Positions 1 to 64,000 of a stretch of DNA of 64,000 nt are shown in pieces. The notes beneath the pieces are model-generated. The model was not told the DNA's origin. It did not search any database and worked only from the letters and a program-made list of their open reading frames with translations. The DNA comes from Mycoplana rhizolycopersici. Lineage in GTDB: Bacteria; Pseudomonadota; Alphaproteobacteria; Rhizobiales; Rhizobiaceae. Each line of letters begins with the position of its first letter. Position 1 is the first letter of the stretch. Made by a program: the position numbers and the translations under genes. The DNA lies in contig NZ_JABXYK010000023.1 of assembly GCF_013378445.1 (NCBI RefSeq), positions 1 to 64,000 on the forward strand, in the 5' to 3' direction.

Positions 1-698
1 TTGAGACGATCGCCACAATGAGTGATGATCAGCTCATCAACTTGCCTGCTGCAAGTTGACCCGTTCCCGGCCCTGTCCGGAAAGCTCGAGGATCGCCCGA
101 GCTACACCACTCCCTGGGACATCATCACGGGTCGCCAAGCTGAAGGAGGAACTGCCCGCCGGAGGCGACGGTCAAGGCCCTGCACGAGCGCAATGTGCGG
201 GTGCGTGTACTGACCAACTCGCTGGCTTCGAACAACCAGCTCGCCGCGCATTCAGGCTATTCCAACACCCGCAGACGCCTGCTCGAGAACGGTCTGGAGC
301 TTTACGAGTTGCGGCCGGACCCCGACGCCTTCCGGCCGGGCTGGTCGCTCCGTTCCGGGCTCTCGCGGGCGGCCTTGCACACCAAGGCCATGGTCTTCGA
401 CCGCAAGGCCGTGTTCATCGGCAGCTTCAATCTCGACCCGCGATCTGCCGTGATCAATACGGAAGCCGGCCTCTACATCGAGAGCCCGGAACTTGCCGAG
501 AGGCTGATGGCCTAAATGGCGACCGGGGTCGCGCCCGCCAACAGCTACCGTGTCTTCCTCGACACCAACCGCGGGATCGTCTGGGAGACGGTACGGAACG
601 GAACGATCGTCAGCTACCGGGACGAGCCCGAAACGGGATTCGGGCGGCGGTTCGTCGCCGACTTCGTGAAACTCCTGCCGATTGACTCGCAAGTCTGA
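1..698 (+). pseudogene. Broken phospholipase D / cardiolipin synthase-family gene (3' part)
   Basis: The frame around 195-512 encodes the C-terminal half of a PLD-superfamily enzyme, with the second catalytic HKD motif HTKAMVFD followed by IGSFNLDPRS. A TAA at 513-515 interrupts it. The same frame then continues through 516-698 with family-like sequence (YRVFLDTNRG, GRRFVADFVKLLPI), so a single nonsense change at a probable Tyr codon has cut the protein. Upstream, the frame is closed by a TGA at 141-143, and the first 140 bases read sensibly only in another frame, so there is also an upstream frameshift or deletion. The first HKD motif would lie before the window. A working family member would use phosphatidyl substrates at the membrane. 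Family assignment is good; loss of function is inferred from the two lesions. Confidence 0.75.
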
Positions 699-886
699 CA
701 CAACAGCCAGATCGATGACCCTCTGCGCTGGGCCTTTGCTGTAGGTGTCCCTCGCGGAACGCGCGCTGGCTGTTCCGCGCGACAAGATCCATTCGGGGAA
801 GCGTCCGACGAAATGTCATAGTGACGATTTGCCTTTCGTTGCCCTCCAGCAGGTCAGCATCACCTCGTGGAGATGTGGCGTCACCT

Positions 887-1372
887 CTATGAGCTCTTGG
901 CGCACGCAGCGGCATTTTGTTCCTGGGCCTTTGTGCCCACGAGTGAGAGATACAGCTCCTCAGCGGTGAGGGCAGCGCGTATTGACTTTCGAACATCAAC
1001 CGAATGCAACGCACGGGCGACCGTGGCGAGAACAGCCAAATGGGTTCGGTTTTCAGCCGGTGTCAGCAGGCAGAAGACAATGTCCACGGGCATGCCGTCG
1101 ATGGCTTCGAAGTCTATCGCCCTTTTCAGCCGCACAAGCAGGGCCAACGGAGTACTGATGCCAGGAACGGGCGCATGCGGAACTGCAATGCCTTCACCAA
1201 TGCCCGTGGAGCCCAGCAATTCGCGGTTGTTCAGCGCTCGAAAAACATCGCTTTCCTTGACGCGGAGCGCATTGGCCGCGCTCTTTGACAGCGCATGAAG
1301 AAGCTGCAGTTTTGATGCCGCAGCGACGTCGATATCGACGCGCTCCGGGCTTAGGAAATCGGTTATGTTCAT
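887..1372 (-). CDS. ptsN: PTS EIIA-Ntr-like regulatory protein (PtsN family), last gene of the kdp operon
   Basis: The 161-aa single-domain protein matches the nitrogen-type PTS EIIA fold. It has the active-site region GIGEGIAVPHAPVPG with His66 as the expected phosphorylation site, and later LLTPAENRTHLAVLA typical of the family. No EIIB or EIIC partner is present, so the role is regulatory rather than sugar uptake. It starts 30 bp after the kdpE stop on the same strand, so co-transcription with kdp is likely. EIIA-Ntr is known to bind KdpD in E. coli and to affect Kdp activity in Rhizobium, which makes this placement functionally sensible. It is probably a second ptsN copy dedicated to kdp, since the usual chromosomal ptsN sits near rpoN; that copy is not in the window. 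The last ~10 residues are unlike the family core. Confidence 0.85.
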   Translation of the reverse strand: MNITDFLSPERVDIDVAAASKLQLLHALSKSAANALRVKESDVFRALNNRELLGSTGIGEGIAVPHAPVPGISTPLALLVRLKRAIDFEAIDGMPVDIVFCLLTPAENRTHLAVLATVARALHSVDVRKSIRAALTAEELYLSLVGTKAQEQNAAACAKSS

Positions 1373-1402
1373 GATTCACGCACGTCTGGGTCGAGTGTTG
1401 TG

Positions 1403-2101
1403 TCAGTTCTGGTCCGGCTCGCGCAGGCGATAGCCGACCCCGGTCTCTGTGGTAATGTATTCGGGTTGATCGGGGCTGCGCTCGACCTTCTGGCGAAGCT
1501 GACGCACGTAGACCCGCAGATACTGAACGTCAGCAGACCCGCCCCAGATCTGCTTCAGAAGATGTTGGTGGGTGATGACCTTGCCCGCATGTTGAACAAG
1601 GATGCGCAGGATGTCGTATTCCTTGGGAGACAGCTTGATCTCATTGTCCCCCACCTTGACGATGCGCTTCACCAGGTCGACGGAAAGATCGCCAGTCTTG
1701 AACACGGGGCGCTCGCCCTGCTGCTGGAGCCGGTGGCGAAGTGCTACGCGCAGGCGAGCGGCAAGCTCCTTCATTCCGAACGGTTTCGTGACATAGTCAT
1801 CGGCCCCGTTCTCCAGAGCGTTGACGATGCCCTGCTCGTCGGTCCGGCTGGAAAGCACGACGACCGGCAGTTCCAGTCCCTCGTTGCGCCATCGCGCGAG
1901 GAGATCGTGACCGGCGATGTCGGGCAAGCCGAGATCGAGAAGGATCAGGTCCGGCCGGTCTTCGCCGACCAGAGCGATTGCATCTTTTGCGTTGATCGCC
2001 TCGACGACGGCGTATCCTTCGCTGGCCAGCCCCACCCGAAGCAACTTTCGGATGGCAGGCTCGTCGTCGACGACAAGGACTTTCACGGTAGAATTTGTCA
2101 T
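1403..2101 (-). CDS. kdpE: KdpE, OmpR-family response regulator of the kdp operon
   Basis: The 232-aa regulator has an N-terminal receiver (acidic pair at residues 12-13, phospho-acceptor Asp56 in LILLDLGLP, conserved Lys in VTKPF) and a C-terminal winged-helix domain with the KdpE-typical LSPKEYDILRILVQHAGKV. Its ATG overlaps the kdpD stop in an ATGA tetranucleotide at 2098-2101, which fixes the start; the frame stays open 42 codons upstream but that part lies inside kdpD. The protein should be phosphorylated by KdpD and activate the kdp promoter under K+ limitation. A candidate tandem-repeat site lies at 9814-9834. Confidence 0.95.
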   Translation of the reverse strand: MTNSTVKVLVVDDEPAIRKLLRVGLASEGYAVVEAINAKDAIALVGEDRPDLILLDLGLPDIAGHDLLARWRNEGLELPVVVLSSRTDEQGIVNALENGADDYVTKPFGMKELAARLRVALRHRLQQQGERPVFKTGDLSVDLVKRIVKVGDNEIKLSPKEYDILRILVQHAGKVITHQHLLKQIWGGSADVQYLRVYVRQLRQKVERSPDQPEYITTETGVGYRLREPDQN

Positions 2102-4803
2102 GTCAGATTTTCCGCATATGGCGCGTCCGTCGGAACAGGCATCGTGATCGTGAAGATCGCGCCCGATCGATCCGCCCTGTTTGTTGCCAGGATCGTTCCA
2201 CCCATCGCCTCTATGAACCCCCTGCAAATCGAAAGTCCTAGGCCCGTTCCGGCGCGGACGTGGTCACCCTTTCGAACGCGGTAGAAGCTGTCGAATATCC
2301 GCTCGAGATCGGCGCTTGGAATGCCGGGGCCCTCGTCCATGACCTGCAGGAGGACGCCACGGCCATCAGCCCTCGCCCGGATCAGGATCGTGGAGTTCGC
2401 TGGCGCATATTTCGCCGCGTTGTCGAGCAGGTTGAAGAGTACTTGCTCGAACAGCACGGGATCGAGCTTCAACATGGGAAGGTCGGCAGGAATATCGACA
2501 ACAGCCCTGTGTCGCGTCAGGATCTTCTGCGCCCGGCGCAGGGCGGTGCCGACGATGTCGCCGACAAAATTGTAGGATGCATTGGGCTCGGTCGCACCGG
2601 ACTCGATCTTCGTCATGTCCAGCAGATTGGCGATGAACCGGTTGAGCCGTTCCGACTCGTCGACGACGGTCGACAGCAGGTCCGCGCGATCTTCCTCCGG
2701 CATCGAGGCGGAATAGTCGCGCAGGGTTCCTGCCGCACCCATGATGGCGGCAAGCGGCGTCTTGAGGTCGTGCGAGATTGATGTGAGCAGAGCCGAACGA
2801 AGCCGGTCCGCCTCGGCCGCCAGGCGCGCCCGGTCGACGTCGGCGACCAGTTGCACCCGCTCGATCGCAAGCGCCGCCTGGTCTGCCAAGGCATCGAACA
2901 ACCGCTGCTGTTCCGGCGTCAGAAGTGGCCCCTGCCTGTCGTCGTCGAGACCGACGACGCCGATGGCCGAGCGGCCTGTCCTCAGCGGCAGATAGAGACG
3001 CTTGGCGCCTGGCAGCGTGTCGGCGCCGCGGCCCGCCGGCCGGTTATTCTCCCATGCCCAGCGAGCGGCTGCGATATCGGCGTCGACGAGCGTATCGTCG
3101 GGCGGATAGCCTGCCTTTACTGCGATCGTCTCATCCTCCGGCATCAGGATCACCACCCGCACCTTGAGCATCAGCGCAATCTGGTGGGCGGTCGCCCACA
3201 ATACGTCGTCCAGCGTTCCGGTGCTCGCGAGCTTCTTCGCGAAGAGATAAAGCTCTTCCGTCGTCCTGGCCCGCTGGCGCGCCGCTGCTGCCTGGCGCTG
3301 AACCCGCGCCGTCAGATTGCTCGCCGTGACCGCGACCACCAGGAAGAATACCAGCGCCAGAACACTCTCCGGATCCCGGATCGTCAGCGTGTACTTCGGC
3401 TCGAGAAAGAAAAAATTGAATGCCAGTGCGCTGGCGACGCAAGCATAGAGTGCCGGCCATAGGCCAGCCGTCACCGCAGAGGTGAGCACGGCAATCAGGA
3501 AGACGAGCGCCAGATTTCGAACATCCAGGAACTGATCCAGGAGGACGCCCAAGGCGAGCGCGCCCGATACATAAAGGGTGCCCAGTAGATACGGCTGCAA
3601 CCTGAACTGGGGGGATGGCGGCGCGGTCTTGACACCCGTTGATGCTGGCGGCGCGCGCTCTGCCCCGGATACCACGTGCACGTTGATATCGCCGGCGATG
3701 CGGATCAGCTCGTGAGCCACCGATCCTTCGATCATCTCCCGCCAACGTCGCTTTTCCGGCTTGCCCACCACCACATGCGTGAAGTTGTTCGCGGCCGCGT
3801 GGCGGAGAATATCACTTGCCACGCCCTGACCAGGAATGATCATGGCTTCGCCGCCCAACTGCTCGGCGAGCCGCAAGTGCGATGCCAGGCGGTCCTTGTC
3901 GGCATCGCTGAGGTTGACGGATCGTGAGGTCTCGACATGGATTGCCGTCCAGGGAGCGCGGAGGCGGTCCGCCTGGCGCTTGGCATAGCGGACGAGCGAG
4001 GCCCCCCGCGCGCTGTGGTCGATGCCCACGAGCACGCGGTCGCCTGCTCCCCAGGGGCCTGATATGGCATTCGCCTGCATGTGGCTCAGCAACTGGTCGT
4101 CGACACGCTCGGCCGTGCGGCGCAGCGCAAGCTCGCGCAGGGCCGTCAGATTGCCGGGAGAAAAGTAGTTCTCTATCGCCCGCTTCGCCGTCGTCGGCAG
4201 ATAAACCTTGCCCTCATTCAGCCGTTTGATCAGATCCTCGGGCGTCAGGTCGATGATTTCGACATCGTCCGCCCGGTCTATGATCGAATCGGGCACCGTT
4301 TCCCGCACCCTGATGCGCGTGATCTGGGCAACGACGTCGTTGAGGCTCTCGATATGCTGAACGTTCAGGGTCGTGTAGACGTCGATCCCTTGCGCGAGGA
4401 CCTCTTCCACATCGAGGTAGCGCTTCGAATGGCGGCTTCCGTCCACATTGGTGTGCGCCAGCTCGTCGACGAGTACAAGCTGCGGGCGGCGGTCGAGAAT
4501 GGCGTCGATATCCATTTCTTCCAGGGTTTGTCCCCTATACTCGACCTTGCGGCGCGGTATGACCTCGAACCCGTCGACGAGCGCCTGGGTCTCCTTGCGG
4601 CCATGTGTCTCGACGACGCCGATCACGACGTCGACGCCGTCTGCCTTTCGCGCGTGGCCCGAGACCAGCATCTCGTAGGTCTTGCCGACGCCCGGCGCGG
4701 CACCGAGAAAGATCTTCAGACGACCGCGCCCTTCGCGCTCGGCATTCTCGAGGAGGGCATCCGGTGAAGGCCGTGCCTCGGCATCGCGTCTTTCGTCGGG
4801 CAT
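2098..4803 (-). CDS. kdpD: KdpD, K+/turgor sensor histidine kinase
   Basis: The 901-aa protein shows the full KdpD order. The N-terminal KdpD domain has the Walker A motif GAAPGVGKT at residues 34-42 and VLVDELAHTN near 110-119. A universal-stress-protein-like domain follows at ~255-380. Four close membrane segments lie at ~405-495, then a GAF-like domain at ~515-650. The HisKA box SISHDLKTPL has His678, and the ATPase domain carries DEGPGIP and GTGLGLSICRGF. It senses low K+ and turgor and phosphorylates KdpE, with which it overlaps by 4 bp. It is separated from kdpC by 54 bp that contain a strong hairpin. A ptsN-like gene downstream suggests added control by EIIA-Ntr, known to bind KdpD in E. 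coli. Confidence 0.96.
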   Translation of the reverse strand: MPDERRDAEARPSPDALLENAEREGRGRLKIFLGAAPGVGKTYEMLVSGHARKADGVDVVIGVVETHGRKETQALVDGFEVIPRRKVEYRGQTLEEMDIDAILDRRPQLVLVDELAHTNVDGSRHSKRYLDVEEVLAQGIDVYTTLNVQHIESLNDVVAQITRIRVRETVPDSIIDRADDVEIIDLTPEDLIKRLNEGKVYLPTTAKRAIENYFSPGNLTALRELALRRTAERVDDQLLSHMQANAISGPWGAGDRVLVGIDHSARGASLVRYAKRQADRLRAPWTAIHVETSRSVNLSDADKDRLASHLRLAEQLGGEAMIIPGQGVASDILRHAAANNFTHVVVGKPEKRRWREMIEGSVAHELIRIAGDINVHVVSGAERAPPASTGVKTAPPSPQFRLQPYLLGTLYVSGALALGVLLDQFLDVRNLALVFLIAVLTSAVTAGLWPALYACVASALAFNFFFLEPKYTLTIRDPESVLALVFFLVVAVTASNLTARVQRQAAAARQRARTTEELYLFAKKLASTGTLDDVLWATAHQIALMLKVRVVILMPEDETIAVKAGYPPDDTLVDADIAAARWAWENNRPAGRGADTLPGAKRLYLPLRTGRSAIGVVGLDDDRQGPLLTPEQQRLFDALADQAALAIERVQLVADVDRARLAAEADRLRSALLTSISHDLKTPLAAIMGAAGTLRDYSASMPEEDRADLLSTVVDESERLNRFIANLLDMTKIESGATEPNASYNFVGDIVGTALRRAQKILTRHRAVVDIPADLPMLKLDPVLFEQVLFNLLDNAAKYAPANSTILIRARADGRGVLLQVMDEGPGIPSADLERIFDSFYRVRKGDHVRAGTGLGLSICRGFIEAMGGTILATNRADRSGAIFTITMPVPTDAPYAENLT

Positions 4804-4827
4804 CGATTTGCATTCCCTCGAGGTCGG

Positions 4828-4850
4828 TCCGGGGCCGTTCCGGCCCCGGA
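4828..4850. terminator. Strong hairpin between kdpC and kdpD
   Basis: The 9-bp perfect GC-rich stem TCCGGGGCC / GGCCCCGGA encloses a 5-base loop GTTCC. It begins 7 bp after the kdpC stop, and the kdpD start lies about 25 bp beyond it. No T-run follows in the direction of transcription. It may be a partial terminator or an mRNA-stabilising or processing structure that lets the sensor pair be expressed at a lower level than the pump; this is inference. Confidence 0.5.
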
Positions 4851-4857
4851 TGTATCT

Positions 4858-5427
4858 TTATTGGGCAGCATCCCCGTCAAGCGCAAGGTTCAGCGCAAGG
4901 ACGTTGACCACGGGTTCGCCGATGAAGCCGAGTTCACGGTCCGTGACATGCTCATCGACCAGCGCCTTGACCGCAGCCTCATCAAGTCCCCGCGCCCTGG
5001 CGACGCGCGCCACCTGGAAATAGGCGGCTTCGGGCGAGATGTGCGGATCAAGTCCGCTGCCCGATGTCGTCACGAGATCCATAGGGACGGGGGCGGCGGG
5101 ATTCGTCGCCTTCAGCGCCTCGGCATCGGTCTTGATACGGTCGATCAGCTTCGCATTGGTCGGCCCGAGGTTGGAACCGCTGGAACTGGCGGCATTGTAG
5201 CCGTCACCGGCGGCCGAAGGCCTCCCATGGAAATACTGGTCTCCGGTGAAGGCCTGACCGATCAGTTCGGAGCCGACGACCTTTCCGTCCTTCTCGATCA
5301 GGCTTCCATTGGCCTGATGCGGAAAGAGAGCCTGGGCGATGCCCGTCATCCCGATCGGATAGACCAACCCGGTCAGGACGGTCAGGGCGATGATCATGAC
5401 AATCGCGGGTCTTACTTGCTTCCACAT
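4858..5427 (-). CDS. kdpC: KdpC, stabilising subunit of the K+-transporting ATPase
   Basis: The 189-aa protein has one N-terminal membrane anchor ([28 protein letters not shown], given here in parts: residues ~9-36) and the periplasmic KdpC domain. Typical motifs include [29 protein letters not shown] and [19 protein letters not shown]. KdpC joins KdpA and KdpB in the inner-membrane complex. The gene starts 11 bp after the kdpB stop, in the standard B-C order. Length is normal for the family. Confidence 0.96.
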
Positions 5428-5438
5428 GGGTGTGATCC

Positions 5439-7526
5439 TTATGCGAGGCCGAGTGTCGTGATGACGACGTCGATCAGTTTGATGCCGATGAAGGGAACGA
5501 TGATGCCGCCAAGGCCATAGATCAGCAGGTTGCGCGATAGCAGCGCCCCTGCACCGACAGGCCGGTATTTCACGCCCTTCAGCGAGAGCGGGATCAACGC
5601 CACGATAATGAGGGCGTTGAAGATGATCGCCGAGAGAATCGCGCTCTCGGGGGTCTCAAGCCCCATGATGTTAAGGGCGCCAAGTTGCGGATAGAACGCC
5701 AGGAACATGGCGGGGATGATCGCGAAGTACTTGGCGACGTCATTGGCGATGGAGAAGGTCGTGAGCGCCCCGCGTGTCATGAGGAGCTGCTTGCCGATCT
5801 CGACGATCTCGATGAGTTTCGTCGGGTCGGAATCAAGGTCGACCATGTTGCCGGCTTCGCGCGCCGCAACCGTGCCGGTGTTCATGGCGACACCGACGTC
5901 CGCTTGCGCAAGCGCGGGTGCGTCATTGGTGCCGTCGCCGCACATCGCAACGAGCTTGCCCTTGGCCTGCTCCTCGCGGATAAGGTTCAACTTGTTCTCA
6001 GGCGTTGCCTGCGCGAGAAAGTCGTCCACGCCCGCCTCCGCGGCGATCGCCGCGGCGGTCATCGGGTTGTCGCCGGTGATCATCACGGTGCGGATCCCCA
6101 TGCGCCGCAGTTCGGCGAAGCGCTCCCGGATGCCACCCTTCACGATGTCCTTCAGATGGACGACCCCGAGCAACCGGCCGTCCTTGACCACGGCGAGCGG
6201 GGTGCCGCCCGCCTTGGCGATATCGTCGGCAATAGCCTGGATCTCGCGGGCCGCCAGCGGCTCGTGTACCGTGACAGCTGCGGCGCTGCCCGAACCAGTT
6301 AGCGCGGCCTTGTTGACGTGTTGAAGGACGGCGTCGACTGCCCCCTTGCGGATGCTGGAGCTGTCGAAATCGACGCCGCTCATCCGGCTTTGCGCCGTAA
6401 ACGGTACGAAATGCGCGTGCAGGCTTCCCATGTCACGGGCACGGATACCGTATTTCTCCTTGGCGAGCACAACGATGGAACGCCCTTCCGGCGTCTCGTC
6501 GGCCAGCGATGCAAGCTGCGCCGCATCGGCCAGTTCCTGTTCGGTAACGCCTCGGACCGGCTTGAACTCCGTGGCCTGGCGATTGCCAAGCGTGATGGTG
6601 CCGGTCTTGTCGAGCAGCAGCGTGTCGACGTCGCCCGCCGCCTCGACGGCGCGGCCGGACATCGCAAGCACGTTGAAGCGTACGAGCCTGTCCATGCCGG
6701 CAATGCCGATGGCCGATAGGAGGGCGCCGATCGTTGTCGGAATCAGCGTAACGAAGAGCGCGACGAGAATGAGAACCGGAATGTAGCCGCCGGCGTAGGT
6801 GGCGAAGCTCGGGATGGTCGCCGTCGCCAGCACGAAGATCAGCGTCATGCCGGCAAGCAGGATATTGAGCGCGATCTCGTTTGGCGTCTTCTGGCGTTCG
6901 GCGCCTTCGACGAGGGCGATCATGCGGTCGATGAAGGTCGAGCCGGCAGCAGCGGTAATCCGCACACGGATCCAGTCGGACAGAACCTGCGTGCCACCCG
7001 TGACCGCGGACCGGTCACCGCCGGATTCACGGATCACCGGAGCGGATTCGCCGGTGATGGCCGCCTCGTTTACGGAAGCAACGCCTTCGATGACTTCGCC
7101 GTCGGATGGGATGATATCGCCCGCCTCCACCAGCACGACATCGCCAACCTTCAGACTGGTGCCGGGGACGACCTTGTAGTTCTTGGTATCGTCACCCTTC
7201 AGAAGCTTGGCCTGGGTTTCGGTACGCGTGCGGCGTAGCGATTCCGCCTGTGCCTTGCCTCGGCCCTCGGCCACCGCTTCGGCAAAATTGGCGAAAAGCA
7301 CGGTGAACCAGAGCCAGATGACGATCTGGAAGGAAAAGCCGATATTGCCCTGGCCGATGATCAGGTCACGGATCAAAAGGACGGTGGTAAGCGCCGAAAC
7401 GACGGCAACGACGAACATCACCGGGTTCCGGGCAAGCGTCCTCGGATTAAGTTTCCGGAAGGCATCGCCAATGGCGGGTATGAGGATGCGAGCGTCCATG
7501 ATGCTCGATGTTTTGGACTGGCTCAT
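5439..7526 (-). CDS. kdpB: KdpB, P-type ATPase catalytic subunit
   Basis: The 695-aa protein contains the actuator motif TGES (residues 158-161), the phosphorylation motif [10 protein letters not shown] with Asp306, and the hinge motifs TGDNPMTA and [16 protein letters not shown]. Several membrane segments match the usual KdpB topology. It hydrolyses ATP to drive K+ uptake through KdpA. The start at MSQSKTSS is preferred over an upstream in-frame start 27 codons earlier, because it gives the family length and has an appropriate GAG-rich site upstream. A small membrane-protein gene at 7567-7740 sits between kdpA and kdpB, an insertion in the usual gene order. Confidence 0.96.
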
Positions 7527-7566
7527 AGGAGACTCCAGCTTGATATTGCGAACGCACCGCGACCCA

Positions 7567-7740
7567 TCAGATCGCTGCGAAAAGGTAAATGAACGCCCTG
7601 CCGACAAGCACCAGCGCCGCCATCCCGACCACGATCAGGCAGAGGATGGCCGAGACGGGTGGCGGCTGCGCCCCATCCCGCGCCGGCGTTTCGGCGCGAG
7701 AAAGGAAGGGTGTGCGTGATTGGTGGCCGACGTAGCCCAT
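7567..7740 (-). CDS. 57-aa single-span membrane protein between kdpA and kdpB
   Basis: A short open frame runs from ATG (7740-7738) to TGA (7569-7567). It starts 9 bp after the kdpA stop and ends 40 bp before the kdpB start. The first ~30 residues are polar and proline-rich (ending AQPPPVSA). The rest is one hydrophobic span ([16 protein letters not shown]) followed by [10 protein letters not shown]. The tight packing in the kdp operon and the clean transmembrane profile argue that it is expressed. I do not recognise a named family. By analogy with KdpF it could be a small accessory subunit or stabiliser of the Kdp complex, which is inference only. Confidence 0.6.
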
Positions 7741-7749
7741 GACACCACC

Positions 7750-9453
7750 TCAGAAGGTCTGGCCGAGGAGCATCGCGAAATGCTCGACGATCGGACCGAC
7801 TGCGAGTGCCGGGAAGAACGTCAGGCCGCCGACGATCAGGATGACGCCGCCGAGCAGACCGACGAAAAGTACCCCGTCGGTCGGGAACGTACCTGCCGAG
7901 GCGGGCACGGACTTCTTGCCCACGAGCGAGCCAGCCATGGCCAGCGCCGGGATGATGACCAGGAAGCGCCCCATCAGCATCGCGATGCCGAGGGTGAGAT
8001 TGTACCAGGTGGTGTTCCCCGTGAGGCCGCCGAAGGCCGAGCCGTTGTTCGCCGCTGCCGACGTGTAGGCATAGAGGATTTCCGAGAAGCCGTGCGGGCC
8101 GGGGTTGGCGGTCGATGCCACGGCATCCGGCAGCACGGTGGCAATCGCCGTGAAGCCCAGCATCGCGAGCGGAAGGCAAAGAATGGCGAGAACAGCCATC
8201 TTGACCTCTTTGGCCTCGATCTTCTTGCCCAGATACTCCGGCGTGCGACCGACCATCAGGCCTGCGACGAAGATCGCGAGGACGACGAACATCAGAACGC
8301 CATAGAAGCCTGCGCCGACGCCACCGATGATGATCTCGCCGAGTTCCATGTTGATCAGCGGAATGAGCCCGCCGAGTGCCGTGAAGCTGTCATGCATCGC
8401 ATTCACAGCACCGCAGGAGGCTGCCGTGGTGACGGCGGCGAACAGGGCGGAAAGCGCAATACCGAAGCGAGCCTCCTTGCCCTCCATGTTGCCACCCTCC
8501 AGGCCGAGCGCATGGACCAGCGGGTTGCCGGCGGCTTCCGCCCAGTAGCAGACCGCGGCGCCCGCGAGGAACAGTACGCCCATTGTGGCGAAGATCGCCC
8601 AGCCCTGGCGTTGGTTGCCGACCATGCGGCCGAAAACGTTGGTCAGCGCCGCGCCGATTGCGAAGATCGATACCATCTGGATCAGGTTGGAGATCGCGTC
8701 CGGGTTCTCGAACGGATGTGCGGCATTGACGTTGAAGAAGCCACCGCCGTTCGTGCCGAGCATCTTGATTGCGACCTGGGATGCGACCGGGCCGACGGCT
8801 ATTGTCTGCGTCGCCCCCTCGAGCGTCGTTGCCTCGACATAGGCGCCGAGCGTCTGAGGCATGCCGCGATAGACATAGACGAGGGTCAGCACAACGCAGA
8901 GCGGCAGGAGCACGTAAAGCGTGGTCCTGGTCAGGTCGACCCAGAAGTTGCCGATCGACTTGGTCGATGCCCTGGAGAATCCGCGTATCAGCGCCACGGC
9001 GATGGCGATGCCGGTTGCCGCCGAGACGAAGTTCTGAACCGTCAGGCCGGCCATTTGCACGAGATAGGACATCGTGCTCTCGCCACCGTAGTTCTGCCAA
9101 TTGGTGTTGGTCATGAAGCTGGCAGCGGTGTTGAAGGCAAGCTCAGGCGGAACCGCGGGCATTCCGGCCGGATTGAACGGCAGGCCGCCCTGCAGTCGCT
9201 GGAGAAAATAGAGAAGGAGAAAACCTGCGAGGTTGAAGAACAGCAGCGCCGCGGCGTAGGTCGTCCAGTGCTGCTCCTCCCGTTCGCTTGTGCCGGCGAC
9301 GGCATAGAGGCCGCGCTCAACCGGACCGAAGATCCATGAAAGAAGCGTGCGTTCTCCATTGAAGACGCGCGTCATGTAGCCGCCGAGCGGCTTCACGAGC
9401 AAGGTAACGATCCCGCAGAAAAGCAGGATCTGTATCCAACCGTTGATAGTCAT
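7750..9453 (-). CDS. kdpA: KdpA, K+-translocating subunit
   Basis: The 567-aa polytopic protein is related to K+ channel-type transporters. Filter-like loops are visible, including [15 protein letters not shown] (residues ~112-126) and [20 protein letters not shown], with further segments [15 protein letters not shown] and NNGSAFGGL. It forms the K+ pathway of the KdpFABC pump in the inner membrane. It starts 33 bp after the kdpF stop. Length and motif order are normal. Confidence 0.97.
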
Positions 9454-9486
9454 GTGAGGGGCTTTCCGAGCTTTATGGCTGGGCGA

Positions 9487-9576
9487 TCAGAACCGTTCAG
9501 GGCGAATGAGCGCGTAGGTCAGGTAGATGAACAGGAATACCGTCACCAAGCCACCGAGAGTGTATTCGACGAGCAT
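9487..9576 (-). CDS. kdpF: KdpF, 29-aa Kdp small subunit
   Basis: A 29-codon frame from ATG (9576-9574) to TGA (9489-9487) encodes one membrane span ending in the KdpF-like tail LIRPERF. It begins MLVEYTLGGLVTVFLF, matching the usual KdpF pattern of a short N-terminus, single helix and basic C-terminus. It lies directly upstream of kdpA as expected. In E. coli KdpF is a lipid-like stabiliser of the complex. It is too short for ordinary gene callers. Confidence 0.9.
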   Translation of the reverse strand: MLVEYTLGGLVTVFLFIYLTYALIRPERF

Positions 9577-9592
9577 TTTCTACGATCCGCTA

Positions 9593-9673
9593 TTAGAGGT
9601 TGCCGCAAACCCTGACGTAGGCGAACGACAGGGCGAAAAAAACGATGCCTATTGCGAGGACGACAATGTCCAT
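9593..9673 (-). CDS. 26-aa hydrophobic leader peptide gene upstream of kdpF
   Basis: A 26-codon frame from ATG (9673-9671) to TAA (9595-9593) encodes MDIVVLAIGIVFFALSFAYV followed by a short tail ending in GNL. It is a single membrane span and ends 16 bp before kdpF. Similar short peptides precede kdpF in several bacteria to my recollection, but I cannot check this. It is probably the first gene of the kdp operon; a role as a regulatory leader peptide is an alternative. Confidence 0.6.
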   Translation of the reverse strand: MDIVVLAIGIVFFALSFAYVRVCGNL

Positions 9674-9813
9674 GGGGTAATCCTGTGCGTTGTTTCAGTT
9701 TGCCGCGCGCGCCGGGACATCGGTCACCCTGGCTCGCGCAATCGCGTGCACGTTCTCGCAAAGATATGGCTCCGAACCGCATTAAGGTTCGAGAGAGACC
9801 GGAAGGGAAAGAA

Positions 9814-9834
9814 ATAGGAATTTCATAGGAATTT
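9814..9834 (-). promoter_or_regulatory. kdpE box: Tandem direct repeat upstream of kdp, candidate KdpE site
   Basis: The 10-base word ATAGGAATTT occurs at 9814-9823 and again at 9825-9834 on the plus strand, a period of 11 bp or about one helical turn (read on the minus strand, AAATTCCTAT twice). OmpR-family regulators typically bind such tandem half-sites. The repeat lies ~140 bp upstream of the first kdp reading frame. It is in the 349-bp gap 9674-10022, which otherwise holds no gene I can support. A -10/-35 pair could not be assigned with confidence. Confidence 0.45.
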
Positions 9835-10022
9835 GGTTGCGCCCGCGGTGCACGGACCGGTCGCCAATAGGGGCGACGCGGCATCGGCAACAAGGTGCCG
9901 ATTTCGCTCATGAACGGCTCTTTGGCACCCCCGCCGACATGAGCCTTAACCCCGGAAAATTCCAGCTCCCGCAGACCCAAAAATCGGGGTGCACCTCAGT
10001 AGCCGCGGAGGCGATCCGGACT

Positions 10023-10919
10023 TTAATTGAGAAAATCGCGCTCACGGATCAGGTCTATGAATGCCCGCAGCTTGGACGGCGTATGCCGTCGCTGTGAGAA
10101 ATAGAGGCTCAGGCCCGGGTAGGACGGCGACCACTCTTCGAGAACTGGAATTAGGCGGCCCGAAGCGAGATGGGTCGCGAGGGCGTGTTCCCCCAGATAG
10201 GCGAGCCCGAAGCCGGCAAGGGCCGCCTCCAGTATCAGGTCCGACGCATCGAATGTCAGGTGACCCGAGACATCGACCAGGTAGGTTTCGCCGCGCTTTT
10301 CAAACTCCCAGCGATAGAGCCTTCCGCCTGTCATGCGCATCTGAATGCAGCGGTGACGTGATAGATCACTGGGCACAACAGGCTTGTCCCGACCTTCGAA
10401 ATAGTGCGGCGACCCGACGACGAAGGATCGCATTTTCGATATGATGGGCACCGCGACCATGTCGGGGGAAATCGCCTCGGTGAGACGAATGCCGGCATCG
10501 AACCCCTTGCCGATCACATCGACCAGCGCATTCTCGGTGACGACTTCAAGCTCCACTTCCGGATAACGGCGGGCATATTCCAGCAGAAGCGGTTGGAGCA
10601 GGATGCGCGCCGCGCCCGGCGCCATGTTCAGCCGCAGCCTTCCCGAGGGCCGATCAGAATGTTCTTCCACATTCTCGATGGCTTTTTCCAGCGTCTGCAG
10701 GGCCGGCGCGATTTCAGACAGGAATTGTTCGCCGGCTGCGGAAAGGGCCACGCTTCGCGTGGTGCGGTTGAAGAGCCTGACGGCAAGGCGCTCCTCCAGC
10801 GCGGCGATCGCATGGCTCAAAGCCGATGACGACACGCCGAGCTCTCGCGCAGCAGCCCGAAATCCGCCGTGACGAGCCACTGCGGCAACGGCCTCCAACT
10901 CGATGAGGCTTGCCCTCAT
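10023..10919 (-). CDS. LysR-family transcriptional regulator
   Basis: The 298-aa protein has the LysR layout: an N-terminal winged helix-turn-helix (AAARELGVSSSALSHAIAALEERLAVRLFNRTTRSV) spanning residues ~20-55 and a C-terminal periplasmic-binding-like effector domain. It is transcribed away from the aldehyde dehydrogenase at 11018, with a 98-bp shared promoter region, so it probably controls that gene pair and itself. The effector is unknown. Confidence 0.9.
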   Translation of the reverse strand: MRASLIELEAVAAVARHGGFRAAARELGVSSSALSHAIAALEERLAVRLFNRTTRSVALSAAGEQFLSEIAPALQTLEKAIENVEEHSDRPSGRLRLNMAPGAARILLQPLLLEYARRYPEVELEVVTENALVDVIGKGFDAGIRLTEAISPDMVAVPIISKMRSFVVGSPHYFEGRDKPVVPSDLSRHRCIQMRMTGGRLYRWEFEKRGETYLVDVSGHLTFDASDLILEAALAGFGLAYLGEHALATHLASGRLIPVLEEWSPSYPGLSLYFSQRRHTPSKLRAFIDLIRERDFLN

Positions 10920-11017
10920 TGCGCGATCCAGTTCATCAGCGCGTCCAATTTTGTCCGACTACCCGCAACACATAACGCATGCCATTTTTTCAGTGAAGCC
11001 ATTGCAGGAGAAACGAC

Positions 11018-12433
<1,416 letters not shown>

Positions 12434-12444
12434 GGAGAGAATTC

Positions 12445-13194
12445 ATGACGAAGAAGCCGATTGCGCTGATTACCGGCGCCAACAAGGGACTTGGTAAAGA
12501 GGTTGCCCGCCAGCTCGGCGGGCTCGGAATGCGGGTCTATCTTGGCAGCCGGGATGGCGAGCGTGGACAGGCCGCAGCGGACGACCTGGCGAAGGAAGGG
12601 GCGGATGTGATGGCGATCGCGCTCGACGTCACCGACGCGGCGAGCGTTACGGCGGCAGCACGGCAAATCGAAGACCGGGAAGGATTGCTCGACATTCTCG
12701 TCAACAATGCAGGCGTGCTGCATCGTGTGCCGGCGTTGGAGACGGACGCAGCGAACATGCTTGCAACCTACGACGTCAACGTCTTTGGCACTGTGCGCAC
12801 CATCCGCGCATTCCTGCCGCTATTGCAAAGATCGCCACATCCGAGGATCGTCAATATCACCAGCACCAGCGCCTCCATGACCCTCACGAGCGATCCGGCG
12901 ACACCCTTCGGCCAGTCCGACACCATCCTTGCCTACGCCTCGTCCAAAGCCGCCGTGACGATGGTAAGCCTGCAATATGCCAATGCCTTCCGGCGTCACC
13001 CCTCGCAAGCCCATATCAAGATCAATGCAGCGACGCCGGGCCATATTGCAACCGATCTCAACGGCCATGCCGGCACGCGCACGGTGGAACAGGGTGCGAA
13101 AATCGTCGTGGACCTGGCGACACTTCCCGAGAGCGGCCCCAGCGGGGCTATTTCAACGAGAACGGTTCATTGCCCTGGTGAGAATTATTCTTGA
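12445..13194 (+). CDS. SDR-family oxidoreductase with frameshifted C-terminus
   Basis: The protein has the classical SDR Rossmann start (ITGANKGLG, residues 9-17), NNAG at 87-90 and the active-site YASSK with Tyr164 and Lys168. Near the end the normal family tail GYFNENGSLPW is encoded in the next frame: adding one G to the run at 13143-13147 would restore it and end the gene at TGA 13179-13181. As it stands, the last ~17 residues are replaced by an unrelated tail ending CPGENYS. The change may be a real single-base deletion or a sequencing error in a G-run. The catalytic part is intact. The gene is coupled to the aldehyde dehydrogenase, and its substrate is unknown. Confidence 0.85.
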   Translation: MTKKPIALITGANKGLGKEVARQLGGLGMRVYLGSRDGERGQAAADDLAKEGADVMAIALDVTDAASVTAAARQIEDREGLLDILVNNAGVLHRVPALETDAANMLATYDVNVFGTVRTIRAFLPLLQRSPHPRIVNITSTSASMTLTSDPATPFGQSDTILAYASSKAAVTMVSLQYANAFRRHPSQAHIKINAATPGHIATDLNGHAGTRTVEQGAKIVVDLATLPESGPSGAISTRTVHCPGENYS

Positions 13195-13219
13195 CTGCTC
13201 GGTCCAGAATCGCTATCTC
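13190..13219 (+). promoter_or_regulatory. Promoter and candidate operator of the TetR gene at 13227
   Basis: TTGACT at 13191-13196 and TATCTC at 13214-13219 are 17 bp apart, a plausible -35/-10 pair only 7 bp before the TetR ATG. Overlapping it, the 21-bp segment 13190-13210 (CTTGACTG, 5 bases, TCCAGAAT) recurs in inverted orientation at 13813-13833 before the next gene, with 18 of 21 identical positions. This fits an operator for autoregulation. The short leader would make the transcript almost leaderless. Confidence 0.5.
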
Positions 13220-13226
13220 AATCTCT

Positions 13227-13799
13227 ATGGCAAGGATCAAGGAATTCGACAGGGACAAGGCGCTGGATCTTGCGATGGGCGTATTCCGCGAGCATGGCTT
13301 CGACGGCACGTCGACGGAGATGCTGGTTAAGGCCATGAAGATCGGCCGGCAGAGCCTTTACGACACGTTCGGCGACAAGTGGGCCCTCTATCGCCTTGCG
13401 GTGGAACGCTATGCAACCGCGGAAACCGAAGCGCACATTCGCGAACTGCGCGGCAGTGAGCGCGCCATTGAGGGCATTTCCGCAATGATGGATCGGGTCG
13501 TGGCGGAAGCGGATCGGGCCTGCCTGGGCGTCAACTCGATCTGCGAATTCGGCCAGAGTCGCCCGGACCTGACAGAGGTGCATCTTGCGGCCGATCATCG
13601 GTTGAGACATGCGGCAAGGGAATGCGTCAGGCAGGCTCAGGACGCCGGCGATGTGGACCGTTCGGCGTCGGAAGATGCGGTGATTGATTTTCTCATCGCC
13701 AGCATCGCCGGCATACGGATTGCCGCGCGCGGGGGTGCCGGGCAGGAAGCGCTGCAGTCCCTCGGACGGCTGGCGCTCCGTGCCCTCATGCCACGGTAA
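13227..13799 (+). CDS. TetR-family transcriptional regulator
   Basis: The 190-aa protein begins MARIKEFDRDKALDLAM and has the TetR helix-turn-helix (GTSTEMLVKAMKIGRQSLYDTF, residues ~24-45) followed by a ligand-binding helical domain with Cys residues near 93 and 101. The start at 13227 is preferred over an in-frame start 12 codons upstream, because the family normally opens with this short basic stretch. The gene is flanked by two copies of a 21-bp motif and lies 46 bp before a quinone oxidoreductase gene that it probably represses. The inducer is unknown; a reactive electrophile would fit the neighbouring reductases. Confidence 0.88.
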   Translation: MARIKEFDRDKALDLAMGVFREHGFDGTSTEMLVKAMKIGRQSLYDTFGDKWALYRLAVERYATAETEAHIRELRGSERAIEGISAMMDRVVAEADRACLGVNSICEFGQSRPDLTEVHLAADHRLRHAARECVRQAQDAGDVDRSASEDAVIDFLIASIAGIRIAARGGAGQEALQSLGRLALRALMPR

Positions 13800-13812
13800 A
13801 AAAATTTGCTTA

Positions 13813-13833
13813 ATTCTGGAACAAACAGTCAAG
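13813..13833 (-). promoter_or_regulatory. Second copy of the TetR-flanking 21-bp motif
   Basis: Read on the minus strand, this segment starts CTTGACTG and ends TCCAGAAT with five bases between, matching 13190-13210 at 18 of 21 positions. It sits in the 46-bp gap between the TetR stop and the quinone oxidoreductase ATG, ending 12 bp before that ATG. A bound repressor here would block the oxidoreductase gene. Confidence 0.5.
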
Positions 13834-13845
13834 AAAGGACTGAAA

Positions 13846-14814
13846 ATGAAGGCAGTCGTCATGAACGGCATCGGTGACACCGATGTCATGCAAGTTGTCG
13901 AACATCCGGATCCCTTGGCAACACCGGGACATGTTCTCGTCGAGATTGCCGCGGCCGGCGTGAATTTCATGGATATTGGCGTCCGGCAAGGCATGGCCTG
14001 GACCGAGATCGCAAATCCCAAAACACTTGGCGTCGAAGGCGCGGGGCGCGTTCTCGCCGTCGGTGAAGGCGTAACGGATTTCTCTGCGGGCGACCGCGTT
14101 GCCTGGGTCTACGCTCCGGGAAGCTACGCGCAGCGGATCTCGATACCCGTCAGTTCCCTGGTTCCGCTGCCTGATTTCATCGATGACCAGACGGCGGCCT
14201 CGATCATGATGCAGGGATTGACGGCGAGCCACTTCGCCACCGATTTCTACCCGGTTCAGCCGGGCGACATTGCATTGGTCCATGCGGCCGCCGGAGGCGT
14301 CGGCCTGCTCCTGACACAGATCATCCGGCTGCGAGGCGGCCGTGTCATCGGTCGTGTTTCTTCCGAAGACAAAGTCGCCATCGCCAAACAGGCAGGCGCC
14401 GAGCATGTCATTGTCGATCGCCAGGGAGACTTCGCGCAACAGGTCATGCAGTTGACGAACGACCGAGGTGTCGACGTTGTCTACGACGGTTCTGGCCCCA
14501 CGACCTTTCAGGGTTCTCTCGATAGCCTGCGCCGTTCGGGGACCTTTTGCTGGTATGGCCCCGTTCTGGGCGGGCCGGGCCTCATCGACATCATGAGCCT
14601 GCCGAAAAGCATCAAGATCGGCTACGCGGTCTTCTCCGACCATGTTTACGCGCCGGAACGCCTTCGCACCCGCAGCGATCAGCTTTTTGACTGGATTCGG
14701 GACGGCTCCCTGAAGGTCAACATTGGAGGAAGCTATCCTCTTGAAGACGCCGCTTTGGCGCACGTGGACATGGCAAGCCGACGCACGACCGGCAAGTTGC
14801 TGCTCTTACCCTAA
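13846..14814 (+). CDS. Zinc-free quinone oxidoreductase (MDR superfamily)
   Basis: The 322-aa protein starts at ATG 13846 after an AAGGA site and has the MDR fold: an N-terminal GroES-like part with GVNFMDIGVRQG and GVEGAGRVLAVG, then an NADPH-binding Rossmann region HAAAGGVGLLLTQI. No zinc-ligand cysteines are visible, placing it with quinone reductases such as E. coli QorA. It would reduce quinones or alpha,beta-unsaturated carbonyls with NADPH in the cytosol. It is followed after 10 bp by an SDR gene, and both are probably controlled by the upstream TetR protein. Confidence 0.9.
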   Translation: MKAVVMNGIGDTDVMQVVEHPDPLATPGHVLVEIAAAGVNFMDIGVRQGMAWTEIANPKTLGVEGAGRVLAVGEGVTDFSAGDRVAWVYAPGSYAQRISIPVSSLVPLPDFIDDQTAASIMMQGLTASHFATDFYPVQPGDIALVHAAAGGVGLLLTQIIRLRGGRVIGRVSSEDKVAIAKQAGAEHVIVDRQGDFAQQVMQLTNDRGVDVVYDGSGPTTFQGSLDSLRRSGTFCWYGPVLGGPGLIDIMSLPKSIKIGYAVFSDHVYAPERLRTRSDQLFDWIRDGSLKVNIGGSYPLEDAALAHVDMASRRTTGKLLLLP

Positions 14815-14824
14815 GGATAACGTG

Positions 14825-15559
14825 ATGAACCCTATATCTCCCAAGAAAACAGCGCTCATCTTCGGCGGATCACGCGGGATCGGCGCTGCCATCGCCAGAC
14901 AGTTGGCTCAGGACGGCTTCTGGGTCGCGATAACCTATGTCTCGCAATCGGAAAAAGCGCGGCAGGTCGTGACCGGTATTGAAGCCTCGGGCGGTCGCGC
15001 GATGGCGATCCAAGCGGATAGCGCCGACCCTGACGCAATACGCCGCGCTGTCAGAGAAACGGTGGACCGATTTGGCAAACTGGATGCGGCAATCGTCAAT
15101 GCCGGAGTGCTGAAACTAGCCAACATCGAAAATGTCACCCTGGACGACCTCGACGTTTCGCTTGCCATTAATGTTCGCGGCGTATTTCTCGCCATCCAGG
15201 CAGCAGCGCTGAACATGAAGGATGGCGGCCGAATCGTAACGATCGGCAGCAACACCGCGGTGCGGACAGGTTCTTCCGGCGGGAGCGTCTATGCGATGAC
15301 GAAAGCTGCGGTCGCCGCGATGGTCAAGGGCGCGGCCCTGGACCTCGCGCCGCGGAGCATCACGGTGAACAACATTCAGCCCGGACCAACGGAAACGGAC
15401 ATGACGGCCAGCATGGTGGCTGGACTGGTAAATGTCATCCCTCTCAAGCGTGTTGGTCAGCCCGACGAAATCGCGGCTCTTGCCTCCTATTTGGTGAGCG
15501 AAAAGGCAGGGTATATGACGGGTTCGAGCCTCACGATAGATGGCGGGTTCGTACTTTAA
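14825..15559 (+). CDS. SDR-family oxidoreductase
   Basis: This 244-aa classical SDR has the cofactor motif GGSRGIG (residues 14-20), NAG at 92-94, and catalytic Tyr156 and Lys160 in YAMTK. The C-terminal GSSLTIDGGF is typical of FabG-like enzymes. The start at ATG 14825 follows an AAGGA site and gives the family length. It is the second gene after the quinone oxidoreductase and ends 9 bp from the convergent ABC-F gene. The substrate is unknown. Confidence 0.9.
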   Translation: MNPISPKKTALIFGGSRGIGAAIARQLAQDGFWVAITYVSQSEKARQVVTGIEASGGRAMAIQADSADPDAIRRAVRETVDRFGKLDAAIVNAGVLKLANIENVTLDDLDVSLAINVRGVFLAIQAAALNMKDGGRIVTIGSNTAVRTGSSGGSVYAMTKAAVAAMVKGAALDLAPRSITVNNIQPGPTETDMTASMVAGLVNVIPLKRVGQPDEIAALASYLVSEKAGYMTGSSLTIDGGFVL

Positions 15560-15568
15560 ATCGATGAC

Positions 15569-17179
15569 TTATTGACAACCCGCATCGCTGTCACAATTGC
15601 GGGCGGGTTGCTCGACGTAAGTGTCGATCGCGATACTGTCGAGGAAGGCGTCATCGTGACTGACAACCAGAAGCGCGCCGTCATAGGCCCTCAGCACGGC
15701 TTCCACCGTCTCGATGGAATCGATATCGAGATGATTGGTCGGCTCATCGAGGATCAGCAGCGACGGTGGACTGGGCCCACCGAGTACGCAGGCCAGGCCG
15801 GCACGCAAGATCTGCCCTCCGCTTAAAGTCTCCACACGCTGGAGTGCCGCATCCGCACGAAAACGAAAACCGGCCAAAGTTGCCCGGCAGGTATTTTCGG
15901 TTGTGCCGGGGTTCAGTCGCTTGAAATTGTCGAGGATACTTTTGCCGCGATCGAGAAGGCTGACACTCTGGTCCAGCATCGCGGCAGGGACAGAAACCGT
16001 GACCTTGCCGGTGATGGGCATAATCTCTCCCGTGACCACCTTCAGCAGTGTCGTTTTGCCGGACCCGTTGGGGCCGGAAAGCGCTACACGCTGCGGCCCG
16101 ACGATCGAGAAGGACAGATTCCGAATAACGGGATGTTCGTGATCATAGCCCGCCGTAACATGATCAAACGACAGAACCGCCTTGCCGGCAGGCAGGTTTG
16201 TCGCCGGAAGTTGCACGGAAAATGGCTGGAGAACCTCGATCCGAGCCTTGGCGGAAGCAAGCGTGTCCAGCGCATCGGCGCGCTGGCGCTCGGCAAGTTC
16301 CGTCACCTTGCCTCGGCTGGCCTCTGCACTGCTCTTGCGCCGACCGAGGAGAATTTTGGGCATGTCTCCCTTTGCTGCTTTGCGGTTCCCCGATGCATTC
16401 CGCCTGTCCTGTCGTTCGGCAAGGACCTGCGCCTTGCGGTCAATTTCCTCCGCCGTCTTTTCGGCATGCGCCAGACTCTGCTCGGCGGCATTCAACTCGA
16501 TCACCTTCGCCGCCTGATAGGCACTCCAGTTCCCGCCGTAGCGTTTCGCTCCAAGTGTGGTCAGTTCGACGATGGCATCCATATGCTCAAGCAGTCCGCG
16601 ATCATGGCTGATGACGATGGCCCCGCCTCTCCATCTGCCGATAAGGTCGATGACTGCTTGCCGCCCGTCTCTGTCCAGATTGTTGGTCGGTTCATCGAGA
16701 AGAAGAAAATCCGGCTCCTGGAAGAGGGCCGCCGCGAGCGCAGCCCGCGTACGCTGCCCACCCGATAAATGCCTGAGCAGCGTATCCGGCTCGGCAGCCA
16801 GCCCAAAGCGGCCAAGGGCTGATAGCATCCGCTCCCTGACTGTCCAATCTGCCTCCGCAAGGTCTTCCAGGCTGGCGGTTCCGCGTTCTGCCCGGGCGAG
16901 CAACTCGATAGCCTGCCTTGCACCGAAAAGATCGGCCACCGTTTCGTGGGGGTCCGCATCCAGCATCTGCCGGACGAGCACGACCTTGCCCTCGATTGAC
17001 AGTGTCCCTGCGGACGGAGGCACTATTCCGGAGATAATTTTGAGCAGGGTCGTTTTGCCCACGCCGTTTCGGCCGACCAAACCGGTCCGTTCCGGTCCGA
17101 ACGACAGGTCGAGGTCCTCAAATACCTGGCCACCGTCCGGTTTTGTCCAGCATAGCCCTGAAAGCACGATCGAAGACAT
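15569..17179 (-). CDS. ABC-F family ATPase (ribosome-associated type)
   Basis: The 536-aa soluble protein has two ABC cassettes and no membrane domain. The first has Walker A GRNGVGKTT (Lys42), signature LSGGQRTRAALAAAL and Walker B LLLDEPTNNLD. The second has GPNGSGKTT, LSGGQILRAGLA and LLILDEPTNHLD. A charged linker rich in Ala, Glu and Arg lies between them. ABC-F proteins act on the ribosome as translation factors or antibiotic-resistance proteins. The divergent TetR gene and the perfect palindrome at 17202-17225 suggest drug- or metabolite-induced expression, as for antibiotic-resistance ABC-F proteins; that is inference. Confidence 0.92.
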   Translation of the reverse strand: MSSIVLSGLCWTKPDGGQVFEDLDLSFGPERTGLVGRNGVGKTTLLKIISGIVPPSAGTLSIEGKVVLVRQMLDADPHETVADLFGARQAIELLARAERGTASLEDLAEADWTVRERMLSALGRFGLAAEPDTLLRHLSGGQRTRAALAAALFQEPDFLLLDEPTNNLDRDGRQAVIDLIGRWRGGAIVISHDRGLLEHMDAIVELTTLGAKRYGGNWSAYQAAKVIELNAAEQSLAHAEKTAEEIDRKAQVLAERQDRRNASGNRKAAKGDMPKILLGRRKSSAEASRGKVTELAERQRADALDTLASAKARIEVLQPFSVQLPATNLPAGKAVLSFDHVTAGYDHEHPVIRNLSFSIVGPQRVALSGPNGSGKTTLLKVVTGEIMPITGKVTVSVPAAMLDQSVSLLDRGKSILDNFKRLNPGTTENTCRATLAGFRFRADAALQRVETLSGGQILRAGLACVLGGPSPPSLLILDEPTNHLDIDSIETVEAVLRAYDGALLVVSHDDAFLDSIAIDTYVEQPARNCDSDAGCQ

Positions 17180-17201
17180 CTTAAACCTGTTGCATCAAGA
17201 T

Positions 17202-17225
17202 TAACAGCACGATATCGTGCTGTTA
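17202..17225. promoter_or_regulatory. Perfect 24-bp palindrome, probable TetR operator
   Basis: The sequence has the half TAACAGCACGAT followed directly by its exact reverse complement, with no spacer. It lies in the 112-bp divergent gap, 22 bp from the ABC-F start codon and 66 bp from the TetR start at 17292. Position and perfect symmetry fit the operator of the adjacent TetR regulator controlling both genes. Confidence 0.7.
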
Positions 17226-17291
17226 CCAAACAATCGCGGAAAGAACAATGGCCGTCGCCGGGATCCTCTCCATTCAACGCTACGAGGCAGC

Positions 17292-17933
17292 ATGAAGTCG
17301 GCGCAGGCACGTGCCGGCGGACGACCGACACGCGAGGAGGCGGAAAACCTCACGAGACAGATCCTGGACGATGCCCGAGCGACCTTTGCGAACAAGGGTG
17401 TCGCAAACGCCACGATGGAGGAAATCGCAGCGCACCATGCGATCTCGAAACACACGCTGTATCGCCGATATCCCAGCAAGCAGGCGCTCCTGGAGGCGGT
17501 TGTAGAGCGTGATCTCGTTCGGTTTCGCACGGCGCTTGCACTGGCCGCAATGCAGCGAAAAGAGCCTCTCCCTGCGCTACATGCGATCGCGCTTCGCTAT
17601 TTCCTGTTCGGCACTGACAGGGACTACTCGGCCTTCTACCTGTCAGTCACGGCAGAGGCCGTGGTGTCGGCGTCCCTTCGGGAAAGGCTGGCGATCTGGT
17701 CGAGGGATGCGTTGGAACCCATGGTCGAGGCGATCATCGCTGCTCAGGCTGCAGGCTCCATCGTAGCGGGCGATGCGTCTGAAATATGCGGCGTCCTGGT
17801 CGATCTGCTGGAAGGCGCCAACAATCGCATTCGCCTTGGCCTGTGCGACACGCCCGATGAAGCCGAATGCCGTCGCGTCTTCGAAAGCCGATGGACCATT
17901 TTCCGGATTGCCATGACACCGAAATCCGACTGA
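17292..17933 (+). CDS. TetR-family transcriptional regulator divergent from the ABC-F gene
   Basis: The 213-aa protein starts MKSAQARAGGRPTREEAENL. The helix-turn-helix region has the typical ATMEEIAAHHAISKHTLYRRY followed by SKQALLEAVVERDL, and the C-terminal domain resembles the TetR_C group found in AcrR-like regulators. ATG 17292 is chosen over an in-frame start 25 codons upstream because the upstream part crosses the operator region and is unlike the family. It probably binds the palindrome at 17202-17225. Confidence 0.88.
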   Translation: MKSAQARAGGRPTREEAENLTRQILDDARATFANKGVANATMEEIAAHHAISKHTLYRRYPSKQALLEAVVERDLVRFRTALALAAMQRKEPLPALHAIALRYFLFGTDRDYSAFYLSVTAEAVVSASLRERLAIWSRDALEPMVEAIIAAQAAGSIVAGDASEICGVLVDLLEGANNRIRLGLCDTPDEAECRRVFESRWTIFRIAMTPKSD

Positions 17934-18230
17934 CCGGAGAGAAGAAATCGTGACGGCAATCAACAATGCCAGCCCCTGTCGCAGATACTCAACAACGCGT
18001 TTGGTGAATTCGGCAGGGACGGAGACGGATTGGTCAGTCAGGATGAAATGAACTCGACGGACGTTTTGATGCTGGCCGACCTTAGCCGATCCATTGGCGA
18101 TCGAAGCTGCGACCTTGCTCAAGGACGTAGGCGACAAGTCTTGATGGTAAGAGGGAGCGACTGTCTCGTAGCCGCTCCTCTCCTATTTTCCGCTATGGCT
18201 ACCCTTGAAGACCGACCGCTGTGGCGATAG
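17934..18230 (+). pseudogene. Possible EF-hand gene remnant
   Basis: Directly after the TetR stop and in the same frame, an open stretch without an ATG encodes ILNNAFGEFGRDGDGLVSQ followed by DEMNS. This resembles one EF-hand loop with Asp at positions 3 and 5, Gly 6 and Glu 12, but Gly at position 1. The rest is not recognisable. It may be a decayed relative of the EF-hand gene at 37426 or chance. Confidence 0.2.
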
Positions 18231-18324
18231 CAGCCAAAGGCGACGGTTCGTTGGAAAACACGTCATAGACGCACGGCGCGGCAAAAACGGCGAGCGCAAG
18301 CATGCCAATGATCAGGCGTTTCAT
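18199..18324 (-). CDS. 41-aa peptide with a signal-peptide-like start
   Basis: The frame from ATG 18324 to TAG at 18199 begins MKRLIIGMLALAVFAAPCVY, a good signal peptide, but only ~22 residues follow. It lies 28 bp after the ohr stop on the same strand. It may be a very short secreted peptide or the 5' end of a truncated exported protein; the second reading is supported by gene decay nearby. Confidence 0.35.
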   Translation of the reverse strand: MKRLIIGMLALAVFAAPCVYDVFSNEPSPLAAIATAVGLQG

Positions 18325-18352
18325 AGAACACTCCATGAGATTGCGGCGCGAC

Positions 18353-18769
18353 TCAAACGAGCGTCAGCGCTACGGCGATGTTGCCCCGTGTCGCTTTGGA
18401 ATAGGGGCAGGTCTGGTGAGCTTCGTCTATCAGCGCCCGTGCAAGGTCGACATCCAGCCCCGGAAGGCTGACATTCAGCCGGGCTTGCAGAAGATAGGCG
18501 CCTTCCATCATGCCGAGGTCTACTTCGGCGTCGACTGCTGTATTCGCAGGGAGTTGCAGCTTGCGCTTGCGCGCAGCGATGCCCAAGGCACCGATGAAGC
18601 AGGCGGACCAGCCAGCCGCGAACAACTGCTCGGGATTTGTGCCCGGCTTGCCGCTACCCGGAGGCGAAAGCTTGACGTCAAGCTGCGCATCGTCACTGCG
18701 CGCCGCACCGTCGCGTCCGCCGGTGGTATGGGTCTTGCCGGTATAGAGAACTTTTTCGATCTTCGTCAT
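18353..18769 (-). CDS. ohr: Organic hydroperoxide resistance protein Ohr (OsmC family)
   Basis: The 138-aa protein has the Ohr layout: LYTGKTHTTGGRDG near the N-terminus, GTNPEQLFAAGWSACFIGAL with reactive Cys57, and HQTCPYSKATRGN with Cys121. The two cysteines form the thiol peroxidase centre that reduces organic hydroperoxides. The start at ATG 18769 is preceded by a GGAG site; the frame is open far upstream but that part is not family-like. No OhrR-type MarR gene is adjacent. Confidence 0.95.
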   Translation of the reverse strand: MTKIEKVLYTGKTHTTGGRDGAARSDDAQLDVKLSPPGSGKPGTNPEQLFAAGWSACFIGALGIAARKRKLQLPANTAVDAEVDLGMMEGAYLLQARLNVSLPGLDVDLARALIDEAHQTCPYSKATRGNIAVALTLV

Positions 18770-18899
18770 GGAACACTCCTTCGTTCTGTCGCAGAGGGCG
18801 ACGTGATTGACGGATGTGTTTTGCCGCATCCACGTATCCGGCATGTTTTCGAAAAGGGTGGAATTGTATCGCAGCGTAGAGGCCACGCTTCGGGCCTCG

Positions 18900-20219
18900 T
18901 CAGGGCAGCGATATTTCCGCGGCAAGCCCGCCGCCGGAACGATTGTAGATCCGCACTGCTCCACCGACCGAGGCGGCAAGCTGCTGGGCGATGGCCAGTC
19001 CAAGCCCTGTGCCTCCTGTGTCTCGATTGCGCGAAGTCTCAACGCGGTAGAAAGGTTGCATGGCGGACTCCAGCTTGTCCTCGGGAATGCCCGGTCCATG
19101 GTCGGTGACCGTAATGACGGTGTTTCCCTCGCCCGATCGTTCGACGCTGATCTCGGCAGAACCGGCAAACTTGAGGGCGTTGTCGATGAAATTGGTCAGG
19201 ATACGCCGCAATGCGTGCGGTTTGGTCAGGGCAGTCCCCTGAACGATGCCGGTTACCGAAACCGCCTTGCCGGTGTCCTGATAGTCGTAGGCGATGCTGT
19301 CGATGAAGGATGCGAGATCGATGCGCGCGTTTTTCTCGCCATTGCCGTGCGAACTGCGCGCATAGGCAATTCCGTCCTGCACCAACCGCTCGATTTCGCG
19401 CAGATCGTTGACCAGCTTGTCTTTTTCGGGGCTGTCGTCCGCCATCTCGGCGCGAAGCCGCATGCGCGTGATCGGCGTCTGCAGGTCATGTGAGATTGCC
19501 GCGAGAATCTGCACACGTTCTTCCAGGTAATGGGCGATACGGTCACGCATGGCGTTGAAGGCGCGCGCCGCATGGGCAACCTCGCTCGGTCCACCCTCGT
19601 TCAGGGGAGAACCTTGTCTGCCGGGATCGAGTGCATCGGCAGCAGCGGCGAGAGCGCCCAGAGGACGAATGGCTAGGCGCACCGCAAACCAGGTGCAGAG
19701 GATGAGCAGAACCATCTGTGCCGCGAAGACATAAGGCAGCCATTCGGCCAAGGGCATCACACCGCGCGGGGTCACATCGATTGTCAGCGGCGAACCGTCC
19801 GACAGCGTGAGATGCCCCTGCAGACGCATGTGGTCGCCCGGAATGGCTTCGACGCGGATCGGAAACCTGTTGCCAGCCGCCTGGCCTATCCGGTTTGCGA
19901 TCTCGGCACCACGCCCCGACAAATCCGGAACACCGGGAAGGCCGGGACCAAGAACGAGGCGGTAGCTGCCACGGCTCAGGCGATCCAGCCAATCGGCCCG
20001 CTCGTTGGCGGGAAGCCGGTCGAGAATTGCGATCGACGTTGCCAGATCGCTTTCCAACGTCCCGAGCATGACGGCCTTGGCCGACATATAGCGCTCGGCA
20101 AAAAGAATGCTGAAAGACAGGCCATAGGCAACCGCCAGTCCGGCAAACAGGATCAGGAACAATCGTGAGCGAAGCGTGCCTGGCCACCAGCCAAAAAGAG
20201 ACCTGCCGCCCCCACTCAT
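18900..20219 (-). CDS. EnvZ-like sensor histidine kinase
   Basis: The 439-aa membrane kinase has a first membrane segment at ~20-42, a periplasmic region of ~115 residues, a second segment at ~162-182, a HAMP domain, the HisKA box AAISHDLQTPI with His244, and an ATPase domain with NALKFAG, DHGPGIPEDKL and GTGLGLAIAQQ. It overlaps the response-regulator gene upstream by 4 bp, so the two form one operon and probably one pair. The stimulus is unknown. Confidence 0.93.
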   Translation of the reverse strand: MSGGGRSLFGWWPGTLRSRLFLILFAGLAVAYGLSFSILFAERYMSAKAVMLGTLESDLATSIAILDRLPANERADWLDRLSRGSYRLVLGPGLPGVPDLSGRGAEIANRIGQAAGNRFPIRVEAIPGDHMRLQGHLTLSDGSPLTIDVTPRGVMPLAEWLPYVFAAQMVLLILCTWFAVRLAIRPLGALAAAADALDPGRQGSPLNEGGPSEVAHAARAFNAMRDRIAHYLEERVQILAAISHDLQTPITRMRLRAEMADDSPEKDKLVNDLREIERLVQDGIAYARSSHGNGEKNARIDLASFIDSIAYDYQDTGKAVSVTGIVQGTALTKPHALRRILTNFIDNALKFAGSAEISVERSGEGNTVITVTDHGPGIPEDKLESAMQPFYRVETSRNRDTGGTGLGLAIAQQLAASVGGAVRIYNRSGGGLAAEISLP

Positions 20220-20956
20220 GTTCTGGGCACCGAAATCTCAACCGGTACGGAGAACACATAGCCTTCGGCCCGCACCGTCTTGATATAGGTTGGCTCGCGC
20301 GCATCATCGCCAAGCCGCTGGCGCAGGCGACTGACCAAAAGGTCGATCGAGCGGTCGAACAGTTCGGCATCGCGGCCTTGCGTGAGGTTGAGGATCTGGT
20401 CGCGATTGAGCACGCGTTGCGGGTGATCGATGAATACCCGCAGCAGCCGGTATTCGGCGCCGCTCAAGGCGATTTCCGTTCCGTCCCGGTCAAGAAGATG
20501 CCGACCGACGGTGTCGAGCCGCCAATCACCAAAGGTCAACAGTTGTCCGGCCTCGCTGATCTGCAGGTTGGGCGGCAGCATACGCGTGCGCCGTAGCACC
20601 GCCTTGATGCGGGCAAGCAGTTCTCGCGCCGCAAACGGCTTTGGCAGATAGTCATCGGCGCCCATTTCGAGCCCAATGATACGGTCCATCTCATCGTCGC
20701 GCGCCGTCAACATGATGACCGGTGTTGCCTTGTGCTTGCCAGCGCGCAGTTCGCGGCACAGCACCAGTCCATCATCACCCGGCATCATCACATCGAGCAC
20801 GATCAGGTCAACCGTGCTGGCTTCCAGGAAACTGCGCATCTGCCGGCCGTCGGCAGCGACCGTCGTCCGGAGACCGTTCTTCTTCAAATAGCTCGACACC
20901 AGTTCGCGAATTTCGCGATCGTCATCGACAATCAGAATATGGTCGACATGCTCCAT
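20216..20956 (-). CDS. OmpR-family response regulator
   Basis: The 246-aa protein has an N-terminal receiver (ILIVDDDREIREL, acceptor Asp55 in LIVLDVMMPG, Lys in LPKPFAARELLARI) and a C-terminal winged helix with LSGAEYRLLRVFIDHP. ATG 20956 follows an AAAGG site; an in-frame start 8 codons earlier is possible. It is the upstream partner of the EnvZ-like kinase and resembles OmpR/CpxR-type regulators. The targets are unknown. Confidence 0.92.
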   Translation of the reverse strand: MEHVDHILIVDDDREIRELVSSYLKKNGLRTTVAADGRQMRSFLEASTVDLIVLDVMMPGDDGLVLCRELRAGKHKATPVIMLTARDDEMDRIIGLEMGADDYLPKPFAARELLARIKAVLRRTRMLPPNLQISEAGQLLTFGDWRLDTVGRHLLDRDGTEIALSGAEYRLLRVFIDHPQRVLNRDQILNLTQGRDAELFDRSIDLLVSRLRQRLGDDAREPTYIKTVRAEGYVFSVPVEISVPRT

Positions 20957-20998
20957 CTGTGGCCTTTCAAACATTCGCACGCGGCATTAGTTCCGTGT

Positions 20999-21035
20999 GG
21001 GCTGCCGCGAGTAAAGCGGTTTCTCGCGGCAGCCC
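20999..21035 (-). terminator. Hairpin after the Tat-exported hydrolase gene
   Basis: A perfect 13-bp stem, GGGCTGCCGCGAG with its complement, encloses an 11-base loop. It starts 6 bp after the hydrolase stop (21042) and ends 42 bp before the response-regulator start. There is no clear T-run, so it may terminate weakly or only stabilise the mRNA end. Confidence 0.6.
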
Positions 21036-21041
21036 CCGCCA

Positions 21042-22082
21042 TCAGAATTTCGCCACATCGACGATAGCCTGAGCGAATGCCTCCGGCGCTTCCTGCGGCA
21101 GATTATGCCCGATACCCGAAATATCTCGGTGCTCGTATCTCCCCGAGAACTTCTTTGCATAGGCCGATGGCTGCGGATGGGGCGCACCATTGGCATCGCC
21201 TTCCATGGTGATCGTCGGAATAGCAATCACCGGCCCCATCGCAAGCTGCTTCTCGAAGACATCGTACGCTGCTTCCCCTTCGGCGAGGCCAAGCCGCCAG
21301 CGATAATTATGGATGGTGATGTCCACGTGATCAGGATTGTCGAGGGCGGAGGCCGATCGATTGAAGGTCGCGTCGTCGAATGTCCAGGTGGGCGATGCCG
21401 TCCGCCAGATGAGCTTTGCAAACTCGTGCGTGTTGGCGGCATAGCCGAGCCGCCCCCGCTCGGTGGCGAAGTAGAACTGGTACCACCAGGAGAGTTCCGC
21501 GGCCGGCGATAGCGGCTTGCTGTTGGCGGCCTGGCTGCCGATGAGATAGCCGCTGACGGACACCATCGCCTGGCAGCGATCCGGCCAGAGAGCCGCCATG
21601 ATGTTGACGGTGCGCGCACCCCAGTCATATCCGCCCAAGATCGCCTTTTCGATACCGAGTGCATCCATGAAGGCGATCATGTCGGCAGCCAGCGCCGCCT
21701 GCTGGCCGCTTCGCGGGGTCTCGTCCGAAAGGAAGCGCGTCGTGCCGTAGCCACGCAGATAGGGAATGAGCACGCGGTAGCCTGCATCGGCCAGGATCGG
21801 TGCCACATCGACATAGCTATAAATGTCGTATGGCCAGCCGTGAACGAGCAGGACAACGGGACCATCGGCCGGGCCGGCTTCCGCATATCCGATATCGAGC
21901 ACGCCTGCCTTGATTTGCTTGAGTGCTGCGAACGCAGTGGACCCTCCAGCTTTGACCGAGGCCGGGGACGCAGCGGACGTCTGGGCATTGGCGATCGTGT
22001 TCATGCCCAATTGGGTGGCAGCCACGGTCATGGCGGCGATACCGAAGAAGCGGCGGCGCTGATGGTTAAATTGAGGGGACAT
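21042..22082 (-). CDS. Alpha/beta hydrolase with a twin-arginine signal (epoxide hydrolase/dehalogenase-like)
   Basis: The 346-aa protein starts at ATG 22082 after a GGAGAG site. Its N-terminus has HQRRRFFGIAAMTVAATQLG, a Tat-type signal, so export in folded form is expected. The hydrolase core shows LLVHGWPYD as oxyanion region and GGYDWGARTVN as nucleophile elbow, with Asp in place of Ser. An Asp nucleophile is typical of epoxide hydrolases and haloalkane dehalogenases. It ends near the response-regulator gene but is separated from it by the hairpin. The substrate is unknown. Confidence 0.87.
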   Translation of the reverse strand: MSPQFNHQRRRFFGIAAMTVAATQLGMNTIANAQTSAASPASVKAGGSTAFAALKQIKAGVLDIGYAEAGPADGPVVLLVHGWPYDIYSYVDVAPILADAGYRVLIPYLRGYGTTRFLSDETPRSGQQAALAADMIAFMDALGIEKAILGGYDWGARTVNIMAALWPDRCQAMVSVSGYLIGSQAANSKPLSPAAELSWWYQFYFATERGRLGYAANTHEFAKLIWRTASPTWTFDDATFNRSASALDNPDHVDITIHNYRWRLGLAEGEAAYDVFEKQLAMGPVIAIPTITMEGDANGAPHPQPSAYAKKFSGRYEHRDISGIGHNLPQEAPEAFAQAIVDVAKF

Positions 22083-22404
22083 CGTTCTCTCCATATCGAT
22101 TGATCTTGATGTGAAGAAAGCCGACTGCACGTATCTCGCATGTGTCCCGTCAAGCCCGGAATTGAATGCGGATGTAGCCTCCGGCGCCTTCGATACAGTC
22201 TGATACAATTCGCACCACCTGCTGGCCCCGGCGCGCCAGCGGTTTGTAACACTCTGTCGTGGATAGGCCGGGTCCTACACTGCGGTACATTTCCTATGGA
22301 AGCCCGACACATCCGGGATACGTCGCTCCGACCAGATTGGCCCTGTTGCTGGTCGAGCCTCATCGCCGTCCAGAACCCGACCAACCGGTTTCAAGGAAAC
22401 GACG
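22083..22404. other. Intergenic region, divergent promoters
   Basis: These 322 bases separate the minus-strand Tat hydrolase from the plus-strand DipZ gene. I see no gene or convincing regulatory repeat. It must hold the two divergent promoters. Confidence 0.5.
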
Positions 22405-24180
22405 ATGACACTTCTCATCATTGCCTATCTCGGAGGGGCGCTGACCATCCTCAGCCCGTGCATCCTTCCCATTCTTCCCTTCGTCTTTGCCCGCGCGGGA
22501 CAGCCTTTTCTCCGAAGCACGCTGCCCATGCTGATTGGCATGAGCGTCACGTTCGCATTGGTCGCGACGCTCGCAGCAGTCGGTGGGAGTTGGGCAATCC
22601 ACGCCAATGAATACGGTCGTCTCGCTGCGATCCTGCTGCTCACCGTCTTCGGGGTCAGTCTGTTGTCGCCACGCATTGCGAGCATCATCACCCAACCCGT
22701 CGTCGATTTCGGCAACAGGTTGTTGAACGCCTCGGGCAGGCCTGGCTCCGTGCCGACCGCCGCAAGCTCCTTTATCCTCGGCGTTGCAACCGGGCTCCTT
22801 TGGGCTCCCTGCGCCGGGCCAATCCTCGGCCTTCTGCTGACAGGCGCGGCGTTGAATGGCGCCAACCTCCAGACAACGTTTCTGCTCACCGCCTATGCTG
22901 CTGGCGCCGCAACATCGCTTGCCATTGCCCTTCTTGTCGGAGGCAGGATCTTCGCCGGCATGAAACGGTCGCTCGGCATCAGTGAACGTATTCGACAGGT
23001 GCTGGGAGCCGCGGTTCTGGTTGGCGTTGCCGTTATTGCCCTTGGTCTCGACACCGGCCTCCTCGCGCGTCTTTCCTATGCCAGCACGGCCAAATTCGAG
23101 CAGGTCGTCCTTGACCAACTGCACGAGAAGCCGGCCGCTGAAAAATCCGCCGTGATGGTGAGCAACGATGTCACGACTGCCGTCATCGATCCAGATCGGC
23201 CGTTCCGGAGCAACCTTCCCGTGGAGGGTCGCGCGCCGTCGTTGAATGGCGCTGTCGAGTGGCTGAACTCGTCGCCGCTGACGACGGAACAGCTTCGCGG
23301 CAAGGTCGTCCTTGTCGATTTCTGGACCTATTCCTGCATCAACTGCATCCGAACCGTGCCCTACGTCCGCGCTTGGGCTGAAAAATACAAGGATCAGGGT
23401 CTCGTCGTGATCGGCGTGCACGCCCCGGAATTCGCCTTCGAGAAGAAGATCGACAACGTCAAAAAGGCGATCGAAGATTTCAAGATCGGCTATCCGGTTG
23501 CGATCGACAACGACTACAAGATCTGGCGCGCGTTCGAAAATAGCTACTGGCCGGCACACTACCTGATCGATGCAAAGGGCCAGATCCGCTACCATCATTT
23601 CGGCGAAGGCAATTACCGTCAGACCGAGCAGGCGATCCAGGACCTGTTGCGCGAAGCCGGCAACGATCTGGCAGCGACCACAACGGTGACGCCCGATGCC
23701 AAGGGTGCCGAGGCGAGCCCCGATCTCAAAAACATCCGTTCCGGCGAGAGCTATCTGGGCTATGAGCGCGCCGCAGGCTTCGTCTCTCCGGAAGGCCTGC
23801 GTGCCGACGCCGCCAACGCCTATTCTATCTCGCAACCGGGTCTGAATGAATGGGGCCTCTCCGGACGCTGGACGGTCGGCGCTGAACGCGCCGTGCTGGA
23901 CCAGCCGGATGGCAGCATCGTCTACCGCTTCAGCGCGCGCGACCTGCATCTGGTTCTCGGAGCTGGCGCCACCGGCAAACCTGTTCGCTTCCAGGTGACA
24001 ATCGACGGCAAGGCGCCTGGGTCCGATCATGGGGCGGATACCGATGCTGACGGCTACGGCACGGTGACATCGACCAGGCTCTACCAGCTCGTTCGCCAGT
24101 CCGGCGACGTGGAGGAACGGACATTTGAAATCCGCTTCCTCGATCCAGGCGTCGAAGCCTACGCCTTCACCTTCGGCTGA
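22405..24180 (+). CDS. dipZ: DipZ-type protein: CcdA membrane domain fused to TlpA-like thioredoxin
   Basis: The 591-aa protein begins with a CcdA/DsbD-like membrane domain (residues ~1-220). It has the paired cysteines SPCILP (Cys19) and APCAGP (Cys136) that carry electrons across the membrane. A periplasmic thioredoxin-like domain follows, with active site YSCINCIRTVP (Cys311 and Cys314). A C-terminal beta-rich domain (~430-591) holds GYERAAGF and ends in AYAFTFG. This is the layout of mycobacterial DipZ and its proteobacterial homologues. It would supply reducing power to periplasmic thiols. Its neighbours are an Ohr gene and other redox genes, fitting oxidative stress. It is followed after 48 bp by a secreted hydrolase. 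Confidence 0.92.
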   Translation: MTLLIIAYLGGALTILSPCILPILPFVFARAGQPFLRSTLPMLIGMSVTFALVATLAAVGGSWAIHANEYGRLAAILLLTVFGVSLLSPRIASIITQPVVDFGNRLLNASGRPGSVPTAASSFILGVATGLLWAPCAGPILGLLLTGAALNGANLQTTFLLTAYAAGAATSLAIALLVGGRIFAGMKRSLGISERIRQVLGAAVLVGVAVIALGLDTGLLARLSYASTAKFEQVVLDQLHEKPAAEKSAVMVSNDVTTAVIDPDRPFRSNLPVEGRAPSLNGAVEWLNSSPLTTEQLRGKVVLVDFWTYSCINCIRTVPYVRAWAEKYKDQGLVVIGVHAPEFAFEKKIDNVKKAIEDFKIGYPVAIDNDYKIWRAFENSYWPAHYLIDAKGQIRYHHFGEGNYRQTEQAIQDLLREAGNDLAATTTVTPDAKGAEASPDLKNIRSGESYLGYERAAGFVSPEGLRADAANAYSISQPGLNEWGLSGRWTVGAERAVLDQPDGSIVYRFSARDLHLVLGAGATGKPVRFQVTIDGKAPGSDHGADTDADGYGTVTSTRLYQLVRQSGDVEERTFEIRFLDPGVEAYAFTFG

Positions 24181-24228
24181 GACCCTATCTTCTCACTAAA
24201 TCCACCCACGACAACAGGAGTAAAACGC

Positions 24229-24987
24229 ATGAACCGACATTCCATCTCGATCCTCGCACTCGCCTTCGCCACCAGCATCGTCGCCTTTGCGGCGCAGGCC
24301 GCCGAGGTCAAGAACATCGTCATCGTCCATGGCGCACTTGCCGACGGTTCGGGCTGGCGCAAGGCATCCGACATCCTCGTCAAGCGCGGTTTCAATGTCA
24401 CGATCGTGCAGCAGCCGATTACGTCGCTCGCCGACGATATCGCCGCCACCAACCGGGTGCTCGATTTGCAGGACGGCCCGACGCTTCTCGTCGGTCACAG
24501 CTATGGCGGTATGGTGATCACCGAGGCTGGCCGCAGCCCCGTTGTCGCTGGTCTCGTGTATGTCGCGGCCTTCCAGCCGGACAAGGGTGAAAGCCTCCTC
24601 AGCCTTGCGAGTTCAAAGCCTGCTGGCGGCATGAATATCCGAGAGACGACGGACGGGAAGTATCTCTATCTCGATCCCGCCGCCTTCGCGAACGACTTCG
24701 CCGCGGACCTGCCGAAAGACGACGCCGCGTTTCTGGCAAGGTCGCAGGTCTTCGCCTCGAAGGAAGCGTTCTCAGCCAAGGTCGGGGATCCCGCTTGGAA
24801 GACGAAGCAGAGCTGGTCCATTGTCGCGACCGAAGACCGATCCATTAATCCTGAACTGGAACGTGAAATGGCAAAGCGCGCCGGCAGCACAGTGACCGAG
24901 ATCAAATCCAGCCACGCCGTCTTCGCCTCTCAGCCCCAAAAGGTTGCTGACGTCATCGAGAAGGCGGCAGAAGCACTTACGGACTGA
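24229..24987 (+). CDS. Secreted alpha/beta hydrolase (module A copy)
   Basis: The 252-aa protein has a Sec signal peptide (residues ~1-25, ending AAQAAE) and an alpha/beta hydrolase domain with IVHGALADGSGW and the nucleophile elbow LVGHSYGGMV (Ser91). Near the C-terminus, SSHAVFASQPQKVADVI carries the catalytic His. It resembles pheromone/esterase-type hydrolases. A paralogue with the same layout lies at 60546-61331. An AGGAG site precedes the ATG. The substrate is unknown. Confidence 0.88.
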   Translation: MNRHSISILALAFATSIVAFAAQAAEVKNIVIVHGALADGSGWRKASDILVKRGFNVTIVQQPITSLADDIAATNRVLDLQDGPTLLVGHSYGGMVITEAGRSPVVAGLVYVAAFQPDKGESLLSLASSKPAGGMNIRETTDGKYLYLDPAAFANDFAADLPKDDAAFLARSQVFASKEAFSAKVGDPAWKTKQSWSIVATEDRSINPELEREMAKRAGSTVTEIKSSHAVFASQPQKVADVIEKAAEALTD

Positions 24988-25222
24988 CCGCTTTGGGGCC
25001 GACTACTGACAGTCTGCGTTCAGGAAGCGAACAGCAGAAATAGACGCGGCCCACTGCACCGTCCGGGACCTTCCTTAACGTAACAGGCTGGATTTCATAG
25101 CAGAATGCGTAGATGGTGGTGAAGTCACTGTCATCGCGCTCGAATGCGGCAGCCGGAAGGAAAACTATCCGGTCGCCATAATGGCCATCCCTAAGAACGA
25201 AGTGTTCGAACCCAACTGCGGG
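24977..25222 (-). other. Open stretch without start codon, possible gene remnant
   Basis: In the 456-bp gap 24988-25443, one minus-strand frame stays open for 81 codons and reads protein-like (HYGDRIVFLPAAAF, DFTTIYAFCYEIQPV, GRVYFCC), but it has no ATG and overlaps the end of the hydrolase gene. I do not recognise it. It could be a decayed gene or chance. Nothing else is seen in the gap. Confidence 0.2.
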
Positions 25223-25443
25223 TTAACTCTACTTACAAATGCTCTTCGCTTTACCTTAGTCTGCTCCACAGCGGATTGGGTGGCGGAGACCAAAACTGCC
25301 TCAAGGAGATTGCGCGGTTCCGCATTATTGTTTCAATGCTGGCGCCGATACTCTCGATACGATCAGGACCATTTGCAAATGTGGCCGCTCGGAGCCAAGG
25401 CGACCAGTGGCAGACACGCCTCCAGTCGCCATCGACTACGAGC

Positions 25444-26202
25444 TCAAGCTGCGGTCTGCGTGCGCTGCCTGAACCAAGTCTTGATGTCCAACTTGCCGAG
25501 CTTGGCCGGCCCGAGCGGCACCAGGGATTGCTCGTCGACGAGGGAGCCGAAATATCGGGCATCCTTGTCGACGACCACAGTGCGCGCATCGCGGGTGGCG
25601 GCAAGATAGCCGGCGAGGAAGTCGCTCATCGGTCTCTTCTCCGGGCCGGCGATTTCGAATGTCCCGTTCAGAGGAGCCGATGTTGCGGTCTCGGCCACGA
25701 AGCTTGCCACGTCGTCGGCCGCGATCGGTTGGAACGCGCCGGGCGAAGCGTGAACGGTCTGGCCGGAGGTCGCGCCGTCGGCAATGCCGCTGATGAATTC
25801 AATGAACTGGGTCGACCGGATGATGGTGTACGGGACACCGCCCGCCTTGACGATCCTTTCCTGCGCGACCTTGCCCGGGAAGTAGCCGTTGTCGGGCGAC
25901 CGCTCGATGCCGACGATAGAGAGGGCCACGTGATGGGGAACGGCAGCGGCCTTCTCGGCCTCGATCAGGTTGGACGTCGATTGCTCGAAGAACGAAAGCA
26001 CGGCACCCGGCTCGAATGAAGGCGAGTTCGCGAGATCCACGACGACCTCGGCACCGGCGAGCGCTTCGGACAGCCCCTCGCCCGTCAGCGTGTTGACCCC
26101 GGTCGCAGGCGAGGCCTGCAGGACGTCGTGCCCTGCCCGCCTCAGAAGTGTGGCAACCTTGGTTCCGATCAGCCCCGTACCTCCGATGATGACGACTTTC
26201 AT
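25444..26202 (-). CDS. NmrA-like NAD(P)-binding protein (module A copy)
   Basis: The 252-aa protein begins with the Rossmann motif VIIGGTGLIGTKVATLL and has VVVDLANSPSFE and PYTIIRSTQFIEF, typical of atypical SDRs of the NmrA/TMR group (COG0702). No Tyr-Lys catalytic pair is clear, so it may act as a sensor of NADP(H) or as a reductase. ATG 26202 follows an AAGGAG site. It lies downstream of a cupin gene on the same strand. A paralogue sits at 59725-60480, also next to a cupin gene. Confidence 0.88.
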   Translation of the reverse strand: MKVVIIGGTGLIGTKVATLLRRAGHDVLQASPATGVNTLTGEGLSEALAGAEVVVDLANSPSFEPGAVLSFFEQSTSNLIEAEKAAAVPHHVALSIVGIERSPDNGYFPGKVAQERIVKAGGVPYTIIRSTQFIEFISGIADGATSGQTVHASPGAFQPIAADDVASFVAETATSAPLNGTFEIAGPEKRPMSDFLAGYLAATRDARTVVVDKDARYFGSLVDEQSLVPLGPAKLGKLDIKTWFRQRTQTAA

Positions 26203-26303
26203 GGCTAAGCTCCTTCTGTTTGGAAATTCTATGCGCGGGACGATCCTGCGCTCAGGGAAAGGCATGCCGGCGGCTTCTTCCGCGGCCGGTCACATCGATC
26301 TTC

Positions 26304-26714
26304 TCAATCGTCGAAAGTCGTCAGCTCCGTTTCGTCCGTGTCGACCACGAAGATTGCCAATAGCTTTGCCGGCTCCGTCTCGCTCGCGTTCGCGCTCACG
26401 CGGTGATGATCACCCGGCACCTCGGTCCAGTTTTCACCGGTCTCGTAGACCTTGACCGGTCCGTCGTTGATCTGGCTCTTGATGCTGCCCTCGATGACCG
26501 TCGCGCTGATGAACGCGCTTTTCGGATGGGTGTGCGACGGGTTATGCCCTCCCGGCCCGTATTCGACCAGGACCCCGCGCACGCTCTTGCCGGGCACGTT
26601 CGGAAGCGCGTGATCGAACACGAGCGTGACCTTGGATTTATAGGGCTTTTCTGCAGCCGCCGCCGGAAGCGCGAGCATCGCAAGAACGAACAAGCCGTTC
26701 GCCCATGTCGACAT
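26304..26714 (-). CDS. Secreted cupin-domain protein (module A copy)
   Basis: The 136-aa protein has a Sec signal (WANGLFVLAMLALPAAAA) and a single cupin barrel with the metal-binding pattern SHTHPKSAFISATVIEG and the second motif PGDHHRVSANAS. ATG 26714 is chosen because a GAGGAG site precedes it; an in-frame start 5 codons earlier lacks one. It is followed by the NmrA-like gene after ~100 bp. A clear paralogue is at 59241-59651. The function is probably periplasmic; the ligand is unknown. Confidence 0.87.
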   Translation of the reverse strand: MSTWANGLFVLAMLALPAAAAEKPYKSKVTLVFDHALPNVPGKSVRGVLVEYGPGGHNPSHTHPKSAFISATVIEGSIKSQINDGPVKVYETGENWTEVPGDHHRVSANASETEPAKLLAIFVVDTDETELTTFDD

Positions 26715-27048
26715 GGCAACTCTCCTCATTGATCTCTGATGACGGTTTCAATTCTATACGGCGCCTGCATGACCGGCATAGGTATACGTAGGTTGCGTGG
26801 GCGCGACGCGATCCGACGCGTTCCTTGAACCGCCGGCTGGTTACAATCCGTCGCACGCGCCACCAAGGAATGCCCGCGTCACACGCAAACCTTAGTTTGC
26901 ATTGACGCGAGCGCGCGAGGGACGACAATTGCTTTGTCTTCACCATGCGGGGAGAGGGATCTCTGCCGGAATTCTAGCATTTAGCCTTACGCCGTTCCGC
27001 CGATTGGCGCCGGTTCAATCAGGCAGAGAAGCACATCGCTGACCTCAC
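26715..27048. other. Intergenic region, divergent promoters
   Basis: These 334 bases separate the minus-strand cupin gene from the plus-strand receiver gene. I see no gene, repeat or strong hairpin here. Confidence 0.5.
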
Positions 27049-27423
27049 ATGGAAATGCCTCCGATGCTGATTGCCATTATCGATGACGATGAAGCGGTTC
27101 GAGTATCGTTGCTCGATCTGCTGGAGATGTTTGGCTACGCCGTTGAGTCGTTTGCATCCGGACCGGAGTTTCTGAACTCGCCACAGATGTCCGAGACGCG
27201 ATGTCTCCTCCTGGACATCTCGATGCCGGGAATGACGGGCATCGATCTCTACAGGGAGCTAAGACACCGGGGCATGCTGATACCGGTGGTGTTCATGACG
27301 GGACACGCGCAGGATGCACTCGTTCGAGAAGCGAAGCAGGCAGGAACCTGCCTGTTCAAGCCGTTTGCTGGCGGTGAACTGCGTGCAGCCATTGAGAAGG
27401 CTATCCGGCCGGACAGCGGATAA
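27049..27423 (+). CDS. Stand-alone receiver-domain protein (FixJ/NodW type)
   Basis: The 124-aa protein is only a receiver domain: IAIIDDDEAVRVSLLDLL, acceptor Asp56 in CLLLDISMPGMTG, and the conserved Lys in CLFKPFAGGEL. There is no output domain; the frame stops directly after it. It is closest in style to FixJ-type receivers. It may act as a phosphate sink or carry signals between the kinases in this region. A similar stand-alone receiver is at 54125-54490. Confidence 0.9.
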   Translation: MEMPPMLIAIIDDDEAVRVSLLDLLEMFGYAVESFASGPEFLNSPQMSETRCLLLDISMPGMTGIDLYRELRHRGMLIPVVFMTGHAQDALVREAKQAGTCLFKPFAGGELRAAIEKAIRPDSG

Positions 27424-27495
27424 GGCTCAGAGGACGACAGGAGCCCGGGCATGCCGCGCCCGCCTCGAGGTTGATGCGCCGGAACTCCCACAGGT

Positions 27496-28134
27496 TCAGT
27501 TCTTCCGCAGCTTCTCGACTTTTCGAACAAGGTCGGCGAGCGATCGGCTTTGCATCTTGCGCATGACACTCATTCGATGCAGCTTCACCGTCATCTCGCT
27601 GATCCCGAGCTCGTAGGCGACCTGCTTGTTCATCAACCCGCTGACGACGCCGAACATCACCTGCTCTTCTCTCGGCGTCAGAGTGTTCGCGAGCGCGCCG
27701 ATCTGATCGCGCTCGGCTTCCAGCTTGCGCCTCTCGCCGTCTATCCGGATGGCATTACCGACGGCGGCCAATAAGTCCTTGGTGACAAAAGGCTTGGTGA
27801 GAAAGTCGCACGCGCCGGCTTTCATTGCTTTGACACTGGCGGCAACATCCGCATGCGCGGTCAGGAAGATCACCGGCATCCTGATTCCTGTCGAAATCAA
27901 TCGGCTCTGTACTTCAAGGCCCGACTCTCCCGGCATCCGGAGATCAATGACGATGCAGCCGGGTCCCGTCGTGTCGACGGTGTCCAAGAACTCGGATCCG
28001 CTTGAATAGGCCGAAGCCTGCCAGTGCGTAACGAGAAAAAGATCGAGCAACGCTTCTCGTACCTGCTTGTCGTCATCGATGACATGCACAACTGGTTCCC
28101 CCAGCCGCTCCCTGTCCATTTCATGGCTTTCCAT
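27496..28134 (-). CDS. FixJ/NodW-type response regulator
   Basis: The 212-aa regulator has a receiver (VVHVIDDDKQVREALLDLF, acceptor Asp64 in IVIDLRMPGESG, Lys in FLTKPF) and a LuxR-type helix-turn-helix with LTPREEQVMFGVVSGLMNKQ followed by VAYELGISEMTVKLHR. ATG 28134 follows a GGAGGA site. It is followed in the same strand orientation by a paralogous regulator at 28321; the two are not obviously in one operon (186-bp gap). The DNA targets are unknown. Confidence 0.92.
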   Translation of the reverse strand: MESHEMDRERLGEPVVHVIDDDKQVREALLDLFLVTHWQASAYSSGSEFLDTVDTTGPGCIVIDLRMPGESGLEVQSRLISTGIRMPVIFLTAHADVAASVKAMKAGACDFLTKPFVTKDLLAAVGNAIRIDGERRKLEAERDQIGALANTLTPREEQVMFGVVSGLMNKQVAYELGISEMTVKLHRMSVMRKMQSRSLADLVRKVEKLRKN

Positions 28135-28320
28135 CGCCGATCCTCCGCGTCGCCCGGCCATGCACACAGTCCTATAATGTGCGGGTGACCTTCGCGTCGA
28201 ACTGCGGCCGCCGGAGGGGAAACCTACCACGGGTCAACGGCGCTGGGACGGTACACCTTGGTTTACATCGGGCCTTGCGGGGCTTGAGACGTTCGGAAGC
28301 CGTGGCAGCCTGGGAGGACT

Positions 28321-28959
28321 TCACGATGCGTGGCGGTTGGCCTCGTCGAAGATGCGCACGACATCGGCGATCGAGCGAGCTTCTAGCTTCTTCATCATTC
28401 GGCCGCGGTGAAGCTTGACCATGATCTCGCTAATCTTCATTTCATGCGCGATCTGCTTGTTCATCAAACCTTTGGAGACGTACCCGAACACTTCCGCCTC
28501 GCGCGGCGTGAGTTTGTCTACCCGTGCCCTCATCTGCAGGCTCGCGGCATCCCTAGCACGAAGCTTGGCGTTGCGCTCAAGAGCCTGTGTCGTCGCCTGG
28601 ATCAGGCTTTCCGGTCTGAACGGCTTCACCAGGTAGTCTAGCGCCCCAGCCTTCATGGCGGAAACGCTGCTCGCGACGCTGGCATTTCCCGTCATGAAGA
28701 TGATCGGCAGAGGGTATCCGAGCCGGGCCAGCTTCGCCTGAAGTTCAAGCCCGGTCATGCCCGGCATCCTGATGTCGAGGAGAATGCAGCCGGGCTGCGA
28801 TAAATCGGCACACTCAAGGAATTGCCCGGCGCTTTCGAATGTTGCCGCCCGCATTCCCCTGGATTCAAAGAAACCGAGGAGCGAGCTCCGAAGATCGCTA
28901 TCATCATCGATAATATGGATCGTCGGGACGCAAAGCTGTGGATCTGCCGCCTCAGGCAT
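28321..28959 (-). CDS. FixJ/NodW-type response regulator, second copy
   Basis: The 212-aa protein has the same architecture as its neighbour at 27496: receiver with acceptor Asp62 (CILLDIRMPGMTG), Lys in YLVKPFRPESLI, and the helix-turn-helix LTPREAEVFGYVSKGLMNKQ followed by IAHEMKISEIMVKLHRGR. It lies 93 bp downstream of the MscS gene on the same strand and could be co-transcribed with it. The cognate kinase is probably one of the HEV[NR]QPL kinases in the window, perhaps that at 30705. Confidence 0.92.
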   Translation of the reverse strand: MPEAADPQLCVPTIHIIDDDSDLRSSLLGFFESRGMRAATFESAGQFLECADLSQPGCILLDIRMPGMTGLELQAKLARLGYPLPIIFMTGNASVASSVSAMKAGALDYLVKPFRPESLIQATTQALERNAKLRARDAASLQMRARVDKLTPREAEVFGYVSKGLMNKQIAHEMKISEIMVKLHRGRMMKKLEARSIADVVRIFDEANRHAS

Positions 28960-29052
28960 GTGACTCTCTCGGTTCTGCGGGGCGATATGATACCATGAGG
29001 TCGTCGACCCGTCGTCGTCGCTTGCCGAAAAGCGACCCCTGGTGGGTTACGG

Positions 29053-30555
29053 TTAGTGTCGTGATCGTGTCGACTCCCCATAGCCCCGATTCAGTCGGAT
29101 CAACAATCGTATCCTTTTCAGAAGATCCGATGCTCTGCCATCGCCGGCGTTTATCGATGTCACCGGCCTCTCGGCGAGGCGGCTCCGGCAGGCAAGGTTC
29201 GCTGCGAGGTCTTCGGCAAGCTCGGGGCGCTCGATGAGCAACGGCGCGAACGCGTCCTTGTCGATCTCGTAGACGACGACACGCGTGACGGCCTGCAGCG
29301 TGTGCATTTCCGCCACGCCGGCAAGCAGCCCCTGCTCGCCGAAGAAGTCCCCCGGCGCCAATCTCGCGATCTCCTGATCGTCCCTCATCATGGCGACGAT
29401 CCCCGATCTGACGATCATGAGACGCGTCAGGGTTTCCCCGGCGCGAACGATTTCCGCCTCGGCAGCAAACGTCCGCTGCATGGCCATGGACGCAAGAGAG
29501 GTGCGCTCGTCGCTGCTCAGGACAGCAAACGTCGAGACGGCCTCGACCAGACCCAATGCCTCCGGCGCCGGGCGGTCGGCCAACCGAACGCTGTCCTTGG
29601 AAACGACCACAGCCTCTGGCGGCATCGCCAATTCCAGGCCGCTGGCCTTGCAGTGACGATAGACCAGGTCGATGACCTCGTTGCGCGCTTCGCCACGCTG
29701 CGCGGGGCTGGCGACGCGGAACTGCAGTTCAACCGTGACCGCGCTCGCGTCGATGCCCAGAAGGACGACGTTAGGGCTCGGTTGCTTGACGATCACATTG
29801 CTGCTGGCGAGCACGTCGCGCATCACCTCCACGATCGTGCGAGGCATCCGTGTGGGAGTCACGCGGACGGGAAGCGCGAGCTGATGGTTCTCGTCGGGTT
29901 GGCTCACGTTTGTCAGCCCCAGCTTGGCAAGGACGCTGTTGGGCAGCACGACGACGTTATGTGCGGCAGTCAGGAGATGTGTCGAGCGCCAGTTGCTCGC
30001 CATGACCCTGCCTTCGGTGCCGTCCGACAAGGAGATCCAGTCGCCGATAACGTACGGGCGGCCCAGGGTCAGGGCGATGCCGGAAAACACGTCGCTCAGC
30101 GTGTTCTGGAGTGCCAGCCCGATTATGATCGCAATCACGCCGGATGTTGCCATCAGTGTGCCGATGGGAACGCCGAAAACAAAGGCCATGATCGACAGTG
30201 ACACGCCGAGATAGACCGTCGCAACGATCAGGTCCTGGATCAGCCTCGCCTGCCTCGGCCGGTGGTCGAGGACGATGTAGATGCGTACGAAGCCGATCAA
30301 GGCCCATGCCAGATGAATCCACCAGAGGACTTTCGCGAGGATGAGCAACGCGCTCGCTCCGTCGATACCGCTCGGATCGTAGTGGAAGGGAGAGGCCCGG
30401 ACATACCCCAGCACCGCCGTCATAGCCGCGAAGAACGCAATCTGGGCGATCAGTCTGGCCGTGGGACGCGACCGGCCTTGCAGGTGCCATACGACAATTC
30501 CGGCGAACCCGAGTAGACTGATGATCAACGGCAGCAGTGGGACGTCGTGGCCCAT
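29053..30555 (-). CDS. MscS-family channel with C-terminal cyclic-nucleotide-type domain (module A copy)
   Basis: The 500-aa membrane protein has several N-terminal spans (~5-130). A pore and beta-domain region of MscS type follows (GVIAIIIGLALQNTLSD near 139-155; GDWISLSDGTEGRV near 171-183). The C-terminal cNMP-binding-type domain spans ~365-480 with APGDFFGEQGLLAG. After this GE motif the usual R-[ST]-A that binds the cyclic phosphate is absent (EMHTLQA instead). ATG 30555 follows an AGGA site; an upstream in-frame start is less supported. The role is likely osmotic release or sensing gated by an unknown ligand. The kinase gene at 30705 ends 150 bp upstream. A paralogue is at 57111. Confidence 0.9.
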   Translation of the reverse strand: MGHDVPLLPLIISLLGFAGIVVWHLQGRSRPTARLIAQIAFFAAMTAVLGYVRASPFHYDPSGIDGASALLILAKVLWWIHLAWALIGFVRIYIVLDHRPRQARLIQDLIVATVYLGVSLSIMAFVFGVPIGTLMATSGVIAIIIGLALQNTLSDVFSGIALTLGRPYVIGDWISLSDGTEGRVMASNWRSTHLLTAAHNVVVLPNSVLAKLGLTNVSQPDENHQLALPVRVTPTRMPRTIVEVMRDVLASSNVIVKQPSPNVVLLGIDASAVTVELQFRVASPAQRGEARNEVIDLVYRHCKASGLELAMPPEAVVVSKDSVRLADRPAPEALGLVEAVSTFAVLSSDERTSLASMAMQRTFAAEAEIVRAGETLTRLMIVRSGIVAMMRDDQEIARLAPGDFFGEQGLLAGVAEMHTLQAVTRVVVYEIDKDAFAPLLIERPELAEDLAANLACRSRLAERPVTSINAGDGRASDLLKRIRLLIRLNRGYGESTRSRH

Positions 30556-30704
30556 GTCAATCCTCACACGAACAGGAACTCGGGTGCCAGAGCAGACGAT
30601 GGCGGGACTGAAGGGCTCGGCCACTTAGCCCCCGGCCGGATCGTGGCCGCGTCTCCTTGATCCGGGCGTGGGCAGAGGATAGTCAACAAGGGTGTTAAAG
30701 ACCA

Positions 30705-32015
30705 TCAAACGAAGGTTTGCCCCACCCTACCAATCGCGCCTCCGTGCGGGATAGGAAGCGTAACGACAAAGCAAGCCCCCTCGCCCGCCCCGCTGTCGAC
30801 GTGGATGCTTCCTTCATGGTCGGCCACGATGGATCGACATATGGCCAGGCCGATCCCGATACCGTCCGCCTTCGTTGAGAAAAACCCCTCAAAGATCCGG
30901 TCCAGGTGTTGCGGTGGTATTCCTCCGCCCGTGTCGCGCACGCTGAACGAGATCGCGCCGCACCCTCCATACGATGTCTCCACTGTGATCTCGCGTCGCT
31001 CTGTGTTGGCGGCCGCTATAGCCTGTATGCTGTTCAGCAGCAGGTTCACCAAGATCTGCTGTAGCTGGACGCGGTCGCCTACCACGGCTGGAAGCCCATG
31101 ATGCAGCCGCAGTGAAACGACGATCGCGTGGAGGCGGCATTCGGTGGAAACGAATGCCGTCGTCTCCTCGACGATCGCGTTGATATCCACCGGCGTTCGC
31201 ACCGGATCGCGTTTGGCTGTCATATCCTGGATGCGACCGATCACCCTGCTGGCACGATGCGCGTTGTCCGCAACGCGCATCATCAGATCTCTCGCCTTTG
31301 AAAGGTTTGGTTCCGTCCGGTCCAGCCATCGCGTTGCGGTGTCTGCGTCGGTGGCGATCACCGAGAGAGGTTGCCGCACCTCGTGTGCGATGGTGGCGAC
31401 AAGCTCACCGAGGGCCGAGACGCGCGACGCATGGGCGAGATCCGCCTGGACTTTTTGGAGTTTCTGCTCGGTTCTCCGCTGCGCCGTCACGTCGACCATC
31501 ATGATCAGGGCCAGATCTGCGCAGTCTTGCGTTTGCGGAAATGTCGCAAACAGCAGAACCTCGAGAAGTTGGCCGTCAAAGGCACGAACCCTCATCTCCT
31601 CGACGTGGTTACGCCGGTTGGCGTAGCGGGCTTCCACGATCCGCGCGGCGGTGTCCGGACTCGCGGCGAACAGGTAGCCAACGGGCCCGAGAAGCTCTTC
31701 GCGACCCGCTGCACGCAGAAGGTCGACGGCACTGTCATTGGCGCCGGTCACGACCACTGTATTGCTGGCAAGCTCGAAGAGTTCCCTTGTGCGCCTGCCG
31801 TCGACCCCACCATGACGACAATCAGGTCCCGTTTCGTCGAAGAACCTCGCCATGCTCCGGGCATCAACCTGCCATAGCGGCAGCGGCACATTGTCGATGA
31901 GATTGCGATAGCGTGCTTCGCTCGCCTTCAGATCCTGGTACAGATCGGGATCGATGTGGATGCTCGGGAAGCCCGCCGTGGGAGGCTTGCGGTGCCGATT
32001 TCGAGCGCGAATCAT
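30705..32015 (-). CDS. PAS-containing sensor histidine kinase (module A)
   Basis: The 436-aa protein lacks membrane segments. A PAS-like domain covers ~30-180 (ASEARYRNLIDNVPLPLWQV; later MRVRAFDGQLLEVLLFA), with the linker VTAQRRTEQKLQKVQADLAH. The HisKA box ATIAHEVRQPLSVI has His211. The ATPase domain includes NLLLNSIQAI, DTGGGIPPQHLDRIFEGFFSTK and GIGLAICRSIV. It belongs to the soluble FixL/NodV-like group. It may pair with one of the FixJ-type regulators downstream. It follows an ABC-exporter operon on the same strand after 84 bp. Confidence 0.92.
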   Translation of the reverse strand: MIRARNRHRKPPTAGFPSIHIDPDLYQDLKASEARYRNLIDNVPLPLWQVDARSMARFFDETGPDCRHGGVDGRRTRELFELASNTVVVTGANDSAVDLLRAAGREELLGPVGYLFAASPDTAARIVEARYANRRNHVEEMRVRAFDGQLLEVLLFATFPQTQDCADLALIMMVDVTAQRRTEQKLQKVQADLAHASRVSALGELVATIAHEVRQPLSVIATDADTATRWLDRTEPNLSKARDLMMRVADNAHRASRVIGRIQDMTAKRDPVRTPVDINAIVEETTAFVSTECRLHAIVVSLRLHHGLPAVVGDRVQLQQILVNLLLNSIQAIAAANTERREITVETSYGGCGAISFSVRDTGGGIPPQHLDRIFEGFFSTKADGIGIGLAICRSIVADHEGSIHVDSGAGEGACFVVTLPIPHGGAIGRVGQTFV

Positions 32016-32099
32016 GGTGGTTCTCGAATGCTAGTTTTCGATGCGGCGTCGAGACCGGCTGTCCGCCCGTCGGGGCCGGTGTTGCGATCACGGCTGGCG

Positions 32100-33212
32100 T
32101 CATTCGAGGCGACGTCGGAATAGCCATGAGGCCGCCGAGAGGGTGACAACTGCAATGACCAGCAGCGGAATGGTTTGTCTCAGGACTTCGGACGCGGGAA
32201 TGTCCTTGAGGAAAATGCCTTTCACGACGACGAGAAAGTACCGCAGCGGATTGATGGCGGTTATCGGCTGCAGCCAGGACGGCATGTTCTCTATCGGTGT
32301 CGCAAACCCGGACAGAAGCGTCGCCGGGACAAGAAAGAGAAACGCACCAAGGATTGCCTGCTGCTGCGTCATGGACAGCGCCGAGATGAAAAGCCCTACC
32401 CCCGCGATCGAGGCGAGATAGAAGAGCGAACTCGCGTAAAGCAGCACGAGCGATCCACGCAGGGGAACCGCAAAGACGAAGACCGCCGCGATCACGTAGA
32501 CGGTCATGTGGAAAAGACCGATCAGCATCGGTGGGGTGAGCTTGCCGATCACGATTTCATGCGTGCGGAGCGGTGACACCATCAACTGATCGAATGTTCC
32601 GAGCTCGCGCTCGCGGGCGATGGACAGAGCGGTGACGATGAGCCCGATCAGAAGGGCGATGTTCGCAATCAGGTTCGGCACCATGAACCACTGGTAGATC
32701 AGGTTGGGGTTGAACCAGTAGCGCGGCACGGTTTCTATCGCCGTCGCGGCCTTCCGCGCGCCTGCCGGTGTCTCCGAGGCCAGCGTACGTACAATCTGGG
32801 TGACGTAGCCGGTTACGATCTGCGCAGCGTTGGATCGGCGTCCATCCAGAAGGATCTGAACGTCCGCCGGCTTTCCTGCCTCGATGTTGCGGGAGAAATC
32901 CGGGCCGATCGTTATCGCCGCGGTCACGCGCTGGCGGTCGATTGCAGCGCGGGCCTCCTGCAAATTGTCGGTGACCGTGATATGCCGGAATCGAGGCGAA
33001 CCATCGATGCGCGCGACGAGCTCCTCGCCCCAATGGCCCGCATCCCGATTGAGCAGCATGACGTCGACGTTGCGGACTTCGAGCGTTGCCGCATACGAAA
33101 ACACCACAAGCTGCACGATTGGCGGACCGATCAGGATGGTCCGGCCCTTGGGATCACGAAGTACCGTGAGCAGTTCCTTCAGCACAAGCGCCAGCAACCT
33201 CGACCACCACAT
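32100..33212 (-). CDS. ABC-2 type permease of a YbhGFSR-like exporter (distal)
   Basis: The 370-aa protein has one N-terminal membrane segment (after WWSRLLALVLKEL), a large periplasmic loop, and five C-terminal segments (for example LIANIALLIGLIVTALSIA and AILGAFLFLVPATLLSG) with the ABC-2 motif RERELGTFDQLMVSPLR. It starts 1 bp after the stop of the first permease, so it is tightly coupled. Together with 33214, 34356 and 36095 it forms a YbhR-like half-transporter set. The likely role is export of hydrophobic compounds. Confidence 0.9.
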   Translation of the reverse strand: MWWSRLLALVLKELLTVLRDPKGRTILIGPPIVQLVVFSYAATLEVRNVDVMLLNRDAGHWGEELVARIDGSPRFRHITVTDNLQEARAAIDRQRVTAAITIGPDFSRNIEAGKPADVQILLDGRRSNAAQIVTGYVTQIVRTLASETPAGARKAATAIETVPRYWFNPNLIYQWFMVPNLIANIALLIGLIVTALSIARERELGTFDQLMVSPLRTHEIVIGKLTPPMLIGLFHMTVYVIAAVFVFAVPLRGSLVLLYASSLFYLASIAGVGLFISALSMTQQQAILGAFLFLVPATLLSGFATPIENMPSWLQPITAINPLRYFLVVVKGIFLKDIPASEVLRQTIPLLVIAVVTLSAASWLFRRRLE

Positions 33213-33213
33213 C

Positions 33214-34359
33214 TCAGGCAATCCTCTTGCGCGTGCTGCGGGCCGCAAGCGTGAAGAAGACGAGACCGATCAGGAACATGGCTCCGATGGAGCGGAAGTA
33301 CATCGGCCATATGTCTCCGGCGAGGAAGACGCTCTGAAGGCAGGGGATCAGATACCGTGTAGGCACCACGAAGGTGACCCACTGGATGATCTCCGGCATC
33401 GAGTTGATCTCGAACAGAAATCCGGACAGCAGAAAGGACGGCAGGAAGGCGGTTATCAGCGCCATCTGCGATGCCAGGAACTGGTTCTTGGTGGCCGCCG
33501 AAATCAGCAGCCCCTGCCCCAGAGCCGGAATGAGGAAAACCGCCGACACAAGATAGAGCGCTCCCACCGAACCGCGGAACGGAACGCCGAATACGAAGAC
33601 GGCGAGGAGCACGCAGAGCGTCATGGATGCAAGCGCGAGGGCAAAATAGGGAAGGACCTTGCCGGCGAGGAGCTCGATCGCCGTAACCGGCGTCGCCATG
33701 ATCGCTTCCATCGTGCCGCGTTCCCACTCCCGGGCGACGACCAGTGACGTCAGCAGGGTCCCGACGAGCGTCATGATGATCGCGATCGAGCCGGGAACGA
33801 GAAAGGAACGGCTCGTCAGTTCCGGGTTGAACCAGAAGCGCTGCTCGACGCGTACCGGCGCTCCTGTCGCAGCCGTCTCCGACTGCCGGAGCTGCTGCCA
33901 CGTCGCGACGGCACCCTGAACATAGTTCTGGACGAAGTTCGCAGTGTTGGGATCGGACCCGTCGACGATAACCTGCACCTGGGGGTGGTTTCCGGCCGTG
34001 TATCTGTCCATGAAATCCGCCGGGATGACGATGATGCCGCGAATACGCGCCAGCACCAGATCTTCCTCGAATTCGCGGCGGTCACGGCCTGTTTTCACCG
34101 AAAAATAGCGCGAAGCCTGGAAGCTCGCCGCAAGGTCGCTCGTCACCGGCGTTACGTCCTCGATGACGACACCGACGCGCGTCTCCTTCGTGTCCAGGGA
34201 AATGCCGTATCCGAACAGGAAGAGCAGGATCAGCGGCAGCACGAAGGCGATCAGGATGCTGCTTGGATCGCGGGCGACCTGAAGGCTCTCCTTGCGGACA
34301 AGCGCCAGAAATCGAACGCCGCGGCTACCATCATGCGAGCTGTTCGCCGAATCTGTCAT
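33214..34359 (-). CDS. ABC-2 type permease of a YbhGFSR-like exporter (proximal)
   Basis: The 381-aa protein has the same ABC-2 architecture as its partner: SLQVARDPSSILIAFVLPLI near the first segment, a periplasmic region of ~150 residues, then five segments with REWERGTMEAIMATPVT. It overlaps the ATPase gene by 4 bp (34356-34359), supporting translational coupling. It corresponds to YbhS. It would form the heterodimeric membrane channel with the next permease. Confidence 0.9.
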   Translation of the reverse strand: MTDSANSSHDGSRGVRFLALVRKESLQVARDPSSILIAFVLPLILLFLFGYGISLDTKETRVGVVIEDVTPVTSDLAASFQASRYFSVKTGRDRREFEEDLVLARIRGIIVIPADFMDRYTAGNHPQVQVIVDGSDPNTANFVQNYVQGAVATWQQLRQSETAATGAPVRVEQRFWFNPELTSRSFLVPGSIAIIMTLVGTLLTSLVVAREWERGTMEAIMATPVTAIELLAGKVLPYFALALASMTLCVLLAVFVFGVPFRGSVGALYLVSAVFLIPALGQGLLISAATKNQFLASQMALITAFLPSFLLSGFLFEINSMPEIIQWVTFVVPTRYLIPCLQSVFLAGDIWPMYFRSIGAMFLIGLVFFTLAARSTRKRIA

Positions 34360-36098
34360 CGGGCAACCTCCACGTCCGAGCCCTGCACGAGCGCGATGAA
34401 GGCGTCCTCCATCGTGGGATCCGGGTTTTCATCCGTGACGACGCTCGCCTTGAGTTCATCGGGAGAACCGAGTGCGATCGAGCGTCCGCGATAGATCAGC
34501 GAAATGCGATCGCAATATTCGGCCTCCTCCATGAAATGCGTTGTGACGAGCACGGTCACGCCCTTCTCCACCAGACCGTTGATATGCGTCCAGAACTCGC
34601 GCCGCGTGATCGGATCGACACCCGAGGTGGGCTCGTCCAGGAAAAGGGCCTGCGGCTCGTGCATCACCGCACAGGCCAGCGCCAGCCGCTGCTTCAGGCC
34701 GAGCGGGAGATCCTTTGCCGACATCGACAAGCGCGGACCGAAGTCGAAGATCGACGTCATCAGTTCGATGCGCTCGCGCTTTCTGCTGCCCGTGAGGCCG
34801 TAGACCCCGGCGAAGAACTGAAGGTTCTGCTGGACGCTGAGGTCGCCGTAGAGCGAGAATTTCTGCGCCATGTAACCCAGTCGGTTGCGCGCCTCGGCTG
34901 CATCGAGGCGGAGATCGAAGCCCGCTACGCGCCCCTCGCCCTCCGTCGGCTTCAATAGGCCGCAGAGCATCTTGAAGGTCGTCGATTTGCCGGCGCCGTT
35001 CGGTCCGAGCAGCCCGAATATCTCGCCGCCCGGGATGTCGAAGGTGATGTTGTCGGCAGCCGTGAAATCACCGAAGCGCTTGACCAGCCCTCTTGCCTCG
35101 ATGACCGGGCCATTCTGTCGGGCAACTAGCGGGTCCTGCGCCTCCGCGAGCCTGGAGCGTCCGCCCGGCCCTCCACCCAGCATATCCACGAAGGCGTCTT
35201 CGAAGTGCGGCTCCGTGGCGCTGACATCAGCATCCCCGCTGGCAGCAAACCGAGCTGGATGCCCCGGCGTTGTCACCAGTCTGATGGCCTCGCCCTGAAT
35301 TCCGCCATCGACGACGCCGTCCTCGTCGAGGAGCTTGGCGAGTGAGGAACGCCGTCGCCCGGAAACGCCGGTCACCCGGTACACCCTTTCCTTCACCCGA
35401 TCCGTCAATTCCTGCGGCCTGCCCGAAAACAGAAGCCTTCCTTCGTTCAAGAGGAGAACACGATCACAGGCTTCTGCCTCGTCGAGATAGGCGGTCGACC
35501 AGACGACGCCGACGCCCTCCTTGATCAGGACTTCGACCATCTTCCAGAGATCGCGCCGGGAGATGGGATCGACGCCGACGCCGGGTTCGTCGAGAAGCAG
35601 CAGACGCGGCTTCTTCAGGAGCGCGCAGGCGAGACCAAGCTTCTGTTTCATCCCCCCGGACAGCTTTCCGGAAAGGCGGGCAGAGAAGCGCTTCAGATCG
35701 GTGAAGGTGAGCAATTCGTCGAAGATTCCGGCCCGATCCGGCTTCGGCAGACCCCGCAGGTCCGCATAGAGCTCCAGATTTTCCTGTACGGAGAGGTCCT
35801 CGTAGAGGCCGAAGCGCTGCGGCATGTAACCAATGGCCGCCTGGATATCGGCCGACCGCTCGCGCGTATCGAAGCCGAGGACATCGACTTTGCCGCTGTC
35901 CGGGGACATCAGTCCGGTCATCAGACGGATCAAGGTCGTCTTGCCGGCACCATCGGGCCCCACAAGTCCGGTGATCTCGCCACCATGGATGATACCGGAG
36001 ACCTGATCCAGCGCCGGCTTTCCCGACCCGAAGCGCTTGGTCACGTCGTCCAACTGGACGAAGGCGCCCGTCGCCGCATGTCCGGCTGCGATATTCAT
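34356..36098 (-). CDS. Double-cassette ABC ATPase (YbhF-like)
   Basis: The 580-aa protein carries two ATPase cassettes. The first has Walker [10 protein letters not shown] (Lys53), signature [19 protein letters not shown] and [12 protein letters not shown]. The second has [25 protein letters not shown] and [12 protein letters not shown] loose linker of ~60 residues joins them. ATG 36098 overlaps the stop of the HlyD gene (36095-36098) in an ATGA, which fixes the start. It energises the two permeases and matches YbhF of E. coli in layout. Confidence 0.93.
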
Positions 36099-37105
36099 TT
36101 CACTGCCGCCTCCATTTCCGGGAAGCGCAACGTCACCGGCATTCCCTGGCGAAGATCCCGGCCAGGAGTGCCGATGACGACACGAATTCGATAGACGAGA
36201 TCGGTACGAAGTTCCGGCGTCTCGACGGATTTCGGCGTGAATTCCGCAACGGGTGAAATGAAGCCGATCGTTCCCTCGTAACTTTTGCCGGGGTGCGTAT
36301 CGGATGCGACCTTGACCTTCATACCCGGGTAGATCCGCCCGAGATCGACCTCCCCGATGTAGCTGCGCACCCACACAGGGGCCGTGAGCGACAGGACATA
36401 GACAGGGTCGGAGGACGATACGATTGCGCCGGGTTCCTTGATCCGTGACAGGACGACGCCGTCGTTCGGCGCACGCAGTTCCGTGTCGGACAGGGAGGTG
36501 CGTGCGGTAAGTAGCGCCGCCTCGGCTGCCTTCACCTGCGCTGCGGCCGTCGCGATGTCTTCCGAGCGACTACCCTCCTCCAGGAAGGCGAGTGCTTCCT
36601 TCGTCATATTCGAACGCGCCAGAGCCACCGCCCTTGCTGCGGTCGCCTCATCCACGCCGGCATCCGAGATCGTTCCTCGAGACCGAAGCAGTTGTGCCCG
36701 ATCATAGGCAAGGCGGGCCTTTTGAAGGTCGGCAACGCTAGCGTCATGCGTGGCTCTCGCCTGCGCGATCTCGGTCTGCCGTGGACCGGCTACCAGCTTC
36801 TCGTAGATCGCCCTGAGCGCTGCGACATTCGCCTCCCCCGAAATCACCGCGTGGTCGTACGTATCCTTGTCGAGCCGGGCCAGAAGATCCCCGCGCTTGA
36901 TCACGTCGCCCTCGTCGACCATGGCCTCCATGATCCGACCGTCGACGCGGAATGCGAGTGAGACCTGACGTATGTCGATGTTGCCGTAGAGGACCATTTC
37001 CTCGTCGACGTCACGCGCAATGCCCAGGCTCGCGAGCACGTCGTATTTCCAACCGGCAGCGCCCATGGCGGCCAACGCGAGAACGATCGGTATTGCCTTG
37101 TTCAT
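36095..37105 (-). CDS. HlyD-family periplasmic adaptor (YbhG-like)
   Basis: The 336-aa protein has an N-terminal anchor ([18 protein letters not shown]), a biotinyl-lipoyl-like stretch ([17 protein letters not shown]), a long coiled-coil region (~80-200) and a C-terminal barrel with [23 protein letters not shown] 37105 follows a GGAG site. It is the first gene of a four-gene exporter operon and would bridge the inner-membrane ABC part to an outer-membrane factor, which is not in this window. Confidence 0.92.
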
Positions 37106-37425
37106 TTTCGTCTCCTGTGCAGGACCCCGCTGCGGCAAAAGCGGAAGAGCGTATCGCCGTCGGCAATCCGGCTCTCCGCCACACGCAAGTCGAGAACCCG
37201 CTGTGCTCTGTCGCGCAACGCGATTTTTTCTTGTCTTCGCATGACAAGGCCAAAGCCCACTAAGCAACCGAACAGGCGCACACTTCTAGGCCAACGTTGG
37301 TATGCGTTGACGCGATCAGTGGCGAAGGCCACGCATCGCTTGTCGGCAAAGGAGCGAATCTCTGGAGCGACAAAATTAAGTGTTGCGGAAGAGTTGACCC
37401 ATCCAATCAAAACAGAGGAGAATTT
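37106..37425. other. Intergenic region, divergent promoters
   Basis: These 320 bases separate the exporter operon (minus) and the EF-hand gene (plus). No gene is supported. The sequence is less GC-rich near 37370-37400, where the EF-hand promoter may lie. Confidence 0.5.
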
Positions 37426-37860
37426 ATGAAGGTCGAGAGTTCCATTTTTAGCCTGATCACCCCGCGGACACGAAAAGCTCCATCGACCGCCGAAGAAGGA
37501 CTTGGCGTCACGTTATCGCCGCCCGCGAAGACGCCCGCGGTTCGCTCGGACGCTCAACGGATCGACGACTTCTACGCCAGGATGAGCAAGCAGCAGCTTG
37601 ATTGGTCGGATGCAAACAAGGACGGCAAAGTCACGAAAGCCGAATACATGGACGGCCAGAAGCGGCTAGCCGAAATGAATGATCAGGAGTTCGACAGCGC
37701 GCGCAGCGACGCGCACTGGGCCAAGCTCGATCCTGACGGCACAGGCTCTCTTGACGCGAGCGCGCTTCGGGAAGGTCTGGAGAAGCTTCTTCCAGTCGGT
37801 ACGGGCCGCCTGGATGCAAACTTCGCCGAACGCCTCCGTACACGACAGACCTCGGACTGA
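37426..37860 (+). CDS. EF-hand domain protein
   Basis: The 144-aa protein has two EF-hand-like loops. The first is canonical (DANKDGKVTKAE, residues ~66-77). The second (DPDGTGSLDASA) has good first positions but lacks the Glu at position 12. ATG 37426 follows an AGAGGAG site; the frame is open upstream without other good starts. There is no clear signal peptide. The role is probably Ca2+ binding or sensing, with no assigned partner. It has no operon neighbour on the plus strand. Confidence 0.82.
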   Translation: MKVESSIFSLITPRTRKAPSTAEEGLGVTLSPPAKTPAVRSDAQRIDDFYARMSKQQLDWSDANKDGKVTKAEYMDGQKRLAEMNDQEFDSARSDAHWAKLDPDGTGSLDASALREGLEKLLPVGTGRLDANFAERLRTRQTSD

Positions 37861-37885
37861 TACCCACCCATTGTCAATTCTCATA

Positions 37886-37923
37886 GGCGCCGCAATCCTT
37901 GTCTCTGGCGGGTCTGCGGCGCC
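37886..37923. terminator. Hairpin between convergent genes
   Basis: A 9-bp stem, GGCGCCGCA with its complement TGCGGCGCC, encloses a 20-base loop. It lies between the EF-hand gene (plus, ends 37860) and the MFS gene (minus, ends 37996), and could serve both. No T-run is present. Confidence 0.35.
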
Positions 37924-37995
37924 GCCATTTCAAGAGCCCTGATCACTCCACCAGCGTGAACAGTTCGATCGGTTCGACGAAACCGAGCGGACCTT

Positions 37996-39618
37996 TCAAT
38001 GTGCTCCACCACCCGCCATCTGGCCGTCAGGCTTCTTCAGGAGAAGTGTTGCGAACAATGCGACGACGAGACCGGCTCCAAGCAGAAAGAACGCATCGCT
38101 GAATGCCATGATGTCTGCCTGCTTTCGTACGCTGGACGCGATGGCCACAACGGCCTTCTGAGCGGCTACGGCTGGATCGCTGACGCCCTGTTCCATGAAG
38201 TAGGATGTCAGCTTGGCGATCCGGTTTCGCGTTGCCTCCTCGAAGAGGCTGATCGAATTTGTCAGGATGTTCGAATGAAATTGCTCCCGTTTCGTCAGAA
38301 GCGTCTGTAGCAGGGCAATTCCGACCGCGCCGCCGAGGTTGCGCATCATGTTGAAGAGAGCGGATGCCGAGCCTGCGTTCTCCTGTTCGATTCCGGCCGT
38401 CGCGACAACCGAAAGCGGGGCAAACACAAGGGCTTGCCCGATAGCGCGTATGACGTTGGGCCAGAACAGCTGGTCGGCCGCATAGTCGCCGGTGATGTTC
38501 ACGTTCATGAAATTCGAGCCGGCAAACAGGAGGAAGCCCATGGCGATCATGATCCGGACATCAACGAGTTTCATGAGCTTGGGAACGAGTGGGATGAGTA
38601 CGAGCTGCGGAATGCCGGTCCAGGCAAGCACCATGCCGATCTGCTCGGAATTGTAGCCTTGAATGCGCGCCAGATAGATCGGCAGTACGAACGCCGATCC
38701 ATAAAGCGCGATCCCCAGCAATGTATTCGCCAGAATACCGAAGGCGAAGTTGCGTCGGGCAAGTAGCCTCAGATTCAACAGCGGGTTCTCGATCTTGAAT
38801 TCGATGACCAGGAAGAGCGTCAGGGACACCGCGGCAACGATAGAGAGGTGCAGAATATGTTCGGATCCGAACCAGTCCTCCTTGTTCCCCTCCTCCAGCA
38901 CCGTCTGAAGACAGGCAAGACCGATCGCAAGGGTGACAATCCCGGCCCAGTCGCCTTTAGCCAGCAAGCCCAGGTTCATCGGAGCTTCATCGAGCGAAAT
39001 CCAAAGCAGGCCGACCATCAACAGGCCGGGGACGAGGTTCACATAGAAAATGAACTCCCAGCCGTAGTTCTCTGTCAGATACCCACCGATGGTCGGTCCA
39101 ATGGCGGGGGCGAATGTCGCCGAGAGCGCGAAGAGCGCCAGTCCTACCGGTTGTTTCGATTTTGGCAGCAGGGTTATGATGATCGTGAAGGCCATCGGGA
39201 TAAGAACCCCACCGGCGAAACCCTGAATCGCACGAAGCACGATCATCTGTTCCAGGTTTGTCGCGAATGCACAGGCGACCGAAAACACCAGGAAGAGGAT
39301 GGCGTTCGTCAAGAGGTACTTTCGGAGCGAGAACACCTGGGCCAGCCAGCCGCTCAACGGAATGACCACGATTTCCGCGATGAGATAGGAGGTCGAAATC
39401 CAACCGCCGTCGTCCTTGCCGGCGCCGATCGCACCTTGAATGTCGGCGAGCGACGCGTTGACGATCTGGATGTTGAGCACCGCCATGAAAGCCCCCAAGG
39501 TGGACCCGACGACGGCGCACCACATGCGCGCAGTACCCATGCCATTTCCCGACACGGCTGCATCGGCACTTGGCAAATGCTGGCCCTTGGTGGCGACGAG
39601 CTTGCGATCGATCATCAC
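37996..39618 (-). CDS. emrB: EmrB/QacA-type MFS efflux transporter (DHA2, 14 spans)
   Basis: The 540-aa protein has the DHA2 pattern of ~14 membrane segments, with the motif-C region FAPAIGPTIGGYLTENYGW near residue 170 and the N-terminal LGAFMAVLNIQIVNASLADI. It lies 77 bp after an EmrA-type adaptor gene in the same direction, making an EmrAB-type tripartite pump (the TolC partner is not in the window). It should export hydrophobic toxic compounds using the proton gradient. Confidence 0.93.
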   Translation of the reverse strand: MMIDRKLVATKGQHLPSADAAVSGNGMGTARMWCAVVGSTLGAFMAVLNIQIVNASLADIQGAIGAGKDDGGWISTSYLIAEIVVIPLSGWLAQVFSLRKYLLTNAILFLVFSVACAFATNLEQMIVLRAIQGFAGGVLIPMAFTIIITLLPKSKQPVGLALFALSATFAPAIGPTIGGYLTENYGWEFIFYVNLVPGLLMVGLLWISLDEAPMNLGLLAKGDWAGIVTLAIGLACLQTVLEEGNKEDWFGSEHILHLSIVAAVSLTLFLVIEFKIENPLLNLRLLARRNFAFGILANTLLGIALYGSAFVLPIYLARIQGYNSEQIGMVLAWTGIPQLVLIPLVPKLMKLVDVRIMIAMGFLLFAGSNFMNVNITGDYAADQLFWPNVIRAIGQALVFAPLSVVATAGIEQENAGSASALFNMMRNLGGAVGIALLQTLLTKREQFHSNILTNSISLFEEATRNRIAKLTSYFMEQGVSDPAVAAQKAVVAIASSVRKQADIMAFSDAFFLLGAGLVVALFATLLLKKPDGQMAGGGAH

Positions 39619-39695
39619 GTTTCTTCCGCGGGTGCGGAACCTTTTGTTGAGCTATCTAGGTAAATGGGACGAGGCCCAAGGTCCGCCAGCCGCTG

Positions 39696-40856
39696 TCACG
39701 GTTGCTTCGACAACCGGGCAATCCTGGTGTTGATCTTGGGCACGACGGACATTCCCGAGCGCAACGGCGCTGCGCGGGCCTCGTCATCGATGATGATCTT
39801 GACGGGGATGCGCTGGACGATCTTCGTAAAGTTGCCCGTCGCGTTATCAGGCGGAAGCAGCGAGAACTCGAGACCGCTCGCGGGCGATACGCTATCCACG
39901 TGCCCCTTCACTTCCAGTCCGGGAAAGCCGTCAACCTCGATGACCACGGGCTGGCCCGGCCGAACATAGGTCAGTTGCGTTTCCTTGAAATTGGCGACGA
40001 CATAGACGGACTGGAGAGGCACGACTGCCATCAACTGAGTGCCGGCAGTGACATACTGCCCCACGCGGATGGTACGTGCGCCAAGCGTGCCGTCGACGGC
40101 CGCGACGATGTTCGTGTAGGAAAGGTCCAGTTCTGCTTGTTGAACGGCGGCGACGGCCTTGTCCCGTTGAGCAGTCGCGTGATCACGCTGGCTCCTGAGA
40201 ACAACAACCTTGTCGCGGGCGGCGATCAGGGCGGCCTGGTCGCGCTGGACCGCAGCGGTCGCCTGATCCATGAGCGACCGGCTCTGTTCGGCACGTGACT
40301 GAGTACCTGCGCCGCTCGTGCTCAGTCGCGTGTCTCGTTTGGCCTCGGATCTTGCAAAGACGAGCGAAGCGTTCGATGCATCCACCGAAGCCCGCGCCTG
40401 CCTGATGACAGAGTTCTGCAACTCGATCTGGGCGTCAATGTTGGTGATCGCGGCTTCCGAGGCCTTCAACTCGGCCCTCGCCTGGCTCACGACGACCTGG
40501 AAGTCGCGGTCATCGATCCGCGCAAGGACCTGACCCGCTTTCACGGTCTCATTGTCACCAACCAGCACTTCCCGGATGTAGCCCGCGACCTTGGGCGCGA
40601 CCGTCGTGTAGTCCGCCTTGACGTAGGCATTGTCGGTGGATTCGATGAATCGGCCGACTGTCCAGTAGTGGTGACCGAAGTGAGCACCATACCCCGCACC
40701 CGCAATCAGGGCCAAACCCAGTACGCCCTTCTTGAAAGAGGCCCTGCCCCGAGGTACGGCGATGGCTGCGGGAACGTTCGTTTTTTCATCTACTGCTGCG
40801 GCAACATCACTGCCGTCTGCCGGCTCGAATGCTTCCTTACGTGGTATTTCAACCAT
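39696..40856 (-). CDS. emrA: EmrA-type HlyD-family adaptor protein
   Basis: The 386-aa protein has one N-terminal membrane anchor (LGLALIAGAGYGAHFG), lipoyl-like halves (VLVGDNETVKAGQVLARIDD and later GTLGARTIRVGQYVTAG), and a coiled-coil hairpin. It ends with the barrel region of EmrA. The start is taken at MVEIPRKEAF, 12 bp inside an alternative start. It precedes the EmrB-type gene and would link that transporter to an outer-membrane channel. Confidence 0.92.
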   Translation of the reverse strand: MVEIPRKEAFEPADGSDVAAAVDEKTNVPAAIAVPRGRASFKKGVLGLALIAGAGYGAHFGHHYWTVGRFIESTDNAYVKADYTTVAPKVAGYIREVLVGDNETVKAGQVLARIDDRDFQVVVSQARAELKASEAAITNIDAQIELQNSVIRQARASVDASNASLVFARSEAKRDTRLSTSGAGTQSRAEQSRSLMDQATAAVQRDQAALIAARDKVVVLRSQRDHATAQRDKAVAAVQQAELDLSYTNIVAAVDGTLGARTIRVGQYVTAGTQLMAVVPLQSVYVVANFKETQLTYVRPGQPVVIEVDGFPGLEVKGHVDSVSPASGLEFSLLPPDNATGNFTKIVQRIPVKIIIDDEARAAPLRSGMSVVPKINTRIARLSKQP

Positions 40857-41109
40857 CACGATCTCCAACGGTCATCGCGCGCGAGCGCCCGTGACGCTTA
40901 AGCGCGCTCTACGTCGCGACCACAGACAATTCACATCTCGCCTTGCGACTGACCGATTCCGACGGACATCAGCGAGGTCGCTTCTGCTCGAAGAAATCGT
41001 CTTTGGCAGAGAACGCGCCTTTGGTTTGGATTTTTCCTGGACCGCAGGACAGCTATACGAAGGTTAGAATGGGGCTGTCCGAGAAGCCGGCGCATATCCG
41101 CGTTTCACC

Positions 41110-41298
41110 CTAACGAGCACGCGACGGCCCACGAACGATGTTCATCTGAAGTTCGTGTCTTGATGCGTACCGCCCGAGTATCCTGATCAGGCGCTTTTCC
41201 TCGGCCTGACAGATCCCCGCCTGTCGGCAGTATTCGGCAATGTCCCAGACGGGCTCCGAACTGGCCTCTTCGAGCAATCTGGTGTCGCTGCAGGTCAT
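41110..41298 (-). CDS. Small hypothetical protein (62 aa)
   Basis: The frame from ATG 41298 encodes MTCSDTRLLEEASSEPVWDI and continues with EYCRQAGICQAEEKRL and GRYASRHELQMNI. A GAAAGG site precedes the start. It resembles short rhizobial hypothetical proteins with a WDIA motif and a C-terminal ATRHEL-like motif, to my recollection. It has no membrane segment. The longer open frame upstream is not convincing. Function unknown. Confidence 0.6.
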   Translation of the reverse strand: MTCSDTRLLEEASSEPVWDIAEYCRQAGICQAEEKRLIRILGRYASRHELQMNIVRGPSRAR

Positions 41299-41486
41299 AT
41301 CGCGCCTTTCGTGCACAAATGCGCAGCCTCGCCGAATGGATAAGACATCGGACAACCGACGGAGGACTTGAGAGCGTATGAATTTTTCGGGGAGCCGGAG
41401 ACGATACGGAAGCTTTACTCTTCGCAGCGACGTCGGGCGCACTCACCAGCCCGCCGCGATCCGTCGCCGCCCGCTGTCTTCGGCAT

Positions 41487-41927
41487 CTAGGCTCGAAGAC
41501 TACTCGTTTCACCGCGCGCAGGCACAGTCGTCACCTGCCTGTACGCCCAGAGTGTCGCGGCTACCCCGAAGATCGCCGGAAGGCTCACGGCTGGGAAGTC
41601 GCGAATGATCACAGACGACGAGCAGATACCGACCGCCACTTCCCACAGGTGGAATGCGGCATGCGCAATAAGCCAGAGGGTCGCGCCGGCCCACAGTTCC
41701 AATCGTCGATGCGGCTTCCAAAGCCCGACTGCGAAAGCGAGCGCGATGAACCCCTGCATGATACCGATGTCTCGAACGAAATGCTGGTTGAACATTCCGG
41801 TGTCCGTGACGCCCGGCACGAAATAGTACCAGCCTTCCGGATCATAGAGCATGTGGAGCGAAAGCCAGGCGGCCAGCAGGATGTTGAACCCGACCATTCC
41901 GTAGACGATGTGTTTCGAAGCCTGCAT
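41487..41927 (-). CDS. Small integral membrane protein (146 aa, four spans)
   Basis: The protein starts MQASKHIVYGMVGFNILLAA after a GAGG site and has four hydrophobic segments (near 8-27, 52-72, 80-100 and 115-133). The loop after the first segment has DPEGWYYFVPGVTDTG, and the second segment follows FVRDIGIMQGF. It is conserved-looking but I do not recognise a named family. It stands alone between the small hypothetical gene and the divergent MBL-fold gene. Confidence 0.8.
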   Translation of the reverse strand: MQASKHIVYGMVGFNILLAAWLSLHMLYDPEGWYYFVPGVTDTGMFNQHFVRDIGIMQGFIALAFAVGLWKPHRRLELWAGATLWLIAHAAFHLWEVAVGICSSSVIIRDFPAVSLPAIFGVAATLWAYRQVTTVPARGETSSLRA

Positions 41928-42205
41928 GTCGACCTCCTTCAAACGATCTTCCGGAAATTATCACCGTGGATGGGCGGTGGCTCCCCAAACGAAGGTTTAG
42001 AGAAAGGCGGGCCGACGCGTCCCGCATGGTCGTGTCCGCGAAATGCGCGAGGCTCGCAAGCTGCGCCAGGGCAATCGCGCAGTTTGGCGCAAGTGAGGGA
42101 ATCAAGCCCAACGACCGTTTAGCTACAACGCAGATGCGCTTGCCCATACAGTCCTGGCGTGGCTCGTGACCACACGTCTCCACTACCCCAAAACAGGAGA
42201 GCAAC

Positions 42206-43177
42206 ATGTCACAGGCAGAAATGAGGAAGGCGCAGCCGACCAGTCAGCAGGAGGCATACATTGGCGTGCAGGCCACCCGGCCCTCAAGCAAGCTAGGGCG
42301 CGATGAGCTGGTTCCCTCGCGCTACGCGCTGCGGATGGGTGAGATTGACGTGCTTGTCATCAGCGATGGGGTGCTGCCGCTTCCGACGGAAATGCTGGCG
42401 CACAATGCAGAGCCGGCCATACGCGCGGCATGGCTGGACAATATGTTCCTGCCGCCGGACGCTTTCGACTGGCCGCTCAATGCGGTGGTGGTTTGGAGCG
42501 GCGATCAGACGATACTTCTGGACGCCGGCTTGGGGCTGGACCCGGACTTGAACTTGCCGCGTGCCGGGCAACTGGTCAGGCGACTGGAAGCTGCCGGCGT
42601 CGATCTCGGGTCCGTCACAGACGTGGTGCTCACCCACTTGCATATGGACCATATCGGCGGGCTTCTCGTCGACGGGGTGAAGGACCGCGTGCGTCCCGAC
42701 ATGCGGATCCACGTGGCGGCCGCAGAGGTCAAGTTCTGGGAGGCGCCCGATTTCTCTCACACGGCCATGCCGCCGGGTTTCCCCGATGCACTTCGATCCG
42801 CCGCCAAGCGCTTCACGAAGGAATACCGTACCCATCTGCGATTGTTCGCAGACGAACACGAAGTGGCGCCCGGGGTCGTCGTCCGACGCACCGGCGGCCA
42901 CACGCCGGGCCACAGCGTGATCCACGTGTCGTCCGGGGGAGAGGGGCTGACGTTCGCCGGCGACGCCGTCTTTGCGGTCGGCTTCGACCAGCCCGACTGG
43001 CACAACGGCTTCGAACACGACCCCGAGGAGGCCGCCCGCGTTCGGATCCGTCTTCTGCGGGAGCTGGCGGCAAGCGGCGACCTCTTGATTGCCACCCATC
43101 TGCCGTTCCCGTCCGTCGGCCGAGTGGCAGTCGAGGGCGAGGCCTTTCGTTGGGTGCCGGTGTTCTGGGATTACTGA
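42206..43177 (+). CDS. MBL-fold metallo-hydrolase (first copy)
   Basis: The 323-aa protein has the metallo-beta-lactamase fold signature LTHLHMDHIGG (His144, His146, Asp148, His149), a second metal site GGHTPGHS and THLPFPSVG near the end. The N-terminal 35 residues are an extension absent from the copy at 52773-53690, to which the rest is closely similar (LGLDPDLNLPRAGQLV here, LGLDPELNLPRAGQLV there). There is an in-frame ATG at 42221 but the first is after AGGAG. It is likely a lactonase- or esterase-like hydrolase. It is convergent with a large histidine kinase; the second copy also lies next to a receiver/kinase pair. Confidence 0.92.
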   Translation: MSQAEMRKAQPTSQQEAYIGVQATRPSSKLGRDELVPSRYALRMGEIDVLVISDGVLPLPTEMLAHNAEPAIRAAWLDNMFLPPDAFDWPLNAVVVWSGDQTILLDAGLGLDPDLNLPRAGQLVRRLEAAGVDLGSVTDVVLTHLHMDHIGGLLVDGVKDRVRPDMRIHVAAAEVKFWEAPDFSHTAMPPGFPDALRSAAKRFTKEYRTHLRLFADEHEVAPGVVVRRTGGHTPGHSVIHVSSGGEGLTFAGDAVFAVGFDQPDWHNGFEHDPEEAARVRIRLLRELAASGDLLIATHLPFPSVGRVAVEGEAFRWVPVFWDY

Positions 43178-43277
43178 CCCCTGGCTCGATCAAGCCGATG
43201 ATGTCAAAGCGCGCGACGGCACGAACGAGCCGTCGCCGCATTCGGCCCGGCGCTGCGCACGAGCGAGATAGCGGCCC

Positions 43278-46085
43278 TCATGTCAGCTCCGCTTCGATAG
43301 GCAGCGTGAACCTGAACGTCGCTCCCTCCAACTCATTGTTCTCAACCCACAACTGTCCGCCATGGCTCTCGACGATCGAGCGACATATTGCCAGTCCCAT
43401 GCCCATCCCACGCTCCTTTGTCGTAAAGAACGGCTCGAAGATCTTCTCCGGGGATGAGACGCCTCCGCCACGATCAATAACATCGATCTCGATGACCTCT
43501 CCTGGCCGGTGCGCGCGCACTTTCAAGACTCTGTCCTCGGTGACGGCATTCATTGCGTCCATGCCGTTGCGGATGAGATTGACGAGAATCTGCTGAACCT
43601 GGATCCGATCGAGCAAGACCGGTGGAAGGTTGCCTTCAACGTCCATCGTCATGCGAATGCGCCGCCGTGCAGCTTCCTCAGCCATCAGGTCGCGCGCGCC
43701 GAAGACGACGCTCTCGATCGTCGTCTTCGTCCTCGTCTCCACCGACGGCCTGAACAAGGCACGGATGTGGGTCACGACGTCACTCGCGGAATGCGCACTG
43801 TCGATGATACGCTCCACCGTCTTCTGAGCGCGTTCGAGATTGGGGGGCGTCGCTGCGAGCCAGCCCTGGCACGCGCTGGAATTGGCGACGATCGCGGCCA
43901 GCGGCTGGTTCACTTCGTGAGCGATCGCGGCGGACAGCTCGGCGAGGCTCGCAATCTGGCTCGCCCTTGCGAGGCTCTCCCGCGCCATATGCAGCTCTTC
44001 CTCGATCCGGACCTGATCGTCGATGTCATGCGAGAGACCGAACCACTGGACGATGCGTCCGTCGTCATCCCTGAGCGGCTCGGCGCGGCCGGACATCCAG
44101 CGGTAGGTTCCGTCGGCCCTGCGCATGCGGTAACTGAGATTGAAGCTCTCGCCCGTCGCAAGCGAGCGTTTGAGCGTCTCCTCCAGCCTGACGATGTCGT
44201 CGGGATGAAACAACGTCGCTATCGCTTCCGCCAGCCGGTCATTTCGAGGGCCGTCGAAGTCACTGACATCCAGGCCGCAGAACTCGACCAGACGCTTGCT
44301 GAAGAAGGTCGGCTCGCCCTTCGGAGACAGGCGCCAGAGCAGGCTCGGCACCATGTCGACGAGCTGCGAGAGTTCCCGCTCCCGGTTGCGCAGATCGTCC
44401 TGCGCCTTCACCAGATCGTCGATGTCGACGCTCACGCCGTACCACTGGATGATAGCGCCGGTCTCGTCGCGCAAAGGCTCAGATCGGCTTTCCACCCAAC
44501 GATGAGGCCCCTTGGCCCGGTGCTGGCGATACCGGGCGATAATCGGCGTGCCCGTCGAGACGGCGTGCGCGAACACCCCTTCCACGGCTTCCCGCTCGTC
44601 CGGGTGGATGACAGCCAGGGTTCGGGATCCCTCCGGGGAAACCATATCCTTGACCGTGAGGCCCGTGACGTCGACAGCGCGCTTGTTGAGATAGCAGGGT
44701 ATGCCTTCCGGTGTCATGCACCAGATGAGCGCCGGCACTGCGTCGATCATCTGTTGAAGCTGGCGCTCGCTGCGCCTGAGTGCTTCCTGCGCACGCATCT
44801 CGTCGTCGATGTCGATGGATATGACGTACCATTGCACGATCGCCCCGCCTTGATCCCGCAGCGGCTCCCCCCGGCCGTCGACCCATCGATATACACCGTC
44901 GGCGCGGCGCATGCGGTACTTCTGGGCAAAGGGTTCACCGGTGGCAAAGGAATGGCGGGCCGTCGCGAGCAGCTCGGCGGCATCGTCGGGGTGAACAAGC
45001 GCATGAATGGCAGCGGCAAGCCGGCTCATCCCCTGCTTGTCCAAGCGGGTCACGCTATCCAGCCCGAAGAAGTCCAACAGCCGCTTGTTGAAGAAAATCG
45101 GCTCACCCTCCGCCGTCATGCGCCTGATATGGACCGGGACCATATCCACGAGCTGCGAGAGCTCCCGCTCGCGCTCGCCCAGAGAGAGGAGCGCCTTTTG
45201 GTTCTGTCGGGATATGGCGGCCACGATGAGGGAGGAGAAGGCCGAGATCGCCAGGAAGAGCTGCAGCATGACCTGCTTTTCGCGCTGCGTCTCGGGATCG
45301 CCCACAAAGTGGCTGCCGCCGGAGATCGTGAGCGCCATCGTGATCAGAGCAAGAAGGGTCAGGGCGACGGCCACGCCTTTGAACTCGAAACGCACAGCCG
45401 CCCAGAGAAGCGGCGGCATGATGATATAGGCGGAAGCCAAGTAGTCCGTGCTCAAGGACAGCGCGGCAGCCGCGAGAAAGACGAGACCAAGAAGGCTGGC
45501 CTCCGTCCACCTTGCTGCCGATAGCCTGGTCCTGCCGTGCCAGTGCTGGATCACCATCAGCGACAATGGCCCGACGAGTAGGATGCCGGTGGCGTCTCCA
45601 ATCCAGAACAGCGGCCATACTTCCGCGAACGACTGGTCTTCGACGCCGAACCAGGCAAGCGCGGCGCTTCCGACCGTCGCGCTAGCGAGTGGGGCCACGC
45701 CGGCGCCCAGCCAAACGAATGCGAGAACCTCCCGCAGGGTCTCCATCCGAAGCGGGCGGCCGCAAGCCAGGTTCACGAGCGTCGCGCCGGTCGCGGCACA
45801 GAGAGCGTTGCCAGCATAAATGAGAAGCCCCACCGGCAGCGGGCTATGGAACCATACGAATTGCGCAAACATTTCGGCCAAACAGCCGGACAGCATCCAC
45901 CATGGCCAAGTATATGGCGCGGTGAGGATCAACGTCGCGACGAATACCCCCGCCGGCGGCCAGATCGAAACCGTTATCCCAGGAACGATTGCCAGCGCAT
46001 CCGCGAAGCCGCAGCCCAGGACATACGCTGCGAAAAACAGCCCGAGGTACTGTAACCGAGGACGGCTGGACCATACGGACATCAT
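43278..46085 (-). CDS. Membrane histidine kinase with MASE1 and three PAS domains (935 aa)
   Basis: An N-terminal membrane domain of MASE1 type (residues ~1-300, about eight spans) is followed by three PAS domains. Each PAS begins with a repeat of the form ELSQLVDMVP or QLQQMIDAVP, has an F-x-N/S-K-R strand, and is followed by a PAC motif (MRRADG.YRW). They lie near 310-430, 440-570 and 575-700. The HisKA box AAIAHEVNQPL has His723. The ATPase domain shows NLIRNGMDAM, DRGGGVSSPEKIFEPFFTTK and GMGLAICRSIVESHGGQLW. Its C-terminal half closely resembles the kinase at 54527. No receiver is adjacent on this strand. The signal is unknown; PAS ligands are not visible. Confidence 0.93.
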   Translation of the reverse strand: MMSVWSSRPRLQYLGLFFAAYVLGCGFADALAIVPGITVSIWPPAGVFVATLILTAPYTWPWWMLSGCLAEMFAQFVWFHSPLPVGLLIYAGNALCAATGATLVNLACGRPLRMETLREVLAFVWLGAGVAPLASATVGSAALAWFGVEDQSFAEVWPLFWIGDATGILLVGPLSLMVIQHWHGRTRLSAARWTEASLLGLVFLAAAALSLSTDYLASAYIIMPPLLWAAVRFEFKGVAVALTLLALITMALTISGGSHFVGDPETQREKQVMLQLFLAISAFSSLIVAAISRQNQKALLSLGERERELSQLVDMVPVHIRRMTAEGEPIFFNKRLLDFFGLDSVTRLDKQGMSRLAAAIHALVHPDDAAELLATARHSFATGEPFAQKYRMRRADGVYRWVDGRGEPLRDQGGAIVQWYVISIDIDDEMRAQEALRRSERQLQQMIDAVPALIWCMTPEGIPCYLNKRAVDVTGLTVKDMVSPEGSRTLAVIHPDEREAVEGVFAHAVSTGTPIIARYRQHRAKGPHRWVESRSEPLRDETGAIIQWYGVSVDIDDLVKAQDDLRNRERELSQLVDMVPSLLWRLSPKGEPTFFSKRLVEFCGLDVSDFDGPRNDRLAEAIATLFHPDDIVRLEETLKRSLATGESFNLSYRMRRADGTYRWMSGRAEPLRDDDGRIVQWFGLSHDIDDQVRIEEELHMARESLARASQIASLAELSAAIAHEVNQPLAAIVANSSACQGWLAATPPNLERAQKTVERIIDSAHSASDVVTHIRALFRPSVETRTKTTIESVVFGARDLMAEEAARRRIRMTMDVEGNLPPVLLDRIQVQQILVNLIRNGMDAMNAVTEDRVLKVRAHRPGEVIEIDVIDRGGGVSSPEKIFEPFFTTKERGMGMGLAICRSIVESHGGQLWVENNELEGATFRFTLPIEAELT

Positions 46086-46248
46086 CGGCTGCTCCTGCCC
46101 AACACAAGGGGCCTACGGCCTCCTAAAATCGATATAACAGATGTTCCCAAGCCTTGGGCAGACGGACCCCTCGTTCTTAGATGGATCCACTCTTCCAATT
46201 GTACGAACTATGGCTCCGCCCCACGGAAGTACTAAACAGTCTGTCCGC

Positions 46249-47409
46249 TCACCGGTCGATACGGTCTAGCGTCGAAGTCGCGGTGTTGAACACGAAGACT
46301 CCCGGTCCCGCGTAGCGCTTCGCCAATGGATTTTCGATCTGTCTCTGAAATTTTGAATAGAGCGCTACCATCGCAGTGAAGCGCCCATGCCGGAAGCTAT
46401 CAGCCGTTCTCAGCCCTGAGATGTCGATAACGCGGACACCGTATCGCTTGGCCGCGGCTTGAACCCATGGATCGTGCACGTCGTCGGCGCCGACACGCCG
46501 CCCACCGCTGATGATGCCCGAGAGCGCCAGAGCCCTATCATCGCGCGACACCAGAAGCGTGAGGGGACGGGGAAGCCGCCCGATAATATCGAGTTGCCGG
46601 ACCATTTCCACGACATCGATATCCGGAGCAGCAAGTGCGACATTCGAAAATCGTTCGAGAACAGCACGACGACGGTCGCGGTTCATTTTCGCTAGCGTCT
46701 CGATCGTAAGCCACCCCCCCATACTATGTGCGAGCACCGCGATCTGCGCGTCTGGTGGCTCAGTCAGAATTCTGATGGTCTTTGCAAGGCCGTCCGTCGA
46801 TGCCAATGCCGCCGACTTGTCCGCACCATAGCTCAGCGCGCTGGCCTTTGACGGCCAGGCAAAAAGTACCGCGACGCGGTTGTCACTCGCATCCTCGGCG
46901 ATCTGGGCAAGGCGATAAACGGACTCCTGGTAGTTGTTGTTGTATCCGTGAACGAAGAGCCGAACGGACCGTCCGTTACCCTTCACGTCGACGACGCCCG
47001 ATCTGAATTCCGCCTCCGAAATGCGCGCCGATTCAACCGTGACAAAATCGGTGGCAGCGTCAGGAGGGTCCCCTGGCCACTCGATCGCGTCGGCTTGGTG
47101 CCCAGGTGGAACGGAGATCACGTAGCGCGCGAAACGGAGTGTCTGCGATTGACCGCTGTTGAATGACGGTGTCGAGCCAGTGTCTGGCATCCGCGTTGTT
47201 GCAACAAAGATCGTGACGTTTCTGCCGCCCCTCATCGCTTTAGTCGGTTCCAAGATCCGAGGCCCCGGCCGTGAAGCGCACGTGGCGAGCGTGAGGGCGA
47301 GCGCGGCGACCACGATCGAAGTCCCTCGAGGCAAGCAGGCAGGCCGGGCCCGGACATCCAGGTCTCTTCTTCGGGCTCTGATGCTAATGCACTTCGTCAT
47401 TGCGGTCAT
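46249..47409 (-). CDS. DUF900-type alpha/beta hydrolase, probable lipoprotein
   Basis: The 386-aa protein has a hydrophobic stretch ending in a lipobox-like LATC (Cys44), so it may be a lipoprotein, although the N-terminus before it is long (~30 residues) and the true start may lie later. The body is the DUF900 group: LFVHGYNNNYQESVYRLAQ, VLFAWPSKASALSYG and nucleophile elbow VLAHSMGGWLTIE, then ALAAPDIDVV. Such proteins are esterase-like and envelope-associated in rhizobia. It is divergent from the chloroperoxidase-like gene. Confidence 0.85.
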   Translation of the reverse strand: MTAMTKCISIRARRRDLDVRARPACLPRGTSIVVAALALTLATCASRPGPRILEPTKAMRGGRNVTIFVATTRMPDTGSTPSFNSGQSQTLRFARYVISVPPGHQADAIEWPGDPPDAATDFVTVESARISEAEFRSGVVDVKGNGRSVRLFVHGYNNNYQESVYRLAQIAEDASDNRVAVLFAWPSKASALSYGADKSAALASTDGLAKTIRILTEPPDAQIAVLAHSMGGWLTIETLAKMNRDRRRAVLERFSNVALAAPDIDVVEMVRQLDIIGRLPRPLTLLVSRDDRALALSGIISGGRRVGADDVHDPWVQAAAKRYGVRVIDISGLRTADSFRHGRFTAMVALYSKFQRQIENPLAKRYAGPGVFVFNTATSTLDRIDR

Positions 47410-47543
47410 TGCCTATCAATATCCGAGAACATTTGGCCGTCAATCAACAGCAATCCCACGACAGGCCGCGCAATTGCGAAAGGTCATCGCATTTCGCTCT
47501 CCGATAAGACCTCCACGTGGATGCTTCAAACACGGAGAAAGCC

Positions 47544-48566
47544 ATGACCACAAATTCCTTCCCAGACACCCCGAATGCCAAAGAACATCTTTTTGCACCG
47601 CCGGTGCCATACCGGCGCGATGTCCTGATTGCCGGTCTTTCGGCCACGATTTTTGCCGCAGGGCCTGAAGGTGCCGCAGCAAAAACCACCCCCGCCAAAA
47701 GCAGTCAGTCCAACAAGGAAAACCACGACATGAACCACGTAACGACCGCCGACGGCGTCGATATTTTCTACAAGGACTGGGGTCCGAAGTCAGCCAAGCC
47801 GCTTGTCTTTCATCATGGTTGGCCACTTTCCGCCGACGATTGGGATGCCCAGATGCTCTTTTTCCTCGGCAAGGGATATCGCGTCATCGCGCATGATCGC
47901 CGCGGCCATGGACGTTCGAGCCAGGTCAGCGATGGCCACGACATGGATCATTATGCCGCCGATTTCGCTGCGGTCGCCAAGCACCTCAATCTCCGCAACG
48001 CCGTCCATATCGGGCACTCTACCGGCGGCGGCGAGGCCGTGCACTACGTTGCCAGGCATGGCCAACCAGACGGACGCGTCGCAAAGCTGGTGCTGATTGG
48101 CGCCGTGCCGCCGATCATGGTCAAAACCAAGGAAAATCCCGGCGGTCTGCCGATTGAAGCTTTCGACAACCTGCGCTCGCAACTCGCTGCAAACCGCGGA
48201 CAGTTTTACCACGATCTCGCAAGCGGTCCCTTTTATGGGTTCAATCGAGAGGGCACAAAGGCGATGGAAACGATCGTCCAGAACTGGTGGCGCCAGTCGA
48301 TAATGGGCGCTGCCAATGCGCAATATCTCGGTATCAAGGCATTTTCCGAGACCAATTTCACTGAAGATCTGAAGATTATTTCGGTACCGACGCTTGTTCT
48401 GCATGGCGAAGACGATCAGATCGTGCCAATTGCCGATTCCGCACCACTTTCGGCGAAGCTTCTGAAGAATTCCACACTCAAGATTTATCCCGGCCTGCCG
48501 CACGGCATGTGCACGACGCATGCCGACATCATAAACGGCGACCTGCTCGCATTCATTGAGCGCTAG
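47544..48566 (+). CDS. Chloroperoxidase-like alpha/beta hydrolase with a Tat-like N-terminus
   Basis: The 340-aa product starts at ATG 47544 after a GGAGAAA site. Residues ~23-48 (YRRDVLIAGLSATIFAAG) look like a Tat-type signal, and the normal chloroperoxidase/esterase domain starts at Met63 (MNHVTTADGVDIFYKDWG). The domain has FHHGWPLSADDWD, the nucleophile elbow HIGHSTGGGEA (Ser159) and GLPHGMCTTH near the C-terminus with the catalytic His. An AAGGAA precedes the internal ATG at 47730, so a cytoplasmic form may also be made. The activity may be esterase rather than true haloperoxidase. Confidence 0.88.
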   Translation: MTTNSFPDTPNAKEHLFAPPVPYRRDVLIAGLSATIFAAGPEGAAAKTTPAKSSQSNKENHDMNHVTTADGVDIFYKDWGPKSAKPLVFHHGWPLSADDWDAQMLFFLGKGYRVIAHDRRGHGRSSQVSDGHDMDHYAADFAAVAKHLNLRNAVHIGHSTGGGEAVHYVARHGQPDGRVAKLVLIGAVPPIMVKTKENPGGLPIEAFDNLRSQLAANRGQFYHDLASGPFYGFNREGTKAMETIVQNWWRQSIMGAANAQYLGIKAFSETNFTEDLKIISVPTLVLHGEDDQIVPIADSAPLSAKLLKNSTLKIYPGLPHGMCTTHADIINGDLLAFIER

Positions 48567-48572
48567 TCGGTC

Positions 48573-48608
48573 GGGAAGCGGCGTCATCCGCCGCCGGCGC
48601 CGCTTCCC
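48573..48608 (+). terminator. Hairpin after the chloroperoxidase-like gene
   Basis: The stem GGGAAGCGGCG (48573-48583) pairs with CGCCGCTTCCC (48598-48608), 11 bp, loop 14 bases. It starts 7 bp after the stop codon. No T-run follows. The remaining gap to 48817 has no gene; a minus-strand stretch there (DIVRWTILTYPRDPD) may be a decayed fragment. Confidence 0.5.
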
Positions 48609-48817
48609 AATCCCTTGAGGAACAACCTCCCACCTTTTGACAGGACGTACTATCCGCATGCATAGGGCACGCCGTCAATCAGCCCGTGCCGTACTTCCTT
48701 TGGTGCTGATATCCGGGTCCCTGGGATAGGTCAGGATGGTCCAGCGGACGATATCGCCGGCCGAGCCCTAGCTATTATCCTCCTTCCACGTTCACGAGCC
48801 GCTGGAAGGAACCGGGT

Positions 48818-49732
48818 ATGGCTCCCTTTGAGATCAAATCAAGCATTCCATCCAGGGCGGGTGGCATTCGACCGGACAGCGAAATGCAGCGGGTGCTGCG
48901 CACTGTTCCCGTTGAATCCTTCTGCTTCGACGACCCTTTCGACACCCGACTCGCCCGTTGGAAGCATCAGCCGTTCCACGAGACCGTGCAGCCTATGTCG
49001 GATCATGTGATCATGACCTATCTCGGAGCGATGCAGCGCCTGGAGCGCCGGTCTGGACAGGAATATTCGACGGGAATGGGTCGGCGCGGCAGTATTACGT
49101 TCATACCTGCAAAATCCAGTTCACGTTGGGATATTTATGGACCGATGGATATCCTGCAACTCTATCTCTCACCGGAATTACTAGACCGCGTAGGCCGGGA
49201 ATCCCCTGGCCCGGCAAGGCCATTAGTCGAAAGCACAGCGCAGCCCGACAATATTTTGGCAGGCCTGCTTGAGTTGACGCTTCAGACCTTCGGCGAACCG
49301 GCACATCTTGAAGGCCTATATCGCCAGCAATTGGCGAGCCTGATCGCTATCCATATCGTGAAGACCCATAGCGGCGTGGCTGAAACGATCGAGAAGGCCT
49401 CTGGCGGTCTCTCGCCTACCATTCTCCGCGTGACACTGGAGCGGCTCTCCTCAGAAAACCAGGAGGACTTTTCGCTGGCTGCGCTCGCGGATGCCGCCAA
49501 CCTGTCGCGCTTCCACTTCTGCCGCTCGTTCAAGAAAAGCACCGGCCTTACCCCGCATGAATGGCTACGCCAGAGACGGATGGATCAAGCGATGGCGATG
49601 CTGCGCGATCCGGGTCTACCGGTAACCGATATTGCCGGGATATTAGGCTATGCGACCCTCACCGCTTTTTGCGTCGCCTTCAAGCGTCATACCGGATCGA
49701 CACCCGGCGAGTGGCGCCGAACGGCTCTCTGA
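48818..49732 (+). CDS. AraC-family transcriptional regulator
   Basis: The 304-aa protein has a variable N-terminal domain and a C-terminal AraC double helix-turn-helix: FSLAALADAANLSRFHFCRS, KKSTGLTPHEWLRQRR and later ITDIAGILGYATLTAFCVAF followed by HTGSTPGEWR. It is followed by a good terminator. It is convergent with a SnoaL-like gene and may control the SDR/SnoaL pair or the upstream hydrolase; the target is not evident. Confidence 0.92.
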   Translation: MAPFEIKSSIPSRAGGIRPDSEMQRVLRTVPVESFCFDDPFDTRLARWKHQPFHETVQPMSDHVIMTYLGAMQRLERRSGQEYSTGMGRRGSITFIPAKSSSRWDIYGPMDILQLYLSPELLDRVGRESPGPARPLVESTAQPDNILAGLLELTLQTFGEPAHLEGLYRQQLASLIAIHIVKTHSGVAETIEKASGGLSPTILRVTLERLSSENQEDFSLAALADAANLSRFHFCRSFKKSTGLTPHEWLRQRRMDQAMAMLRDPGLPVTDIAGILGYATLTAFCVAFKRHTGSTPGEWRRTAL

Positions 49733-49772
49733 GGAAGATGAGGCGCGATCCGGATCGTAGGAAAAAGTTCCA

Positions 49773-49817
49773 GCAGCCGGCCCTTGAAGAGCCGGCTGCA
49801 TCTTTTGCTGATTTTTT
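49773..49817 (+). terminator. Rho-independent terminator after the AraC gene
   Basis: The stem GCAGCCGGC (49773-49781) pairs with GCCGGCTGC (49791-49799) across a 9-base loop. TCTTTT and then a run of six T follow within 20 bases. It is the clearest intrinsic terminator in the window. It ends 23 bp before the convergent SnoaL-like gene's stop. Confidence 0.75.
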
Positions 49818-49839
49818 GTGGCGCGTAACGCCTTGGCCT

Positions 49840-50259
49840 TCAATGCTCTCGCGGCGGCAGGAAGCCTTTGATGGTGGCGAGATCCGGCCACGGCAAAACA
49901 GTTTCGCCCGAAACCCGCCAATTGCCATTTACCCGCCGCAGCCGCAATTCGTAGAAGGCCGGCGATGCGCGATCGCTCATGCGGCGATGGAGAACTGCGG
50001 TCGCTTCATCACCCTGTTCCTCGATATGCAATATTCGCTTTTCGGTCGAAAGCGGCCTCTCACCGGCATCGCGCCGGGCGCGGAACTCCGCAAACATTTC
50101 CGCTTTGGAGAACCTGGCAATCTTGCCGTCCCCGGTCAGCACGAGGAAGCCAAGGTCTTCCGTGTAAAGCTCCTCCATTTCCGCCATCCGGTAGTTGCTG
50201 CCGGTTTCCGCCAGACGATCGATAAAGGCGACAATCTCGGGATTGTGTTGCTCAGTCAT
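49840..50259 (-). CDS. SnoaL/NTF2-like fold protein
   Basis: The 139-aa protein has the NTF2-like features: an N-terminal helix (NPEIVAFIDRLAETGSNYRM), EELYTEDLGFLVLTGDG and later RVNGNWRVSGE. No catalytic set is obvious. It lies 12 bp after the SDR gene on the same strand and probably acts in the same pathway. Such proteins bind small hydrophobic ligands or act as isomerases/dehydratases. Confidence 0.8.
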   Translation of the reverse strand: MTEQHNPEIVAFIDRLAETGSNYRMAEMEELYTEDLGFLVLTGDGKIARFSKAEMFAEFRARRDAGERPLSTEKRILHIEEQGDEATAVLHRRMSDRASPAFYELRLRRVNGNWRVSGETVLPWPDLATIKGFLPPREH

Positions 50260-50271
50260 GTTCCTGCTCCT

Positions 50272-51021
50272 TCAGGCCAATGTCATGCCGCCGTCGACAT
50301 GCAATTCGATACCGTTCACGAAACTCCCTGCGTCAGATGCGAGAAACAGGGCGGCGCGGGCCAATTCGTCCGGCTGCCCCATCCGTCCTGCCGGGATGAG
50401 GGATGCCATATAGTTTTCGAATTCCGGGCGATCTGCCTCCGAAACGCCGAGCTTTCCGAGGATGGCTGTCTCGACCGGTCCGGGGCTCAGAATGTTTACC
50501 CGTATCTTCCGCGGCTTGAACTCGATCGCCCAGTTCCTGGCGAATGCGGCAACCGCCGCTTTGGACCCGGCATAAACGGTGTGGTCCGGGAGAACCTTGG
50601 TGGCGGCGAGCGAACTGGTGACGATGATATTGCCACCATCGCGGATCAACGGAGCGAGGGCCTGCACACCGAAGAAAACGCCGCGGGTATTTGTGGCGAA
50701 ATGGCGGTCGTAGTCCTCCGACGTTACATTGCCGGAAGCGGTGAGGTTGATGACGCCGGCATTGGCCATGTAGATGTCGAGGCAGCCAAACTTGGTTTTT
50801 ACCATGTCCGCCAGTTCTTTATGATGGTTGAGTTCCGCCACGTCGCCGACGACGCCGATCGCGCCATGGCCGATCTCGGTGGCCGCCTGATCGACAATGT
50901 CCTGACGCCGGCCGGTGATGATCACCTGAGCGCCCTCTTTAGCGAAGAGGCATGCGGTCGCCTTGCCGATGCCGCTATTACCGCCGGTTATCACGGCGAT
51001 CTTGCCCTTGAGATGCTGCAT
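50272..51021 (-). CDS. SDR-family oxidoreductase
   Basis: The 249-aa classical SDR has ITGGNSGIGK (residues 11-20), NAG at 87-89, Ser137, Tyr150 and Lys154 (YAGSK), and the C-terminal GIELHVDGGMTLA. It is divergent from a LysR regulator (51119), which probably controls it and the downstream SnoaL-like gene. An AACGGAGA-type site precedes the ATG. The substrate is unknown. Confidence 0.92.
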   Translation of the reverse strand: MQHLKGKIAVITGGNSGIGKATACLFAKEGAQVIITGRRQDIVDQAATEIGHGAIGVVGDVAELNHHKELADMVKTKFGCLDIYMANAGVINLTASGNVTSEDYDRHFATNTRGVFFGVQALAPLIRDGGNIIVTSSLAATKVLPDHTVYAGSKAAVAAFARNWAIEFKPRKIRVNILSPGPVETAILGKLGVSEADRPEFENYMASLIPAGRMGQPDELARAALFLASDAGSFVNGIELHVDGGMTLA

Positions 51022-51118
51022 TTGTTTTTCTCCGTTTCTTTCAACGGTGGAGATAGACCCTCGCGGTACGCGCGATTAGATCGATGTCAGGCATATGATC
51101 TGTGCCACGGAGAGGCCA

Positions 51119-52015
51119 ATGCCCAACATGCTTGCTGAAACGTCGGGACTGATGGCTTTCGTCCGGACCGTGGAAGCCGGATCTTTTACGGCAGCGGCGC
51201 GCGATCTCGGTACGACGCCGTCGGCAGTTTCGAAAAGCGTTGCGAGGCTGGAGAAGAAGATCGGAACTCGGCTTTTCCTTCGCTCCACCCGTGCGCTCAC
51301 ACTGACGCAGGATGGAAAGGTATTCTTCGAACGGCTTGCCCCACTCTTGCGTGAACTCGACGCGAGCGACGACGCCATCCGGCAACAGGCCGCGCCACAC
51401 GGCAGATTGAGGATCAGCATGCCGGGCGAACTTGCCCCGCTGCTCCTGCCGCGACTGTTCGGCATCTTTGCGAAAGCCTATCCGGACCTGCAGTTCGATA
51501 TCGGATTGACCGACCGCTTCGTTAATCTGGTTCGTGAGGATTACGATGTCGCTTTGCGTGCCGGTTCCCCTCTGCCGGAAGATCTCATTGTCCGCCGGCT
51601 GGCAGATCTGCCGATGGTGATGGTGGCGTCGCCAGATTTCGTTGCTGCATGGGGTGACCCGGAGTCCGCGGAAGCGTTGGCGAAACTGCCTTTCGCACGT
51701 TACGCGATGGGCGGTGCTGTACAACCCGTCCGCCTTGTCGGAGGGGCAACCTTCATGCCTAACGGGAGGATCGATTGCGACACGGGAATGGCCCTGATCC
51801 ATGCCGCGCTTAACGGGCTCGGTGCCGCCTACCTATTGCGATGCCTTGTCAAGGAAGAGCTGCGAGCCGGCAGGCTTGTCGAACTTGCCCCGGAAATTGC
51901 ACTCCCGAAGCTACCTCTGAGTGCCCTGCATGCCTTCGGACGGACCGTTCCGGCACGAGTGAGGCTGTTTTGCGACTTCATGGCCGGCGAGGCAAAGGCT
52001 CTCGCTGAACTTTAA
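51119..52015 (+). CDS. LysR-family transcriptional regulator
   Basis: The 298-aa protein has the LysR layout: an N-terminal helix-turn-helix (GSFTAAARDLGTTPSAVSKS followed by VARLEKKIGTRLF) and a C-terminal effector domain (PELTRE-like substitution LRISMPGELAPLLLPRL). ATG 51119 is preferred over the upstream in-frame start because a GGAGAGG site precedes it. It is divergent from the SDR gene at 50272. Confidence 0.9.
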   Translation: MPNMLAETSGLMAFVRTVEAGSFTAAARDLGTTPSAVSKSVARLEKKIGTRLFLRSTRALTLTQDGKVFFERLAPLLRELDASDDAIRQQAAPHGRLRISMPGELAPLLLPRLFGIFAKAYPDLQFDIGLTDRFVNLVREDYDVALRAGSPLPEDLIVRRLADLPMVMVASPDFVAAWGDPESAEALAKLPFARYAMGGAVQPVRLVGGATFMPNGRIDCDTGMALIHAALNGLGAAYLLRCLVKEELRAGRLVELAPEIALPKLPLSALHAFGRTVPARVRLFCDFMAGEAKALAEL

Positions 52016-52036
52016 GCCTGCTGGCCAGTTCGTCCT

Positions 52037-52684
52037 TTACTCGTCAAAAGGAGCGGCCTCCACAAGATCAACAGACGACGTAGCCCTGTAACCGGGCACC
52101 AGGCGCTCGCCGAAATCCCGAACGAAATTGTCGTAGGTGGTTTCCGGCTGCGTCTTGGCGATGTGGCAGAAGCACATGGTCATCTTGCGCTTCATGCCAA
52201 GTCGCGGAAATTTGGCAACAATCGTCCGCACCTCGGACGAAGGGATGACGCTGTATTTCAGGCCGACGACATCGAAGCAGATGCCGATGGTGCAAAGCGC
52301 GACTTCGGCCTCCTTGTAGAGGCCGATCGACGGCGTGGAATTAAGCGCCACGCTATCCCAGATCAATTGGGCCCGATGGCTGTCGAGCCCGGCTTCCGTT
52401 GCGAAATTCCGTGCGAGTTCGGCAGCCTCCACCTCGAAGCGGCGAGGTCCCGAAAATCGGTCATTAAGGGTGATGTCATGCAGCAGAGTGCCGACCGCGA
52501 CGACTTCGGCATCGTGCAGGATGTTCTGCAGTTCGGCGATTCGCGCGGCGAACAGCCAGGAGCGCATGACGTGATTGAAAAGATAGGGCTCGCACGCTTT
52601 TCGGGCATAATCGATCGCCTTGTCAACCAGCGGTGTTTTTGGAACTGAAATGCCGGCAAGCATGCGTGTCTCTGTCGCAGTCAT
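52037..52684 (-). CDS. HD-domain hydrolase (cyanamide hydratase-like)
   Basis: The 215-aa protein has the HD pattern: His38 in YLFNHVMRSWLF and the HD pair His69-Asp70 in LLHDITLND. It resembles the small HD proteins related to fungal cyanamide hydratase. It may hydrate nitriles or act on unknown substrates; the family has few characterised members. It is convergent with the LysR gene and stands 89 bp downstream of the MBL gene on the same strand. Confidence 0.85.
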   Translation of the reverse strand: MTATETRMLAGISVPKTPLVDKAIDYARKACEPYLFNHVMRSWLFAARIAELQNILHDAEVVAVGTLLHDITLNDRFSGPRRFEVEAAELARNFATEAGLDSHRAQLIWDSVALNSTPSIGLYKEAEVALCTIGICFDVVGLKYSVIPSSEVRTIVAKFPRLGMKRKMTMCFCHIAKTQPETTYDNFVRDFGERLVPGYRATSSVDLVEAAPFDE

Positions 52685-52772
52685 GTCGTGACCCTTTGAT
52701 CATTGGATAGATTTGGCGACCCCGGCTGACCGGGATCGCAGTGCACCTGGCTGGGACCTCAGCTATTCATAG

Positions 52773-53690
52773 TCAGTAGTCCCAGAAAACCGGCACCCAG
52801 CGGAAGGCGTCACCATCGACGGCAACATGGCCGACCGAAGGGAACGGCATATGGGTGGCCACCAGTAACTCGCCGGTCGCGGCAAGTTCCTTGAGAAGCC
52901 TGACTCGGACGCGGGCCGCTTCCTCGGGGTCGTGTTCGAAGCCGTTGAACCAGCCGGGATGTTCGAAGCCGACTGCAAAGACGGCGTCGCCGGCGAACAT
53001 CAGCCGGTCCTTGCCGGATGCCACGCGGACCACGCTGTGCCCTGGGGTATGACCGCCGGTGCGGGAGACGATGACGCCCGGGGCAACCTCCTGCTCCTCA
53101 TCGAAGAGCCGCAGTTGGTTATGGTATTCGTTGGCGAACCGCTTGGCCGCCGCCCGGAGCGCGTCCGGGAAGCCCGGAGGCATGTTGACACGGGTGAAAT
53201 CGGGCGCTTCCCAGAACTTGACTTCCGCAGCGGCAACGTGAATCTGCAGGTCCGGGCGCAGGCGCTCCTTGACGCCATCGACGAGCAAGCCGCCGACATG
53301 GTCCATGTGCATGTGGGTCAGTACGACGTCGGTCACGGATCCGAGATCGATACCGGCGCTCTCGAGCCGCTTTACCAACTGCCCTGCCCGCGGCAGGTTC
53401 AATTCCGGGTCTAGTCCAAGCCCGGCGTCAATGAGGATGGTCTGCGCGCCGCTGCGTACCACGACAGCGTTCAGCGCCCAGTCGAACGCGTCCGACGGCA
53501 GGAACATGTGATCCAGCCAGGCCGCCCTTTCTGTTTCTTCGACATTGTGCCCCAACATTTTGGTCGGAAGGGGCAGAACCCCGTCGCTGATCACCAGCAC
53601 TTCAATCTCGCCGATCCGAACCGCGTAGCGCGATGGGACGAGTTCTTCGCGCGTCGACCCGTTGGCGTTCAAGGTATTGTCCAAGCTCAT
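52773..53690 (-). CDS. MBL-fold metallo-hydrolase (second copy)
   Basis: The 305-aa protein is a close paralogue of the one at 42206, with LTHMHMDHVGG (His126, His128, Asp130, His131), GGHTPGHS and THMPFPSVG. ATG 53690 follows a CAGGAGG site. The N-terminus lacks the 35-residue extension of the other copy. It lies before the receiver/kinase pair at 54125-56209, separated by an IS481 remnant. The two copies have clearly diverged but retain all metal ligands. The substrate may be an ester or lactone. Confidence 0.92.
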   Translation of the reverse strand: MSLDNTLNANGSTREELVPSRYAVRIGEIEVLVISDGVLPLPTKMLGHNVEETERAAWLDHMFLPSDAFDWALNAVVVRSGAQTILIDAGLGLDPELNLPRAGQLVKRLESAGIDLGSVTDVVLTHMHMDHVGGLLVDGVKERLRPDLQIHVAAAEVKFWEAPDFTRVNMPPGFPDALRAAAKRFANEYHNQLRLFDEEQEVAPGVIVSRTGGHTPGHSVVRVASGKDRLMFAGDAVFAVGFEHPGWFNGFEHDPEEAARVRVRLLKELAATGELLVATHMPFPSVGHVAVDGDAFRWVPVFWDY

Positions 53691-53971
53691 GTCGGCCTCC
53701 TGCATACCGTTTGTGTGGAGATTTCTGTCTGCCTGCGTCAGGATGCGTCCTGCCTCGCGGGCTTGGAACGTGCGGTGCACGGACCATGCGGCGGAGTGTA
53801 GGTTGAAGCGTTTTGACGGTCGATCAGGCCTAGGAGGAGGGAGAGCTACACCTGAGGACAGGGTGGATTGTGCCCCAGGTTTAAGACGATGGGGATTTGG
53901 CGATGAGTACGCTGGCGTTTGATCCCAGAGTTTGATGGTGCGATCTTTTCCCGCGAATGGAAGGGAGCACT

Positions 53972-54120
53972 ATGGGACAGGTTTTACACGGCAGTGCCAC
54001 GACCACGCACACAGTCCGATCTGCAATACAGCGATCGCAGGCTTCGGTCGCGGAACTAAATCGGCGCTACGGGTTCAACCCGAAGACCGCTCTGAAGTGG
54101 AGTAAGCGGGTAAAACCGAA
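53972..54120 (+). mobile_element. IS481-family transposase remnant
   Basis: From ATG 53972 the frame encodes MGQVLHGSATTTHTVRSAIQ, then RSQASVAELNRRYGFNPKT and LKWSKR, the N-terminal helix-turn-helix of IS481-family transposases. Family likeness ends near 54115, where the receiver gene's end begins; the integrase core is missing. The upstream 53790-53960 may contain one element end, but I cannot define terminal repeats. It is inactive. Confidence 0.65.
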
Positions 54121-54124
54121 GGCA

Positions 54125-54490
54125 CTAAGCTTGCTTGTCGTCCAAAGCCCCGCGGAGGGCCGCAAGCAGGGCATGACCATCAAAAGGTTTGCGCAGAAAG
54201 CCGCCCTTGCCACAGGAATGGCTCTGATCTGTAATCTCGTGCCGGCCAGTGATCAGAAACACCGGTAGTTCCGGATACTTCCGCCAGACCCTGTCACGAA
54301 GCTCAAATCCGTCTGCTCCCTGCATGCCGATATCTGTGATCAAGATGTCGACGCCCTCGAGCCCGTGAGCAAGCAATGCTTCTGCCGAGGCGAAGCTGAT
54401 GGTTGCATACCCTGCCGATTCGAGCAGCTCATCCAGAGAAGCAAGCACCCTCGGATCATCGTCGACGATTGCCACAACGGGCGTGCCCAT
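54125..54490 (-). CDS. Stand-alone receiver-domain protein (module B)
   Basis: This 121-aa protein is only a receiver domain: VVAIVDDDPRVLASLDELL, acceptor Asp53 in ILITDIGMQGADG, and Lys in FLRKPFDGHALL. ATG 54490 follows GAGGAG. It is directly downstream of a kinase gene (54527), 37 bp apart on the same strand, so it is the likely partner, like the kinase/orphan-receiver arrangement in rhizobia. Its small size suggests signalling by protein contact rather than DNA binding. Confidence 0.9.
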   Translation of the reverse strand: MGTPVVAIVDDDPRVLASLDELLESAGYATISFASAEALLAHGLEGVDILITDIGMQGADGFELRDRVWRKYPELPVFLITGRHEITDQSHSCGKGGFLRKPFDGHALLAALRGALDDKQA

Positions 54491-54526
54491 GCCATGCTCC
54501 TCGTCATTCCTCCTGTCACGCATGGA

Positions 54527-56209
54527 TCATGCGGCTTCCATCATTTCAAGCGGCAATGTGAAGACGAACTTGGCACCGCGGGGTTCATTTTTTTCCGCCC
54601 ACAATTGCCCTCCATGCGACTCGACGATCGAGCGCGAGATCGCCAATCCCATGCCCATCCCCTGATCCTTGGTGGTGAAGAAGGGTTCGAATATCTTGTC
54701 AGGAAACTGAATGCCCCGGCCCCAGTCAGCGACCTCGATCCTGACCATGCCATCCACGCGATAGGCACGAATTCGCAGAGTCTTGTCGTTCGAGGCGGAC
54801 GCCATGGCATCCAAGCCGTTGCGCATGAGGTTTACCAACACCTGCTGTATCTGCACACGGTCGAAGGGCACGAGCCTCAGCCCGCTCTCGCCCTCTATAT
54901 CCATCCGAATGCGCTGGCGCGATGCCTGTTCTGCGAGCAGATCGCGTGCTTCCCTGACGACGGCGCCAAGCTCGGTACTGTCCCGTTTGTCCGTGGATTG
55001 TTTGAACAACGCACGGATGCGGCTAATGACATCGGCGGCGGAGGTCGCGCTTTGAACGATCCGCTCCAATGTCTTTTGAGCTCGTTCGATGTTCGGCGGC
55101 ACCGCGGTCAACCAACGCTGACAGGCACTCGAATAATTCATCACCGCTGAAAGCGGCTGGTTCACCTCATGCGCAATGGAGGCTGACAGTTCGGCAAGGC
55201 TTGCCGCCTGGTTCGCCCGGGAGAGATTTTCCTGGACGCGGCTCAACTCTTCCTGTGCGTGGACCTGATCCTGGATGTCCAGGCAGATGCCGTTCCACTG
55301 CACGACAATGCCTTCGGCATTGCACATGGCCGAGGCTCTGGTCTCGACCCAGCGGTACACGCCATCGAAGCGCCGCAAGCGATGTCTCAGCGCATAGGGC
55401 TGACCAGTGGAGAGCGAACGGCTGTAGTGCTCCTTCACGGTCGCCAGATCATCGGGGTGGATCACGGCATCGAGCGTACCGTCCAGCCGGGATTTTCCCA
55501 GATCGTCGGTGTCTTCGAGGTTGAAGCCGAGGTATTGGCGAAGCCGCTTGCTTCGATATATCGGCTTGCCGTCCGGCAAAGCGCAATAGATGAGCGCGGG
55601 CAGCGTCTCGACAAGCTGCTGAAGATGTCGCTCGCTCTCCCGTGGCGATTCTATGGCGTGTCCCACGTCCGGGCGATCGTCCGGGTGTATTGCCGCAAAG
55701 GAATGAGGTGCTGCGCCTGTGACGTTCTGGAGCGACGGGTCGCTTGAATTCTCTGCCGGCCTCTCGCCGGGCCGCGACCGACTGTCTTCATCGATCACCG
55801 TGCCATACCAGCCGACGACTGTTTCCGTTGCATCGCGTATCGGCTGCCCCGTACTGCGTACCCAGCCATAGCTGCCGGTCGCCCGCAACATTCGGTGCTC
55901 GACGCTGTAATGCTCGCCGGTCTGCAGGCAACGCTGCCAGGCGGCCGCAGCAGCATCGTAATCTTCCGGATGGATGACTTGCCGCCATCCATCAATGCCC
56001 GCGTCGGTTGGCGAATTCAGTTCGTCGAGGGGAATGCCAAAGAATGCAAGCGCCTCCGGCGTCACATATATGAACTTGCCAACGGCATCCGTCGCCCATG
56101 CATTGCCCGTGAGCCGCTCAACGATCTTCGCAGACTGGACGACATCGATATCGGGCGGTTTTGTCAGCCCATCATGATCTGACTTTGACGTTCCGGCGGA
56201 ACTCGACAT
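54527..56209 (-). CDS. Soluble PAS histidine kinase (module B)
   Basis: The 560-aa protein has two or three PAS domains (first at ~25-140 with DAVGKFIYVTPEALAFFGIP; last at ~195-320 with QQLVETLPALIYCALPDG). The HisKA box ASIAHEVNQPLSAV has His347. The ATPase domain shows NLMRNGLDAM, DWGRGIQFPDKIFEPFFTTK and GMGLAISRSIVESHGGQLW. No membrane segments. Its kinase core is very like that at 43278. It transfers phosphate most likely to the receiver 37 bp downstream. The PAS ligand is unknown. Confidence 0.93.
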   Translation of the reverse strand: MSSSAGTSKSDHDGLTKPPDIDVVQSAKIVERLTGNAWATDAVGKFIYVTPEALAFFGIPLDELNSPTDAGIDGWRQVIHPEDYDAAAAAWQRCLQTGEHYSVEHRMLRATGSYGWVRSTGQPIRDATETVVGWYGTVIDEDSRSRPGERPAENSSDPSLQNVTGAAPHSFAAIHPDDRPDVGHAIESPRESERHLQQLVETLPALIYCALPDGKPIYRSKRLRQYLGFNLEDTDDLGKSRLDGTLDAVIHPDDLATVKEHYSRSLSTGQPYALRHRLRRFDGVYRWVETRASAMCNAEGIVVQWNGICLDIQDQVHAQEELSRVQENLSRANQAASLAELSASIAHEVNQPLSAVMNYSSACQRWLTAVPPNIERAQKTLERIVQSATSAADVISRIRALFKQSTDKRDSTELGAVVREARDLLAEQASRQRIRMDIEGESGLRLVPFDRVQIQQVLVNLMRNGLDAMASASNDKTLRIRAYRVDGMVRIEVADWGRGIQFPDKIFEPFFTTKDQGMGMGLAISRSIVESHGGQLWAEKNEPRGAKFVFTLPLEMMEAA

Positions 56210-56468
56210 TCCTCACCCCGATCCCATTGCATTCGAGATCGCCGTGGTGCTCCAGAGATGGAATACACCACAGCCCTTCCACTTGGCAGCCTATATGGGA
56301 GTTGGCTGTGATGACACCTGTTCCGAAGGATAGGGCGAGGATTCATAAATTCAGCGCGTGAGCGCGCCTAGGCTCTCAGGACGACCAGAAATCAGGAAGG
56401 CGACGCCACCTCGCAAACCCGCCATCGCCTCCCTGAAAGCCTTTCTCGACATGGAAAGTGGCGGGTTC

Positions 56469-57065
56469 TCAGGCGGCGTCCAGTCCTTCGCTCCTCAACG
56501 CGGCATGGACAGAGGGCCGCGCCAGGAGGCGCTCTTGGATTGCCAGTAGCGGCGCCGGAACTTCGACGCCGAACATCGTGGCCCATCTCATCATCACGAA
56601 CAGGTAGAAGTCCGCGACGCCCGGATGATCGCCGAACAGATAATCGGTATACAGGCGGTCGGCGAGGTATTGAAGGCGACGGATGATATTGGCTGCTATC
56701 TTGGCGGATTGCTCAGTGTCCGCACCGAGAAAAAGCTGCTCGAAGCTCTTGTGCACTTCAGTGGAAAGATAGGCCAGCACTTCGAGAAGCCGAATCTGGC
56801 CGAACTCCCCTAGAACTCCCAGCCGAGGAATTTCCTTGGCGATATAGGCAAGCACAGCCACGTTCTCGGTGATTACCTCGCCGCTATCCAGCATTAATGC
56901 CGGCACGTAGCCTTTGGCCGTGATCGTGCGGAAGTCTTCACCCGACGCGGTGACCTTGGTTTTCAGATCGACCCGCTCCACCTCAAATTGCCCTTCCCCT
57001 TCGATCAGGCATATGTGACTGGCAAGGCTGCAGGCTCCGGGCGCGTAGTAGAGTTTCAGGACCAT
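56469..57065 (-). CDS. Glutathione S-transferase
   Basis: The 198-aa protein starts MVLKLYYAPGACSLASHICL, typical for beta-class bacterial GSTs with the active-site Cys (PGACS). The thioredoxin-like part has GYVPALMLDSGEVITENVAVL and the helical part has LFGDHPGVADFYLFVMM. It probably detoxifies electrophiles with glutathione. It follows the MscS gene by 45 bp on the same strand and may be in its operon. An in-frame start 3 codons earlier is also possible. Confidence 0.92.
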   Translation of the reverse strand: MVLKLYYAPGACSLASHICLIEGEGQFEVERVDLKTKVTASGEDFRTITAKGYVPALMLDSGEVITENVAVLAYIAKEIPRLGVLGEFGQIRLLEVLAYLSTEVHKSFEQLFLGADTEQSAKIAANIIRRLQYLADRLYTDYLFGDHPGVADFYLFVMMRWATMFGVEVPAPLLAIQERLLARPSVHAALRSEGLDAA

Positions 57066-57110
57066 AATTTCCATTCCTTCTAATATTCAGATTGGTTGGA
57101 TGGGTGTGGT

Positions 57111-58601
57111 TCAGGACGTGAACATCGTCCTGATCGCTTTGAGGAACGCGGGAGCGCTGCGCTCGTGCTTGGCCGCCGCCAGTGCCAGCTCGCCGGGCTC
57201 GCCTGCACGGACCGACAACATGTCCGCTATTTCCTCGGCTATGGCGGGGCGCCCGGCAAGAAGCTGTGCAAGATTTTCCTGGTCGATTTCGTAGACAGTG
57301 ACGCGCGTCAGCGCGTGCAGCGTGTAGGCTTCACCCATGCCCGCAAACAGGCCCGTCTCACCGAAGAAATCCCCGGTCGAAAGGCGTTTCCGTTCGTGAT
57401 CGTCGTGCAACATCGCAACGACGCCAGTTCGAATGATGCTCATCGAAGGCAGCGTCTGCCCTTGAGAGACGATAACCTCGCTCTTCTGGTATTCGCGCTC
57501 TGTGCTCGATTGGGCGAGCTTTTCCTTCTCGGTTTGTGTCAGCCGGGAAAAGATCGGATTCTCTCCAATGAACTCCGACAACCTTGCCCGGCGAATGCCG
57601 GTGGGCTCGTCTCCCGGCATCGCGTTCATCATGACTATCGCCGAGGGAGGCATTGCGAGTTGCAGGCCGGATGACCTGCAATGGCGATAGAACCGGTCGA
57701 TCACCTCGTTCTGCGCTTTCGTCCGCAACGAAGGATTGATCACCCGGAAAAACAGATGGATTTCCAGTGCAGTGGCGTCGAGGCTGGTCATCGTGACGAT
57801 CGGTGGCGGTTCCCTCATGATGGCATTGCAGCCCGCCAGCACGGTCAGCATGGCCTCCTCTATGATTGAGGGCGCATGTGTCGGTACGATCCGCACGGTC
57901 ATCTTGAGCAGATGCGTCTCATCCGGCCTGCTGACATTGGTCAGCTTCAGCTTGGCGAGAACGCTATTGGGCAGAACGACGATGTTGTTTGCGTTTGTCA
58001 GGATTTGCGTTGAACGCCAGGTGCTCGCGATTACCCGGCCCTCCGTACCATCCTCAAGAAGAATCCAATCCCCAAGCGTATAGGTGCGTCCGAGGTTGAG
58101 GGCCACGCCGGAGAACACATCGCCCAGGGTATTTTGAAGAGCGAGCCCGAGCGCGATCGCGATGACGCCGGAGGTCGCGATCAGCGTTCCGACCGGGACC
58201 GCGAACACGAATGCAAGAGCCGAGAGCGTGACGCAAATGTAGACGACGCCGACGACAATATCCTGCAGCAGGCGAGCCTCGCGCGGCCTGCCCTCCAAAA
58301 CAAGGTAGATGCGGACGAAGCCGATGACGGCCCACGACAGATGAAGCCACCACAAGACCTCGGCGAGGATCACGAGAACCGCGTGCGCGCTATCAACCCG
58401 CAGACCCGACGATTGACCGAGCGGAATATCCCCGAGAATGAGAACGGACGTCATGGCGGTGAAGAAGATGATCTGTACTACAAGCCGCAGATTGGAGCGC
58501 ATGGAGCCGATCAGCTTCCATACGATCATTCCGGCAAGGCCGAGAACGATCAGCCAAGTCAGCGGTGCGGCGGCAATGTCAGCCAGATATGTCTGGTGCA
58601 T
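57111..58601 (-). CDS. MscS-family channel with C-terminal cyclic-nucleotide-type domain (module B copy)
   Basis: The 496-aa protein is a paralogue of 29053-30555 with the same order: several spans (15-130), the pore and beta-domain motifs GVIAIALGLALQNTLGDVFS and LGDWILLEDGTEGRVI, and a C-terminal effector domain with TGDFFGETGLFAGMGEAYTL. As in the other copy, the phosphate-binding Arg after the GE motif is absent (EAYTLHA). Its start, here MHQTYLADIA, lies 17 bp after the CBS gene stop. A start 12 codons earlier would overlap that gene. The role is probably osmotic or stress-linked ion efflux. Confidence 0.9.
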   Translation of the reverse strand: MHQTYLADIAAAPLTWLIVLGLAGMIVWKLIGSMRSNLRLVVQIIFFTAMTSVLILGDIPLGQSSGLRVDSAHAVLVILAEVLWWLHLSWAVIGFVRIYLVLEGRPREARLLQDIVVGVVYICVTLSALAFVFAVPVGTLIATSGVIAIALGLALQNTLGDVFSGVALNLGRTYTLGDWILLEDGTEGRVIASTWRSTQILTNANNIVVLPNSVLAKLKLTNVSRPDETHLLKMTVRIVPTHAPSIIEEAMLTVLAGCNAIMREPPPIVTMTSLDATALEIHLFFRVINPSLRTKAQNEVIDRFYRHCRSSGLQLAMPPSAIVMMNAMPGDEPTGIRRARLSEFIGENPIFSRLTQTEKEKLAQSSTEREYQKSEVIVSQGQTLPSMSIIRTGVVAMLHDDHERKRLSTGDFFGETGLFAGMGEAYTLHALTRVTVYEIDQENLAQLLAGRPAIAEEIADMLSVRAGEPGELALAAAKHERSAPAFLKAIRTMFTS

Positions 58602-58617
58602 GAGAGCGTCTCGGCTG

Positions 58618-59049
58618 TCAGTAGCCGATGCCGGCAACGTAATTTGCCAGCATGTGTTCCTGTAGCTGTTCCTGTTCGAAGAGCACTTTCAGCGCATCGC
58701 GGATATCGAGAACGCCAAGTGGTTTTTCATCGGAACCAAGCACCGGCATGTTCTGGAGACGGTTCTCCACCATGACCTGCCACGCAGCCTGCAGATCATC
58801 TACTGGGCTGCAGGAGACGATGTTTCGGCTCATTAGCGCCTCGACCGTTGTCGGCTGCTCGCTATCCGTCAGATGGCGGACGAGGTCGGATTTGCTCAGT
58901 ACACCGGCGGCTTTGCCGTTTCGGGCACTTACGATAGCAAGCCCGATACCGGGATTGGACAGCGTAACAGCCGCCGCCTGCAGGGTTGCGGCAACATCGA
59001 TCACCATCAGGCGGGCCGACGTCATGGGATAGAGCTTCTCGATGCGCAT
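58618..59049 (-). CDS. CBS-domain protein
   Basis: The 143-aa protein carries two CBS motifs: the first covers TLSNPGIGLAIVSARNGKAAG and LSKSDLVRHL, the second MSRNIVSCSPVDDLQAAWQV and GVLDIRDALKVL. ATG 59049 follows a GGAGGA site. CBS pairs bind adenosine nucleotides and regulate transport and enzymes. It is directly upstream of the MscS gene on the same strand (17 bp), so the two are probably one operon, and it may regulate the channel. Confidence 0.9.
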   Translation of the reverse strand: MRIEKLYPMTSARLMVIDVAATLQAAAVTLSNPGIGLAIVSARNGKAAGVLSKSDLVRHLTDSEQPTTVEALMSRNIVSCSPVDDLQAAWQVMVENRLQNMPVLGSDEKPLGVLDIRDALKVLFEQEQLQEHMLANYVAGIGY

Positions 59050-59110
59050 GAAATCCTCCTGGCGGCGCTCAAAGGCCAAGCCGGGCATGTCGAAATGAGT
59101 TGAATTAAAC

Positions 59111-59141
59111 CGTGATGGCGCCAGAGGCTCGCGCCATCACG
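59111..59141 (-). terminator. Hairpin downstream of the cupin gene
   Basis: The stem CGTGATGGCGC pairs with GCGCCATCACG (11 bp) across a 9-base loop. It lies 100 bp after the cupin stop and 62 bp before the CBS start, and is followed on the minus strand by GTTTAATT. It may be the terminator of the hydrolase-NmrA-cupin operon. Confidence 0.55.
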
Positions 59142-59240
59142 TCGCTGTCGTCAGACGGTCGGCACCTGCTCCAGGCCGAGCCTCAGTTTGGCGAAGCCCG
59201 GCACAGTCTTGTAGGCGGCGTCGAAAGCCAGAAATCGATC

Positions 59241-59651
59241 CTACTTCTCGTAGTTCGTCAGGTTGGTTTCGTTCGTATCGACCACGAACACCGCGAGCAG
59301 CCGGGCACGCTCCGTCTTGCTTGCGTTCTCGCTGACGGCGTGGTGGTCGCCCGGAAACTCGGAAAAGCTTTCGCCGGCACGATAGGTAGTCACCGGCCCG
59401 CCATTGACCTGGCTGCGGATCGCCCCTTCAAGAACCGTCGCATAGATGAACGCGGAATCCGGATGCGTGTGAGCGGGCGAGGTACCGCCGGGTGCATATT
59501 CGACGAGCACGCCCTTCATGCTCTTGCCGGGTACGTTCGGCAGCGGCTGGTCGTAAACCAGGGTCACCTTTTCATCGTTATCATCATGGGCCGCGACCGC
59601 GACCACGGAAGCAGCCACAAATGCTGCCACGCAGAGAAGTGTCTTGATCAT
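59241..59651 (-). CDS. Secreted cupin-domain protein (module B copy)
   Basis: The 136-aa protein has a Sec signal (LLCVAAFVAASVVAVAAHDD) and a cupin barrel with SPAHTHPDSAFIYATVLEG and PGDHHAVSENAS. It is a clear paralogue of 26304-26714. The stop is TAG (59241-59243). The same frame then stays open for 29 codons (ending KLRLGLEQVPTV) before TGA at 59151-59153, so a longer ancestral form or readthrough is possible. It is the last gene after the NmrA-like gene. Confidence 0.88.
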   Translation of the reverse strand: MIKTLLCVAAFVAASVVAVAAHDDNDEKVTLVYDQPLPNVPGKSMKGVLVEYAPGGTSPAHTHPDSAFIYATVLEGAIRSQVNGGPVTTYRAGESFSEFPGDHHAVSENASKTERARLLAVFVVDTNETNLTNYEK

Positions 59652-59724
59652 ATTCCATCTCCTTCTTGAGCAAGGGCCGCCGGCCGGATAACCGGCTAAC
59701 CCGCGGAATTTCGGGAAAAGCCAC

Positions 59725-60480
59725 TTACCTCTGGACGGCCGGCGATTTCAGCCAGTCGTCGAAGCGAATCCCGCCGAGCCGAGCATCGGTATCGGGAACC
59801 AACGTGTGCTGATCGATCTCGACCTCGAAGTAGCGGGCATGGGGATCGGCGATGATCGTGCGCGGATCGTTGTTGGCCTTCAGGTAACGGGCGACGAATT
59901 CGTTCATCGGCCCACGTTCCGGACCGGCGATCTCAATCATGCCGTTCATTGGCTCCGACACCGCCACATCGGCCATGGCATCGGCAACGTTGTCGGCGGC
60001 GATCGGCTGGAAAGCGCCCGTAGGTACGCGGACATTCGTTCCTTCGGTGGCCGATTGCGCGATCGCCCCCACGAACTCGAAAAACTGCGTCGCATGGACG
60101 ATCGTGTAAGGAACGCCGGAATTGCGGATGTGATCTTCCTGACGCAGCTTGGCACGGAAATAGCCCATGGACTGCATACGATCGGTGCCGACCACCGATA
60201 GCGCCACGTGATGGCGAACGCCCGCCAACTTTTCCGCCGCAAAAAGGTTACGTCCGGCTGCCTCGAAGAAGTCCATGGCGGCCTTTTCCTCGAAGGACGG
60301 CGAATTGGCGAGGTCGATCACCACCTCAGCGCCAGCAAGCGCTTTGTTAAGCCCCTCACCGGTAACGGTATTGACGCCGGAATTTGGCGAAGCCGGCAGC
60401 ACATCATGCCCTTTCTTGCGAAGCCGTTCGACGGTCTTCGAACCGATTAGGCCGGTGCCTCCAATGACGACGATTTTCAT
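59725..60480 (-). CDS. NmrA-like NAD(P)-binding protein (module B copy)
   Basis: The 251-aa protein begins IVVIGGTGLIGSKTVERLRK and has VVIDLANSPSFEEKAA and PYTIVHATQFFEF. It is a paralogue of 25444-26202 with almost the same length. ATG 60480 follows a GGAG site. The frame is open upstream into the hydrolase gene but that part is not family-like. It lies between the secreted hydrolase (60546) and the cupin (59241), all minus strand, probably one operon. Confidence 0.9.
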   Translation of the reverse strand: MKIVVIGGTGLIGSKTVERLRKKGHDVLPASPNSGVNTVTGEGLNKALAGAEVVIDLANSPSFEEKAAMDFFEAAGRNLFAAEKLAGVRHHVALSVVGTDRMQSMGYFRAKLRQEDHIRNSGVPYTIVHATQFFEFVGAIAQSATEGTNVRVPTGAFQPIAADNVADAMADVAVSEPMNGMIEIAGPERGPMNEFVARYLKANNDPRTIIADPHARYFEVEIDQHTLVPDTDARLGGIRFDDWLKSPAVQR

Positions 60481-60545
60481 GTCCAATCTCCTGTTTTCAA
60501 CTTGATATCTGGGGGTAACCACACGCCGGCATTCAGCCGCCGCGC

Positions 60546-61331
60546 TCAGTTCGCCAACGCGGCTTCCTCGATGAATTCGGCGACTTCCCTGGGATGGGAA
60601 ACCATCAGGGCGTGCGAAGCACCCTCGATGACTACGGTCTTCACCGCATGCGAGCGCTTCGCCATGAAGCTCATGACCGCCGGCGGGATATTGCGATCTG
60701 CGGAACCATAGATCGCATAGGAAGGCAGCGTCTTCCACGAGGCCACACCAGAGGGCTCGGCCAGCGCGGCCTGTGCGACCGGCCGTTGCGTGGCCGCCAT
60801 CAGCCGGGCTTCGTCTTCAGAAACGTCGGCGGCAAACTGGTCGTGGAAGCGCTCAGGCCGGATATAGAGATCCTGTCCGCCACCCGGCAGCGCGGCCGTG
60901 ACGAGTGCTTCACCCAGCGTGCTGCCCGGAAATTTTCCCGTAAGACTCAGGCTGGACTCGCCGGTCTCCGGCGTAAAGGCCGCGACATAAACCAGCGCCT
61001 TTACGTTAGAATTTCCATTCGCCGCCTCGGTGATGACCGGTCCGCCGTAGGAATGCCCAACCAGCACGACCGGTCCGGGAATCGAGCGGATGACGGCGGC
61101 GACGGCCGCTGCATCGTCGGCAACGCTGCGGAGCGGGTTAGCCGCAGCAAGCGCGGTATAACCATCCTTCGACAATTCGCCGATCACACCATTCCAGCTC
61201 GCCGATTCCGCAAATGCGCCATGCACAAGTACGATTGTCGGCTTTGCCTGTTGATCTGCGGCCTGACCGATCGCCCCGCAGGACATGCCGGTCGCAACAG
61301 CGAGCATCGCTGTTTTGATGATATTACGCAT
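60546..61331 (-). CDS. Secreted alpha/beta hydrolase (module B copy)
   Basis: The 261-aa protein has a Sec signal (KTAMLAVATGMSCGAIGQAA) and the hydrolase core with VLVHGAFAESASWN and nucleophile elbow LVGHSYGGPVI, and the C-terminal ASHALMVSHPREVAEFIEE with the catalytic His. It is a paralogue of 24229-24987. It heads the hydrolase-NmrA-cupin operon; the intergenic distance to the NmrA gene is 65 bp. Confidence 0.9.
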   Translation of the reverse strand: MRNIIKTAMLAVATGMSCGAIGQAADQQAKPTIVLVHGAFAESASWNGVIGELSKDGYTALAAANPLRSVADDAAAVAAVIRSIPGPVVLVGHSYGGPVITEAANGNSNVKALVYVAAFTPETGESSLSLTGKFPGSTLGEALVTAALPGGGQDLYIRPERFHDQFAADVSEDEARLMAATQRPVAQAALAEPSGVASWKTLPSYAIYGSADRNIPPAVMSFMAKRSHAVKTVVIEGASHALMVSHPREVAEFIEEAALAN

Positions 61332-61654
61332 CCGGTCTCTCCTCTGCGTCGTCTTGACCGGGAGGAGATTGCTTCAGGCCGGGGCGCCGGCCAATCGAAC
61401 ACAGGCATCGGCCGTCTAGTACCAGAGTACAGGTAATGCAGATCAGATGATTAGGCGCTCTCGCCTGCACGGGCTCACTGCCAATGCCCTGAGGGCCGAG
61501 GCTCTGTCTCTTTCATGGGCAATGGGCGAAATGGGGTGTAGGCCGAGAACGTAGTCCGCAAGCGGATCGACCTTGAGCCGCCCCCTCGGGTGGGCTCAAA
61601 ACAGGATACTAACCAAGAATGCGAAGAATGAAGCTGTGCAGGTCGCGCCGAGAC
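61332..61654. other. Intergenic region
   Basis: These 323 bases lie between the minus-strand hydrolase start and the FixJ-type regulator's stop. The region contains the hydrolase promoter; no gene or repeat is supported. Confidence 0.5.
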
Positions 61655-62305
61655 TCAGACCTGAGGCTTTTCGCGCAGACTGGAAGGCAGCGAATCCCAG
61701 GCGCGAATAAGTTCACCAATTGACATGGTCCGCATCTTGCGCATGACATTGCTGCGGTGGAGCTTGACGGTGATCTCGCTGATACCGAGTTCGAAGGCAA
61801 TCTGCTTGTTGAGCCGCCCGCGCGCAACCTCGCGAAGGACCTGCCGTTCGCGGGGCGTCAGGGTCGCAAACCGCGTCGCGTGCTGGTGGATGTTTTCAGC
61901 CTGCGCCCGCTGCTCCACATCCCTCTGGATACCGGCTACCACGGCGTCCAGCAACGTCTGATCCCGTACAGGCTTCGTCAAGAAGTCCACGGCTCCGGCC
62001 TTCATGGCTTGAACCGTCATCGGTATATCGCCGTATCCTGTCAAGAAGACGATGGGTTTCGTAACGCCCCGCGCCGAAAGTTGATGTTGCAGATCGAGCC
62101 CGCTTGCTCCCGGCATGCGGACATCGAGCACGAGGCAACCCGGTCGATCGGGTAGTCCAGCACTAAGTAGGTCCCGTGGCGACGGAAAGCAGACGACGTC
62201 GAGACCGACAGATTCCATAAGCTCTTGGAGGGAATTGCGAACGCCCTCGTCATCATCGACGACGAGAACGAGCGGGCCATCGGCAACGGCGGCTGAGGTG
62301 GACAT
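61655..62305 (-). CDS. FixJ/NodW-type response regulator (module B)
   Basis: The 216-aa regulator has a receiver (LVLVVDDDEGVRNSLQELM, acceptor Asp61 in CLVLDVRMPGASG, Lys in FLTKPVRDQTL) and a LuxR-type output with LTPRERQVLREVARGRLNKQ followed by IAFELGISEITVKLHRSNVM. ATG 62305 follows a GGGAGGTGA site. It is the closest regulator to the split kinase (63110) and may have been its partner. It probably controls the hydrolase operon next to it, though the order does not prove this. Confidence 0.92.
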   Translation of the reverse strand: MSTSAAVADGPLVLVVDDDEGVRNSLQELMESVGLDVVCFPSPRDLLSAGLPDRPGCLVLDVRMPGASGLDLQHQLSARGVTKPIVFLTGYGDIPMTVQAMKAGAVDFLTKPVRDQTLLDAVVAGIQRDVEQRAQAENIHQHATRFATLTPRERQVLREVARGRLNKQIAFELGISEITVKLHRSNVMRKMRTMSIGELIRAWDSLPSSLREKPQV

Positions 62306-62472
62306 CAGATCACCTCCCGAAACCGCGGGCTGATAACGCCACGATGCCGGTCCCGCTCGCGTTATCGACGAAGATGAATGCAAACTTCATCATTCTACAT
62401 CCCCATCTGACACAACGACCGCATGCCCCAGCCCCGCTTCGCAGCAAATTGATTCCCGGACGCGCCAGCGGC

Positions 62473-63012
62473 TCAGGACAGCTCCGCATCATCCGCTCCC
62501 GAACCACGGCTCCGGCTTCTGGTCCTGTCCGCGAGCCATTTGCTGACATCCTCGGAAAATTCCGGAGGCGCCTTGCGATCGAAGACGCCGGCAATATCGG
62601 CCAGCGTCTGACTCGCCAACGAATCTCGCATCGCCTTCTCTGCACGCAGCATCACGGCATGGATCGCACAGACGCCCTTCGTCGCCCATGACGGCGGTCG
62701 TTCACGGAACACAGCACAGCGACCGCGAATCTCCTGGCAGTCGAACAAAGGTTTCCTGCCTTCGATCGCATCCACGACCGCCAAAACGGTAATGTCCTGC
62801 GGTCGCCTTGCGAGCAGATAGCCACCTTTAATTCCCTCGGACGCGGACACGATCCCCGCCTTCTCCAGCTTCGGAAATATCTTCGCCAAGAAGCTCGGGG
62901 AAATTCCCTGAAAATCGGCCAAATCGCGACTGCTCAGCGGCGCGCCGGGCGAGCCCGCTAGCCACAGGAGGCAATGTAACCCGTATTCCACACCTGCCGT
63001 CATATGCGCCAT
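62473..63012 (-). CDS. Rrf2-family regulator with three cysteines
   Basis: The 179-aa protein has the Rrf2 winged helix (GVEYGLHCLLWLAG, LSSRDLADFQGISPSFLAKI, GIVSASEGIKGGYLLAR) and three cysteines (Cys92, Cys99 and Cys115) in the region where IscR/NsrR-type members hold an iron-sulfur cluster. This suggests redox or NO sensing, not proven. The start is uncertain: TTG 63048, ATG 63012 and ATG 63003 are in frame; 63012 is used. It lies next to the split kinase and FixJ-type regulator. Confidence 0.88.
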   Translation of the reverse strand: MAHMTAGVEYGLHCLLWLAGSPGAPLSSRDLADFQGISPSFLAKIFPKLEKAGIVSASEGIKGGYLLARRPQDITVLAVVDAIEGRKPLFDCQEIRGRCAVFRERPPSWATKGVCAIHAVMLRAEKAMRDSLASQTLADIAGVFDRKAPPEFSEDVSKWLADRTRSRSRGSGADDAELS

Positions 63013-63109
63013 AACTCGGACTATAATTGTCTGCGTTATAGATGACAAGCGCCAATTTGAAGCGTGTGAGGCAGCGCGCTTCTCAGCGGTATGACCGCCA
63101 TCGAGGGTC

Positions 63110-63847
63110 CTAAATCGGAAGGCGCAAAATCACTCGCGTGCCCGTAGCGAGCCTGCTTTTGACTGCGACCTGCCCGCCGATATCCTCCACGAATCGCTTC
63201 ACGACCGGCAGACCAAAGCCGCCAAGACCCGTTGCTCTCGTCGTGAAAAATGGCTCAAAGGCACGCTGCAGCGTGTCGGGGCTCATGCCGACGCCTTCGT
63301 CCATGACCTCTATCTCGACGGCCATGGTGTGTCCGCTCTTCGCGATAGGTCGGGCAGCAAGGGAGATCGTCCCACCGCCCGGCATAGCATCACGTGCATT
63401 GGCGAGGAGGTTCATGATTGCTCCTTGCAGATTGATCCGGCTACAGGTCAGCGTCGGCAAGTCCGGCTCAATTTGCAGGTCGAGCCGGATTGCCGGCTGC
63501 CAGATATTTTCAACCAACGCCCGAAGCTCCATCAGGCAGACAGCTACTCCGACAGCTTCCAAAGGTGTCCCGCCCTCACGCGCCAGACGCTAAGTCTGCT
63601 CGACAAGGGTTCCGGCGCGGCCAAGGGACATTCTGGCGCTGGCGACGATCGGCGGCAGGCTCGGATCGCCCTCCACTTGAGGGTTGCGCGACAGAATGTT
63701 CAGCGCCGATGCCGCAACCTGGATAAGGTTGCCCAGATCGTGGACCGCGCCGGGCAACGCGTCTTGCAGATTGTCGACCCTCGCCGCTTTGGCAGCGGAA
63801 AGGGGAAGGTCAGCTTTGGCGAGAACGCCAATCTCGGTGTGCGGCAT
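63110..63847 (-). pseudogene. Small soluble histidine kinase split by an in-frame amber codon
   Basis: From ATG 63847 (preceded by a perfect GGAGG site) the frame encodes a kinase with no sensor domain. An H-box-like AVHDLGNLIQVAASALNIL (His36) is followed by an ATPase domain with NLLANARDAMPGGG, DEGVGMSP, FEPFFTTR and GGFGLPVVKRF. A TAG at codon 86 (63590-63592) interrupts it, and the same frame then continues with RLAREGGTPLE to the normal end at 63110. One base change has therefore split a 245-residue kinase. It may be dead, or read through if a suppressor exists. It probably served the FixJ-type regulator at 61655. Confidence 0.8.
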
Positions 63848-64000
63848 GAAATCCTCCATGAGCGCAAACAGATCCAAATCGGTCAGCAATGCAGCGCAAA
63901 CTACGGAATGGGAGGGTTGGGATCGATCAAGCCAAGGATCAAGCGAAACCATGCCGAAGGATAGGTTCCGGACGGATGATCTTGTTTTGTGGGCATCGGC

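Follow-up and report, generated by a model that had tools for sequence, protein, structure and literature searches.

What purpose might be served by an EIIA-Ntr gene at the end of a kdp cluster? This question is raised by a gene near the start of the window, i.e., the whole 64,000-nucleotide stretch of Mycoplana rhizolycopersici DNA that was analysed. The original prediction held that an EIIA-Ntr-type gene with an active His66 follows kdpE after 30 bp on the shared strand, and that its product is a dedicated regulator of the K+ system, produced only when kdp is on and giving feedback on KdpD. Positions 887-2101 comprise exactly this gene, ptsN2, and kdpE, and ptsN2 stands at the end of a cluster with the order kdpFABC-DE-ptsN (Table 1). 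The linkage of ptsN2 to kdp has already been described: a 2026 review (PMC13104625, citing Barabote and Saier 2005) reports that ∼10% of alphaproteobacterial genomes have an additional ptsN that shares an operon with kdpABCDE, and uses the name ptsN2 for the copy in the kdpDE cluster. The window gene is a further PtsN2.

Table 1. The kdp cluster of the window, listed from ptsN2 to kdpF.
Feature	Position	Strand	Remarks
ptsN2, EIIA-Ntr-type	887..1372	-	161 aa, ATG start, His66
spacer kdpE-ptsN2, 30 bp	1373..1402	-	kdpE ORF ends at 1403
kdpE, response regulator	1403..2101	-	start at 2101; 4-base overlap with kdpD
kdpD, sensor kinase, 901 aa	2098..4803	-	KdpD, Usp, DUF4118, GAF, HisKA and HATPase domains
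kdpC	4858..5427	-	ORF named by eye; translation matches the kdpB-adjacent ORF in three related clusters
kdpB, start codon uncertain	5439..7607	-	ORF named by eye; relatives at 79-82%
kdpA	7750..9453	-	PF03814, 829 bits; sole KdpA in the genome
kdpF, 29 aa	9487..9576	-	PF09604, 43.2 bits (cut-off 21.2)

The structural part of the prediction was upheld by the open reading frames, the Pfam matches and the sequence motif. The ptsN2 product contains a single Pfam domain, PTS_EIIA_2 (PF00359), at 92.3 bits against a cut-off of 27, and its residue 66 is a His within a VPHAP motif, the predicted phosphorylatable active-site residue. The expected Pfam domains were likewise found in the KdpE and KdpD of the window, for which the best NCBIfam models are those of KdpE and KdpD, yet with scores below the curated cut-offs (213.2 vs 325 and 788 vs 1123, respectively). 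As read from the sequence, the start of kdpE and the stop of kdpD share the bases ATGA.

Beyond ptsN2, only an ORF on the opposite strand was seen, and ptsN2 thus seems to end the cluster. A consensus-based scan of positions 600-2200, with other promoter types outside its coverage, found no minus-strand promoter-like site anywhere in this region and no terminator-like site in the spacer between kdpE and ptsN2. The one minus-strand terminator-like site in the scanned region lies within ptsN2, and this count is below the mean of 1.4 in shuffled sequences. No clear purine-rich ribosome-binding site was seen by eye ahead of the ptsN2 ATG. Co-transcription of ptsN2 with kdpDE is most likely, and the 30 bp gap and site-free spacer are consistent with it.

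Two small ORFs flank the cluster. The opposite-strand ORF (window 195-515, plus strand, 106 aa) is convergent with ptsN2, encodes a PLD-like domain (PLDc_2, 58.7 bits) and resembles a fragment of a longer gene. At the other end, immediately upstream of kdpF, a hydrophobic ORF of 26 aa (window 9593-9673, minus strand) has no Pfam match above cut-off and may encode another small membrane protein belonging to the kdp operon.

Two PF00359 genes were found in the M. rhizolycopersici assembly (5.6 Mb, 78 contigs): besides the window copy there is one on C3. The latter is preceded by an hpf-like ORF and the end of an rpoN-like ORF, both identified by eye. The concern that the window gene is the only ptsN of the genome is therefore dispelled: with a second EIIA in an rpoN-hpf-ptsN setting (PtsN1), the window gene is an extra, kdp-linked copy, and the genome has both an EIIA beside kdpDE and another ptsN elsewhere, as is expected of a PtsN2. 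HPr and enzyme I are each encoded by two genes in this genome, so that candidate genes for the phosphorylation of PtsN2 are present. By eye, a 755 aa enzyme I ORF resembles the GAF-type PtsP, one HPr gene lies ∼1 kb away from chvG-like and chvI-like ORFs, and the other HPr and enzyme I genes are found together near a dihydroxyacetone-kinase-like ORF.

A second full-length KdpD-type kinase is encoded elsewhere in the genome (L231:8013-10721; G000 contig C1, ∼356 kb), with PF02702 at 311 bits, HisKA and HATPase domains and a weak GAF domain. No kdpE- or kdpABC-like ORF was recognised beside it, its neighbours being unrelated-looking ORFs. A second full kdp system in need of its own adaptor was considered, and is ruled out by the single KdpA and the lone second KdpD.

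The binding of EIIA-Ntr to KdpD in E. coli, on which the original prediction drew, is borne out by citations in the papers discussed here, and KdpD as the target is backed by work on relatives. In S. fredii, both PtsN1 and PtsN2 bind KdpD in two-hybrid and pulldown assays (PMC9239096); in R. leguminosarum, KdpD is likewise bound by both proteins, and the expression of kdpABC is EIIA-Ntr-dependent (PMC3665714). PtsN1 is reported to be the major EIIA of S. fredii: growth was not delayed in a mutant of ptsN2 alone, double ptsN1 ptsN2 mutants grew worse at low K+ than single mutants, and an effect of ptsN2 on nodulation depended on PtsN3 (PMC9239096). Co-transcription is described there for kdpFABC only, in the parts of that paper available to us, and neither kdp nor potassium is mentioned in the available parts of PMC2405797. 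The active form of EIIA-Ntr is given as phosphorylated in P. putida and unphosphorylated in the others (PMC13104625), which means that the sign of its effect differs between species.

In light of this published rhizobial work, in which PtsN1 also binds KdpD and dominates while PtsN2 is additive, the word "dedicated" is not supported, and production only when kdp is on likewise goes further than the evidence. Feedback on KdpD is possible and, by the published rhizobial sign, would be positive. We consider it probable that the window gene is the orthologue of rhizobial PtsN2, an EIIA-Ntr paralogue whose gene closes the kdp cluster and which would aid PtsN1 by positive feedback. From a transcript shared with kdpDE, ptsN2 would yield a protein whose His66 would be phosphorylated by a PTS-Ntr chain, PtsP-NPr, for which the genome has candidate genes. 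Unphosphorylated PtsN2 would then bind KdpD and raise KdpDE-driven expression of kdpFABC, as has been reported for relatives. Once on, the operon would supply more EIIA from the gene beside KdpDE, as an aid to PtsN1 and not as the sole dedicated regulator. A strictly dedicated K+ regulator that is made only when kdp is on and exerts negative feedback on KdpD, one form of the original inference, would also suit a gene that is last in its cluster, behind a spacer in which no same-strand promoter-like site was found, in a genome with a separate ptsN1. However, it is very unlikely, given that reports on rhizobia attribute kdp activation to unphosphorylated PtsN, that PtsN1 shares the KdpD target there and dominates, and that the consensus scan is blind to other promoter types.

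The assignment to PtsN2 was examined against the published proteins. PtsN2 of the window resembles that of S. fredii CCBAU45436 (L219, on pSF45436b), which we infer from its place beside kdpE to be the published PtsN2, in its position after kdpE (32 bp there), its His66 and 56% identity. The two species differ in that S. fredii has three PtsN homologues (PMC9239096), as opposed to two PF00359 genes here. R. leguminosarum (R. johnstonii) 3841 likewise has an EIIA after kdpE (L220, on pRL11; 41 bp there), annotated as 'PTS sugar transporter subunit IIA', but this protein shares only ∼41% identity with the window PtsN2 and belongs to a different sub-clade. The rpoN-linked PtsN1 of the genome has the EIIA domain and His66 in common with PtsN2, at ∼38-39% identity.

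On the NCBIfam PtsN equivalog TIGR01419 (cut-off 138.7), the genome's PtsN1 scores 178.2 bits and the window PtsN2 only 100.6, and the latter is therefore not filed as a PtsN1 equivalog. This shortfall, along with a match to the fructose IIA model (82.9 vs 103.5), could be taken to mean that a sugar-type EIIA of the fructose or mannitol class happens to lie beside kdpE and has no part in K+ control. We regard this as extremely improbable, since the best scores are those of PtsN models, the kdp-linked proteins of named rhizobia fall below the same cut-off (S. fredii L219, 116.8; R. johnstonii L220, 102.7), as does one upstream-type protein (see below) at 104.7, and the gene order recurs.

Recurrence was assessed by searching 297 genomes of the family (Rhizobiaceae) for KdpE at E ≤ 1e-70, which gave 74 places in 73 genomes. 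All 74 were read, as the window and 73 stretches (L143-L215), and the best EIIA match per stretch was taken from a tblastn search (E ≤ 1e-6). An EIIA neighbour was found at 23 places. At 20 of these the EIIA gene follows kdpE in the same orientation, with 15-326 bp between the two, which indicates that ptsN2 is not a chance neighbour. The downstream gene is intact in 18 of the 20 and degraded in L153 (two frames) and L154 (start missing). In the three remaining cases (L236, L237 and L238, from three genomes of the family) the EIIA sits between kdpC and kdpD, in the order kdpA-kdpB-kdpC-EIIA-kdpD-kdpE; a literature search found no title on this order, and we make no claim that it is unpublished. 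Near kdpE at the other 51 places no EIIA was detected; among these, L214 ends with its contig inside kdpE, so that the downstream side cannot be seen, and L211 ends just past kdpD, so that an upstream copy could be missed.

Named records with the downstream gene are S. fredii CCBAU45436, R. johnstonii 3841, Phyllobacterium zundukense and R. calliandrae. A KdpE scan of named genomes gave at least 80 loci, mostly from other phyla; three were examined (L033-L035), and Rhizobium calliandrae was the one with an EIIA. In S. fredii NGR234 and S. americanum CCGM7, kdpE is present and no EIIA was detected within 7.7 kb. The number of kdpE places at which EIIA went undetected, these two named genomes included, indicates that the gene is dispensable.

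Phylogenetic placement was based on a tree of 56 proteins: 22 encoded downstream of kdpE (the 18 intact survey genes and the four named records), three upstream-type proteins, 27 taken as PtsN1 and four others. Of the PtsN1 set, gene neighbours were checked for the genome's own copy only, the other 26 being EIIA loci of relatives without a KdpE match. A single branch, which has support of 94/90 and appears in 94% of 200 bootstrap trees but is not starred, sets all 22 downstream proteins apart. Within them, the window PtsN2 and its nearest row, S. fredii L219, fall in a starred group (96/88) made up of nine proteins encoded after kdpE, which places the window gene with rhizobial PtsN2. The PtsN1 rows group only if three of the four others are included (30 rows, 85/85). 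A second EIIA was also noted in a same-genus genome (L216; G005 contig C17, about 1747-2166, minus strand), with no kdpE in the 6 kb read and a very long branch (3.18) that makes its place in the tree unsure.

His66 is conserved throughout the alignment, in 22/22 downstream, 27/27 PtsN1 and 3/3 upstream rows. The idea that some PtsN2 have lost this residue and act as natural unphosphorylatable activators is thereby ruled out; eight rows that seemed to lack His66 were six cases of an over-narrow motif and two broken frames. Two other positions differ between the groups: the residue after His66 is Ala (20) or Thr (2) in downstream proteins and Gly in 25/27 PtsN1, and position 113 (window numbering) is Lys in 27/27 PtsN1 and Asn in 15/22 downstream proteins. 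The window PtsN2 has Ala at both.

Rates of change bear on whether the second copy does anything of its own. In five comparisons with the window, dN was 0.312-0.548 for PtsN2 and 0.082-0.172 for KdpE; the dN/dS of PtsN2 between the window and S. fredii (0.312/1.846) is clearly below 1, and all such ratios are rough because PtsN2 dS, at 1.7-2.3, approaches saturation. Within the R. leguminosarum group, the two proteins are alike in three comparisons (dN 0.027-0.036 for PtsN2 vs 0.030-0.039 for KdpE), and against R. calliandrae PtsN2 is again the faster (0.243; KdpE 0.073). Downstream PtsN2 is thus fast-evolving between groups, not everywhere. A redundant duplicate without its own function at the KdpD step, retained or lost at random, would account for this faster divergence in the five window comparisons and the one with R. 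calliandrae, for the 51/74 places where EIIA was undetected and for the two broken downstream genes. Nevertheless, such a duplicate is an unlikely explanation, as His66 and its surrounding motif are preserved in all 22 tree rows, dS is well above dN, and the place beside kdpE is constant throughout the clade. An accessory PtsN2 acting with PtsN1 is the reading we prefer. With the window, a divergent genome joins those whose kdp operon encodes an EIIA of its own; the published picture is unchanged. The survey offers comparative material (presence and absence of PtsN2, two operon positions) for asking how K+ sensing gains from a second EIIA when PtsN1 is already there.

The two operon positions also suggest, tentatively, that the kdp operon may have acquired an EIIA on more than one occasion within the family, giving a fast-evolving post-kdpE clade and a separate kdpC/kdpD clade in three genomes. 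The three upstream proteins form their own starred clade (100/99). The branch separating them from the downstream proteins has a support of 43/0, and a tree constrained to unite the two is worse by 2.45 log-likelihood units (p-AU 0.407), so their joining is not rejected; repeated recruitment is somewhat less likely than not. If it did occur, operon-encoded EIIA would be a repeated, selected way of tying KdpD to PTS-Ntr.

The KdpD side of the interaction was compared through the GAF residues D517 and D570 of S. fredii KdpD, reported to be key for PtsN1 binding; a GAF(D517F) variant lost binding to both PtsN1 and PtsN2 (PMC9239096). Unlike S. fredii, the KdpD of the window has Glu at the place of D517, which counts against the preferred reading, and it has Asp at that of D570. 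D517 was considered as a marker of partnership with PtsN2 and is ruled out, Asp being found there irrespective of the presence of PtsN2: in 18/24 KdpDs with a downstream EIIA, 3/3 with an upstream one and 39/53 without either.
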